Assembly (NCBI GenBank): GCA_030016635.1
Contig: JASEJQ010000013.1
Coordinates: forward strand, 1 to 48,036
Direction: 5' to 3'
DNA: 48,036 nucleotides
Origin: Thermoanaerobacteraceae bacterium
GTDB taxonomy: Bacteria > Bacillota > Thermoanaerobacteria > Thermoanaerobacterales > UBA4877
Within the stretch, counting starts at the first letter, position 1; each line of letters begins with the position of its first letter. Position numbers and translations under genes: made by a program. The notes under the pieces were generated by a model. It did no database searches and was not told where the DNA came from. It saw nothing but the letters and a program-made list of their open reading frames with translations. Shown here one piece after another: positions 1-48,036 of this stretch.

Positions 1-339
1 GAGCTATTGGAGGAGCTGGCCCGCATGGTGCAGAGTACCGCCCTCTGTGGTCTGGGACAGACAGCACCCAACCCTGTACTCACCACCATAAGGTACTTCA
101 GGGACGAGTATGAAGCCCACATAAGGAATAAGAAATGCCCTGGAGGCAGGTGCAAGGAACTTATACATTTCACCATAGACCCGGAAAGGTGCACAGGCTG
201 CAGATTATGTGAACTGAAGTGTACATCCCATGCCATAACAGGTGAATTCAAGAAGACATACTATATAGACCAGGACAAATGTACCAAATGTCATACATGT
301 TATGATGTATGCAACTATGATGCTGTCGTGATAAGCTAA
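1..339 (+). CDS. NADH-binding flavoprotein subunit, HydB/NuoF family, C-terminal part (cut by window edge)
   Basis: The open frame enters from the left edge, so the true start and the FMN/NADH-binding domains are outside the window. What remains (112 residues) is the end of the NuoF helical domain, with the family signature around [16 protein letters not shown], followed by a ferredoxin-like tail with two CxxCxxC motifs ([11 protein letters not shown] and [11 protein letters not shown]), i.e. two [4Fe-4S] clusters. This tail is typical of HydB-type subunits of soluble, often electron-bifurcating NADH:ferredoxin enzymes and not of the respiratory NuoF. It is clearly similar to the end of the complete protein at 35480-37297. 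The next gene starts 16 nt downstream, so they are almost surely co-transcribed and form one complex. Confidence 0.9.
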
Positions 340-355
340 GGGGGGATATGAAATA

Positions 356-3300
356 ATGATAAGACTTAACATAGATGGAAAAGAGGTATCGGGTTATAAA
401 GGGCAGACAATCCTGGAAATTGCAAGGCAGAATGGTATAGATATACCAACCCTCTGCTTTGATGAGAGACTGGAACCATACGGTTCATGCGGAATGTGTG
501 TGGTAGAAGTGGAGGGGAATAAGAAACTCTTAAGGTCATGTGCCACAGAGGCTGCTGATGGCATGATAGTAAGTACTAATAGTCAGAGAGTGGTTGAAGC
601 GAGAAGGTTTACTCTTGAGCTTTTGCTGTCTGAGCACAGGGGCGATTGCAGGCCGCCATGCGTCATGGCATGCCCTACACACTGCGATGCCCAGGGTTAT
701 GCCGCACTTATAAATAACGGCCAGTATGAAGAGGCATTAAAGCTCATCAAAGAGACTGTGCCGCTGCCGGCCAGTGTTGGCAGGATATGTCCTCATCCGT
801 GTGAGGAGGCTTGCAGACGCGGGCTGGTGGATGAACCGGTCTCCATATGCAACCTTAAGAGGTTTGTAGGGGACTATGACCTGGCCTCAGGTAGTCCATA
901 TATGCCGGAGATAAAGCCGTCCAACGGCATGAAGGCGGCTGTTATAGGTGCAGGCCCGGCTGGCCTTTCTGCTGCATATTTCCTGAAAAAGGATGGCTAT
1001 GATGTCACCATATTTGAAAAGATGCCTGAGGCTGGCGGCATGCTCAGGTACGGCATACCTGAATACAGGCTGCCGAAGTCTGTACTTGAAAGGGAAATTT
1101 CCCTCATTGAGGGAATGGGTGTTGATATAAAGACAAATACTGCCCTTGGTAAAGATTTTAATATTGACTCCTTAAGGAATCAGGGCTTTGATGCTATGCT
1201 CCTGGCTGTAGGTGCCCAGAACAGCTCTGCCCTTAAAATACCCGGCGAGGATGCAGAAGGAGTAATCGGTGGGGTTGAATTTCTGCGAAATGTAGCCTTA
1301 AATCAGCCTGTAACCCTTGGACACAGGGTTATAGTAGTCGGTGGTGGTAATACAGCCATGGACGCTGCCAGGACAGCAATCAGACTGGGGGCTGATGAGG
1401 TTACTGTGGTCTACAGGAGAACTAAAAATGAGATGCCTGCCAGAAGAGAGGAGATAGAAGAAGCCGAGGAAGAGGGCATAAGGTTTGTATACCTTGCCGG
1501 GCCAAAGGAAGTGGTTGTAGAGAACGGGAAAATGGCAGGTGTGAGATTCCAGAAGATGCAGCTTGGAGAGCCTGACGCCTCAGGCAGGAGGTCACCTGTA
1601 CCTATACCAGGTGAAGAACTATATATAGAGGCCGATTCATGCATAGCTGCTATAGGACAGCAGATTGATTTAACAGGTCTGGATGGTATTGCAGTAAATA
1701 GAAACAGGATTGTTATTGAGGAAGGCACATACAGGACCAATATACCTTATGTCTTTGCAGCAGGGGATGCCGTCACCGGACCGGATATAGCCGTAAGGGC
1801 CATAGCCACCGGAAAGGAAGCAGCCTTTGCTATAGAAACTTACCTTAATGGAGAGCTAAAACCAGTAAAACTGCCATATCTTGTTAAGCAGGAGGATATC
1901 ACTCCTGAGGACCTTGCCGGCAGAGAAAAGATAAGCAGGAATCAACCTAAATTATTGAGTGCCGAAGTAAGGAGAGATAACTTCAAGGAATATCTATACA
2001 CATTCGATGAGGAATCAGCCAGAGCAGAAGGAGCCAGGTGCTTGGAGTGCGGCTGCCTGGATTATTTTGACTGTAAGCTGTACCAGTATTCCAATATGTA
2101 TGATGTAAAGCCGGAGAGGCTTCCCGGTGTAATGGCAAAGAGGGACAAGGATTATTCCAGTGATAATATATTGAGAGACCCAAATAAGTGCATACTTTGC
2201 GGTCTCTGTGTGAGGGCCTGTGATGAGATAGCGGGTCCTGCTACACTGGGATATGTGAGAAGAGGATTTGAGGCTGTTACCAAGCCTGAATTTGAAAATC
2301 TGCTTATTAATTCCAGCTGCATATTCTGCGGCGAGTGTGCCTATGTATGCCCGACCGGTGCTATAATGACCGTAAATGACACTTTAAAGCCATTGCCTGT
2401 CAGGGCAGAGGAGAAGGTTACAACATGTACGGGGTGCAGCCTCACATGCCAGGTAATAGTTGAATCCCGGGGAGAAATGATGCTCAGGATTAAGCCCTAC
2501 ATGGAAAATGGGTTTGATGATGGCCTTCTATGCAGTAAGGGCAGCTTTGGATTCGATTGGGTGAATGGGAAATACAGAATAACAGAACCTTTAATTAGAG
2601 ATGGCGAAAAACTCAGTCTTACTACTATGGAAAATGCCCTAAAAACAATGGCAAAAGAGGTAATGAGGTTTGTTTCTACAGACAGCGGCAAACTGGCGGT
2701 GCTTGTATCTTCATCCCTTACCAGTGAAGAGGGTAGAGCAGTTAAAGAAATATTTAAGGATTTTGTATCCGACGAGATGTTCTACACCATAGGAAGCGGC
2801 ATGGAATATGATGTACTACCATTAAAAAGTATAGAGATGGCAGATGCTATAATTACTAAGGGAATAGAGATGGAAGAATATCCGCAGGTGTTCTACTGGA
2901 TAAGAAAAGCACTAAAAAGAGGGGCAAAACACCTTGCCGGTGATGTTGATATAGATGCCATCAAAGAGGCAAAAAAGCCTTATCTTGTATATCGTGAAGG
3001 TGAAGATGTAGAAAAAATACTGTCTATATTACCATCGATAAAGAAGATACCATTGAGACAGGCTGTAAATACAAATGGTTTGAAAAAGACAGGTTATAAT
3101 ATGTCCACAATGGAGTCTCTCAATAAGAAAATATCCAATAGAGAGATACTTGGACTAATCATCGTAGGCAACGTGGATGGACTGAACCCTCTGGTTTTAA
3201 GTGGATTGAAGCTTCTAGTTGACATAACGCCTGTAGAAAAGGACTTAAGGCCGATAGCGGATATAGTGATACCCTATCCATCACCATTAGAAAAAGAGGG

Positions 3301-3451
3301 CACTATTGCAGGTGACTTTGGCGAAAGAAGGCTTAATAAGGCTTTAGATGGTATGGATGCCATGGAGGTATTAAGGGAAATAGCTCAGGCCTTAAATAGA
3401 AGCATTAAGCCTGAGAGGTCTATTAATAAGGAGACCATATATTTAAGATAA
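356..3451 (+). CDS. [2Fe-2S]/GltD-like FAD/ferredoxin/NuoG-like fusion oxidoreductase subunit
   Basis: This is a 1031-residue electron-transfer protein. Visible in order: plant-type [2Fe-2S] domain (Cys34, 45, 48, 62); a GltD/NfnB-type N-terminal Fe-S domain (Cys98, 102, 106, 110 and Cys145, 149, 153, 165); a FAD/NAD(P)H two-dinucleotide fold (GAGPAG near 198, GGGNTAMD near 330); a short Cys-rich linker (CLECGC); two ferredoxin clusters (CILCGLCVRAC near 612, CIFCGECAYVC near 655); the Fe4S4 domain of molybdopterin oxidoreductases (CTGCSLTC near 692); and a shortened, diverged remnant of the molybdopterin domain to the end, ending in a NuoG-like LEKEGTI region. No intact cofactor pocket is apparent, so the last part is probably structural as in NuoG. 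With the upstream HydB/NuoF subunit it probably couples NADH, a second NAD(P)H site and ferredoxin. The ATG has a GGGGG-containing ribosome site at about -14. Confidence 0.88.
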   Translation: MIRLNIDGKEVSGYKGQTILEIARQNGIDIPTLCFDERLEPYGSCGMCVVEVEGNKKLLRSCATEAADGMIVSTNSQRVVEARRFTLELLLSEHRGDCRPPCVMACPTHCDAQGYAALINNGQYEEALKLIKETVPLPASVGRICPHPCEEACRRGLVDEPVSICNLKRFVGDYDLASGSPYMPEIKPSNGMKAAVIGAGPAGLSAAYFLKKDGYDVTIFEKMPEAGGMLRYGIPEYRLPKSVLEREISLIEGMGVDIKTNTALGKDFNIDSLRNQGFDAMLLAVGAQNSSALKIPGEDAEGVIGGVEFLRNVALNQPVTLGHRVIVVGGGNTAMDAARTAIRLGADEVTVVYRRTKNEMPARREEIEEAEEEGIRFVYLAGPKEVVVENGKMAGVRFQKMQLGEPDASGRRSPVPIPGEELYIEADSCIAAIGQQIDLTGLDGIAVNRNRIVIEEGTYRTNIPYVFAAGDAVTGPDIAVRAIATGKEAAFAIETYLNGELKPVKLPYLVKQEDITPEDLAGREKISRNQPKLLSAEVRRDNFKEYLYTFDEESARAEGARCLECGCLDYFDCKLYQYSNMYDVKPERLPGVMAKRDKDYSSDNILRDPNKCILCGLCVRACDEIAGPATLGYVRRGFEAVTKPEFENLLINSSCIFCGECAYVCPTGAIMTVNDTLKPLPVRAEEKVTTCTGCSLTCQVIVESRGEMMLRIKPYMENGFDDGLLCSKGSFGFDWVNGKYRITEPLIRDGEKLSLTTMENALKTMAKEVMRFVSTDSGKLAVLVSSSLTSEEGRAVKEIFKDFVSDEMFYTIGSGMEYDVLPLKSIEMADAIITKGIEMEEYPQVFYWIRKALKRGAKHLAGDVDIDAIKEAKKPYLVYREGEDVEKILSILPSIKKIPLRQAVNTNGLKKTGYNMSTMESLNKKISNREILGLIIVGNVDGLNPLVLSGLKLLVDITPVEKDLRPIADIVIPYPSPLEKEGTIAGDFGERRLNKALDGMDAMEVLREIAQALNRSIKPERSINKETIYLR

Positions 3452-3488
3452 GTTAAATAGATTTATTCTGGTGTAAGAACCATGTTGA

Positions 3489-3693
3489 GAATGATATGCA
3501 ACATTAAATGCAACCTTAAAGCGAGTCTATGATACTCTTGATAAGTGGCAAGTGCAGCTGGGGCATCTGGCATGGACTTAAGATGCCGACTTTGAGGCAT
3601 GGACGCCGAATGGAGGCGTACCCGGCGGAACGCAGCCACGAATTATTAGAGTATCAAGACGAGCGATCAGGTGCATGAATGTTGCTATCATTC
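3489..3693 (+). repeat. Dispersed palindromic repeat, copy A (about 205 nt)
   Basis: This element is shared with 44543-44749 (reverse strand, roughly 80% identical by eye) and in decayed form with 40388-40553. Its two ends pair with each other (GAATGAT...GCAACATT...ATGCA at the left, TGCAT...AATGTTGC...ATCATTC at the right). Further in, TGATACTCT pairs with AGAGTATCA, GTGGC with GCCAC, GGCATCT with AGATGCC, and ACGCC with GGCGT around a GAATGGA loop. It could be a MITE-like element or a structured RNA. No ORF of its own and no obvious target-site duplication is visible. It lies just before the foreign hsd operon. Confidence 0.8.
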
Positions 3694-3880
3694 GTAGAAT
3701 ACTACTTTGTACACTAAAATCAAAATTCTGTATTATAGAATTGGAAAAACAAACTATAACACAGTAGGGTGAAACTTGCTGACCTTGCGAGAAAATTGGA
3801 CCAAAACGCACAACATGATAAAATAACTCTTAAGAGGAGTTTTCTATAGCAGCAAAATATCCCACAGTCTATAAAACCTT

Positions 3881-3908
3881 TTGCTGTAAGGTATGGTAAA
3901 ATTATATA
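3881..3908 (+). promoter_or_regulatory. Possible hsdM promoter
   Basis: TTGCTG (3881-3886), a 16-nt spacer and TATATA (3903-3908) lie just upstream of hsdM. The -35 box sits inside the right arm of an 8-bp inverted repeat (CAGCAAAA 3850-3857 / TTTTGCTG 3879-3886) that could be an operator. The rest of the 3694-3880 gap is AT-rich with a weak hairpin (AACTC/GAGTT, 3825-3841) and no gene. Confidence 0.35.
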
Positions 3909-3939
3909 AGACAAAGTAACAGCGCAGAGGTGATATCAG

Positions 3940-5964
3940 TTGAACAACTTTCAGGATAAAGTAAATTTTATATGGACAATTGCGGAACTATTGAGAGGGC
4001 CATATAAAAAGGAACAATACGGAGATGTAATACTTCCAATGGCTGTATTGCGCCGTTTTGACTGCGTACTTGCACCGACCAAAGAAGAGGTCCTTAAAAA
4101 ACACGAAGAGCTCAAAAAAATGGGGCTTCACAACATGGATCCCATCCTAAACAAAATATCGGGACAAAACTTTCACAATATCAGCAAATTTGATTTTGAA
4201 AAGCTCCTGGCCGATCCTGACAATATAGCTTCTAACCTTCGCAACTACATAAACGGATTTTCTAAAGGAGCCAGAGAAATCATCGAATACTTCGACTTTG
4301 ACAAGCAGATTACCAAACTCAATGACAACAACCTCCTTTACCTTGTGCTTTCAGAATTTGCTAAAATAGACTTTCATCCTGAGACCGTCAGTAATACCGA
4401 AATGGGCTATATTTTCGAAGAACTCATACGCCGTTTCTCGGAACATGCTGAAGCAGGCGACCACTATACCCCAAGAGAAGTAATAAAGTTGATGGTTAAT
4501 ATTCTCCTTAACGAAGAAAGCGAAGAACTCACTCAAAAAGGGCTTATTGTAACTGTCTATGATTGCTGTGCAGGTACAGGCGGGATGCTCTCGGTTGCCG
4601 AAAACTATATGAAGGAACTAAACCCAGACATACAGGTAGAACTTTTCGGTCAGGAAATCAATCCCCAGTCCTACGCCATCTGCAAGGCGGACATGCTCAT
4701 CAAAGGACAGAACGCCGGCAACATTATTTTGGGTGACAGTTTTACTCAAGATGGACATAAGGACAAAAAATTCCGCTATATGCTCACCAATCCCCCCTTT
4801 GGGGTAGACTGGAAAAAGCAGGAGAAGTTTATCAAAGAGGAAGCGGAAACTTTAGGGTATAATGGCAGGTTTGGGGCAGGAACTCCAAGGGTATCCGATG
4901 GCTCTCTTTTATTCCTACAACACCTTATCTCTAAAATGCGTGATGACCAAAAAGGCAGCCGTATCGCCATCATTTTTAACGGCTCCCCCCTCTTTACAGG
5001 AGATGCAGGCTCAGGAGAATCGGAAATCAGACGCTGGATTATTGAAAATGACATGCTGGAAGGAATTGTTGCCCTTCCCGACCAGCTTTTCTATAACACA
5101 GGTATATCAACCTATATCTGGATTGTAACAAACCGTAAAAATACCGATCCGAAAAAAGGGCCCGTAAGAAAAGGCAAAATCCAGCTTATTGATGCCACAA
5201 GTTTTTATCAGAAAATGCGTAAGAGCCTCGGCAACAAACGCAACGAAATAACCGAGGACCAGATTAAAGAGATCACCCGCATTTACGGGGAATTCAAAGA
5301 GAATGAATACTGTAAGATATTTGATAATGAAGATTTCGGTTACCGAAAAATTACTGTAGAACGACCGCTGCGCTTAAACATTATGGTAAGCGATGAGCGG
5401 ATAGAAAACCTGAAAAACGAGATAGGATTTATTAAACTTGCGGAATCAAGAAAGAAAGGTGGTGCCGCCCTGCAGGAAATAGAGGCGGGCAAAGCACTTC
5501 AAAAAAGGATAATTGAAATACTTAATTCGATGGATAAAACAAAACTATACAAGAACAGGGACGAGTTTATCAAAGCATTAAGGAAAGCATTTAAAGAAGG
5601 GGGGTTTTCCCTTGACAACAATCTCTTGAAAGTCCTGCTTTCAGGACTTTCTGAAAGGGATGGAACTGCCGATATTTGCAGAGACAGCAAAGGCAATCCT
5701 GAACCAGACCCTGAGCTGAGGGATACAGAAAATGTGCCTTTAAAAGAAGATATTTATGCGTATTTTGATCATGAAGTCAAACCCCATGTCCCCGATGCCT
5801 GGATTGATGAAAGCAAAACCAAGATCGGCTATGAAATACCTTTTACAAGGCATTTTTACAAATATCAGCCTTTGCGTTCGTCAGAAGAAATACTGAAGGA
5901 AATTATTGAGCTGGAAGGGCAGATTCAGGAGAAGCTGGAGAAGGTGATAGGCAATGGGTTATAA
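3940..5964 (+). CDS. hsdM: Type I restriction-modification system methyltransferase subunit HsdM
   Basis: This 674-residue N6-adenine methyltransferase provides the methylation activity of the HsdM2S and HsdR2M2S complexes. An N-terminal HsdM helical domain (about residues 8-140) is followed by the methyltransferase fold: SAM-binding motif CCAGTGGM near residue 209 and catalytic NPPF near residue 285. The start is TTG, supported by AGAGGTG upstream and the family-typical start NNFQDKVNFIW. The stop overlaps the hsdS start by 11 nt, indicating translational coupling. Arginine is often coded by CGC/CGT and isoleucine by ATC/ATT here, whereas neighbouring core genes use AGG and ATA, which suggests horizontal acquisition of the three-gene unit. 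Confidence 0.96.
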   Translation: MNNFQDKVNFIWTIAELLRGPYKKEQYGDVILPMAVLRRFDCVLAPTKEEVLKKHEELKKMGLHNMDPILNKISGQNFHNISKFDFEKLLADPDNIASNLRNYINGFSKGAREIIEYFDFDKQITKLNDNNLLYLVLSEFAKIDFHPETVSNTEMGYIFEELIRRFSEHAEAGDHYTPREVIKLMVNILLNEESEELTQKGLIVTVYDCCAGTGGMLSVAENYMKELNPDIQVELFGQEINPQSYAICKADMLIKGQNAGNIILGDSFTQDGHKDKKFRYMLTNPPFGVDWKKQEKFIKEEAETLGYNGRFGAGTPRVSDGSLLFLQHLISKMRDDQKGSRIAIIFNGSPLFTGDAGSGESEIRRWIIENDMLEGIVALPDQLFYNTGISTYIWIVTNRKNTDPKKGPVRKGKIQLIDATSFYQKMRKSLGNKRNEITEDQIKEITRIYGEFKENEYCKIFDNEDFGYRKITVERPLRLNIMVSDERIENLKNEIGFIKLAESRKKGGAALQEIEAGKALQKRIIEILNSMDKTKLYKNRDEFIKALRKAFKEGGFSLDNNLLKVLLSGLSERDGTADICRDSKGNPEPDPELRDTENVPLKEDIYAYFDHEVKPHVPDAWIDESKTKIGYEIPFTRHFYKYQPLRSSEEILKEIIELEGQIQEKLEKVIGNGL

Positions 5965-7330
5965 GAGGTATGAGAAATACAAGGATTCAGGTGTGGAGTG
6001 GATTGGGGAGATACCAACGGGGTGGGAAATATTGAGATTAAAGAATTTTATTAAATCTTGTAAGAATGGAATTTGGGGTGAGGAGTCGCAAGTAGATATA
6101 AATGATATTGCCTGCGTAAGAGTAACTGATTTTAACAGGACTAATATGGAGGTTTCAATAGATAATCTTACTATTAGAAATTTGCCGAAAAACAAACAGA
6201 AAGATTATCTTTTGAGAAAGGGAGATTTACTTATTGAAAAATCTGGCGGAGGCGAAAAGCAAGCAGTTGGGTTTGTTGTTGCATATAACCATGATTTACC
6301 CGCAATATATACGAATTTTATTGCAAAAATAGAATTGAAAAGTGATTTTGTTTATCAAGGTTTTTTGAAGTATGTCTTTGCTGCTATGTATTCAATGAAG
6401 ATTAATGTACGATCAATAAAACAAACGACAGGCATCCAAAATCTTGATACTGGTTATTATTTTAATGAGATGGTTCCTATTCCATCTTTAGATATACAAA
6501 AACAAATTGCCAACTTCCTCGACCAAAAAACTGCCGAAATTGACAGTCTTATTGCCGATAAGGAAAAACTAATACAGCTTCTGCAGGAAAAGCGGCAGGC
6601 TATTATCAGCGAAGCTGTTACCAAAGGGCTTGACAGGAATGTACCCATGAAGAATTCGGGTGTTGAGTGGATTGGGGAAATACCAGAACATTGGGAATTA
6701 TCAAAGGTTAAATATTTTTATGATATTTGCTTGGGAAAAATGATCCAGCCAAAACTCACTTCAAGTGAAGATACACTTGAATACTATTTGTGTTCAGTAA
6801 ATGTTACTTGGGATGGGATAGATACAAATAACCTGAAAGAAATGTGGTTTTCTCCTATTGATAAGAAAAGATATGAGATAAAGGCTGGAGATTTAATTGT
6901 ATGTGAAGGCGGAGATGCTGGTCGAGCTGGAATTTGGGATGGTTGTATTGATAGATGTTATATTCAAAATGCTGTGCATAGAGTAAGAGGGAAAAACAGT
7001 AATAATATAAAGTACCTTTATTATTGGCTTTATTTTCTTAAACATGAAGGTTACATAGACTTAATTTGTAATAAGGCTACTATTACGCATTACACTTACG
7101 AAAAGTTTGCTAACACCTTGTTAATTATGCCTGTTATTTCCGAACAAAACCAAATCGTTGAATATCTTGACAAGAAAATCGCTGAAATTAAGATGCTCGA
7201 AAGTAACATCCAAACCCAAATCGCCAAACTCAAAGAATATCGCCAGTCCCTCATATACGAAGCGGTGACGGGCAAAATCGATGTGCGGGACTTTACTCCA
7301 AATACGGAAGGAGTGGTTGCTAATGCCTAA
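5954..7330 (+). CDS. hsdS: Type I restriction-modification system specificity subunit HsdS
   Basis: This 458-residue protein sets the bipartite recognition sequence of the Hsd complex. It has the usual two-fold internal repeat. Each half starts with GVEWIGEIP (near residues 13 and 232), continues with a variable target-recognition domain, and ends with a conserved coiled-coil spacer (QKQIANFLDQKTAEI near residue 178; QNQIVEYLDKKIAEI near residue 396), each finishing in an EAVTKG/EAVTGK motif. Both recognition domains are intact, so specificity is probably functional; the target site cannot be read from sequence alone. The recognition domains are AT-richer than the rest, as is usual for swapped domains. 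It overlaps hsdM by 11 nt and hsdR by 8 nt. Confidence 0.95.
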   Translation: MGYKRYEKYKDSGVEWIGEIPTGWEILRLKNFIKSCKNGIWGEESQVDINDIACVRVTDFNRTNMEVSIDNLTIRNLPKNKQKDYLLRKGDLLIEKSGGGEKQAVGFVVAYNHDLPAIYTNFIAKIELKSDFVYQGFLKYVFAAMYSMKINVRSIKQTTGIQNLDTGYYFNEMVPIPSLDIQKQIANFLDQKTAEIDSLIADKEKLIQLLQEKRQAIISEAVTKGLDRNVPMKNSGVEWIGEIPEHWELSKVKYFYDICLGKMIQPKLTSSEDTLEYYLCSVNVTWDGIDTNNLKEMWFSPIDKKRYEIKAGDLIVCEGGDAGRAGIWDGCIDRCYIQNAVHRVRGKNSNNIKYLYYWLYFLKHEGYIDLICNKATITHYTYEKFANTLLIMPVISEQNQIVEYLDKKIAEIKMLESNIQTQIAKLKEYRQSLIYEAVTGKIDVRDFTPNTEGVVANA

Positions 7331-10313
7331 AACACCCGTAGAGCTTTCCGAAAAAGGCTTTGAAGGATATGCAGAAGAATGCCTTATAAAAGGCGGGTAT
7401 ATCAAAGGCAATCCTGCCGATTACAACAAGGAATACGCCATTGACACCAAAATACTGTTCGATTTTTTGGAAGATACCCAGCCCAAGAAGATACAAAAGT
7501 TTAAGGAAGCATATAAAGACAAATACAAGGCCAAAATCCTCTACCGCTTAAACCAGGAACTTGCCCAGCGAGGTATGGTGGATGTCATGCGGCACGGGAT
7601 GAGGGATTACACCGCCAACCTCGATCTGGCTTACTTTAAGCCTGCCAGCGGACTCAACGCTGAAATGGTAGAGCTGTATAGCAAAAACAGGATTTCTGTG
7701 ACAAGGCAGGTACACTACAGCACCAAAAACGAAAACAGTGTGGATATGGTCATCTTTATCAACGGCCTGCCCGTTATAGTTATAGAACTGAAAAACGCTT
7801 TTACGGGGCAGTCTTATGAGGACGCCATCCTCCAGTATAAAAAAGACAGAAGCCCCAATGAGCTTCTCTTTCAATTCAAAAAACGGGCTGTAGTCTACTT
7901 TGCGGTAGATACCGATGAAGCATATATGACTACCAGAATTGCAGGCGAAAAGACCGAATTCCTGCCTTTCAACAAAGGCTGTGACGGTGGCAAGGGCAAT
8001 CCCGAAAACCCCGACGGTCTTAAAACTGATTATTTCTGGAACGAAGTGCTGCAGAAGGACAGTTTATTAGACATTGTCCAGAAATTTATTTTCATCAAAA
8101 AAGAAGAACTCAAAGACGATAAAGGCAAAAAACATATCAAGGAAACATTGATTTTTCCCCGCTACCACCAGTTGGACGCCGTAAGGAAGCTGGAGCAGGA
8201 CGCAAAAGAAAAAGGGGCGGGGCAGAGTTACCTCATCCAGCACAGTGCAGGGTCAGGTAAGACCAATACTATTTCATGGCTCGCCCACCGCCTGGCAAAC
8301 CTGCACGATAGTAAGGACAATTCCGTATTTGATACCGTTGTGGTCATTACTGATAGAAGAGTATTGGACAGGCAGCTTCAAGACAGCATTTATCAGTTAG
8401 AACACAAATACGGGGTTGTTAAAAAAATCGATAAGAATTCCAGTCAGCTTGCCGAAGCGCTAAAAGGCGGTGCAAGGATTATTATTTCTACCCTGCAGAA
8501 ATTTCCTTTTATTCTCGATAAAGTAGCGGAGCTTGAAAAAAAGAGATATGCCGTTATAATTGACGAAGCCCACTCCAGCTCTGCTGGGGAGAACATGGGT
8601 GCCCTGAAGGAAGTTCTGTCGGCAAACTCTTTAGAAGAGGCACAACGTTTGGACGAAGAAGCAGAAAACAAATACGAAGATGCTGATGAAAAAATCTTAA
8701 ATACATTGAAGAAACGGGGTCCTCAAAGCAATATCAGTTTCTTTGCCTTTACTGCTACTCCCAAGGCAAAAACACTGGAATTGTTCGGTACCAAAGGCCC
8801 TGACGGTTTGCCTCGTCCATTCCACCTTTATTCCATGCGTCAGGCCATTGAAGAAGGTTTTATCCTCGATGTCCTGCAAAACTATGTAACCTATGAAACC
8901 TACTATAAGATTGCTAAAAAAATTGAGGACGATCCTGCCTTTGATAAAGCGAAAGCCACCAAAGCCCTGACCCGTTTTGTCAGTCTTCATCCTCATAACA
9001 TTGCCCAGAAAACGGAAATCATTGTGGAGCATTTCCGTAATGTGACAATGCATAAAATCGGCGGCAGGGCTAAAGCTATGGTAGTAACCAGTTCAAGGCT
9101 GCATGCTGTAAGGTATAAGTTGGCTTTTGACGAGTATATCAAGAAAAAAGGTTATAAAGATTTAAAGACGTTGGTGGCTTTTTCGGGGACAGTAAAGGAC
9201 GGAGGAATTGATTATACCGAATCTGTAATGAACGGTATCATGGAAACCGAGCTTCCTGCCAAATTTGAAACAGACGAATATCAGGTGCTTTTAGTGGCGG
9301 AGAAATACCAGACAGGCTTTGACCAGCCGCTCTTGCATACCATGTATGTAGACAAGAAGCTTTCGGGAGTGAAGGCAGTACAGACCCTTTCCAGGCTAAA
9401 CCGTAAATACCCTGGAAAGAATGATACATTTATCCTGGATTTTGCCAATAAAGCAACGGATATTCAGGAGGCCTTTATGCCTTACTATGAAAAAACAATT
9501 GTGGAAGAGACCACCGACCCCAACCTGGTCTATGACCTGCAGACGAAACTGGACTCATACGGTGTGTATCTGAAAGAAGAAGTAACGGAATTTGCAAAGC
9601 TGTACTATAAACCTGACGGGGAGAAAGCTTCCCGCGACAGGGCAAAGATGAATTCCATCATTGATGCTGGCGTGAAACGTTTTAAAGAGCTTCCTGAAGA
9701 GACAAAAGAAGATTTTAACAGTCAGGCTGTGAAATTTACGAGGTTGTATTCTTTCCTGCTCCAGATTACGCCTTTTGAAGATGTGGAGCTTTTTAAGCTG
9801 TACCTGTACCTGACTTATCTTTTAAAGAAGCTTCCCAAAGGGAAAGCTTCCCGTATAGATTTAACGGATAAAGTGGCCTTAGAATACTATACGAACAAAA
9901 AAACCTTTGAAGGTAGCTTTTCACTCTCGCCCAAGGGCGATACCAAGCCTTTAACGCCAGCCAAATTTGCTGGCACTGGGGTAAAAGAGGGACAAGCAGA
10001 ATACCTTTCTACCATTATTGAACAGCTTAATAAACGTTTTGGCACTGATTTTACTCCAGCAGATCAGTTGTCAGTGGAACAGATTAAAGAAGATTTTGTC
10101 CGCGATGTTGAAATGGTTACTAAAGCAAAAAACAATTCTATGGAGGACTTCCGCTATGCTTTCCAAAAGGCATTTATGGGCAAGGTGGTAGATAGGATGA
10201 GCCAGAATGAAAAATTCTTTATGAAAATACTCGATGATGAACAATTTGCAAATGCACTGATGGAACTTATGCTCCCTAAAGTTTATGAGAAGTTGCAAAA
10301 TATCGCAATATAA
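7323..10313 (+). CDS. hsdR: Type I restriction enzyme endonuclease/translocase subunit HsdR
   Basis: This 996-residue motor and nuclease subunit cuts unmethylated DNA after ATP-driven translocation. The N-terminal PD-(D/E)xK nuclease motif is visible (SVDMVIF with its Asp near residue 139, and VIELKNA near 151). The helicase core follows: Walker A AGSGKT near 308, DEAH box near 415, FTATP near 477 and the QTGFDQP region near 663. The C-terminal helical domain binds HsdM. An in-frame ATG at 7281 exists, but the ATG at 7323 is preferred because AAGGAG lies directly upstream and the overlap with hsdS is then only 8 nt. No frameshift or missing motif was seen, so the whole system appears intact. 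Confidence 0.95.
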   Translation: MPKTPVELSEKGFEGYAEECLIKGGYIKGNPADYNKEYAIDTKILFDFLEDTQPKKIQKFKEAYKDKYKAKILYRLNQELAQRGMVDVMRHGMRDYTANLDLAYFKPASGLNAEMVELYSKNRISVTRQVHYSTKNENSVDMVIFINGLPVIVIELKNAFTGQSYEDAILQYKKDRSPNELLFQFKKRAVVYFAVDTDEAYMTTRIAGEKTEFLPFNKGCDGGKGNPENPDGLKTDYFWNEVLQKDSLLDIVQKFIFIKKEELKDDKGKKHIKETLIFPRYHQLDAVRKLEQDAKEKGAGQSYLIQHSAGSGKTNTISWLAHRLANLHDSKDNSVFDTVVVITDRRVLDRQLQDSIYQLEHKYGVVKKIDKNSSQLAEALKGGARIIISTLQKFPFILDKVAELEKKRYAVIIDEAHSSSAGENMGALKEVLSANSLEEAQRLDEEAENKYEDADEKILNTLKKRGPQSNISFFAFTATPKAKTLELFGTKGPDGLPRPFHLYSMRQAIEEGFILDVLQNYVTYETYYKIAKKIEDDPAFDKAKATKALTRFVSLHPHNIAQKTEIIVEHFRNVTMHKIGGRAKAMVVTSSRLHAVRYKLAFDEYIKKKGYKDLKTLVAFSGTVKDGGIDYTESVMNGIMETELPAKFETDEYQVLLVAEKYQTGFDQPLLHTMYVDKKLSGVKAVQTLSRLNRKYPGKNDTFILDFANKATDIQEAFMPYYEKTIVEETTDPNLVYDLQTKLDSYGVYLKEEVTEFAKLYYKPDGEKASRDRAKMNSIIDAGVKRFKELPEETKEDFNSQAVKFTRLYSFLLQITPFEDVELFKLYLYLTYLLKKLPKGKASRIDLTDKVALEYYTNKKTFEGSFSLSPKGDTKPLTPAKFAGTGVKEGQAEYLSTIIEQLNKRFGTDFTPADQLSVEQIKEDFVRDVEMVTKAKNNSMEDFRYAFQKAFMGKVVDRMSQNEKFFMKILDDEQFANALMELMLPKVYEKLQNIAI

Positions 10314-10317
10314 GCGG

Positions 10318-10347
10318 AATGCCCCATGAAAGCGGGGCATTATTTTT
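10318..10347 (+). terminator. Intrinsic terminator of the hsd operon
   Basis: AATGCCCC and GGGGCATT form a perfect 8-bp stem with an 8-nt loop, followed by a T-rich tract, 5 nt after the hsdR stop codon. Confidence 0.85.
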
Positions 10348-10405
10348 ACAGGGAGTAAAATACGAACATTATATAGTATTAACATAAAAATATTCGTTAT
10401 ATCTC

Positions 10406-10434
10406 TTGACAGTGTGATGTTCATCTGTTAATAT
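10406..10434 (+). promoter_or_regulatory. Promoter of the purine operon
   Basis: A consensus -35 TTGACA (10406-10411), a 17-nt spacer and a -10 TAATAT (10429-10434) lie immediately before the guanine riboswitch. Transcription would start around 10441, just ahead of the aptamer. Confidence 0.75.
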
Positions 10435-10454
10435 ATAAATATCTCAATTCAATG

Positions 10455-10526
10455 CACTCATATAACCCTGATAATATGGTTTGGGGGTCTCTACCGGGAA
10501 GCCGTAAACTTTCCTGGCTATGGGTG
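10455..10526 (+). ncRNA. Guanine (purine) riboswitch aptamer
   Basis: The purine-riboswitch core is recognisable: P1 strands CACTCAT (10455-10461) and ATGGGTG (10520-10526), the ATATAA junction, AATATGG, the TCTCTACC loop-2 region, CCGTAAA, and GGCTATG at the P3/P1 junction. The discriminating pyrimidine in that last junction is C (GGCTATG), which by family knowledge pairs with guanine; adenine sensors have U. It precedes purE and the rest of the purine operon, the expected regulon. Guanine or hypoxanthine binding should stabilise P1 and switch the operon off. Confidence 0.95.
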
Positions 10527-10556
10527 TAACACTTTAAAGAGCCTGTGAAAATATAG

Positions 10557-10596
10557 GCCCTTAGGGGTGTTATGCGCCCTTAAGGGCTATTTTTAT
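10557..10596 (+). terminator. Riboswitch-controlled terminator (expression platform)
   Basis: GCCCTTA (10557-10563) pairs with TAAGGGC (10581-10587), extended by GGGG with CGCCC, and is followed by TATTTTTA. A competing antiterminator is visible: TAACAC (10527-10532), directly after P1, can pair with GTGTTA (10567-10572) in the terminator loop. Ligand-bound P1 would favour the terminator, so this is an OFF switch. Confidence 0.85.
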
Positions 10597-10612
10597 TGGA
10601 GGAGGAATGTTC

Positions 10613-11074
10613 GTGTTTCTAAAGACTGCCTTTATTGTTGGGAGCAGGTCAGACCTGCCGAAGATAGATGGAGGTCTTAAGATTCTGGAGAAAATGGGGA
10701 TTTCCTGCGATGTAAAGGTACTCTCTGCCCATAGGACTCCGGAAGAGGTTAGGGAGTTTGCCATGGCCTCCGAAGGGAAATATGACTGCATTATTGCGGC
10801 GGCGGGCAAGGCTGCCCATTTAGCTGGTGTAATAGCATCCCATACGACCATACCAGTTATAGGTGTACCCATAAAGTCTGCACCCTTAGATGGTATGGTT
10901 TCTTTATTATCTATAGTGGAGATGCCAAAGGGTGTGCCGGTTGCTACGGTGGGCATAGACAATGCAGAGAATGCGGCCCTCTTAGTTGCCGAGATTATAT
11001 CCTTAGGAAACAGCGAGGTCAGGGAGGCATTGAAGAATTACAGGGAAGAGATGAGGAAAGAGGTGCTAACGTAG
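10613..11074 (+). CDS. purE: N5-carboxyaminoimidazole ribonucleotide mutase PurE
   Basis: PurE moves the carboxyl group of N5-CAIR to give CAIR in purine synthesis. The 153-residue protein has the family signatures GSRSD near the start, SAHRTPE near residue 41 and the GVPIKS / GMVSLLSIVEMPKGVPVAT region. An ATG at 10607 is in frame, but the strong GGAGGAGG (10598-10605) is only 1 nt before it and 7 nt before the GTG at 10613, so GTG is the likelier start. It is the first gene after the guanine riboswitch. No purK or purB is seen in the operon, so those must be elsewhere. Confidence 0.95.
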   Translation: MFLKTAFIVGSRSDLPKIDGGLKILEKMGISCDVKVLSAHRTPEEVREFAMASEGKYDCIIAAAGKAAHLAGVIASHTTIPVIGVPIKSAPLDGMVSLLSIVEMPKGVPVATVGIDNAENAALLVAEIISLGNSEVREALKNYREEMRKEVLT

Positions 11075-11156
11075 ACCTATTTATGGTGCCGGGACGTTAT
11101 TGACATACTAATAACTCCATATCTATGAAACTATTTTAAAATGGGAGGAAGAAAAA

Positions 11157-11864
11157 ATGGAACTTTTATATGAAGGAAAGGCTAAAAAGATTTATTCAAC
11201 AAACAATCCTGATGAGCTCGTGGTGGAGTATAAGGATGACGCCACTGCCTTTAATGGTGTGAAGAGAGGGACCATAGTCTCCAAGGGCATAGTGAACAAC
11301 AAGGTATCAGCCCACTTTTTTAAGCTATTAGAGGAAAATGGAGTAGCAACACACTTCATAAAACTGTTCTCAGATAGGGAAATGCTTGTAAAAAGAGTGG
11401 AGATAGTGCCAGCAGAGGTAATAGTGAGGAACTATTCCGCAGGAAGCATAGCAAAGAGGCTGGGGCTTGATGAAGGGATAAAGTTTCCATTTCCCGTTAT
11501 AGAGTATTCATATAAGAGCGACGAGCTGGGTGACCCCATGATAAATGACGACCACATAAGGGCGTTGGGCCTGGCCACTGACGCCGAGATGGCAAGGATA
11601 AGGGAGATGGCCCTCAGGGTAAATGAGGTACTCTCAGGCTACCTTCTGTGTAAGGATATCATACTGGCCGACTTTAAGCTGGAATTTGGAAGATACCACG
11701 GGCAGATCATATTAGCCGATGAGATCTCACCTGATACATGCAGGTTCTGGGATAAGAACACCATGGAGAAATTGGACAAGGACAGGTTCAGAAGAGACCT
11801 GGGCGGTGTAGAAGAGGCCTACAATGAGATATTAAAGAGGCTCACAGGGGAGAGTGTACTATGA
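11157..11864 (+). CDS. purC: Phosphoribosylaminoimidazole-succinocarboxamide synthase PurC
   Basis: PurC (SAICAR synthetase) joins CAIR and aspartate using ATP. It has 235 residues, the normal bacterial length. Characteristic segments are [10 protein letters not shown] at the N terminus, the ATP-binding [10 protein letters not shown], the [17 protein letters not shown] block near residue 80 and [10 protein letters not shown] plus [13 protein letters not shown] in the second half. The ATG follows GGGAGGAAG. The stop overlaps the purS start (ATGA). Confidence 0.97.
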
Positions 11865-12109
11865 TTAAGGCGAGGATAAGGGTAAGTCTGAAGAAAGGGG
11901 TCTTAGACCCCCAGGGCCAGGCCGTGCGGAATTCCCTCAAGGGCCTTGGCTATGATGTGGATGATATCAGGATAGGTAAGTATGTTGAGGTTTCTATAGA
12001 CGGTGATGATGTGGGAAAGGCGCACGATACAGTAAAGGCTATGTGTGAAAAACTATTAGTAAACCCCATCATAGAGGAATATTCCTATGACCTGGAGGTA
12101 TCAAGATGA
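11861..12109 (+). CDS. purS: Phosphoribosylformylglycinamidine synthase subunit PurS
   Basis: This small 82-residue subunit bridges PurL and PurQ in the three-protein FGAM synthase and helps channel ammonia. The sequence shows the PurS pattern: a beta strand ([18 protein letters not shown]), then [17 protein letters not shown], and a C-terminal [12 protein letters not shown]. The gene overlaps purC and purQ by 4 nt at each side. Confidence 0.95.
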
Positions 12110-12771
12110 GGGCCGGAGTGGTGGTTTTCCCGGGGTCTAACTGCGACAGCGACTGCTTTCATGTACTGAATGATGTACTGGATATCGACACGAAATATAT
12201 TTGGCATAAGGAGACCAGGCTTCCAGATATAGACCTCCTGGTCATTCCCGGCGGCTTCTCCTATGGTGACTATCTGAGACCAGGCGCCATGGCGGCCCTC
12301 TCTCCCATAATGGATGACATAAAGAGGTTTGCATATGAGGGCGGGCTTGTGATAGGAATATGCAACGGCTTTCAGGTACTTTGTGAAGCTGGACTTTTAC
12401 CGGGTGTCCTCATGAAAAACACCAATATGAAGTTTATATGCCGTTGGGTGGATATTACAGTGGAGCAGGAGACTGCATTCACTTCGGGTCTTACGGGTAA
12501 AATCCTCAGGATGCCCATAGCCCATGCCGAGGGTAACTATTATGTGGATAATGAAACCCTGCATAATCTTTATGATAACAACCAGGTGGTGTTTAAGTAT
12601 GCAGAGGATGTCAACGGCTCAGTGGACAGGATAGCCGGCATAATAAACAAAGAGGGCAATGTCCTTGGCATGATGCCCCACCCTGAGAGGTGCTCTGAGG
12701 AGATACTGTGTGGTACCGACGGCCTATATATATTTGCATCAGTATTAAAATCCCTGGGGGTGAGGATATGA
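12106..12771 (+). CDS. purQ: Phosphoribosylformylglycinamidine synthase subunit PurQ (glutaminase)
   Basis: PurQ releases ammonia from glutamine for FGAM synthesis. The 221-residue class I amidotransferase has the start [13 protein letters not shown], the nucleophile elbow GICNGFQ with its Cys near residue 86, and the catalytic His/Glu in the MPHPER motif near residue 189. The start ATG overlaps the purS stop (ATGA), and its own stop overlaps the purL start, so PurS, PurQ and PurL are translationally coupled. Confidence 0.97.
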
Positions 12772-14921
12772 ACCTGATGGGTCTTACTCAGCAGGAGTAC
12801 GACAGGATAGTAGAGCAGCTAAGTAGAGAACCCAATGAGACAGAGCTTGCCCTTTACTCTGTCATGTGGTCGGAACACTGTGCTTATAAGTATTCAAAGG
12901 AGCTGTTGAAACTTTTGCCAACAAAAGGTGACAGGGTTTTGCAGGGCCCCGGTGAGAACGCCGGTATCTTAGATATTGGAGATGGCCAGGCCATTGTCAT
13001 GAAGGTTGAGAGCCACAACCACCCCTCTGCTGTCATGCCTTACGAGGGGGCGGCCACAGGAGTGGGTGGCATATTCAGGGACATATTTGCCATGGGGGCC
13101 AGGCCGATAGCGGTGCTGGACTCACTGAGGTTTGGATACCCCGATGATGAACACACAGTCCGCCTCATATCCAATATCATCAGGGGTATTGGTGATTACG
13201 GCAACTGTGTGGGTATACCCACAATAGGTGGGGAGACATCTTTTAACAACTCATTTAAAGGCAATCCTTTAGTAAATGCCATGTGTGTCGGCATAATAGA
13301 CCAGAAGGATATCAAGAAGGGTGCAGCAAAAGGCAGCGGCAACCTGGTAATGCTGGTTGGTTCAACTACCGGCAGGGATGGCATAGGCGGTGCCAGCTTT
13401 GCCTCTGAAGAGCTGGAAAGGGAAAATGAGGAAAAGCGTTCTGCTGTGCAGGTACCGGACCCATTCATGGAAAAACTTCTCTTAGAGGCATGTCTTGAGC
13501 TTTTGGACCACGATGCTATAGTGGGCATGCAGGACCTGGGAGCGGCGGGTATAGTCTCTTCTTCCTCCGAGATGGCATCACGGGGAGATTCAGGTATGGT
13601 GCTGGATCTGGATAGCGTCCCTCTGAGAGAAGAAGGCATGTCGGCAGCGGAGATACTCATCTCAGAATCCCAGGAGAGGATGCTCATAATAGTGGAGCCT
13701 GAGAAAAAGGAATTGGTGAATTCTATATTTGAAAAGTGGGGTCTTGTATCCAGCGTGATAGGCAGGGTGACCGATGACGGTATGTATGTGGTGAGACATA
13801 AGGGTAAGACTGTGGTAAACCTGCCGGTAAAAAGTTTGGCTGATGGAGCTCCGAGATATTATAGAGAGGTAGAAAGACCTGCATATGCAGATGAAATACA
13901 AAATGTAGAGGTCAGGCAGCCGCAAAATTTAAGTGAAGCCTGTGAAAAGATCCTCTCTCAGCTCAATATTGCAGACAAAAACTGGGTCTATGAGACATAC
14001 GACCACATGGTAAGGACAGATACGGTTATACCTCCAGGTGGCGATGCGGCTTTACTCAGGGTAAAAGGAAGCAAAAAGGGGATAGCACTCACTATAGACT
14101 GCAACTCACTCATGTGTTTCATTGACCCTAAGGAGGGGGCTAAAAGGGCGGTGGCTGAAGCAGCGAGAAACATCTCCTGTGTCGGTGCCGTACCCATAGG
14201 TATAACTGATGGACTTAACTTTGGCAATCCTGAGAAGGACGAGGCCTACTGGCAGTTTAAAGAGGCCATAGAGGGAATAGTTGAGGCCTGCAACGCCCTT
14301 GAAATACCTATAATAAGTGGAAACGTGAGCTTTTACAATGAAACGGATGGGGCCTCTGTATATCCCACTCCTCTTATAGGCATGGCTGGCCTGATTGATG
14401 ATATTGATAAGCGCATGGATATTGCATTCAAGGATGAGGGGGATGTGCTGGCTCTTCTTGGTAGCGTTGAGCCTGAACTGGGCGGTAGTGAACTGGTGCA
14501 TAGTGTGATGGGCGTGGGCGGCGGAAAGCTCTATCCCATAGACCTGGAGCGTGAAAAGAGGACACAGGAATTATTGAGGTCTGTTATAGCAGAGGGTGTG
14601 ATAAACGCAGCCCATGATGTATCTGACGGAGGGCTCTTTGTAACCCTGGTAGAGATGGCCCTTGCCGGCAATCGGGGTGCGGATATTGTCCTTCCTGATG
14701 AGGATAAAACTATTCAGCTCTTTTCGGAGTATCCCGGAAGGATTGTCGTAACACTAAAGGAAGGCATGAAAGAGAGGCTTATGAAAATGGCCGGAGATAA
14801 GGGGATTAAGATAACTGTGTTGGGTAAGGTGGTGGGAGATACACTGAGGTTTACAGATGCAGGATTGGAGTTTCCCCTGGAAAGGCTCAGGGTCTTAAAA
14901 AGGGGTAATCCGCCATGTTAA
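12768..14921 (+). CDS. purL: Phosphoribosylformylglycinamidine synthase subunit PurL
   Basis: This is the small (717-residue) form of PurL that needs PurS and PurQ; it makes FGAM from FGAR, ATP and ammonia. Motifs seen are WSEHCAYK near residue 33, [16 protein letters not shown] near residue 80 and the second-half [12 protein letters not shown] and [14 protein letters not shown] longer frame from 12708 exists, but the ATG at 12768 gives the family-typical start and the 4-nt overlap with purQ used throughout this operon. GGGGGTGAGG lies just upstream as ribosome site. Confidence 0.97.
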
Positions 14922-16318
14922 AAGAGGCCTGTGGGATTTTCGGCATAGCAGGGACACCGGATGCGGCCAAGCTCACCTATTATGCTCTAAATGCCCTTCA
15001 GCACAGGGGACAGGAGAGTGCCGGCATTGCTGTATCCGATGGCGTGGTTATTAGGTTTTATAAGGAAGAGGGCCTGGTACCGGAGGTTTTTAAGGGTGAT
15101 GTGATAGATACCCTGAATGGGGACTCTGCCATAGGCCATGTGAGGTATTCCACAGCGGGGGGCAGTGGCGTGATAAACGCCCAGCCCATAGTGGTAAGAT
15201 ATAGAGAAGGCTACATGGCATTATCCCATAACGGCAATCTGGTAAACAATGAGGAGATAAAAGATTACCTGGAAGAAAACGGGAGCATACTACAGACCAC
15301 TACGGATAGTGAAATTTTCCTGCATTTACTGGCGAGGTATCATGATGACGGACTGGTTGGGGCCATTATGAGGTGCATGAACGAGGTAAAAGGCTCGTAT
15401 TCTATAGTTTTGCTGACACAGAATAGGTTGATTGGCTTTAGAGACCCATGGGGATTGAGACCTCTATCCCTTGGCAGGCTGAGAGAAAGCTATTGCTTAG
15501 CATCTGAGACGGTAGCTTTTGATATTATCGGAGCAGAGTATATAAGAGATATAGAACCGGGAGAGATTGTGGTTATAGAGGGCGGTAATGTTAAAAGCTA
15601 TATATACGAAAGATCCAGCCACAACCTGTGCATATTTGAGTATATATATTTCGCCAGGCCTGACTCCATGCTGGGTGGGCTCAATGTCTACGAGGCCAGA
15701 AAAGATCTGGGAAAAACACTTGCACGAGAATGTCCTGCCGATGCCGACATGGTGATAGGTGTGCCTGATTCCGGTACATTTGCAGCCATAGGATATGCAG
15801 AAGAAAGCGGCATACCGTTGGGAGAGGGTCTCATAAAGAGCAAGTATGCAGGGAGGACATTTATAGAACCACAGCAAAAGCTCCGTGAGATTGGTGTAAG
15901 ACTTAAACTGAATGTCCTTAAAGAGCGGATTTCAGGTAAAAGGCTGGTGGTGGTGGACGATTCCATAGTCAGGGGGAATACCAGCCGTCGGCTTGTAAGC
16001 ATGCTTAAGGATGCCGGGGCAAAAGAGGTGCATATGCGGATAGCAGCACCGCCGGTCATTTCTCCGTGCTATTTCGGCATAGACATACCTACAAAGGAGG
16101 AACTTGTTGCCTCTAATCACACTATAGATGAAATAAAGCAGATTATTGGGGTGGACAGCTTAGGGTATCTTTCAGTGGATGGTATGGTAAGGGCTTTGAA
16201 GGGATACGGTTACTGTACAGGATGCTTCACAGGTAAATACCCTATGGAGATTCCGGAAGTGGCCAGGCCCACCTATATTAAGAGGCCGCCACTTAAGATG
16301 AATGGCGCACGTATATGA
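14915..16318 (+). CDS. purF: Amidophosphoribosyltransferase PurF
   Basis: PurF catalyses the first committed step, PRPP plus glutamine to phosphoribosylamine. After a five-residue propeptide (MLKEA) comes the nucleophile Cys6 in CGIFG. The PRPP loop is VVVDDSIVRGNTSRR near residue 345. Four cysteines match the [4Fe-4S] ligands of the B. subtilis type: one in HNLCIFEY, one in SPCYFG and two in CTGC near the C terminus. The cluster implies oxygen sensitivity, in line with an anaerobe. It overlaps purL by 7 nt. Confidence 0.97.
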   Translation: MLKEACGIFGIAGTPDAAKLTYYALNALQHRGQESAGIAVSDGVVIRFYKEEGLVPEVFKGDVIDTLNGDSAIGHVRYSTAGGSGVINAQPIVVRYREGYMALSHNGNLVNNEEIKDYLEENGSILQTTTDSEIFLHLLARYHDDGLVGAIMRCMNEVKGSYSIVLLTQNRLIGFRDPWGLRPLSLGRLRESYCLASETVAFDIIGAEYIRDIEPGEIVVIEGGNVKSYIYERSSHNLCIFEYIYFARPDSMLGGLNVYEARKDLGKTLARECPADADMVIGVPDSGTFAAIGYAEESGIPLGEGLIKSKYAGRTFIEPQQKLREIGVRLKLNVLKERISGKRLVVVDDSIVRGNTSRRLVSMLKDAGAKEVHMRIAAPPVISPCYFGIDIPTKEELVASNHTIDEIKQIIGVDSLGYLSVDGMVRALKGYGYCTGCFTGKYPMEIPEVARPTYIKRPPLKMNGARI

Positions 16319-16330
16319 GGAGGTAAAAAA

Positions 16331-17344
16331 GTGGACTACAGAGAATCGGGTGTAAACATAGATGAAGGAAACAGACTGGTAGACCTCATAAAACCAATGG
16401 CAAAGGAAACGTACATCCCGGGTGTTATGGCGGGAGTTGGAGGGTTTGCAGGGCTATTTGAACTTTCCGGTATGAAAGAACCCGTGCTGGTATCCGGTAC
16501 AGACGGGGTGGGAACAAAGCTGAAGATTGCCTTTATGGCAGATAAATATGACACCATAGGGGTGGACCTTGTGGCCATGTGTGTAAATGACGTGCTCTGT
16601 TCAGGGGCCAGGCCGATTTTTTTCTTAGACTACTTTGCCACATCGACCTTAAATGCAGACAAAACCGCTGAGGTGGTAAAAGGTATAGCAGATGGCTGCA
16701 AAGCTGCAGGATGCGCCCTTCTGGGCGGCGAAACAGCGGAACTCCCGGGTTTTTACGAAAGCGGCGAGTTTGACCTGGCCGGTTTTGCAGTGGGGGTAGT
16801 AGAAAAGGACAGTATTATCACAGGTAAAGAAATAAAAGAGGGGGACATAATTATCGGGCTTCCGTCTTCAGGACTTCACAGCAACGGTTTTTCTCTTGTC
16901 CGAAAGGTTTTATTTGAGAAGCTAAACTATCGTATAGACTCGTATATAGGATATCTTGGGAAATCCCTGGTGGAAGAACTCTTAAAGCCTACCAAGATAT
17001 ATGTAAAGCAGGTGCTCGAGCTTATACAGCATGTGGATATAAAAGGGATTGCACACATTACCGGTGGAGGATTTTATGACAACATTCCCAGGATATTACC
17101 ACAAGGGCTTGGAGTAGAAATAAGAAAGGATTCATGGCCTATCCATCCGATATTCCATTTCGTAAAAGAGGCCGGAGGTGTTGAAGAAAGGGAGATGTTC
17201 AGGACATTCAACATGGGGATAGGGCTTATCCTCATAACCTCTCCAGATGATGCTGAAGAATTTTTGTCAATCCTTGGAAACATTAAGGAAAAGGCGTATA
17301 TTATAGGAAATATTGTAAAGGGAGAGGGAGTTGAGATAATATGA
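16331..17344 (+). CDS. purM: Phosphoribosylformylglycinamidine cyclo-ligase PurM
   Basis: PurM (AIR synthetase) closes the imidazole ring. The 337-residue protein begins DYRESGVNIDEGN and carries SGTDGVGTKLKIAF near residue 55, GCALLGGETAELPG near residue 131 and GLPSSGLHSNGFSLV near residue 178, all typical. The start is GTG, 8 nt after a TGAGGAGGT ribosome site. Its stop overlaps the purN ATG by 4 nt. Confidence 0.97.
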   Translation: MDYRESGVNIDEGNRLVDLIKPMAKETYIPGVMAGVGGFAGLFELSGMKEPVLVSGTDGVGTKLKIAFMADKYDTIGVDLVAMCVNDVLCSGARPIFFLDYFATSTLNADKTAEVVKGIADGCKAAGCALLGGETAELPGFYESGEFDLAGFAVGVVEKDSIITGKEIKEGDIIIGLPSSGLHSNGFSLVRKVLFEKLNYRIDSYIGYLGKSLVEELLKPTKIYVKQVLELIQHVDIKGIAHITGGGFYDNIPRILPQGLGVEIRKDSWPIHPIFHFVKEAGGVEEREMFRTFNMGIGLILITSPDDAEEFLSILGNIKEKAYIIGNIVKGEGVEII

Positions 17345-17949
17345 GTTTCAGGATTGTCGTCATGGCATCCGGTAATGGTAGTGATTTTCAATCAATCATG
17401 GATGGGGTAAAGTCTGGCTATATAGATGGCGAGATAGTCGCCCTCATGGCCGATAGAAACTGTTATGCCCTTGAGAGGGCAAGAGATAACGGCATACGGG
17501 ATATCCTGCTTGACAAAAAGCAATTGAATGGAAGATTTTTTCCTGTATTAAAAGGTGAGCTCATCTCACTTCATCCTGATATCATAGTTCTGGCAGGATT
17601 TCTTACCATACTTTCTAGGGAGATTGTAGATGAATTTTACGGTAAGATTATAAACATCCATCCATCGCTTATACCTGCCTTCTGCGGCAAGGGGCTTTAT
17701 GGCGATAGGGTTCATGAGGCTGTTTTAAAGTCCGGAGCGAAATATACAGGCTGTACAGTCCACTTTGTCGATAGGGGTGTGGATGCAGGGCCAATTATTG
17801 AACAGAGGATTATAGAAGTTAAAGATGATGATACTATAGAGACATTAAAGGAAAGGGTCCTGGAGGAGGAACACAAATTATTACCCTATGTGTTGAGGCT
17901 CTTTTCAAAAGGTAAAATACTACTGGATGGAAGGCATGTAATAAAATAA
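17341..17949 (+). CDS. purN: Phosphoribosylglycinamide formyltransferase PurN
   Basis: PurN transfers a formyl group from 10-formyl-THF to GAR. The 202-residue protein has the start VVMASGNGSDFQSI, the catalytic NIHPSLIPAF (Asn and His near residues 101-103) and HFVDRGVDAGPII near residue 141. Compared with the usual start it has GNGSDFQ where many enzymes have GNGSNLQ, a minor change. It overlaps purM by 4 nt and is followed by purH after 10-19 nt. Confidence 0.95.
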   Translation: MSFRIVVMASGNGSDFQSIMDGVKSGYIDGEIVALMADRNCYALERARDNGIRDILLDKKQLNGRFFPVLKGELISLHPDIIVLAGFLTILSREIVDEFYGKIINIHPSLIPAFCGKGLYGDRVHEAVLKSGAKYTGCTVHFVDRGVDAGPIIEQRIIEVKDDDTIETLKERVLEEEHKLLPYVLRLFSKGKILLDGRHVIK

Positions 17950-17968
17950 TAGATAAGGGGTGAAAATA

Positions 17969-19489
17969 TTGAGAGCACTAATCAGCGCATATGATAAGAT
18001 GGGCATTGATAAACTGGCAAGAGAACTGGTCAACCTGGGCTGTGTAATAATCTCTACCGGGGGGACCGCAAAATATTTAGCAGAGAACGGCATTGGTGTG
18101 GTAGATGTCTCTGAGATTACAGGTTTTCCAGAGATTATGGATGGTAGGGTAAAGACGCTGCACCCGAAGGTCCACGGAGGCATACTGGCCAGGCGTGATA
18201 ATGAAAAGGACATGGAAACACTTAAAGACCTGTCCATAAAACCCATAGATATAGTGGTGGTGAACCTCTATCCTTTTAAGGAGACCATTTCAAGAGAGGA
18301 TGTATCGCTGGAGGAGGCCTTAGAAAATATAGATATTGGTGGTCCCTCTATGATAAGGGCGGCTGCCAAGAACTTTAAGGATGTCATAGTGCTTACAGAT
18401 CCAATGGATTATGATTGGGTCATTGATGATATAAAAAATGGAGGTATCTCTCTGGAAAAGAGGATGTACCTTGCCAGAAAGGCGTTCAGCCTGACATCCT
18501 ATTATGACAGTCTGATTTCTGATTATTTCAAGTCTTTAACCGGGGAGAAATATACAGAGAGATTGACCCTTGCCTATGACCTTAAGCAAAACCTGAGGTA
18601 TGGCGAGAATCCCCATCAGTCTGCAGCTTTCTATGAGAAGCCCATAAAGACTGGTATCAGCATAACCTCATCGGAGGTCCTGTGGGGTAAGGAACTCTCA
18701 TATAACAACATCTGCGACGCAGAGGCGGCACTTGATACCGTCATGGAGTTTGATGAACCTGCCTGCGTTGCCTTAAAGCATCAGAACCCATGCGGAGTAG
18801 GAATAGGAGCTGACCTTATGGATGCGTACATGAAGGCCTATGAGGCAGACCCTGTCTCCATATTTGGGGGGATTATGGCCTTTAACAGGACTGTTACTGC
18901 AGATATAGCTGGAAAAATGAAGGAGCTTTTCCTTGAGGTTGTAATAGCACCTGATTATGATGAAGAGGCGTTAAGCCTGCTAAGAGGGAAGAAGAACCTC
19001 AGAATAATCAGGACAGGGATAATGGGAAAAAAGGATTGCAGCCTGGAGTTTAAGAGTATAAGGGATGGACTCTTGATACAGGATGAGGATGCCGGACTCT
19101 ATCAGGATATGCTTGTGGTTACAAAGACGTCACCTGTCGAGGAAGAGATGAAGGACCTGCTCTTTGCCTGGAAGGTGGTAAAGCATATAAAGTCCAACGG
19201 CATTGTCTTAGCAAAAGATGGGCAGACCACAGGTATAGGGCCTGGCCAGGTGAGCCGCATATGGGCTGCGGAAAATGCTATAAGGCAGGCTGGTGAAAGG
19301 GCCTGGGGATCTGTCATGGCTTCCGATGCATTCTTCCCTTTTTTCGATGTAGTTGAAGAAGCAGCGAAGGCAGGTATAAAGGCTATCATTCAACCCGGTG
19401 GATCTATAAGGGACAAAAACTCCATAGATGTATGCGATAGATACGGCATCTCCATGGTATTTACAGGTATGAGGCACTTTAAACACTGA
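17969..19489 (+). CDS. purH: Bifunctional AICAR formyltransferase/IMP cyclohydrolase PurH
   Basis: PurH carries out the last two steps to IMP. The N-terminal MGS-like cyclohydrolase domain (about residues 1-195) has [20 protein letters not shown] and [12 protein letters not shown]. The C-terminal transformylase domain has [10 protein letters not shown] near residue 210 and the catalytic KHQNPCG near residue 270. A GTG at 17960 is in frame, but it lies inside the AAGGGG ribosome site; the TTG at 17969 has an 8-nt spacing and gives the usual N terminus. The product is 506 residues, a normal length. Confidence 0.96.
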
Positions 19490-19499
19490 GGTGAATCAA

Positions 19500-20747
19500 A
19501 TGAATGTACTGGTGATAGGAAGCGGGGGAAGGGAACACGCCATAGTCTGGAAGCTCAGGCAGGATGAAAGGATAGACAGGATTTACGTCGTACCGGGGAA
19601 CGGCGGGACAGTAAAGATAGCAGAAAATATAGATATTGACCTGGATAGCCATGATTTGCTTGCTGAGTTTGCAAAGGATAATGTGGATTTAACAATAGTA
19701 GGACCAGAAGCTCCGCTGGTAGACGGCATAGTGGATTTTTTTGAAGATCACGGCCTTAAGATATTCGGTCCATGTAAAAAGGCTGCCATGCTGGAGGGAA
19801 GCAAGGTATATGCCAAGGACTTTATGAAGAGGCACGGGATACCGACAGCCGGGTACGAGGTGTTTGACAATGCGGCAGATGCAATGTGTTACCTTAAAAA
19901 TGCAAGCTACCCGGTGGTTATAAAGGCAGATGGCCTGGCTGCTGGGAAAGGAGTAATGATCGCAGAAGACTTTGGCCAGGCCGAAGAGGCAATAGGGCAG
20001 ATAATGATAGAGAGGCATTTTGGAGAATCGGGAAGCAGAGTAGTAATAGAAGAATATCTACAGGGGCACGAGGTCTCTCTACTTGCCTTCACCGACGGAA
20101 ATACTGTAGTACCCATGATACCGACGATGGACTATAAAAAGGCATACGATGGGGATGCCGGCCCTAATACAGGAGGTATGGGCAACATAACTCCAAACCC
20201 TTATATGGATGAGGATAATTGCAGGTATGCAGTGGAAAGGATATTAAAGCCTACCATAGAGGGTCTTAATAGAGATGGAATAAAATATAAAGGGGTATTG
20301 TATGCCGGCCTCATGCTCACTGAGAAGGGCCCTAAGGTCTTAGAATACAACGTAAGGTTTGGCGACCCGGAGACCCAGGTGATACTGCCACTCTTAAAGA
20401 CACCATTGTTAAACATAATCTCTGCTATAATAGATGAAAGACTGGATGAAATAAATGTAGAGTGGAAGAATGGACACTGCATAACCATAGTCATTGCCTC
20501 GGGTGGCTATCCAGGAAACTATAAGACGGGGTATGAAATAACCGGCTTGGATGAGGTATCTATCCCTGTTTTCCATGCCGGCACGAGATATATGGATGGT
20601 AAATATCTCACCTCTGGTGGAAGGGTATTAAATGTCACCGCTACAGGTGAAACACTGGATGAAGCCAGGGAAACGGTATATAGTGAAATAAAGAAGATAA
20701 ATTTTAAGGATATGTACTTTAGAAAAGATATAGGCATACTCACGTAA
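19500..20747 (+). CDS. purD: Phosphoribosylamine--glycine ligase PurD
   Basis: PurD (GAR synthetase) joins phosphoribosylamine and glycine with ATP. The 415-residue ATP-grasp protein starts MNVLVIGSGGREHAI, and has ADGLAAGKGV near residue 145, GPNTGGMG near residue 220 and EYNVRFGDPETQ near residue 283. A GTG at 19491 is in frame; the ATG at 19500 is chosen because GAGGTG lies 6 nt before it. It is the last gene of the purine operon, followed by an intrinsic terminator. Confidence 0.97.
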   Translation: MNVLVIGSGGREHAIVWKLRQDERIDRIYVVPGNGGTVKIAENIDIDLDSHDLLAEFAKDNVDLTIVGPEAPLVDGIVDFFEDHGLKIFGPCKKAAMLEGSKVYAKDFMKRHGIPTAGYEVFDNAADAMCYLKNASYPVVIKADGLAAGKGVMIAEDFGQAEEAIGQIMIERHFGESGSRVVIEEYLQGHEVSLLAFTDGNTVVPMIPTMDYKKAYDGDAGPNTGGMGNITPNPYMDEDNCRYAVERILKPTIEGLNRDGIKYKGVLYAGLMLTEKGPKVLEYNVRFGDPETQVILPLLKTPLLNIISAIIDERLDEINVEWKNGHCITIVIASGGYPGNYKTGYEITGLDEVSIPVFHAGTRYMDGKYLTSGGRVLNVTATGETLDEARETVYSEIKKINFKDMYFRKDIGILT

Positions 20748-20749
20748 TA

Positions 20750-20775
20750 AGCCCGATATAGCGGGCTATTTTTTA
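20750..20775 (+). terminator. Terminator of the purine operon
   Basis: AGCCCG (20750-20755) and CGGGCT (20762-20767) form a stem with a six-base loop followed by ATTTTTTAT. It starts 2 nt after the purD stop. The stem overlaps the stop codon of the convergent small gene at 20766. Confidence 0.9.
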
Positions 20776-20987
20776 TGTTTAGCCTCCAGATAGCTATTTA
20801 ATGAGCTTACTATATTTTCCAGCTCATCCTTAGGGAGTTTTACATAGTCCTCGTCCTCATTACCCTCTCCTGAAATAAGCCAGATGCCTATCTCACCCTC
20901 GCAATCTATTTGTAATGAATCAAATCTTAATTTTCCATCTAACAGAAGGAGTGCTATTAAATAATTAATAGTATCTACATTACTCAT
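20766..20987 (-). CDS. Small acidic protein of unknown function
   Basis: The product is a 73-residue acidic protein, not recognised. It has a hydrophobic LIALLLLDG stretch near residue 10 and an acidic middle (EGNEDEDYV), then a likely helical end with a Lys-rich tail. There is no signal peptide. The ATG is preceded by a GGGGTGGG ribosome site 2-3 nt away, which is close. It faces the purine operon, and its stop codon sits inside the purD terminator stem. Support is the length without stops, the ribosome site and plausible composition; a conserved small Clostridia protein is possible but not shown. Confidence 0.55.
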   Translation of the reverse strand: MSNVDTINYLIALLLLDGKLRFDSLQIDCEGEIGIWLISGEGNEDEDYVKLPKDELENIVSSLNSYLEAKHKK

Positions 20988-21171
20988 ATGCCCACCCCAT
21001 ATCTACTAAGTCTTCTTATTTATAATATGCTATTAGATATAAGTTTGAGAAAAAAATAAATCCATGCATAATAATACGTTACTGATACCGTCCCATATTT
21101 ATGATATTGGCAAACCTTATCTGCTGATATGAGATGCAATTAGAAAATAATAATGATGATTAATCTGTATA

Positions 21172-21200
21172 TTGCTATTTTACTAATAATGAATTATACT
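21172..21200 (+). promoter_or_regulatory. Possible pepT promoter
   Basis: TTGCTA (21172-21177), a 17-nt spacer and TATACT (21195-21200) lie 38 nt before the pepT start codon. The rest of the gap 20988-21171 is AT-rich, and I see no gene or clear structure in it. Confidence 0.5.
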
Positions 21201-21237
21201 GAAAATGCAGCTTAAAATTCGGGAGGAGATTATATTG

Positions 21238-22455
21238 ATGTCTGATGTTGCAGAAAGATTTTTAAGGTATGTAAGGTATGATACCAGGTCAGACGGCAGG
21301 TCTGAGACTTGTCCCAGTACAGAAGGACAGAGGGTGCTGGCTGAGGCACTGGCAAGGGAATTAAAGGAAATGGGCATAAAAGATGCCGCAGTTGACGAAA
21401 ACGGGTATGTGACGGGTACGCTTCCAGCTAATGGGGATAGGGATGTACCAACAGTTGGTTTTATTGCCCACATGGATACAAGTCCGGAGGTAAGCGGTGC
21501 CGGTATAAACCCCAGGATAATAGAAAATTATGACGGTGGCGATATTGTACTGAACAGTGATACGATACTGTCGCCCAAAGAGTTTCCACATCTTAGAAAC
21601 TACATAGGCAAAACCCTCATCACCACGGACGGCACGACTCTCCTTGGGGCTGATGACAAGGCTGGCGTTGCTGAGATAGTGACTGCTGTGGGTTACCTTA
21701 TAAAGCATCCGGAAATAGAACACGGGACCGTAAAGTTCGCCTTCACACCTGATGAGGAGATAGGTAGGGGAGTGGACAGGTTTGATTTGGAAGGGTTTGA
21801 TGCTGATTTTGCCTATACCATGGATGGTGGAGAGATAGGAGAGCTGAGCTTTGAAAACTTCAATGCCACCTCCTGTGATGTCCTGATCCACGGCAAGAAT
21901 ATACATCCGGGCGATGCCAAGGGGAAAATGAAAAATGCCATCCTTATAGCCTCTGAGTTTGCAGGGATGCTTCCGCCCAATGAGACTCCTGCCCATACTG
22001 AGGGATATGAGGGTTTCTACCATATTGACATATTTAATGGGACTGTGGAAAAGGCAGAGCTGGCTTATATCATAAGGGATTTTGATAAGGCCAATTTTGA
22101 AAAACGCAAAGAGATGATGAGGTCTATAGCTGATAAACTCAACAGAAAGTATGGGGATGGCACTGTGGAGATAAAGCTCAAAGACCAGTATTATAATATG
22201 AAGGAAAAACTTAAGGATAAGATGTATATAGTAGATATAGCAAAGAGAGCCATGGAGGAAGCGGGTATAGAGGTAAAGATAAGACCGGTGAGGGGTGGCA
22301 CTGATGGTGCCAGGCTTTCATACATGGGCCTCCCTACCCCAAACATCTTCAGCGGAGGGCACAACTACCATGGCAGGTTTGAATATATACCAGTAGAGTC
22401 CATGGAGAAGGCTGTGGATGTAATAGTCAATATCGTCAAGATTGTATGTAAATAA
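21238..22455 (+). CDS. pepT: Peptidase T (tripeptide aminopeptidase)
   Basis: PepT removes the N-terminal residue from tripeptides in the cytoplasm. The 405-residue M20 metallopeptidase shows the zinc-site motifs: GFIAHMDTSP near residue 78, GADDKAGVAEI near residue 141, TPDEEIGRG near residue 174, TMDGGEIGE near residue 196 and GGHNYHGRFE near residue 377. An ATG at 21205 is in frame, but GGGAGGAG sits 9 nt before the ATG at 21238, making that the start. It is a single gene, bounded by a promoter and a terminator-like palindrome. Confidence 0.95.
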   Translation: MSDVAERFLRYVRYDTRSDGRSETCPSTEGQRVLAEALARELKEMGIKDAAVDENGYVTGTLPANGDRDVPTVGFIAHMDTSPEVSGAGINPRIIENYDGGDIVLNSDTILSPKEFPHLRNYIGKTLITTDGTTLLGADDKAGVAEIVTAVGYLIKHPEIEHGTVKFAFTPDEEIGRGVDRFDLEGFDADFAYTMDGGEIGELSFENFNATSCDVLIHGKNIHPGDAKGKMKNAILIASEFAGMLPPNETPAHTEGYEGFYHIDIFNGTVEKAELAYIIRDFDKANFEKRKEMMRSIADKLNRKYGDGTVEIKLKDQYYNMKEKLKDKMYIVDIAKRAMEEAGIEVKIRPVRGGTDGARLSYMGLPTPNIFSGGHNYHGRFEYIPVESMEKAVDVIVNIVKIVCK

Positions 22456-22458
22456 TAT

Positions 22459-22479
22459 GAGGCAGGCCTGGCCTGCCTC
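22459..22479. terminator. Palindrome between convergent pepT and sfsA
   Basis: GAGGCAGGC and GCCTGCCTC form a perfect 9-bp stem with a CTG loop, exactly between the two convergent stop codons. T-runs on either side are weak, so it may act as a bidirectional terminator or an mRNA 3'-end stabiliser. Confidence 0.65.
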
Positions 22480-23168
22480 TAAAGTTTGATATCAACCTTT
22501 GCCTTCAGGGCAATATCATTCCTACTGATACTGCAGGTATATGCGTTTACCTCTACACCTGATTTTACGGCCTTTCTTACATTGCTGCCAAATTCCGGGT
22601 CCATCATGTCATTGGGTGTGAAACAGTTAATTCCATCCATCTGTATGACAAACATCAGGACTGCACGCATCCCGCTTTTGACGACCTCTGTAAGTTCCTT
22701 TACATGCTTTGAACCCCTTACGGTGGGGGCATCGGGGAACATGGCGATATTATTTACCTCAAGGGTAACGCCTTTTATTTCCATATAGCATATCTCTGAT
22801 TCATTTGACATCTTAATATCAAATCTGCTGTTTCCAAAGGTCTTTTCCCTTTCTATAACTGTATATCCTGCAAAGCTGGGTATTATCTTATCTCTCAATG
22901 ACTGTAAAATTAACCGGTTTGGCACCTGTGAGTCTATGGATATCAGCCTGTCTCCCTTGTATACCATTTCAAGTTCATAGGGAGTCTTACGGCCTGGCCT
23001 CTCCCTTATCTCTAATAGAACCCTTGCACCGGGCAAAAGCAGTTCCTTTAAACGCCCGGAATTGGATACGTGGACCAGGGTTTCCCTTCCATTTAGATCC
23101 ACCAACGCCTCAAATCGATTTAACCTCTTAATAAATGATGCATCGATAACAGGGTTTTCTATCCTCAA
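22479..23168 (-). CDS. sfsA: SfsA family DNA/RNA nuclease-like protein
   Basis: This 229-residue member of the SfsA family has an OB-fold N-terminal part with RFEALVDLNGRETLVHVSNSGRLKELL-like spacing near residues 17-44 and a nuclease-like C-terminal domain. That domain includes SRFDIKM, CYMEIKGVTL (acidic-x-Lys) near residue 135 and FPDAPTVRGSKHVKEL near residue 148. The family was named for sugar fermentation stimulation; its exact cellular role is unclear. The start is TTG with AAGGAG 10 nt upstream. It overlaps the stop of the upstream transporter gene by 4 nt, so the two are co-transcribed. Confidence 0.93.
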   Translation of the reverse strand: MRIENPVIDASFIKRLNRFEALVDLNGRETLVHVSNSGRLKELLLPGARVLLEIRERPGRKTPYELEMVYKGDRLISIDSQVPNRLILQSLRDKIIPSFAGYTVIEREKTFGNSRFDIKMSNESEICYMEIKGVTLEVNNIAMFPDAPTVRGSKHVKELTEVVKSGMRAVLMFVIQMDGINCFTPNDMMDPEFGSNVRKAVKSGVEVNAYTCSISRNDIALKAKVDIKL

Positions 23169-24346
23169 TTTTTCGCGGCTCCTTTTTCCGGCTTGAAGAA
23201 CAGCGTCATTATAAACGAAAGGGCTGCAAATATAACAGTATATTTTACTGCAATATCCACACCGGCTGCATCGGCCACTATACCGCTGATAAACGTCACT
23301 ATGCTCCCTACAGCGGGTGCTATGCCCATGATAAGCCCGGTAACCATACCTTTTCCGTTGGGGAGGAGGGCCTGGCCTGCTAAGATTGAAACATTAAAGC
23401 AAAACCTGTATAGAAAGGCCGTGATAAGGATAAATAGGATGGAAACTGCTCCGCTGGTAAAAGAAAATCCAAGGAAAAATATAATTGCAAGTCCCATGGT
23501 ATAAAGCATAAGTTTCTTTATATCAAATCGGTTTACAAAGAATCCGCCTAAGAATAATCCTGCCACTGACATTATGCCAAAGAACGACTGTATGTAGCCG
23601 GCATTAAGCTGGCTCATCCCTTTACTCACAAAGTAAAGGGCTATATAGGTTGAAAGGGTGCTGTATCCGCATGCCCTGAATATCTCTATTAGCGTGAGAA
23701 GCAGCACCTTTTTCTTGCTGGACGAAGATACCTCCTCATGCACGGTGTTTATGGTAATGGCAGGCCTTTTATTTCGGTAATACATAAGCAGTATGATGCT
23801 CATTATGAGGCCTGGAATAAAGGATATTAAAAAGCCAGTCCTGTTAAAGGAGTTTAATAGCGGCACTATTATCATCGGTGTCACTGCAAATCCAAGGTTG
23901 CCCATGAGTGAATATATAGATAGGCCCAGTCCCTCATTGGAGGCCGCATGTCTGTTTGCCTCAATAACCCCAAGGGGATGGAAAAGGGTTATTCCAAGGC
24001 CGGAGAGGGCAGAGAGCAGTATTATTATCACAAAATTATTGGTCAGCCCTACTGAACTTATTGCTGTGGCACTCCATACTATGGATATGGGGATCCATAG
24101 TATGTTGCCCCTGGTATCGGCATAGTGGCCAAACAACGGCTGAAAAATAGATGTAGCGACATTGGTCATCATTATTGCAAACCCTACCTTTGCAGAGGTA
24201 AGATTCATATTGATTACCAGGTAGGGTACTATAGACTGGAGTATGGCTGCATAGTAGTCGATCCAAAAATGGCCAGCTGACACAGCCATTACTCCTGCCC
24301 AATTAAATTTTGATTTTGTCTCTTCGATTGTTTCCAAACAAATCAC
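23165..24346 (-). CDS. MFS transporter, fosmidomycin-resistance-like
   Basis: This 393-residue polytopic membrane protein has about 12 hydrophobic segments. The N-terminal part carries GHFWIDYYAAILQSIVPYL and the MFS loop-2/3 signature PLFGHYADTRG near residue 72, which resembles the Fsr (fosmidomycin resistance) branch of the major facilitator superfamily. The substrate cannot be told from sequence; drug efflux is only suggested by family. The GTG start has GAGGAG just 2 nt upstream, and an in-frame TTG three codons later has better spacing, so the exact start is uncertain. It is the first gene of a two-gene operon with sfsA. Confidence 0.88.
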   Translation of the reverse strand: MICLETIEETKSKFNWAGVMAVSAGHFWIDYYAAILQSIVPYLVINMNLTSAKVGFAIMMTNVATSIFQPLFGHYADTRGNILWIPISIVWSATAISSVGLTNNFVIIILLSALSGLGITLFHPLGVIEANRHAASNEGLGLSIYSLMGNLGFAVTPMIIVPLLNSFNRTGFLISFIPGLIMSIILLMYYRNKRPAITINTVHEEVSSSSKKKVLLLTLIEIFRACGYSTLSTYIALYFVSKGMSQLNAGYIQSFFGIMSVAGLFLGGFFVNRFDIKKLMLYTMGLAIIFFLGFSFTSGAVSILFILITAFLYRFCFNVSILAGQALLPNGKGMVTGLIMGIAPAVGSIVTFISGIVADAAGVDIAVKYTVIFAALSFIMTLFFKPEKGAAKN

Positions 24347-24526
24347 TTCTCCTCTTATCCAAGGTCAACCCGTCGTTAAAACCTTCCCTTCTCCCTGTGT
24401 AGAAGAACTCTGTGCCTCATAAATCTTTATTTATTATATCATATAAATTTATGGGTGGAAATTATACAACATTTCCACAAAATATGTTAATATTATTACA
24501 TACTAGGGATTTTATGAGGTGGATGC

Positions 24527-24976
24527 ATGGAAAGAATTTTTATAACACAATCAGAAAAAGATACATTACGGTTGGGCAATGAGATAGGGAAAAGGCTAAA
24601 ACCCGGCAGTATACTCTGCCTTGTGGGTGACCTTGGTACCGGCAAGACACACTTTACCAAAGGTATAGCTACAGGACTTGGGGTAGAGGATATAGTTTCC
24701 AGCCCAACGTTTACCATTATGAATGAATATGATGGGAAAATCCCTTTATATCATTTTGATGTATACCGGATTGATGAGGATGAGTTTCTGGATATCGGAC
24801 TGGATGAATATCTGTATGAAAATGGGGTGTCCGTGATAGAGTGGGCTGACAGGCTGGATGGAGAAATAAAGGATGCCATTTGGGTATATATCAGGTTCAT
24901 AGATGAGAGCTCAAGGGAGCTTTTATTTAAATGGGATAATCCGATATATGACTTTATAAACGAGGTGCAGGTATGA
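24527..24976 (+). CDS. tsaE: tRNA t6A37 threonylcarbamoyladenosine biosynthesis ATPase TsaE
   Basis: TsaE is the ATPase needed with TsaB and TsaD for t6A formation at position 37 of ANN-decoding tRNAs. The 149-residue protein has the Walker A GDLGTGKTHFTKG near residue 36, SPTFTIMNEY near residue 62 and LYHFDVYRI near residue 75, all diagnostic. The ATG follows GAGGTGG. The stop overlaps the tsaB start by 4 nt, and the gene heads a four-gene cluster with tsaB, rimI and tsaD. The 24347-24526 gap upstream is AT-rich and must hold divergent promoters. Confidence 0.96.
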   Translation: MERIFITQSEKDTLRLGNEIGKRLKPGSILCLVGDLGTGKTHFTKGIATGLGVEDIVSSPTFTIMNEYDGKIPLYHFDVYRIDEDEFLDIGLDEYLYENGVSVIEWADRLDGEIKDAIWVYIRFIDESSRELLFKWDNPIYDFINEVQV

Positions 24977-25650
24977 GGATACTGGGTATAGATACGTCCA
25001 CCAGTGTGGGCAGTGCAGCAGTGGTGGAGGATGACAGGATACTTGGTGAGTTTTATATAGAGAGCAACATGACCCATTCGGTCAAGTTTATGCCTATGAT
25101 GGGTGAACTCTTAAATACCTTGGATATAGGTATGGAGGATATGGATGCAGTGGCTGTGACGATTGGCCCAGGTTCTTTTACAGGGCTCAGGATTGGCCTG
25201 GCCCATGCAAAGGCCATATGCCATGCACTGGACAAACCTATAGTTGGCATAAATACACTAGATGCCCTGGCATACAATATGTTTAATATGCGGCGCACCG
25301 TTTGTCCAATGCTTGATGCGAGGAATGAACAGGTGTATACGGCTATCTATGAGGACGGCAAGAGGGTAAGCGAATACATGGGGATAAGCATACATGACCT
25401 CATACACGAGCTCAGGGGAAGGGATGTTATAATATCAGGAGACGGGGCAAGGAGGTATGCGGAAGTGTTTAGGGATAATCTACCTGACGTTATATTGGCT
25501 CCAGCTTATCTCATGATGCCGAGAGCATCGTCGATTGCCATGCTTGGTATAGAAAAGTTAAAGGCGGGGGAAGAGGACAATCTTTACAAGATTGCCCCGT
25601 TTTACATGAGAAAGCCTCAGGCAGAGCGCCTCAGGGAACTTAGAAAATAG
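24973..25650 (+). CDS. tsaB: tRNA t6A37 biosynthesis dimerisation subunit TsaB
   Basis: TsaB is an inactive ASKHA-fold paralogue of TsaD that scaffolds the t6A complex. The 225-residue protein starts RILGIDTSTSVGSAAVVED and carries AVTIGPGSFTGLRIGLAHAK (near residue 60), the signature of this family. DARNEQVYTAIY near residue 115 also fits. It overlaps tsaE by 4 nt and is followed 11 nt later by the acetyltransferase gene. Confidence 0.95.
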   Translation: MRILGIDTSTSVGSAAVVEDDRILGEFYIESNMTHSVKFMPMMGELLNTLDIGMEDMDAVAVTIGPGSFTGLRIGLAHAKAICHALDKPIVGINTLDALAYNMFNMRRTVCPMLDARNEQVYTAIYEDGKRVSEYMGISIHDLIHELRGRDVIISGDGARRYAEVFRDNLPDVILAPAYLMMPRASSIAMLGIEKLKAGEEDNLYKIAPFYMRKPQAERLRELRK

Positions 25651-25661
25651 TAAGGGGTCTT

Positions 25662-26117
25662 ATGATGAAGGAAAACATAAGGATTGTGCCTATGACAAAA
25701 GAGCATGTAGACAGTGTAATTGAGATTGAAGAGCTGTCCTTCAGCATACCATGGGCCAAAGAGGCATTCGAGATGGAGGTCACCATGAATAAATGCGCTA
25801 CATATATTGTAGCCATGATAGATGATGTAGTGACCGGTTACGGGGGCTTCTGGGCCATTTTGGATGAGGCGCATATAACAAATATTGCTGTCCATCCGGA
25901 TTACAGGGGGATAGGGGTAGGCAATGCCTTACTGGAAGGGCTCATTGAGGCTGCAAGGAAACGGGGGGCAACATCCATGACCCTTGAGGTTAGGGCGTCC
26001 AACGAGATAGCCCAAAACCTTTATCGCAAATACGGTTTTAAGGCTTATGGAAGGCGTAAAGGGTATTATCAGGACAATGGCGAAGATGCCATTATCATGT
26101 GGAAATATGACTTATGA
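25662..26117 (+). CDS. rimI: Ribosomal-protein-alanine N-acetyltransferase RimI (GNAT family)
   Basis: This 151-residue GNAT enzyme is the type that acetylates the N-terminal Ala of ribosomal protein S18, a common partner of tsaB/tsaD. Seen are the N-terminal VDSVIEIEELSFSIPWAKEAF, the acetyl-CoA loop VHPDYRGIGVGNALL near residue 77, and LEVRASNEIAQNLYRKYGF near residue 109, which is the classic RimI signature. Two ATGs in tandem are possible starts; AAGGGG precedes them. Substrate assignment rests on family and context. Confidence 0.92.
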   Translation: MMKENIRIVPMTKEHVDSVIEIEELSFSIPWAKEAFEMEVTMNKCATYIVAMIDDVVTGYGGFWAILDEAHITNIAVHPDYRGIGVGNALLEGLIEAARKRGATSMTLEVRASNEIAQNLYRKYGFKAYGRRKGYYQDNGEDAIIMWKYDL

Positions 26118-26126
26118 GGTGGAAAG

Positions 26127-27146
26127 ATGGATATATTGACCATTGGGATAGAGTCATCCTGCGACGAGACATCAGTCGCAGTTGTAAAGAACGGCAGAGA
26201 GGTGCTTTCAAATATAATCTCATCGCAGGTTGAGGTCCATAAGATATATGGTGGGGTGGTGCCTGAAATTGCTTCAAGAAGGCATATCGAGGTCATAGAC
26301 TATTTATTGGACGAGGCCTTAGAGGAGGCTGGCATCAGTCTTGAAGATATAGATGTGGTAGGGGTTACAGCCGGGCCTGGCCTTATAGGCTCTCTGCTTG
26401 TGGGTGTGTCTTATGCGAAGGGCCTGGCCTTTGCTCTTAATAAACCCCTGGTAGGTGTAAACCACATAGCAGGGCATATCTCGGCTAACTTCATCGAGCA
26501 CAGGGATTTAGAGCCTCCACTCCTGTGCCTTGTGGCATCAGGAGGCCACAGCCACATTGTCGGTGTGAGGGACTATACTGAGTTTGAAATTATAGGAAAG
26601 ACTACAGACGATGCAGCAGGAGAGGCATTTGACAAGGTTGCCAGAATACTGGGGCTCCCTTATCCTGGTGGGCCAAACCTGGAGAAACTGGCTATGGGTG
26701 GTAACCCTTATGCTTACGAATTTCCAAAGTCGTATCCATCAAGGAGGGACTATAACTTTTCTTTCAGCGGTGTGAAGACGGCAGTGCTGAACCTTGTGAA
26801 TTCCTTGAAAATGAGACAGGAGCCGGTGCCTGGCGAGGATATAGCAGCCAGCTTTCAGAAGAATGTGGTGGAGGTGCTGATAGATAAACTTATAAATGCG
26901 GCCATAGACTTTAATTATGATAAGGTGGCTATAGCTGGGGGTGTCTCCAGCAATAAGGCACTCCGACAGAAACTTAAGGAGGAGGCAGAAAAAGCAGGGC
27001 TAAAATTCTATTACCCTGCTCCGGTCTACTGCACTGACAACGCTGCAATGATTGCATGCAATGCATATTATGAGTATTTAAGAGGGAATATCTCTGATAT
27101 GACATTAAATGCCTACCCTCATATAGGGCTCAAGAGGATAGGCTGA
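26127..27146 (+). CDS. tsaD: tRNA N6-adenosine threonylcarbamoyltransferase TsaD
   Basis: TsaD transfers the threonylcarbamoyl group to A37 of tRNA. The 339-residue ASKHA protein begins [16 protein letters not shown], has the metal-binding NHIAGHIS (two His) near residue 112, LVASGGHSH near residue 135 and the second-domain SFSGVKTAV near residue 213, then [11 protein letters not shown] near residue 272. It ends the tsaE-tsaB-rimI-tsaD cluster. Its last 17 nt overlap the end of the convergent bioY gene. Confidence 0.97.
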
Positions 27147-27660
27147 GAAGAGCTTTTTTGACAGGTCTTGCAACAAGCGTTGCTAAGATAACCTTGGCTA
27201 CGTCAAAGGGGATGAAGGGTAGTGTACCCAGTTCCAGAGCTTTTATCATATCTATGTGAGCTACGATGGAAAGCTGGATGGCGCCAAGCAGATAGATGAT
27301 AGCTAAGCCAGCCAGACAGCCAAGGCCCGGGAATAACCATCCTCCCCTTTTGCTGGCTATCAGGCTTATTATATATGCAGCTAAGGGGAATGAGATTAAA
27401 AAGCCGCCCTTTGGGCCCGTGAGGATGGCCAGGCCTGCCTCAAACTGGGCAAAGACGGGTATTCCTACAGCGCCTAAAAATATGTAAACTAGCATGGAAA
27501 GAAAAGCATCCCCTGGACTTAAGAGCAATCCTGCCAGTGCCACACCAAAAACCTGCAGGGTGAATGGTACGGGAGTAAAGGGCAGAGGTATAGCAATCTG
27601 AGCGAGCACTGAGACTACTGCAGTCATAAGAGCAATAAAAACAAGATCTCTGGTTTTCAC
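27130..27660 (-). CDS. bioY: Biotin transporter BioY (ECF S-component)
   Basis: BioY is the membrane S-component that binds biotin, usually with the shared energy-coupling-factor module EcfAA'T, which is not in this window. The protein has about 176 residues and roughly six hydrophobic segments. It has the family patterns [17 protein letters not shown] near residue 26, the GPKGGFL region near residue 82 and [13 protein letters not shown] near the end. A TTG at 27669 directly follows GGAGG with no spacing; the GTG at 27660 has a 9-nt spacing and is preferred. A BirA-type operator covers its leader, so biotin probably represses it. Confidence 0.93.
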
Positions 27661-27662
27661 TA

Positions 27663-27694
27663 TTGTCAACCTCCATTCTAACCTTGGTTTACAA
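27663..27694 (-). promoter_or_regulatory. Putative BirA (biotin repressor) operator of bioY
   Basis: TTGTCAACC (27663-27671) and GGTTTACAA (27686-27694) are an inverted repeat with 8 of 9 matching positions, separated by 14 nt. This closely matches the known Firmicutes BirA site TTGTTAACC-N14/15-GGTTAACAA. It lies between the bioY start and its upstream region and covers the ribosome site, so the bifunctional BirA ligase/repressor would block bioY when biotin is plentiful. Confidence 0.82.
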
Positions 27695-27741
27695 TTTCAA
27701 TTTTAATATATAGATATAAAAATGTAAAGGGGGAAGGTAAG

Positions 27742-28716
27742 ATGAAGATTGCAATAGTAACAGACAGGTCGAGGGAAGCTGTATTCCCAGGGGAGGAAGG
27801 AAGGCATGAGGATGAGCAAAAGAGGGAGACAGCATCGAACATCAAGGAGGTTTTATCGAAAAGGTTTGAGTGTATAGACCTCATAGCGGATGACAATATA
27901 ATTACAAGATTAAAGGAAGAAAAGGTAGACCTGGTTTTTAACCTGTGCAACGGCATCAGAGGGGACTGCAAGCTGGCCCAGCTTCCAGCAATGCTTGAGT
28001 TTGCCGGCATTCCTTATACAGGCTCTCAGGTTATCGGTCATACTCTTGCATTGAATAAAAGATATGCATGCAGGGTGTTTAAAAGTATGGGTATACCCAC
28101 ACCTGACTTTATACCGGTATACAGTGTGGATGAACTTGAAGGTAGAGAAATACGCTTCCCGGAAATAGTAAAGCCATCCGATGAAGGCTCCGGGAGAGGT
28201 ATTCACCAGGACAGCCTTGTCTTTGACATGGCCGCACTCAAGAAGAAGGTGGGAGATGAACTCTCCACATACAATCCACCGATCATGGTAACTGAATTTA
28301 TTGATGGCAGAGAATTTACAGTAGGGGTCCTGGGGAACGGCAATAACATAGAGGTGCTGCCCATAATGGAGATTGGTTTTGACAACATTCCTGAAGGTAT
28401 GGCAAGGTTTTACAGCTTTGAGGTAAAGGCTTTTTATGGTGATAAGACTACATACAGATGTCCTGCCGATATAGATAAGGGATTGAAAGAGCGGATAGAA
28501 AAGATAGCCATTGCAGCATACAGGGCATTGTCCATCAGAGATTATGCCAGGGTAGACATGAGGGTAAGGGATGGAGTACCCTATGTGCTGGAGGTGAACT
28601 CACTGCCGGGGTTATGGAAAGACTTCAGTGACCTGCCAAAGATGGCTGATGTGTCAGGTTTAGGATATGATGGCCTTATAATGAGGATTGTGGATAGTGC
28701 CTTAAAACGTCAGTAA
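27742..28716 (+). CDS. D-alanine--D-alanine ligase-like ATP-grasp protein
   Basis: The 324-residue ATP-grasp enzyme is related to Ddl. Seen are an N-terminal domain ending FNLCNGIRGD and LEFAGIPYTGS (near residues 70-95), the ATP-binding Lys in LNKRYACR near residue 107, the glycine-rich loop PSDEGSGRG near residue 147, and the metal-binding ARVDMRV...EVNSLPGL near residues 271-290. The usual Ddl HGxxGEDG motif is replaced by CNGIRGD, so the acceptor amino acid may not be D-Ala. A real Ddl, another dipeptide ligase or a peptide-modifying enzyme are all possible. It is a single gene, divergent from bioY, with GGGGGAAGG as ribosome site. Confidence 0.8.
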   Translation: MKIAIVTDRSREAVFPGEEGRHEDEQKRETASNIKEVLSKRFECIDLIADDNIITRLKEEKVDLVFNLCNGIRGDCKLAQLPAMLEFAGIPYTGSQVIGHTLALNKRYACRVFKSMGIPTPDFIPVYSVDELEGREIRFPEIVKPSDEGSGRGIHQDSLVFDMAALKKKVGDELSTYNPPIMVTEFIDGREFTVGVLGNGNNIEVLPIMEIGFDNIPEGMARFYSFEVKAFYGDKTTYRCPADIDKGLKERIEKIAIAAYRALSIRDYARVDMRVRDGVPYVLEVNSLPGLWKDFSDLPKMADVSGLGYDGLIMRIVDSALKRQ

Positions 28717-28719
28717 TAG

Positions 28720-28780
28720 TATAAAGACCTGTCATCTATCGAGCATGTCTATATCCAAAATAGGTGAGCAGGTCTTTATA
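28720..28780 (+). terminator. Long-stem hairpin after the ATP-grasp gene
   Basis: TATAAAGACCTG (28720-28731) and CAGGTCTTTATA (28769-28780) form a perfect 12-bp stem with a 37-nt loop, right after the gene's stop. The long loop is unusual for an intrinsic terminator; it may be a terminator, or the trace of a small inverted-repeat element. Confidence 0.5.
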
Positions 28781-28794
28781 TATAATAGTTGAAC

Positions 28795-28950
28795 CTACAC
28801 TTCCTCTACATATTTTACTTTGGGAACAATTCTTTCATAGTCTCCACCAAAGGAAACAAGGAAAATCATCTTGCCTGGCCACAGCTCACCTGGTGTTTCT
28901 TCAATCAACTGTTTGAGTGGTGAGCAGCATACAAATTTCTCAATTTTTAT
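28795..28950 (-). pseudogene. Gene remnant without a start codon
   Basis: An open frame of 51 codons on the minus strand has good protein-like composition (for example CCSPLKQLIEETPGELWPGK and VSFGGDYERIVPK, ending KYVEEV) but no ATG, GTG or TTG before its first in-frame stop at 28951-28953. It therefore looks like the 3' end of a gene whose front has been lost. I do not recognise the family. The neighbouring 28951-29113 stretch is AT-rich and holds nothing else I can name. Confidence 0.35.
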
Positions 28951-29113
28951 CTAAAGAGTTAACTATTTATTAAACTTATGTTTTTTTCGTTCGCTATGAA
29001 TAAAAATTTAGTTTGCATTACTACAAAATTAAAAATGCACAATACTGAATAATAAAAGTGACGGGAGATGTTTTACCTGTTATATAACTGTGTTAAAATA
29101 TAATTGCATATTC

Positions 29114-29142
29114 TTGACAATATTTGATATTAATCTTAAAAT
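29114..29142 (+). promoter_or_regulatory. Promoter of the acyltransferase operon
   Basis: A consensus TTGACA (29114-29119), a 17-nt spacer and TAAAAT (29137-29142) lie about 34 nt before the TTG start of the first gene. Confidence 0.7.
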
Positions 29143-29175
29143 TAAAATATACCATATGGGGGTAGGAGGGGTACG

Positions 29176-29682
29176 TTGAGAAAAGTGGAGATACACAAAA
29201 TAGATGACGGGAAGAACTCTCTTCAGCATCTTTATGAGACGGTGGGTTTCTGGAAGGTTATTCGCAACTATATAGTTATATCCATAGGGAGGCGTACCCC
29301 ATGGTTTAACCTCAAAAATGCAATGTATCGTTTGATAGGAATGAAAATAGGCAAATATGCTTCAATAGCAGTGCTGGTAATGCCTGACTTTCTCTTCCCT
29401 GAGCTAATAGAAATAGGTGAGAACACCATAATAGGATATAATACCACTATACTCTGCCATGAGTATCTTACCCATGAGTACAGGTTGGGCAGGGTAAAGA
29501 TAGGAAAGAATGTTATGATTGGTGCAAACTGTACCATCATGCCCGGGGTTGAGATAGGGGATGGAGCCATAATTTCTGCCTGCTCCTTAGTGAATAAGGA
29601 TATACCACCTGGTGTCCTTGCCGGTGGTGTGCCTGTGAAAATTCTAAAGAATGGGGATAATCATGAAGGAATTTCTCAATAA
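29176..29682 (+). CDS. Hexapeptide-repeat acyltransferase (LbH family)
   Basis: The 168-residue protein has a left-handed beta-helix made of imperfect hexapeptide repeats (IEIGENTIIGYNTTI, VKIGKNVMIGANCTI, VEIGDGAIISACSLV), ending in the typical DIPPGVLAGGVPVKILK. The family includes maltose/galactoside O-acetyltransferases and sugar or lipid acyltransferases; the substrate is not known. The N-terminal 50 residues are extra compared with the plain repeat domain and hydrophobic/basic. The start is TTG with AGGAGGGG upstream. It overlaps the next gene by about 20 nt, forming an operon with a membrane protein and a dehydrogenase. Confidence 0.85.
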   Translation: MRKVEIHKIDDGKNSLQHLYETVGFWKVIRNYIVISIGRRTPWFNLKNAMYRLIGMKIGKYASIAVLVMPDFLFPELIEIGENTIIGYNTTILCHEYLTHEYRLGRVKIGKNVMIGANCTIMPGVEIGDGAIISACSLVNKDIPPGVLAGGVPVKILKNGDNHEGISQ

Positions 29683-30253
29683 AATATTTGAGGATAGGCG
29701 CTGGGTTATTATAATAATGATCTTGAATCTGGCAGGTACAATCTATGGATACTTCTGGTATGAGGGACAGCTTGCTGCCACTCCTTTGATATATTGGCCG
29801 TTTACACCTGATTGTCCTGAGTTTGCCATGTTTTTTTCCATTGTATTGATTTTCTACCTGTTAAACAGGAGATTGTATGACTTTGAGGTTTTGACGTTCT
29901 TTGGCCTTATAAAGTACGGGACATGGACTGTGTTTACAATAGCCCTCTACTTTATAGCCTCGGGAGATGTTACAAATTTTGATGAATGGATGCTTCTCAT
30001 ATCCCATATAGGTATGGTGATTGAGGGCAGCCTCTTTTTCAAGTATTTGAAGCTTAGCAAATTGAACATATTTGTTTCTCTGGCTTGGTTTTTATTATCA
30101 GACTATATGGACTATGTGGTGGGTGTATACCCATACCTGCCATATCAGGCGCACCTACCTATAGTAAGGGCATATGCTGTTATAAGTACATTGGCAATAT
30201 TTATATTTTTAATATACATGGGGAATAAAAGGAAAGGGGTCTTCAAGGAATGA
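29663..30253 (+). CDS. DUF1405 family integral membrane protein
   Basis: The product is a 196-residue membrane protein with about six hydrophobic segments. The N-terminal IIIMILNLAGTIYGYFWYEGQL and the following PLIYWPFTPDCPEFAMFF resemble the DUF1405 family of Firmicutes (YpjA-like), whose role is unknown. An in-frame ATG at 29651 exists, but the ATG at 29663 starts with a basic/hydrophobic end more like the family. It overlaps the acyltransferase gene by about 20 nt and the dehydrogenase by 4 nt, so the three proteins are probably made together. Confidence 0.8.
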   Translation: MKEFLNKIFEDRRWVIIIMILNLAGTIYGYFWYEGQLAATPLIYWPFTPDCPEFAMFFSIVLIFYLLNRRLYDFEVLTFFGLIKYGTWTVFTIALYFIASGDVTNFDEWMLLISHIGMVIEGSLFFKYLKLSKLNIFVSLAWFLLSDYMDYVVGVYPYLPYQAHLPIVRAYAVISTLAIFIFLIYMGNKRKGVFKE

Positions 30254-31200
30254 AGAGGATTGTCTTTGGCACAAAGGTTTCTGAAAAGCATCTGGTAAGG
30301 ACGAGGGAGATTGCTCCCGACTGGGAGATTATGACGACAGGGGGTCCAGAGGGAACAAGGGATAAGATAGGAGGGGCCGAAATTTATGTGGACTGGGCCT
30401 ATAATTTTTACAGGGAAATTGTGGAGAAGGCAGACCAGGTAAAATGGATACAGTCATTGAGTGCCGGGGTTGATATGCTGCCTATGGACCTCATCAAGGA
30501 GAAGGGGATTGTGGTTACCAACGCCAGCGGCATCCATAAGATTCAGATATCTGAGAATGTGTTTGGATATATGCTGATGTTTGTAAGGGGTCTTAACAAA
30601 TTTTATGAGCTTCAAAAAGAAAGGAAGTGGGATAAGAGCCCCAGGACAACTGAACTGTATGAAAAGACAATGGGCATTATTGGTGCAGGGAGTATAGGCT
30701 CGGAGATTGCAAGGCTGGGCAAGGCGTTTGGAATGAAGGTGCTAGGCTTGAGGAAATCGGGCAAACCCGAGGAATATTATGATGTTATGTATACCAACGA
30801 TGGTCTTAAGGAGCTGCTTATACAATCGGATTTTGTGGTCTCATGTATTCCTCTTACAGATGAGACCCAGCATCTGCTTGGTGAGGAGGAGTTTAAGGCA
30901 ATGAAACCGACGGCCTACTTCATTAATATATCAAGGGGTAGCGTGGTGGATGAGAAAGCCCTGGTAAAGGCACTGAAAGAGGGTTGGATAAAAGGAGCCG
31001 GCCTGGACGTTTTTGAAGAGGAACCCCTGCCTGTAGACAGCCCACTGTGGGATATGCCAAATGTGATAATTACTCCCCATGTGGCCGGTCTTACGGATAG
31101 ATATATGGAGCGGGCTATGAAGTTATTTAATGACAACTTAGAGAGATATTTAAAAGGAGAAAACCTGATCAACGTGGTTGACCCCGATAGAGGTTATTAA
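30250..31200 (+). CDS. D-2-hydroxyacid dehydrogenase (NAD-dependent)
   Basis: The 316-residue oxidoreductase of the D-isomer 2-hydroxyacid dehydrogenase family interconverts a 2-oxo and a D-2-hydroxy acid with NAD(P). It has the Rossmann motif MGIIGAGSIGSEIARL near residue 141 and catalytic residues in NISRGSVVDE (Arg near 233), GLDVFEEEPLP (Glu near 259) and ITPHVAG (His near 279). It is most like the phosphoglycerate/glyoxylate reductase-type branch with a short N-terminal domain; the substrate is not determined. The start overlaps the DUF1405 stop by 4 nt. Confidence 0.9.
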   Translation: MKRIVFGTKVSEKHLVRTREIAPDWEIMTTGGPEGTRDKIGGAEIYVDWAYNFYREIVEKADQVKWIQSLSAGVDMLPMDLIKEKGIVVTNASGIHKIQISENVFGYMLMFVRGLNKFYELQKERKWDKSPRTTELYEKTMGIIGAGSIGSEIARLGKAFGMKVLGLRKSGKPEEYYDVMYTNDGLKELLIQSDFVVSCIPLTDETQHLLGEEEFKAMKPTAYFINISRGSVVDEKALVKALKEGWIKGAGLDVFEEEPLPVDSPLWDMPNVIITPHVAGLTDRYMERAMKLFNDNLERYLKGENLINVVDPDRGY

Positions 31201-31205
31201 ATTTT

Positions 31206-31257
31206 TTAACGAACTTTGTTAATTATGTTGCTTTAACGAAACAATAAATGATATAAT
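31206..31257 (+). promoter_or_regulatory. rex promoter with GTTAA/TTAAC boxes
   Basis: A promoter TTGCTT (31228-31233), 18-nt spacer, TATAAT (31252-31257) is overlaid by three GTTAA-type boxes: TTAACGAA (31206-31213), TTTGTTAA (31215-31222) and TTAACGAA (31233-31240). The first two form a near-palindrome. Rex binds TTGTTAA-N4-TTAACAA; these boxes use the same half-sites with unusual spacing, so autoregulation by Rex is plausible but not certain. Confidence 0.5.
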
Positions 31258-31293
31258 CCTTATATAGAAAAATTAAATAGTGGAGGTGGAACG

Positions 31294-31971
31294 GTGGGTA
31301 AAGGAACAAAGGTATCCATGGCCGTGGTAAGGCGCCTCCCCAGGTACCACAGGTATCTCGGTGAGTTACTGAAAAATGATGTGAGAAGGATCTCATCGAG
31401 AGAACTCAGTGAACGCATGGGTGTTACGGCATCACAGATAAGGCAGGACCTTAATTGCTTTGGAGGTTTTGGACAGCAGGGGTATGGCTATAATGTGGAG
31501 GAATTATACAATGCTATAACTAAAATTTTAGGTCTTGATAAGTCGTATAATTCAATTATTGTTGGCGCGGGCAACCTTGGCCAGGCCATAGCAGGTTATA
31601 CCAACTTTGAAAAATCAGGATTTACACTTAAGGCCCTGTTTGACAAAAATCCCAAACTCATAGGCCTTCGTATAAGGGATATAGAAATACTGGATGTTGA
31701 CACACTGGCAGATTTCTTGAATGAAAACAAAATTGATATTGGCATATTATGTATACCAAGAGCCAGTGCCCAACAGATAGCAGATATTTTGACACATAAT
31801 GGTGTAAGGGCAATCTGGAATTTTTCTGTGACAGACCTCAATGTCCCGGACAATGTAATAGTTGAAAATGTGCATTTAAGCGACAGCCTCTATACCATAT
31901 CCTATAGGTTGAATGAGGATGAACTGTTTAAAACCCTCGAAAAAGATAAGCAAAAAATATTTAACTCCTGA
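31294..31971 (+). CDS. rex: Redox-sensing transcriptional repressor Rex
   Basis: Rex senses the NADH/NAD+ ratio and represses fermentation and NADH-consuming genes; NADH releases it from DNA. The 225-residue protein has an N-terminal winged helix (ISSRELSERMGVTASQIRQD near residues 33-52, then FGGFGQQGYGY), a Rossmann domain starting IIVGAGNLGQAI near residue 89, and a C-terminal swapped helix. The GTG start follows GGAGGTGG. It is monocistronic and ends in a terminator. In this window, the NAD-linked AOR genes next to it are possible targets, but no perfect Rex site was found there. Confidence 0.96.
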   Translation: MGKGTKVSMAVVRRLPRYHRYLGELLKNDVRRISSRELSERMGVTASQIRQDLNCFGGFGQQGYGYNVEELYNAITKILGLDKSYNSIIVGAGNLGQAIAGYTNFEKSGFTLKALFDKNPKLIGLRIRDIEILDVDTLADFLNENKIDIGILCIPRASAQQIADILTHNGVRAIWNFSVTDLNVPDNVIVENVHLSDSLYTISYRLNEDELFKTLEKDKQKIFNS

Positions 31972-31990
31972 TATCAGGAGTTATTTTATT
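31963..31990 (+). terminator. rex terminator
   Basis: AACTCCTGAT and ATCAGGAGTT form a perfect 10-bp stem at 31963-31982 followed by ATTTTATT. The rex stop codon lies inside the stem. Confidence 0.85.
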
Positions 31991-32118
31991 ATTTGTCGAT
32001 TAAATTAATTTTTAGACAAAGCAGGAAAATGATCTTTTTCGTAGAATACTTTACAATAATATCAGAATAAACTAAAGTTTTCTGATGTGTCCGGTGAATA
32101 TTTATAGTTACAAAATAG

Positions 32119-32213
32119 CAAGCTCCGATCTTTAAAGACTGTCTCTCCTGCCTTTAAAGACGATAGGGTATGAAAAAACAATTTTCATGCCTGCCTTATT
32201 GCAAAGGGGCTTG
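32119..32213 (+). ncRNA. Structured leader RNA upstream of the AOR operon (candidate riboswitch)
   Basis: A three-stem architecture can be read directly. A closing stem CAAGCTCC (32119-32126) / GGGGCTTG (32206-32213) encloses two hairpins: TCTTTAAAG (32129-32137) / CTTTAAAGA (32152-32160), and GGTATGAAAA (32167-32176) / TTTTCATGCC (32182-32191). Conserved-looking single-stranded pieces are TGTCTCTCCTGC in the first loop and TGCCTTATTGCAAA before the closing strand. The place, 145 nt before a tungsten/molybdenum enzyme operon, is where Moco/Tuco RNAs are known in Clostridia, but I could not match the family consensus with certainty. The rest of 31991-32357 shows no gene. Confidence 0.5.
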
Positions 32214-32357
32214 ACCGTTTTGGATGGGGTTCATTAGTGGTTCGTCTTATCATGTTTGTATAAGAGGGGGTGTGAAAAGAGGAGTTTTGGGTTGTATAGG
32301 ACTTCAAGGTTTTCAAAATTAAAATAAAGGAGGTGTACTGGCATCGGATATCTCCTG

Positions 32358-32852
32358 GTGACCAGGATCAAAATGAGGAAAATGCTCACGATTTCACCTG
32401 AAAAGTGCACAGGATGCAGGACCTGTGAGGTTATATGCTCATTTAATAAAACATCGGAGTTTAACCCTAAAGCAGCACGGGTTGCTGTCATCTCTTATGA
32501 TGAGATTGGGATTTCAGTGCCTGTAATGTGCATGCAGTGCGATGACCCGGCATGCATGAAGGTTTGTCCGGTAAATGCCATATATAAGAATGAAGATGGG
32601 ACAGTGCTTATAAATGACGATCGGTGCATTGGTTGCAAGATGTGTGTAAGTGCTTGTCCGCTCGGCAATATAACCTTCAGCCCGGTAGAAAACAGGGTTG
32701 TAAAGTGCGACCTCTGTGGAGGGTATCCAATGTGTGCAAGGTATTGTCCATCAGGAGCAATTCAGTTTAGTGAAGCAACACCAACAAATCTGGCGAGAAA
32801 GAGACTGATGGCTGATAGATTGAAAGAAGTCTTTGGGGAGGTGAATGTGTGA
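32358..32852 (+). CDS. Four-cluster ferredoxin subunit of the aldehyde oxidoreductase
   Basis: The protein is about 155-165 residues with four sets of [4Fe-4S] cysteines: [35 protein letters not shown] and [14 protein letters not shown]. This is the DmsB/HycB-like layout of Fe-S partners that sit next to aldehyde ferredoxin oxidoreductase; it would pass electrons from AOR to the diaphorase subunits encoded downstream. The start is uncertain: GTG at 32358 or ATG at 32373 or 32382 are possible, but the only strong ribosome site (AAAGGAGGTG, 32326-32335) lies 7 nt before an in-frame ATC at 32343. Its stop abuts the AOR ATG. Confidence 0.9.
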
Positions 32853-34657
32853 TGTACGGATGGACCGGGAAACTTCTCCGTGTAAATTTGAGTGATGGCT
32901 CTATAAAAAAAGAACAGTTAAATATAAACGATGCCAAATTATATATGGGTGCAAGGGGTCTTGGCACTAAGATATTTATGAATGAGGTAGACCCAAGGGT
33001 AGACCCTCTAAGCCCTGAGAACAAGCTCATATTTATGACAGGGCCACTTACTGGTACATTTGCTCCTTCAGCCGGGAGATATGAGGTAGTAGCCAAAGCG
33101 CCGCTTACAGGTACAATTGGTGCATCTAACTCTGGTGGATATTTTGGACCTGAGCTCAAGTTTGCTGGATATGACGGGATAATATTTGAGGGAAAGGCAA
33201 AAAAACCTGTATATCTATGGATAAACGATGACGAGGTCAGGTTAAAAAGTGCTGAGCACCTGTGGGGAAAAGATGTTCCAGCTACCACTGATGAGCTCTT
33301 AAAGGAGACGGACATTGATGCTAAGGTGGCATGTATTGGACCTGCAGGAGAAAATCTAGTGCTCTTTGCTGCAGTGATGAATGATAAGAATAGGGCAGCA
33401 GGCCGTTCAGGGCTTGGTGCTGTTATGGGTTCGAAAAATTTAAAGGCTGTGGTTGTAAAGGGCTCTAAGTCCATAGAGGTGGCCAGGCCGCAGGAGTTCT
33501 TAGAGGCCTGCGTAGATGCCAGAAATAAATTAAAAGCCAGCCCGCTGACTGGAGTAGGTATGCCAGCCTATGGTACGGCATCCCTTGTAAATGTTATAAA
33601 CGAGTCGGGAGGTCTACCTACAAGGAATGGGAGAGACGGTGCATATTTCGAGGAGGCAGATGATACCAGCGGAGAGACACTGGCTGCCACATATCTTGTT
33701 AGGAACAAGGGATGTTTTGGATGTAATATAGGGTGTGGAAGGGTTACCAAGGTATCTGACCCAAAGTATGAAGGCTTTGGTGAGGGGCCTGAATATGAAG
33801 CTGCCTGGTCATATGGGGCAGACTGTGGAGTAAATAACCTTGCCGCTATAACCAAGGCAAACTTCATATGTAATGAGATGGGCATAGATCCAATAACCAT
33901 GGGTTCGACTATTGCATGTGCTATGGAAATGTACGAGAAGGGAATACTCACGAAAGATGATGTTGGTAGAGAACTGTACTTTGGTGATGCTGATGCCATA
34001 GTAGAGCTGACGGAACTTACTGCCTTGAGGAAAGGATTTGGCGATAAACTGGCACTTGGATCTTATAGATTAGCCGAAAGCTATGGACATCCTGAGCTCT
34101 CGATGTCGGTTAAGAAACAGGAAATGCCGGCATATGATGGCAGGGCCATTCAGGGGATGGCACTGGAATATGCGACATCAAACCGCGGCGGCTGCCATGT
34201 AAGGGGATATATGACAGGGCCAGAAATACTCGGATTGCCTGTGAAGCTGGATCCTCTAGCCACAGACGAGAAAGCCACATGGCTTAAGACAATGCAGGAC
34301 TTAACAGCTCTTGTAGATTCTGCGGGTTTGTGCTTGTTTGCCACATTTGGTATAGGACTTCCGGAAATAAGAAATACGTTAAATGCATGTCTGGGCCTGG
34401 ACATGACCGAGGAAGACTACATGAAAACAGGCGAGCGTATATGGAACTTAGAGAGGCTATTTAATAACAGAGCCGGTCTAACTAAGGCCGATGATACCCT
34501 TCCGCCAAGGCTTTTAAAAGAACCTCTAAAGAATGGGCCTGCAGCAGGTAAGGTGGCCCAGTTGGATGTTATGCTTCCCGAATACTATAAGGTAAGAGGC
34601 TGGAATGAGGATGGGGAGCTAACAGAGGAAAAGCTAAAAGAGCTTTCAATAGGATAG
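32852..34657 (+). CDS. aor: Tungsten/molybdenum aldehyde:ferredoxin oxidoreductase family catalytic subunit
   Basis: The 601-residue enzyme of the AOR family oxidises aldehydes to acids (or the reverse) at a bis-pterin W or Mo site. The N terminus ([22 protein letters not shown]), [14 protein letters not shown] near residue 67 and the pterin motif [18 protein letters not shown] near residue 183 are typical. The [4Fe-4S] ligands are CFGCNIGC near residue 289 and the distant Cys in [11 protein letters not shown] near residue 494. The ATG at 32852 after GGGGAGGTG is preferred to the GTG one codon earlier. The substrate is unknown. Neighbouring Fe-S and NADH-type subunits suggest a multi-subunit NAD-linked form and not a simple ferredoxin enzyme. 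Confidence 0.94.
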
Positions 34658-34667
34658 AACATAGAAA

Positions 34668-34708
34668 CACCTGCGGGGCACCATCCATTTGATGGAGACC
34701 CGCAGGTG
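34668..34708 (+). terminator. Strong hairpin between AOR and the MoaD-like gene
   Basis: CACCTGCGGG (34668-34677) and CCCGCAGGTG (34699-34708) form a perfect 10-bp stem with an inner CCATC/GATGG stem. It is followed by AAATAAATTTAA, not a T-run, so it is more likely an mRNA-stability or attenuation element that keeps AOR subunit levels above those of downstream genes than a full terminator. Confidence 0.6.
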
Positions 34709-34733
34709 AAATAAATTTAATGGGGTTTTGAAT

Positions 34734-35003
34734 ATGAGGGTTAAATTTTTTGGATATATGAGGGATTATACAGGATGCAAGGAGACAGATGTAAAAGGGT
34801 ACGAGACTTTAAGGGAGCTATTGGCAGGACTCTCGAGAGTATACGGGGAGAGATTTGGGAAAGAGGTACTCAAAGACGTTGGCATTAGTGATAGAATTAT
34901 AGTGCTTGTCAATGGGCGAAATATAGTTTTTTTAAACGGTGTAGATACCCATCTTGAAGATAGTGATGAGGTGTCAATATTTCCTGTGGTGGCAGGGGGA
35001 TGA
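34734..35003 (+). CDS. MoaD/ThiS-like sulfur carrier protein
   Basis: The small 89-residue beta-grasp protein ends in the Gly-Gly tail (FPVVAGG) that is adenylated and thiocarboxylated in sulfur carriers. MRVKFFGYMRDYTGCKE at the start and LEDSDEVSIFPV near the end match MoaD-like proteins. In AOR operons such a MoaD is thought to supply the dithiolene sulfur of the pterin. Its likely activating enzyme is the ThiF/MoeB-like protein at 38037. A TTG at 34728 is in frame, but ATG at 34734 fits better. No moaE is seen here. Confidence 0.88.
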   Translation: MRVKFFGYMRDYTGCKETDVKGYETLRELLAGLSRVYGERFGKEVLKDVGISDRIIVLVNGRNIVFLNGVDTHLEDSDEVSIFPVVAGG

Positions 35004-35007
35004 TATT

Positions 35008-35487
35008 ATGGATAACAAAATAGATCTATCATATACAATGGATATATTAAAGAGATACCCACAGGAACGTAGATTTCTTCTGGCAATACTTCAAGATATC
35101 CAGAGGCAGTATAACTATCTGCCAAGAGAATCCTTTCACATGGTTAAAGACTATCTGGGTATACCTTTAAGTACTCTATACAGTATGGCTACATTTTACA
35201 GAGCCTTTAGCTTAAAACCAAAGGGTAGATATATAATAAAGGTATGTGATGGTACTGCCTGCCATTTAAAGCTATCACAAAATCTGATCGATGAGATAAA
35301 AAATACTATAGGTATAGGGCCCGGTGAAACCACAAGTGATGGGATGTACTCACTGGAGACTGTAAACTGTCTCGGCTCTTGTGCAGTTGCTCCTGTTATG
35401 GTAATAGGAGATGATTTTTATGGCAAGGTTACCCCATCTGCAGTTGGGAATATCCTTACAGAATATGGGAGGGTAAGGAATGAGTGA
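35008..35487 (+). CDS. NuoE/HydC-like [2Fe-2S] subunit
   Basis: The 159-residue thioredoxin-like [2Fe-2S] protein has its four ligands at Cys80, Cys85, Cys121 and Cys125. The helical N-terminal part and YSMATFYRAFSLKPKGRYIIKVCDGTAC-type region (near residues 58-85) are typical of the 24-kDa subunit of complex I and of HydC in bifurcating enzymes. It is located between the MoaD-like gene and the NuoF-like gene, overlapping the latter by 8 nt. A longer frame from 34954 overlaps moaD; the ATG at 35008 after CAGGGGGA is preferred. Confidence 0.93.
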   Translation: MDNKIDLSYTMDILKRYPQERRFLLAILQDIQRQYNYLPRESFHMVKDYLGIPLSTLYSMATFYRAFSLKPKGRYIIKVCDGTACHLKLSQNLIDEIKNTIGIGPGETTSDGMYSLETVNCLGSCAVAPVMVIGDDFYGKVTPSAVGNILTEYGRVRNE

Positions 35488-37297
35488 GAAAAAGACAGTC
35501 TTAATATGCACCGGCCCCAGCTGCCTTTCAAAGCATAGCCTGGATATAGTTAATGAGTTTAATAATAGAGTAGAAGAATATGATCTTAATGTAGATGTCC
35601 TACCTACATTAAAGGCCACAGGCTGCCAGGGACTTTGTGAAAAAGGACCTCTTGTGAGGATTTTGCCTGATGACGTATTTTATTGTAGTGTTAAGATAAA
35701 GGATGTAGAAGAGATCATTCAAAAGACCATAATTGAGGGTACTGTGATTGATAGATTGCTCTATTATGACTCGGAATCTCATAAAAAGGTTACCTCTATG
35801 AAAGATGCGGGGTTCTATAAAAGACAGACTAAAATAGCTTTAAGAAATGTTGGTGAGATAGATCCATTAAATATAGATGACTGTATATCAAGAGGCGGCT
35901 ATACTGCCTTAAAAAAAGTGCTATTTAAGATGAAGCCAGAGGAGGTCATAGCCGAGGTTGAAAATTCAGGACTTAGGGGTAGGGGTGGTGCTGGTTTTCC
36001 TACGGGCACAAAATGGAGGCAGTGTGTCAATGTAAATAATTCACCAAAATATGTGGTATGTAACGGAGATGAAGGCGACCCTGGGGCCTTTATGGATAGG
36101 AGTATTATGGAGGGAGACCCGCACAGTATAATTGAGGGTATGATTATAGGGGCATATGCGACTGGTGCAGAACATGGCTTTATGTATATAAGGGATGAGT
36201 ATTTCCTGGCTGTAAAGAATGTGGATAGTGCCCTGAAAGAGGCCAGGAAAAGAGGCTTTTTAGGGGAAAATATCCTTGGTTCAGGGATGAATTTTGACAT
36301 AGAGATAGTTAGAGGTGGAGGGGCTTTTGTCTGCGGCGAATCTACGGCACTTATGGCCTCTATAGAGGGTAGAGTTGGCGAGCCCAGGGCTAAATATATT
36401 CACTCTACGGAAAGAGGGCTGTGGGATAAGCCCACAGTCTTAAATAATGTAGAGACATGGGCCAATGTACCTGTTATTATAAATAATGGAGCCTCGTGGT
36501 TTAAGTCTATTGGTACTGAGAAAAGTAGTGGAACAAAGGTGTTTTCCCTTGTTGGTAAAATAAAGAATACAGGTCTTATAGAGGTGCCAATGGGCAGTAC
36601 CTTAAAGGAGATAATATATGACATAGGTGGCGGAGTGGTAAAAAACAGAAAATTGAAAGCGGTACAGACAGGTGGACCTTCTGGCGGTTGTATACCAGCA
36701 GATATGTTGGACTTAAGTGTGGACTTTGATTCCCTGACAGAAGCAGGGACTATGATGGGATCCGGCGGCATGATCGTTATGGATGAAAGGAACTGCATGG
36801 TTGATGTGGCAAGATATTATCTGAAATTTCTATCAGAGGAATCATGTGGCAAGTGTGTGCCATGTCGGGAAGGAATAAAGAGGATGCTGGAGATACTTGA
36901 GGATATATGCAATGGGAATGGAAGAGAAGGGGATATAGACCTTCTTCTTGAGATGGCAGATACTGTCAAAGATGCCTCGCTTTGTGGACTGGGCAAGACT
37001 GCCCCTAATCCTGTGATAACTACGATAAAGTATTTTAAAGATGAGTACATGGCGCATATAATAGAAAAAAGATGTCCGGCTGGTGTCTGCAAAGAGCTCA
37101 CTACATTTGAAATAGATAATGATAAATGCACCGGCTGTGATCTGTGCAGGAGAGAGTGCCCTGCTGAGGCTATATCCGGTATAATGAGGTCACCTAACAC
37201 CTATGTCATAGATCAGTTCAAGTGCACAAGGTGTGGAAGCTGTATTGATACATGTAATCAGGATGCTGTAAAAATTTTAGGGAGGGTTAGGGAATGA
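35480..37297 (+). CDS. NADH-binding flavoprotein subunit, HydB/NuoF family
   Basis: The 605-residue protein binds FMN, NADH and several clusters. Order: N-terminal thioredoxin-like [2Fe-2S] domain (CTGPSC near residue 10, CQGLC near 50); FMN/NADH domain with GLRGRGGAGFPTGTKW near residue 160, NGDEGDPGAFMDR near 195 and GGGAFVCGESTALMASIEG near 278; the NuoF [4Fe-4S] motif SCGKCVPCREG near 455; and a tail with two ferredoxin clusters (CTGCDLCRREC, CTRCGSCIDTC). This is the HydB layout, linking NADH to ferredoxin-type carriers. With the NuoE-like and HoxU-like subunits it should connect AOR to NAD, and perhaps to ferredoxin as well. Confidence 0.95.
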   Translation: MSEKKTVLICTGPSCLSKHSLDIVNEFNNRVEEYDLNVDVLPTLKATGCQGLCEKGPLVRILPDDVFYCSVKIKDVEEIIQKTIIEGTVIDRLLYYDSESHKKVTSMKDAGFYKRQTKIALRNVGEIDPLNIDDCISRGGYTALKKVLFKMKPEEVIAEVENSGLRGRGGAGFPTGTKWRQCVNVNNSPKYVVCNGDEGDPGAFMDRSIMEGDPHSIIEGMIIGAYATGAEHGFMYIRDEYFLAVKNVDSALKEARKRGFLGENILGSGMNFDIEIVRGGGAFVCGESTALMASIEGRVGEPRAKYIHSTERGLWDKPTVLNNVETWANVPVIINNGASWFKSIGTEKSSGTKVFSLVGKIKNTGLIEVPMGSTLKEIIYDIGGGVVKNRKLKAVQTGGPSGGCIPADMLDLSVDFDSLTEAGTMMGSGGMIVMDERNCMVDVARYYLKFLSEESCGKCVPCREGIKRMLEILEDICNGNGREGDIDLLLEMADTVKDASLCGLGKTAPNPVITTIKYFKDEYMAHIIEKRCPAGVCKELTTFEIDNDKCTGCDLCRRECPAEAISGIMRSPNTYVIDQFKCTRCGSCIDTCNQDAVKILGRVRE

Positions 37298-38037
37298 TTG
37301 TGACTATAGACGGGATAAAATGCAATGCAGAAAAAGGTGAATATATACTGGATATAGCGAGACGAAATAATATATTTATACCTACACTATGCCACTCATC
37401 CGCTCTCCCTGGACAGGGGAACTGCAGATTATGCATTGTCGAGGTAATTGAGGGGGGAAGGAGCAGAGTGGTTACCGCCTGCCTTTACCCGGTCACCCAT
37501 GAGATTGAGGTGATAACAAACTCGGAAAGGATAAGGGATATGAGGCGGACCATCATAATGTTCCTATACGTCAGAGCTCCTAAAAGTTACCGCATGAAAA
37601 GATTGGGGGAAGAGTATGGTGTTCATCCTGAGCAAAGGTTTGAGATTGATGAAGACGAGGACTGCATACTCTGTGGACTATGTGTTAGAGCATGTGAGGC
37701 TATGGGTTTAAGTGCAATATCCATGGTCAATAGAGGAACCAGCAAGAAGGTCTCAACTCCATTTGATGAGCCTTCAGACACATGCATAGGCTGTGCATCC
37801 TGCGCCAGTGTATGTCCGACAGATGCCATAAAAGTTGAGGATAGGGATGGGATAAGAAGGATATGGGGCAGGGAGTTTAAGATGCTAAAATGCTCAAAAT
37901 GTGGCAGCTATTTTACTACAGAGGAGCATTTTGAATATGTGAAAAATAAGTCAGATTCTGTTGTGGAGGTGTTATGTGAACGTTGCAAGAGGGATGCCAT
38001 TGCTGAGGAGATAGCTAATGTATATTCAGGGATATAG
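37294..38037 (+). CDS. HoxU/NuoG-N-like Fe-S subunit with C-terminal Cys ribbon
   Basis: The 247-residue protein has an N-terminal [2Fe-2S] domain (CHSSALPGQGNCRLC, then Cys in TACLYP), then two [4Fe-4S] motifs (CILCGLCVRAC near residue 125, CIGCASCASVC near 165). The His-Cys cluster usually found between these in NuoG/HoxU is absent: residues 75-120 contain no Cys. The last 45 residues carry two CxxC pairs (CSKCG and CERC), resembling a zinc ribbon or rubredoxin-like end. It overlaps the NuoF-like gene by 4 nt. It is a likely bridge between the diaphorase part and the AOR ferredoxin subunit. Confidence 0.88.
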   Translation: MIVTIDGIKCNAEKGEYILDIARRNNIFIPTLCHSSALPGQGNCRLCIVEVIEGGRSRVVTACLYPVTHEIEVITNSERIRDMRRTIIMFLYVRAPKSYRMKRLGEEYGVHPEQRFEIDEDEDCILCGLCVRACEAMGLSAISMVNRGTSKKVSTPFDEPSDTCIGCASCASVCPTDAIKVEDRDGIRRIWGREFKMLKCSKCGSYFTTEEHFEYVKNKSDSVVEVLCERCKRDAIAEEIANVYSGI

Positions 38038-39134
38038 TGTTGTTATATAATAAAGGAGATCGGTACAAGGGAGGGATTAATATCGATACAAACGAAATAA
38101 ATTTTGAAAGGAATTCTAAAGAGGATATTTCCAGATATATAAGGCAGATGACGTTTAAACCATTTGGGGTAGAGGGACAGAAAAGACTTTTAAAATCAAG
38201 GGTATTGGTGGTAGGATGTGGCGGTCTGGGTTCTACTATAGCGGAGATGCTTGCAAGGAGCGGTGTGGGTTATATACGTTTGGTAGACAGGGACTATGTG
38301 GAGATGCACAATATACATAGGCAGATATTGTATGACGAATCGGATATATATAAGCCTAAGGCAATAGCTGCATCGGAGAGACTTAAGAAGATAAACAGTG
38401 ATATTGAAATAGATGCCTATGACACGGATTTTAATGGTGCAACAGCCCTTCGCCTTATTGATGGGATAGACCTGATGGTGGATGGTACAGATAATTTTCA
38501 GGTAAGGTTTTTGATGAATGACCTTGCAGTAAGGTTTGACATACCCTGGATATATGGGGCCACCATAGGTGGATACGGCAGTATAATGGACATAATACCG
38601 GGAAAGACGCCATGCCTTAGGTGCTATATAAGGGATATGCCGGCACCAGGAACTTTTGATACCTGTGAGACTGGTGGGATACTATCTCCACTTCCCAATA
38701 CTATAGGAAGCATAGAGGCTTTAGAGGCCATAAAATATCTCTCAGGGAATCAGGAGGCAATGATAAAAGGACTGCTGTTTATAGATGCCTGGTTTAATTC
38801 GTATAATATTATTGATGTTAAAAGGGATGAGGCGTGCCCTTGTTGTGCTGGTGAGGATTTTGCCTTTTTAGATTTTAATAATCCCGATACAGTATCGATG
38901 TGTTCATCGGACAGTTTTGAGGTTTTTCCATATTTGATGGATTCAATTAACCTTAAAAATATTTATGAAAGATTAAAAGAGAGCGGCATAGATGTGGCCA
39001 TGAGCCCTTATCTTTTGAACTTTGAGGCAGAGGGAAAGAATGTAACGCTGTTCCGGGATGGTAGGGCTATAATTAAAGGGGCTAAAAACAAAGGTGAAGC
39101 CAAGGAGATATATGCAAGATATATTGGATTTTAA
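38037..39134 (+). CDS. ThiF/MoeB family adenylyltransferase
   Basis: This 365-residue E1-like enzyme would adenylate the Gly-Gly end of the MoaD-like protein for sulfur transfer. Seen are RYIRQMTFKPFGVEGQK near residue 34, the ATP-binding GCGGLGS near residue 60, DRDYVEMHNIHRQ near 84, the catalytic-Cys region TCETGG near 213, and two zinc CxxC pairs (CLRC near 199, CPCC near 265). The last 90 residues are an extra domain of unknown role. The GTG start overlaps the previous stop by one base; ribosome-site support is weak, and the true start may be a few codons later. It probably belongs to the AOR operon. Confidence 0.85.
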   Translation: MLLYNKGDRYKGGINIDTNEINFERNSKEDISRYIRQMTFKPFGVEGQKRLLKSRVLVVGCGGLGSTIAEMLARSGVGYIRLVDRDYVEMHNIHRQILYDESDIYKPKAIAASERLKKINSDIEIDAYDTDFNGATALRLIDGIDLMVDGTDNFQVRFLMNDLAVRFDIPWIYGATIGGYGSIMDIIPGKTPCLRCYIRDMPAPGTFDTCETGGILSPLPNTIGSIEALEAIKYLSGNQEAMIKGLLFIDAWFNSYNIIDVKRDEACPCCAGEDFAFLDFNNPDTVSMCSSDSFEVFPYLMDSINLKNIYERLKESGIDVAMSPYLLNFEAEGKNVTLFRDGRAIIKGAKNKGEAKEIYARYIGF

Positions 39135-39146
39135 CGGAGGAATAAT

Positions 39147-40352
39147 ATGCTGGAGGTTTTGAGAACATCTGAGGTTATTGATATTATAAACAATGAGTTC
39201 AGGTACGATGAGGCTGAAGAGGTGGGCCTTTTGGAGTCACTGGAGAGGATACTTTCCCGGGAAATAATTTCTCCGGAAGACCTGCCTCCTTTCAGCCGGA
39301 GTACGGTGGACGGGTATGCGGTCTTTGCAGCAGATACATTTGGAGCCAGTGAGGCCTTGCCGGCATACCTTACCATACAGGGTGAGGTAAGGATGGGAGA
39401 GGCAGCCGATATTAAACTGGAAAGATACCACACCATATATGTGCCTACAGGTGGGATGCTGCCAGATGGTGCTGATGCGGTGGTTATGATAGAGTACACG
39501 GAGAGGCTGGGCGAAGAGGTCACAGTGGCCAGGCCGGTAGCGCCGGGAGAGAATGTCATTTCAAGAGGAGATGATGTGAAAAGAGGTGACCTGCTTTTTA
39601 CAAAAGGCCACAGGATAAGGCCGCAGGACGTGGGAGTGTTAGCTGCTCTTGGGATAATAAAGGTGCCTGTATTTAAAAAATTGAGGGTAGGTATATTATC
39701 CACAGGGGACGAATTAGTAAGCCCAGGAGAGAATCCAGGTCCGGGGGAAGTGAGAGATATAAACTCGTATTCTCTGGCAGCATCTGTAGTGAAGGATGGA
39801 GGTACACCAGAGGTGTATGGTATAGTGAAGGACGACTTCGAATCATTGAGGGAAGTTCTTTCAGACATGCTGCTGGATAATGACATAGTCCTGATATCTG
39901 GCGGAAGCTCTGTAGGGGTGAGGGACATGACAGAAAAGGTGATGGGGTCATTTGATGGGTCCCGTATGTTGGTACACGGTGTCTCCGTTAAGCCTGGTAA
40001 ACCTACTCTGCTGGCCTCCATAGACGGCAAAGCTGTGTTTGGCCTCCCTGGCCATCCTGTGTCTGCTTTGACTATATACGGGCTTTTTGTAAGGCCGATT
40101 ATATCCCATAGTGAACTGGATTCCATAGTATATGTAACAGCGCACATGGCAGAGAATTACTCATCCAACCATGGGAGAGAGGAATATCTTCCGGTCAGGC
40201 TTGAAGAGAATGGAAATGAGTACCTTGCCTATCCAGTCTATGGAGAATCTGGTCTCATCACATCGCTTACCAGAGCCCACGGGGTTGTACGGATAGAAGC
40301 TGGCAGAGAGGGTTTAAACAGGGGGCAGGTGGTTAAGGTTAGGCTATATTAA
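39147..40352 (+). CDS. moeA: Molybdopterin molybdenumtransferase MoeA (first copy)
   Basis: MoeA inserts molybdate or tungstate into adenylated molybdopterin. The 401-residue protein has the MoeA patterns: PFSRSTVDGYAV near residue 49, VPTGGMLPDGADAVVM near residue 97, GILSTGDELV near residue 186, ISGGSSVG near 250 and FGLPGHPVSAL near 296. The ATG follows GGAGGAATAAT. A second MoeA is encoded 350 bp downstream; in organisms with both metals one copy is thought to serve tungsten and the other molybdenum, but which is which cannot be told here. Confidence 0.93.
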   Translation: MLEVLRTSEVIDIINNEFRYDEAEEVGLLESLERILSREIISPEDLPPFSRSTVDGYAVFAADTFGASEALPAYLTIQGEVRMGEAADIKLERYHTIYVPTGGMLPDGADAVVMIEYTERLGEEVTVARPVAPGENVISRGDDVKRGDLLFTKGHRIRPQDVGVLAALGIIKVPVFKKLRVGILSTGDELVSPGENPGPGEVRDINSYSLAASVVKDGGTPEVYGIVKDDFESLREVLSDMLLDNDIVLISGGSSVGVRDMTEKVMGSFDGSRMLVHGVSVKPGKPTLLASIDGKAVFGLPGHPVSALTIYGLFVRPIISHSELDSIVYVTAHMAENYSSNHGREEYLPVRLEENGNEYLAYPVYGESGLITSLTRAHGVVRIEAGREGLNRGQVVKVRLY

Positions 40353-40387
40353 ATTATTGGGATGACGTTGCAGTCGCTTGTTATAGG

Positions 40388-40553
40388 TGGCATAATAACG
40401 TTCAAAGGCATCCTTGAAGCGGGTACGTGATACTCTTAATGAGTGACAAATGTAGCAGGGGCATCAGGTATGGACGCCGAATGGAGGTGTGCCATGCGAA
40501 ATGCAGGTATTAATAGAATTATGGATATTTCTCAGTTGTATTGCCTATCATCG
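40388..40553 (+). repeat. Dispersed palindromic repeat, copy B (decayed, limits approximate)
   Basis: This shorter, eroded relative of the elements at 3489-3693 and 44543-44749 has the same orientation as copy A. Recognisable blocks are GCATCCTTGAAGCG, GTGATACTCTTAATGAGTG, GCAGGGGCATC, TATGGACGCCGAATGGAGG and GCCTATCATCG. The internal GGCAT hairpin has been deleted, and the inner AGAGTATCA strand has been mutated so that the stem no longer pairs well. After it, 40554-40656 has a GGTAGGGG/CCCC hairpin and a GCGCT/AGCGC stem plus ATTTTT that may end the moeA transcript. Confidence 0.7.
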
Positions 40554-40656
40554 AGGTAGGGGAGCACCCCTTGACCTTGTTGTACCAGGATGAGCGCTGA
40601 GATGCTGGGATGGTAGCGCCATTTTTGCGATAGAATCATTATGCCATATCGTTATG

Positions 40657-40665
40657 TGCTATAAT
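40657..40665 (+). promoter_or_regulatory. Extended -10 promoter of the second moeA
   Basis: TGCTATAAT is an extended -10 element (TGn plus perfect TATAAT at 40660-40665) 33 nt before the ATG at 40699. No good -35 is visible, which is acceptable with an extended -10. The moeA2-moaA-moaC-MOSC genes may therefore be a separate transcript. Confidence 0.5.
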
Positions 40666-40698
40666 ATATATCGGGAGATTAACTTGGGAGGACTTTTA

Positions 40699-42603
40699 AT
40701 GAATGAGGTTTACCTTCAAAATATGGACATGGAAGAGGCAGTGGAAATTTTCCTTGGTAGCTGCAATGTAGAGATGGAGGTTGAAAGGATAAAGACAGAG
40801 GAGGCACAGGGCAGGATTACGGCCAGGCCGGTTTACTCCATAAACTCCTCACCCCATTTCAATGCAGCGGCCATGGATGGTATAGCTGTAAGGTCCTATG
40901 AGACATTTGGAGCTACACGCCTCAACCACAAAAGGTTAGAGAAGGGTATCAACTATATGGTTGTGGATACGGGTGATCCTCTACCCGAAGGTTTTGACGC
41001 AGTTATCATGGTGGAAAACCTTATTAGAATTAGTGAAGATGAGGTGGAGATAACAGAGCCGGTAACCCCATGGCAGCACATAAGGCCCATAGGAGAGGAC
41101 ATGGCGGCCAATGAGCTCATCATCCCCACCAACCACAAGATTACACCGGTGGATATAGGGGCTATGCTGGCAGGCGGTGTACTGGAGGTGGAGGTATACA
41201 GGGTACCAAGGGTAGGCATCATACCCACAGGCACAGAGATAGTAAAACCTGGCTCTGAACTAAAACCTGGAGACATTGTGGAGTTTAATTCCAGCATAAT
41301 TTCCGGATATGTGAAAGAATGGGGTGGAGAGCCTGCAGTGTATGAGATTGTACCCGATGACAGGGAACTTCTTAAAAGAGCACTGGAGAGGGCATGTGAT
41401 GAATGTGATATTATTATGACCATAGCCGGTTCCTCTGCAGGGAGAGAGGACTACACCTCATCCATCATTGAGGAAATGGGAAGGGTGCTTGTCCATGGCG
41501 TGGCCACAAAGCCGGCCAAGCCTGTTATTCTTGGTCTTATTCAGGATAAACCATTTATAGGTGTACCCGGTTATCCGGTGTCATGTTATTTCACTCTGGA
41601 TAACTATTTAAAGCCCTTGCTTTACAAGGTGAACAGGCAGATTTTACCGGCCAGGCCGCAGATAGATGCCATAGTCTCCCACAAGCTTGTATCATCGTTA
41701 AAAGAAAAGGAGTTTGTAAGGATAAAGCTTGGCAAGGTAGGGGATAAGCTCATTGCCACATCCTTAAACAGGGGCGCTGGGGTCATAATGTCGCTGGTCA
41801 GAGCAGATGGCATACTGATAATACCCAGGGAAAGCGAAGGATATGAGGCAGGAGAGCAGGTGAGGGTGGAGCTGCTAAAAGACATAAGAGAGATAGAGGG
41901 GACATTAGTGGTAATCGGAAGTCATGACCTGCTCATAGATGTCCTGTCTGATTTTCTCCATGCCAGGTTTCCGCTCTACAGCTTATCATCAGCCAATGTG
42001 GGGAGCATGGGTGGTATAATGGCCCTGACAAGAGGTGAATGCCATTTGGCACCGATGCATCTTTTAGATTTTGATACAGGGGAGTATAATGTATCATATA
42101 TAAAGAAATACCTCAAGGACAAAAGGATTTCACTCATAAAGTTTGTTAAAAGAGTACAGGGGTTTATTGTACCAAAGGGTAATCCCAAGGATATTAGGAA
42201 TTTTACAGACCTGGTAAGAGACGATGTCACCTTTGTAAACAGGCAGAGGGGAGCTGGTACAAGGCTTCTTCTTGACTATAACCTTCAGAAATTGGGAATA
42301 AACCCTGCAAGTATAAAGGGATACGAGCACGAGGAATATACACATCTGCAGGTAGCAGCACAGGTGGCAAGCGGCGCTGTGGATACGGGGCTGGGTGTGA
42401 AGTCTGCGGCTCAGGCCTTTAATCTGGATTTTATCCCTGTAGGTGAGGAGGAATATGATTTAGCCATACCAACAGAGTTTCTTGAAATGGATAATGTAGA
42501 AAAACTCCTGGGTATAATGAGGTCGGATGAGTTTAAGAGAGAAGTCGATAAACTGGGCGGATATGATACAACCAATACAGGAAATATACTCCACATAACA
42601 TAG
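40699..42603 (+). CDS. moeA: MoeA fused to a C-terminal periplasmic-binding-protein-like domain
   Basis: The 634-residue protein has a MoeA part (about residues 1-400: AMDGIAVRS near 57, DTGDPLPEGFDAVIMVEN near 93, GIIPTGTEIV near 174, GVPGYPVSCYF near 292) followed by a PBP-like domain (about residues 410-634: VVIGSHDLLIDVLSDFL, NRQRGAGTRLLLDY, SGAVDTGLGVKSAA). That second domain resembles the LysR/ModA-type ligand-binding fold and may bind the oxyanion or a cofactor precursor. Such fusions are known in clostridia and archaea. A longer frame from 40654 exists; the ATG at 40699 follows GGGAGG. It forms the start of the MoaA-MoaC-MOSC group. Confidence 0.9.
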   Translation: MNEVYLQNMDMEEAVEIFLGSCNVEMEVERIKTEEAQGRITARPVYSINSSPHFNAAAMDGIAVRSYETFGATRLNHKRLEKGINYMVVDTGDPLPEGFDAVIMVENLIRISEDEVEITEPVTPWQHIRPIGEDMAANELIIPTNHKITPVDIGAMLAGGVLEVEVYRVPRVGIIPTGTEIVKPGSELKPGDIVEFNSSIISGYVKEWGGEPAVYEIVPDDRELLKRALERACDECDIIMTIAGSSAGREDYTSSIIEEMGRVLVHGVATKPAKPVILGLIQDKPFIGVPGYPVSCYFTLDNYLKPLLYKVNRQILPARPQIDAIVSHKLVSSLKEKEFVRIKLGKVGDKLIATSLNRGAGVIMSLVRADGILIIPRESEGYEAGEQVRVELLKDIREIEGTLVVIGSHDLLIDVLSDFLHARFPLYSLSSANVGSMGGIMALTRGECHLAPMHLLDFDTGEYNVSYIKKYLKDKRISLIKFVKRVQGFIVPKGNPKDIRNFTDLVRDDVTFVNRQRGAGTRLLLDYNLQKLGINPASIKGYEHEEYTHLQVAAQVASGAVDTGLGVKSAAQAFNLDFIPVGEEEYDLAIPTEFLEMDNVEKLLGIMRSDEFKREVDKLGGYDTTNTGNILHIT

Positions 42604-42609
42604 AACAGG

Positions 42610-43557
42610 GTGAGAGGATTGAGGGACGAATTTGGGAGAGAGATTGACTACCTCAGGATTTCAATTACCGACCGATGCAATTTGAGATGTCGCTACTGCA
42701 TGCCTGAGGGTGGAGTTAAATGGATACCAAAATCAGAGATACTATCCTTTGAAGAGGTGCTGGAGGTATGCAGGGCAGCGTCAAAACTGGGGTTTAAAAA
42801 GTTTCGCCTTACCGGCGGCGAACCCTTGGTAAGACTTGGCATTATTGACTTCATAGAAAAAATGGCAGATATAGAGGGGATAACAGATATAGCCATGACT
42901 ACCAACGGTATACTCTTAGGAGACATGGCATATGAGCTTAAGAGGGCTGGATTAAAGAGGGTGAATGTAAGCTTAGACACCTTAAATCCAGAGAAATATC
43001 ACTATATAACCAGGGGCGGGAACATAAAAAGGGTGCTTGATGGCATAGAAAAAGCCCTCTATGCCGGGCTTTACCCCATAAAGATAAATACAGTCCTGAT
43101 AAAGGGTTTTAATGACGACGAGATAGATGACTTGATTAATCTCACCAGCACTTATCCTGTTGATGTCAGGTTTATAGAGTTGATGCCAATAGGCGAGGCA
43201 ATAAATATGGACTACATCTCATGTGACCAGGTATTAAATGGCAGGGAATTGATACCCCTAGGCGAGGATGGTGTGGCCAGCTACTACAGATTGGAAAATG
43301 CCATGGGCAGGGTTGGGCTTATAAGACCCATGAGCTGCAAATTCTGCTCAAGCTGCAACAGGTTGAGGCTTACCTCTGATGGCCGGTTAAAGCCATGTCT
43401 CTTAAAGGATATGGAGGTGGATTTGAAGGGTCCTCTGCGCAGGGGTGAGGATATTGCACCTGTAATCAAAAAGGCCTTAGACATAAAGCCGAAGGAGCAT
43501 GAGGCAAATGCAGGTGAGTATCTAAAAAACAGGGATATGTACGAGATAGGAGGGTGA
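42610..43557 (+). CDS. moaA: GTP 3',8-cyclase MoaA
   Basis: MoaA is the radical-SAM enzyme that starts molybdopterin synthesis from GTP. The 315-residue protein has the N-terminal cluster motif CNLRCRYC near residue 23, LTGGEPL near residue 73, the C-terminal cluster ligands CKFCSSC...CL near residues 245-265 and the required C-terminal Gly-Gly (YEIGG). The start is GTG at 42610 or, more in line with the GGGTGAG upstream, the TTG at 42619. It is preceded closely by moeA2 and followed directly by moaC. Confidence 0.95.
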
Positions 43558-43559
43558 GC

Positions 43560-44027
43560 ATGGAATTTACCCATTTCAATGAGGAAGGCCGGGCCAGGAT
43601 GGTAGACGTGAGCGATAAGGACATAACGGCCAGGGTGGCTGAGGCGAAGGGCACTATAGTCATGAAGCCAGATACCATAGACCTCATACGATCAGGGGGG
43701 ATTAAAAAGGGTGATGTGCTGGCTGTAGCACAGGTAGCCGGCATAATGGCCGCCAAGAAGACATCGGATTTAATCCCCATGTGTCACCCTATTATGACCA
43801 CAGGCATTGATATAGGCTTTACAGTACATGAAGACAGTATAGATGTGAGGGCTAAGGTAAAGACCATGGAGAGGACAGGCGTGGAGATGGAAGCCCTCGC
43901 TGCTGTATCTGTTGCCTGCCTCACAATTTATGATATGTGCAAGGCAGTAGACAGGGGAATGAGGATAGAAGATATAAGGCTTACGTACAAGTCCGGTGGG
44001 AAATCTGGAGAATATAAGGGGGAATAG
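43560..44027 (+). CDS. moaC: Cyclic pyranopterin monophosphate synthase MoaC
   Basis: MoaC converts the MoaA product to cyclic pyranopterin monophosphate. The 155-residue protein has the typical [18 protein letters not shown] near residue 14, [12 protein letters not shown] near residue 73 and the [20 protein letters not shown] region near residue 110 (given in parts of the family signature). A GTG at 43554 overlaps the moaA stop; ATG at 43560 with GGAGGG upstream is preferred. Confidence 0.96.
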
Positions 44028-44030
44028 AGT

Positions 44031-44465
44031 ATGGCAAGGGTTACCGCTGTAAATATCAGCCAGGAAAAGGGCGTGGTAAAGGAACCTATACCATTGGGGT
44101 ATTTTAAGGAAAATCATGGACTCATGGGGGATGCCCATGCAGGAGAATGGCACAGACAGGTGAGCCTATTAGGCCAGGAGAGCATAGACAAGATTGCTGC
44201 CTTGGGGATTGAGGGGCTTTGTACCGGAAAATTTGCAGAAAATCTCACGACCGAGGGTATAGACCTATACAGATATCCCGTTGGGACAAAGCTCAAGATA
44301 GGCGAAACCATTATGGAGATTAGCCAGATAGGGAAAAAATGCCATAAGAAATGTGCTATTTTTGAACAGGTGGGTGTATGTGCCATGCCCCTTGAGGGTG
44401 TATTTGCCAAGGTATTGAAAGGAGGATATATAAGGCCGGGAGATGAGATAGAGGTCCTGGAATGA
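44031..44465 (+). CDS. MOSC domain protein
   Basis: The 144-residue MOSC domain is of the type found alone next to moa genes, thought to carry sulfur or bind pterin cofactor. Seen are GYFKENHGLMGDAHAGEWHRQVSLL-type spacing near residues 23-47, the FAENLTTEGIDL region near 68 and the Cys-rich GKKCHKKCAIFE near 101, whose Cys residues could take part in sulfur handling. It is the last gene of the pterin operon and ends in a strong terminator. Its exact role is not established. Confidence 0.88.
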   Translation: MARVTAVNISQEKGVVKEPIPLGYFKENHGLMGDAHAGEWHRQVSLLGQESIDKIAALGIEGLCTGKFAENLTTEGIDLYRYPVGTKLKIGETIMEISQIGKKCHKKCAIFEQVGVCAMPLEGVFAKVLKGGYIRPGDEIEVLE

Positions 44466-44482
44466 TTTCCAGGGCTTTTTTT
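44456..44482 (+). terminator. Terminator of the pterin operon
   Basis: CCTGGAA (44456-44462) pairs with TTCCAGG (44467-44473), followed by GCTTTTTTTA. The MOSC gene's stop codon lies in the loop. Confidence 0.88.
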
Positions 44483-44542
44483 ATTGGAGTTTATCTGATA
44501 AAATAAATATAATTAAGACTCTGGGATAGAAAGACCACTTTC

Positions 44543-44749
44543 GGATGATAGTGGCATCCATGCACCTGGTCGTTCGTCTTGATACTCTATAAATTCGTGG
44601 CTTGCATTTCGCCGGGTACGCCTCCATTCGGCGTCCTTGCCTCAGGTCGGCTCATTTGACGTCCATGCCAAATGCCCCGGCTGCACTTGCCGCTCATTTA
44701 GAGTATCATAGACTCATTTTAAGGATGCATTTGATGCTCACCATCATCC
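44543..44749 (-). repeat. Dispersed palindromic repeat, copy C (207 nt)
   Basis: This is the reverse-strand copy of the element at 3489-3693, nearly the same length and alignable end to end. Its ends pair (GGATGAT...GCATC...ATGCA with TGCAT...GATGC...ATCATCC), as do TGATACTCT/AGAGTATCA and the GGCATTTG/CAAAT..GCC hairpin. Several stem positions differ from copy A on both sides, so pairing is kept. It fills most of the gap between the MOSC gene and the P-loop gene; what remains, 44750-44799, has a TATAAT (44772-44777) and the ribosome site of the next gene. Confidence 0.82.
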
Positions 44750-44799
44750 TTCATAAAAGTTCTCACACAAATATAATTGCGATTCTGGAGGAGAATATA

Positions 44800-45639
44800 G
44801 TGAAGGTATATGCGCTGGTAGGAGAAAGCGGAACAGGTAAAAGCCATAGAGCACAGCAGATAGCAGGCATGAAAAAAATAGAGTGTATAATAGATGATGG
44901 CCTTCTTATAAGAAATAACAGGATAGTTGCCGGAATTTCAGCCAAAAGAGAGAAGAGCAAGATTGCTGCTATAAGACGGGCAATCTTTATGGATAAATCC
45001 CATGCAGAAGAGGTAAGAGCGAAGATTAATGAGATACAACCCAGGAGCATACTGATACTGGGCACATCCGACAGGATGATTGAATCCATTATAAGTGCCC
45101 TGAACCTGCCTCCCGTGGATGAGGTCATAAGAATCGAGGATGTAGCTACGCCTGAAGAGATAGAGGCAGCCAAGCACACACGCCAGGCAGAGGGAATACA
45201 TGTGATACCCGTACCCACCTTTGAGGTAAAAAAACAGTTCTCTGGCTATTTCATAGATGCAGTAAAGATGTTCTTTACAGACAGCAAAAATAGGAACCGA
45301 TTTGTGGAAAAAGCTGTGGTCAGACCCACGTACAGTTACATGGGAAAGTATACCATATCGGAGACTGCAATTATCTCTATTGCTGCCCATGAGGCGGAAA
45401 GCGTTGAGGGAGTGGCCAGGGTATCGAGGGTGCTTATAAGCAATACCTCTGATGGTCTTAAATTGAGTTTGGAAATTATTGTAAACTATGGAGCGAATAT
45501 TGTGGCAGTCCTTACAAAGGTACAGGCTGCTGTAAGAAAAATGGTAGAAAATATGACGGCTCTCAATGTGGCAAATGTGGATGTTGTGGCAAAGGGCCTG
45601 GCCGTAAAAGACGTAAAGCAACTGGAGGGAAAGCATTGA
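44800..45639 (+). CDS. P-loop nucleotide-binding protein fused to an Asp23/Gls24 domain
   Basis: The product is 279 residues from a GTG start after GGAGGAG. An upstream in-frame ATG at 44602 is rejected because it lies inside repeat copy C. The N-terminal part has a Walker A (GESGTGKS near residue 8), a DDGLLI strand and a later ILILGTSDR segment, looking like a kinase- or ATPase-like fold. The C-terminal 100 residues (ISETAIISIAAHEAESVEGVAR...) match the Asp23/Gls24 (alkaline shock/envelope stress) family. The function is not known; the fused form is seen in Clostridia. It overlaps the methyltransferase gene by 4 nt. Confidence 0.82.
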   Translation: MKVYALVGESGTGKSHRAQQIAGMKKIECIIDDGLLIRNNRIVAGISAKREKSKIAAIRRAIFMDKSHAEEVRAKINEIQPRSILILGTSDRMIESIISALNLPPVDEVIRIEDVATPEEIEAAKHTRQAEGIHVIPVPTFEVKKQFSGYFIDAVKMFFTDSKNRNRFVEKAVVRPTYSYMGKYTISETAIISIAAHEAESVEGVARVSRVLISNTSDGLKLSLEIIVNYGANIVAVLTKVQAAVRKMVENMTALNVANVDVVAKGLAVKDVKQLEGKH

Positions 45640-46850
45640 GTAAAACAGTATTGAAGTTTGATAACATAGAAAAAATACAGCCAGTATGTCCGCATTTTGT
45701 CGAGTGCGGAGGCTGCGCATATCAGGATATACCTTATATCGAACAATTAAAAGCCAAAGAAGAATATATGAAGAGTCTTTTAATACAAAATGGTTTTTCC
45801 TTGGATATATATGAGGGAATAAAACCCAGCCCCGAGGTTTACGGCTACAGGAATAAGATGGAGTTCTCCTTCGGAGACTATAAAAAGGGAGGAGAACTTA
45901 CACTGGGTCTGCACAGAAAAGGAAGGTTTATGGATATATTGAGCACAGAATGCTGTAAGATTGTAGACGATGACTTTAATGCGATAGTTAAAAGCACCCA
46001 GGAATACTTCAGGAACAGCAGACTGCCACATTACAATAGAAAAACCCACAATGGATATCAACGCTTTCTTATAGTGAGGAAAGGAAAGAACACGGGAGAA
46101 ATACTTATAAATCTCGTAACCACGTCACAAGTGGAATTTGATCTTACCGGATACGTTGAGGAAATAAAAAGATTGAGACTTAGAGGTACGCTGACAGGCA
46201 TACTGCATACAGTAGATGATAGCCCATCCGATGCAATCAAACCAGAAAAAATTGAAACTCTTTTTGGCAGAGACTATATATATGAAAAAATTTTCGACTT
46301 CATGTTCAAGATATCTCCATTCTCATTCTTCCAGACCAACACAAAAGGAGCAGAAATTTTGTATGGCAAGGTCAGGGAATATGCGGGTGACATAAAAGGC
46401 AAGAAGATTTTAGACCTGTACTGCGGCACAGGCACCATAGGAATAACCCTTGCAAGGGATGCGAAAGAGGTATTGGGGATTGAGTTAGTTGATGAGGCAG
46501 TACAGGCCGCAAGAGAAAATGCCAAACTCAATAATATAGACAACTGCCAATTCTTTGTTGGTGACGCCTCTGAGGCTTTAAGTAGCATTGGTATGCGACC
46601 CGACATTGTTATTGTAGATCCACCCAGGCCAGGCATAGGAGTAAAGGCTATAGAGGATATTATCGGCCTGGCCCCTGATGTGATTGTATATGTATCCTGT
46701 AACCCTCTCCCACTCATGGAAGACTTGAAGGTTTTGAATAATGATTACTCGATTAAAAGAATCATTAATGTCGACATGTTTCCTTACACGGCACATGTTG
46801 AAGTTGTCGCTTTATTAGTTAGGAATATCAAGGGTTTCAACGATTTCTAA
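45636..46850 (+). CDS. RNA (uracil-5-)-methyltransferase, RlmD/RumA family
   Basis: This 404-residue SAM-dependent enzyme methylates C5 of a uridine in 23S rRNA (RlmC/RlmD) or tRNA. The N-terminal Fe-S ligands are CPHFVECGGC near residue 18 and the later CCKIV; then NKMEFSFG near 68; SAM motif LDLYCGTGTIG near 259; DPPRPGI near 328; and the catalytic-Cys motif YVSCNP near 350. The TRAM domain that many relatives carry in front is missing, since the protein begins only 17 residues before the first cluster Cys. The TTG start overlaps the previous stop. Target base and RNA cannot be told. Confidence 0.92.
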   Translation: MSKTVLKFDNIEKIQPVCPHFVECGGCAYQDIPYIEQLKAKEEYMKSLLIQNGFSLDIYEGIKPSPEVYGYRNKMEFSFGDYKKGGELTLGLHRKGRFMDILSTECCKIVDDDFNAIVKSTQEYFRNSRLPHYNRKTHNGYQRFLIVRKGKNTGEILINLVTTSQVEFDLTGYVEEIKRLRLRGTLTGILHTVDDSPSDAIKPEKIETLFGRDYIYEKIFDFMFKISPFSFFQTNTKGAEILYGKVREYAGDIKGKKILDLYCGTGTIGITLARDAKEVLGIELVDEAVQAARENAKLNNIDNCQFFVGDASEALSSIGMRPDIVIVDPPRPGIGVKAIEDIIGLAPDVIVYVSCNPLPLMEDLKVLNNDYSIKRIINVDMFPYTAHVEVVALLVRNIKGFNDF

Positions 46851-46859
46851 ATTAAAAAA

Positions 46860-46877
46860 GGGTGGTTTTTTCCACCC
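46860..46877. terminator. Bidirectional terminator between the methyltransferase and integrase genes
   Basis: GGGTGG and CCACCC form a 6-bp stem with a T6 loop. In the minus direction the stem is followed by TTTTTT, a good terminator for the integrase gene; in the plus direction it is followed by ATTTT, a weaker one. A second CCACCC at 46883-46888 and GGGTGG at 46901-46906 repeat the motif. Confidence 0.7.
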
Positions 46878-46896
46878 ATTTTCCACCCTAATTTTA

Positions 46897-48036
46897 TTAT
46901 GGGTGGCAAACTTTTTCAAATATATCAACTGTATTCTTTGACATTTTTTCAGTTGCATGAGTATAGGTGTCCATTGTGGTTGCAAGCCTGGAATGACCAA
47001 GTCTTTTTTGAACATCCTTCATGTTAGCACCATTTTCAATTAACAGGGTGGCATGAGTATGCCTTAAAGCATGGAAATTGAATTGAATCATTAGTTCATA
47101 GTTTATTACCCTGCTACAATATCTAATGGTTTCAGGTGTTACTAAAATTCCATCTTCCTTAGTACAAACAAAATGAATTTGTGAATCAGTGGTTTTATAA
47201 TCTTTTGTACCATCAACCGAATAAATCCTGTCATTCTTATCTTTATAGTAATAATTATAGAACTGACCATATTTCAAGCGGTTTTCCATTTGCCATTTTT
47301 TATGCTGTTTCAGGATATTAACCAAAGTATCACCAATAGGAATTTTACGAACAGATGAAGTTGTTTTAGTTGTTCCAAAATACCATTGCTTTCCTTTTTT
47401 AATCAGGATTTTATTAATATCAATAACTTTATTATCCAAGTCAATGTCATCCCAAGTTAAAGCACAGCATTCACCAACTCTTGTTCCTGTATGGTATGCA
47501 ATTTGTAATGGAATATAGAAAGAACTTCCCTGGGGGAATCTTTCAATAATCCTTTTGAATTCATCCTGGGAAAGAACCTTCCTATCAGTTTCAGCCTTCA
47601 TATTTTCATTCTTTGGAAGCTTTACATACTGCATTGGGTTTTCCCTGATAAATTTATAAGGGAAAACTGCTGCTTTAAATGAACCTGAAAGCACTGACAT
47701 AATATTAACCAGGTAATGCCTTGTAAAGCCCATATTGGACTTTTCATTCACAAATTGCTGAAGAACAGCAGGAGTAATAGACTTTAGTTTATATGAACCA
47801 AGGGCTGGTTTAATGTGGTTCTCAATAATTCTTTTATATCCATCAATAGTGTTATACTTACAATTCATTTCAACATAATTCTTTAGCCAATAATCCATGT
47901 AATCGGCAACAGAAATTTCACTTGGTTCAAATAACAGACCAGCATTTTCATATTCCTGAAGAGCTTTCCTTAAAGCTGCTTCAGCTTCCTTTTTTGTTTT
48001 TCCACCTTTTCTTTCAATCTTCTTTCTTTTCCCATT
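46897..48036 (-). CDS. Tyrosine-type site-specific integrase (N terminus cut by window edge)
   Basis: The open frame continues to the right edge without a start, giving at least 379 residues. The visible front (KKIERKGGKTKKEAEAALRK) resembles the end of an arm-type DNA-binding domain, followed by a SAM-like core-binding domain (DYWLKNYVEM...HIKPALG). The catalytic domain has TGTRVGECCALTWDDID (Arg), TTSSVRKIPI (Lys), HALRHTHATLL (H-x-x-R), LGHSRLATTMDTYTH (His and nucleophile Tyr). All catalytic residues are present. It is AT-rich compared with the neighbouring genes and looks like the integrase of a prophage or conjugative element whose body lies to the right. Confidence 0.95.
   Translation of the reverse strand, partial: NGKRKKIERKGGKTKKEAEAALRKALQEYENAGLLFEPSEISVADYMDYWLKNYVEMNCKYNTIDGYKRIIENHIKPALGSYKLKSITPAVLQQFVNEKSNMGFTRHYLVNIMSVLSGSFKAAVFPYKFIRENPMQYVKLPKNENMKAETDRKVLSQDEFKRIIERFPQGSSFYIPLQIAYHTGTRVGECCALTWDDIDLDNKVIDINKILIKKGKQWYFGTTKTTSSVRKIPIGDTLVNILKQHKKWQMENRLKYGQFYNYYYKDKNDRIYSVDGTKDYKTTDSQIHFVCTKEDGILVTPETIRYCSRVINYELMIQFNFHALRHTHATLLIENGANMKDVQKRLGHSRLATTMDTYTHATEKMSKNTVDIFEKVCHP

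Follow-up and report, generated by a model that had tools for sequence, protein, structure and literature searches.

Three related repeats in the window

The window, that is the whole 48,036-nucleotide stretch of DNA analysed here, contains three mutually related repeats, which we call copies A, B and C. Copy A starts about 20 nt past the stop codon of an open reading frame (ORF) at 356–3451 and is directly followed, at 3940–10313, by a set of genes resembling a type I restriction-modification system (hsdM, specificity subunit and hsdR), for which all NCBIfam calls lie under the curated cut-offs. Copy B is flanked by two MoeA-like ORFs (39147–40352 and 40654–42603), and a molybdenum/tungsten cofactor riboswitch (RF01055, 44.3 bits) lies before it at 32111–32225. 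The window further harbors a purine riboswitch at 10438–10540 (RF00167, 78.3 bits). The features of the repeats are listed below, where R1 denotes a covariance model built from 30 copies of the window's own genome.

3470..3721 (about), + strand: copy A, entire element, with left end GGTGTAAGAACC and right end TTTGTACACTAAAATC
3516..3671, + strand: copy A, RNA core (model R1, 162 bits)
3571..3578, + strand: copy A, apical loop 1, CAUGGACU (sequence)
3598..3605, + strand: copy A, apical loop 2, CAUGGACG, with the CANGGANG motif (sequence and motif counts)
40367..40637 (about), + strand: copy B, variant element with deleted junction and alternative 3′ arm
40414..40536, + strand: copy B, R1 match (44.6 bits)
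40469..40476, + strand: copy B, sole GGA loop, UAUGGACG (sequence)
44517..44768 (about), − strand: copy C, entire element, with an orthologous insertion in the sister genome (L142)
44566..44723, − strand: copy C, match to RF01731 (TwoAYGGAY)
44660..44667, − strand: copy C, apical loop 1, CAUGGACG (sequence)
44632..44639, − strand: copy C, apical loop 2, CAAGGACG (sequence)
44505..44516, − strand: copy C, target duplication, 3′ copy, TTAATTATATTT on the minus strand, matching the 5′ AATTATATTT
44769..44778, − strand: copy C, target duplication, 5′ copy, AATTATATTT

Sequence comparison confirmed that A and C can be aligned from end to end, as the preliminary description had it, while the length of ~206 nt given there has to be extended to units of ~250 bp. 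Both copies are also predicted, again in line with that description, to fold into one long closed structure, with −103.7 kcal/mol (z −8.0) for copy A and −107.1 kcal/mol (z −7.0) for copy C, and no shuffled sequence was equally stable in either case. The resulting shape is a long single stem with a branched head. Copy A displays two AUGGAC loops and copy B retains one; the apical loops of copy C are CAUGGACG and CAAGGACG, the second being AAGGAC. Copy B has a junction deletion of ~31 nt and an alternative 3′ arm, CCCATCATCGAAGTAGAGGAGTG...CCTTG, which is also present in several other copies.

The repeats belong to the TwoAYGGAY RNA family

Although no named family had been recognized for these repeats, copy C exceeds the cut-off of the Rfam covariance model RF01731 (TwoAYGGAY) with 50.7 bits against 43. 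Taken singly, copies A and B stay below every Rfam cut-off, and both match a model built from the family's copies. The repeats share with TwoAYGGAY the two apical GGA loops and the tandem G-A positions in the second hairpin, and judged from these matches the membership of all three copies appears practically certain. A search of the genome with RF01731 matched 29 copies, 20 of them above the gathering cut-off (copy C and 19 others). The covariance-model search of the genome that had been proposed raised the count from three to 78 copies in 2.35 Mb, about one per 30 kb (R1), and extended to relatives of the same order: the sister genome (G001) carries 18 copies and most genomes of the g5 group, from the same order, carry 5–44. 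In a 299-genome sample of the phylum, the RNA is present in 22 families. When the genome's contigs were scanned with an 18-base core, just four matches turned up, apparently by chance. While the literature that we found treats TwoAYGGAY as an orphan without known function, here it is found at the core of a transposable element that has defined ends and many copies.

The RNA core lies within a mobile element

Alignment of the copies revealed conserved ends, GATTNNACTGTAAGAAC and CTTCTTACANTNNAATC, well beyond the boundaries of the Rfam model. The pattern formed by both ends has 28 matches in the genome compared to 3 for a reversed control pattern, and it delimits an element of ~250 bp that contains no ORF and has terminal inverted repeats. 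The copies are flanked by direct repeats (for example ATTTCATGATT, AAGTAATGATT and AAAGATGGTTAAA) with a mean length of 6.7 nt, compared to 3.3 nt when left and right flanks were exchanged between copies (n = 31); none of 500 such permutations exceeded 4.07. The length of the target duplication varies from about 6 to 13 nt; a fixed 13-bp duplication was considered and rejected, as register 13 is the best overall, yet single copies vary.

One insertion splits a hemerythrin-like ORF (name read from sequence) with an exact 13-bp duplication, and the reading frame becomes continuous once the element and one repeat are omitted. The insertion at C70:44552 has a clean empty site in the sister genome, which shows that the left GATTNNA is part of the element at this locus. 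This empty site is the only clean one, since the other joined flanks examined either need gaps to be aligned once the element is left out or carry remnants, and are thus weaker. Several copies in the sister genome are orthologous to insertions in the window's own genome, copy C included. The preliminary description had posed a structured RNA family and a miniature inverted-repeat transposable element (MITE) as alternatives and had suggested looking for common inverted-repeat ends and empty sites in relatives, both of which were found. Together with the RNA features described below, they indicate that the two proposals hold jointly and that the unit is almost certainly a TwoAYGGAY-bearing MITE. 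Stray terminal repeats were also considered as ends of a hidden transposon; this idea was dropped, as no transposase ORF is adjacent and several of them are further copies or remnants. Like the Coxiella QMITE and the pneumococcal BOX, RUP and SPRITE repeats (PMC10969869), the element is short, gene-less, intergenic, palindromic and multicopy; it differs from them in its covarying RNA core, found in 22 families, and in a loop motif resembling a protein-binding site.

Covariation and strand-specific loops point to conservation as RNA

Since RNAalifold retrieved too few pairs from the full gappy alignment, the analysis relied on alignment A1 and on the model alignment A2. Standard pairs make up 96% of the pair cells in the plain alignment of 30 copies. 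The paired differences between A and C seen before are real, and they belong to a wider pattern: 14 pairs are altered on both sides in these copies, compared to 6.3 after shuffling and 2–7 when the partners were slid, and double-changed cells number 60 compared to 14 in shuffled alignments and at most 12 in slid structures. For 69 model-aligned copies the corresponding numbers are 124 and 32, in an alignment which itself leans to the structure.

Such covariation might also be produced by a plain MITE, in which the hairpin is kept as DNA (as a cruciform or as ends) for the transposase, the RNA is functionless, and the compensatory changes result from recombination among the copies or from correction of the palindrome. 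This reading would accommodate the occurrence of copies in both orientations and the existence of recombinant copies, namely L024 (C26:61987) and L028 (C41:12903). These two combine a pair of outer-stem subtypes in reciprocal fashion and have lost the pairing, as recombination between copies lying far apart, or misassembly, would produce. A DNA hairpin is, however, strand-symmetric and an RNA is not, so that an excess of G-U pairs over A-C mismatches on one strand speaks for RNA. On the modelled strand, 126 G-U cells face 58 A-C mismatches (pairs 20 to 8, P = 0.036), and in the unfitted alignment the ratio is 40 to 20; with a bootstrap range of 0.56–0.78 for the G-U share and mutually dependent copies, this is support rather than proof.

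The loops argue in the same direction. They are the constant part of the RNA, and GGA hexaloops recur across lineages with differing stems. CANGGANG is found on the RNA strand in 57 of 62 copies of the window's own genome and on the opposite strand in none of the 62; it occurs twice per copy in 16 of 16 g5 copies and is also found in copies of g3, G275, G064 and G322. The elements of G153 have CAGGAU loops instead of CANGGANG. Five g3 species each have just one ~200-nt copy, which lacks the CAGACTG ends, lies between the same two genes and is nearly identical amid unalignable flanks. This suggests a kept function, the alternative being a recent independent insertion at one site. Taken together, these observations support, without proving, that the core is conserved as RNA, and they make the plain MITE an unlikely explanation. 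The neighbours at the g3 locus (L074, L078, L079, L083 and L085) are S41-peptidase-like and glycerate-kinase-like ORFs (names read from sequence), and the orientation of the RNA relative to them is opposite between species, which would fit either inversion of the block or repeated insertion at a single position.

IS1182-family transposases as probable mobilizers

In the g5 genomes, the RNA is enclosed by the ends CAGACTGTAGACAAA...TTTGTCAACAAACTG. Two g5 genomes were searched for this pattern, with 60 and 25 matches, and the distant G153 has 41, compared to 0 for the control, and 26 of 30 loci bearing these ends contain the RNA core at E ≤ 1. Most elements of the g5 and G153 type reside within a terminator-like hairpin, a complete copy of which is present on either side. 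The palindromic repeats abutting the ends are perfect and up to 26 bp long (mean 15.2 compared to 5.0 in the control). They provide natural cases of whole-terminator duplication, which earlier authors drew merely as a possibility.

One relative, G012, harbors a 1560-bp insertion sequence with the ends CAGACTGTTGACAAA...TTTGTCAACAAACTG and 20-bp palindromic duplications, whose transposase belongs to the IS1182 family (NF033551, 492 bits, cut-off 270). We looked for the RNA core in this IS and found it absent, the ends being those of the RNA elements. Transposition as such hence needs no RNA core, which further argues against the plain MITE and leaves the earlier proposal that the hairpin is read by a transposase unsupported for the core. 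From the common ends and the palindromic targets, we consider it very probable that IS1182 moves the RNA elements in the relatives, which would link a stem-loop-targeting IS family to a structured RNA. The RNA elements differ from IS1182 in that they carry RNA and no transposase gene. IS1272, which is grouped with IS1182, targets stem-loops and removes the target without duplication, whereas the g5 IS duplicates its target.

In the window's own genome, neither PF13751 (IS1182) nor PF00872 (IS256) has a match; IS256, our first guess from the ends, was discarded on this ground. Since no such transposase is left there, we infer the mobilizer from the relatives. The sister genome contains pieces of PF13751 only, two of three interrupted by stop codons, and the ends in the window's own genome are merely similar to those of the relatives (ACTGTAAGAAC compared to ACTGTAGACAAAC). 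In the window's own genome, the target sites are AT-rich, have no more than a weak dyad and, with one clear exception (C17:22364), are not terminator hairpins, so that strong palindromic targets were rejected for this genome. IS1182 is nevertheless likely to have moved the elements here as well.

The RNA might serve the element rather than a host protein, by binding the transposase or its mRNA or by making insertion into transcription units tolerable. In that case any copy mobilized in trans would need the RNA, and its presence in the great majority of the loci with ends would fit. In the elements of G153, the same ends and the same kind of terminator target accompany an RNA that is quite dissimilar in sequence, from which we conclude that core and ends have travelled together; their joint occurrence in distant families (g5, G153) is thus also consistent with such a role. 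The IS itself dispenses with the RNA, however, the single-copy RNAs of g3 lack the ends, and neither the GGA loops nor the co-occurrence with CsrA described below would be explained. We regard this explanation as improbable, still more so than the plain MITE.

Genomic placement and a proposed link to CsrA

Between tandem genes lie 57 of 77 copies, 36 in sense and 21 in antisense, a mild orientation bias only, and copies are often located within 50 nt of a stop codon. This placement would suit a cis-regulatory element, the type assigned by Rfam, with each copy governing the adjacent gene. Both orientations occur, however, copies in relatives lie in and near terminators, and an informal look noticed no common class of neighbouring gene; moreover, cis-regulation of TwoAYGGAY was scored 'n' by Weinberg 2010 (PMC2864571). 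Cis-regulation thus appears very improbable. Since 21 copies are antisense between tandem genes, many copies would be transcribed antisense, and an obligate sense 3′-UTR placement was rejected because the orientations are mixed.

CANGGANG hexaloops have been described as the high-affinity CsrA/RsmE site (PMC4894983), and CsrA binding has been hypothesized for TwoAYGGAY from motif matching (PMC4333381). The window's own genome encodes CsrA (G000:C74:3629–3775, 74 bits). Within the 299-genome sample, CsrA is encoded in 42 of 44 RNA-bearing genomes and in 171 of 255 others (P = 4.2e-5, kinship ignored), so that many CsrA-encoding genomes do without the RNA; within the order, both CsrA-less genomes have zero RNA copies. 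CsrA binding is hence the best-supported candidate function, for which we judge the chances to be about even. CsrB/RsmZ-type sRNAs, known from Gammaproteobacteria (PMC4333381), likewise display several CANGGANG-type GGA hexaloops on stems; the TwoAYGGAY unit differs in offering two or three candidate sites, in tens of dispersed mobile units.

Our preferred reading, to which we give moderate confidence, is that the repeats are mobile CsrA-binding RNAs, i.e. MITEs with a TwoAYGGAY core moved by IS1182. Being gene-less, the element would depend, now or formerly, on a DDE transposase of the IS1182 family that acts in trans, recognizes the terminal inverted repeats and brings about a duplication of the target site, which in relatives is the complete hairpin of an intrinsic terminator. 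Transcription from neighbouring genes would yield copies folded into the long stem and the branched head showing two CANGGANG hexaloops, the head most likely being conserved because the loop pair binds a CsrA dimer. Each copy may then act as a dispersed CsrA-binding (titrating) element. For the orphan family, this would supply an anatomy, a way of spreading and a candidate partner protein, and it would indicate candidate CsrA-titrating RNAs in bacteria without a known CsrB/RsmZ-type RNA. More tentatively, the CsrA titre of the host might be set by tens of transposon-borne decoy hairpins at gene ends, with the element being widespread in Firmicutes-type lineages. Such decoys, if real, would be comparable to Alu elements, which carry part of a cellular RNA.

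Further variants of the element

A ~92-nt insert common to several copies (L002, L024, L026, C59:29255 and C60:11140) is located at one and the same TTAA of the left arm, across stem subtypes. A second end type, GTGTCAAG...GTAGGTAAA / TTTACCTACTGAAATTTTACAC, surrounds the same core in the same genus (L089, L081 and L075; g5). In G275, a longer inverted repeat, GAGTCACGGGGACGGTTCT...AGAACCGTCCCCGTGACTC, apparently a further family of palindromic repeats, encloses two TwoAYGGAY copies (L228 and L229).
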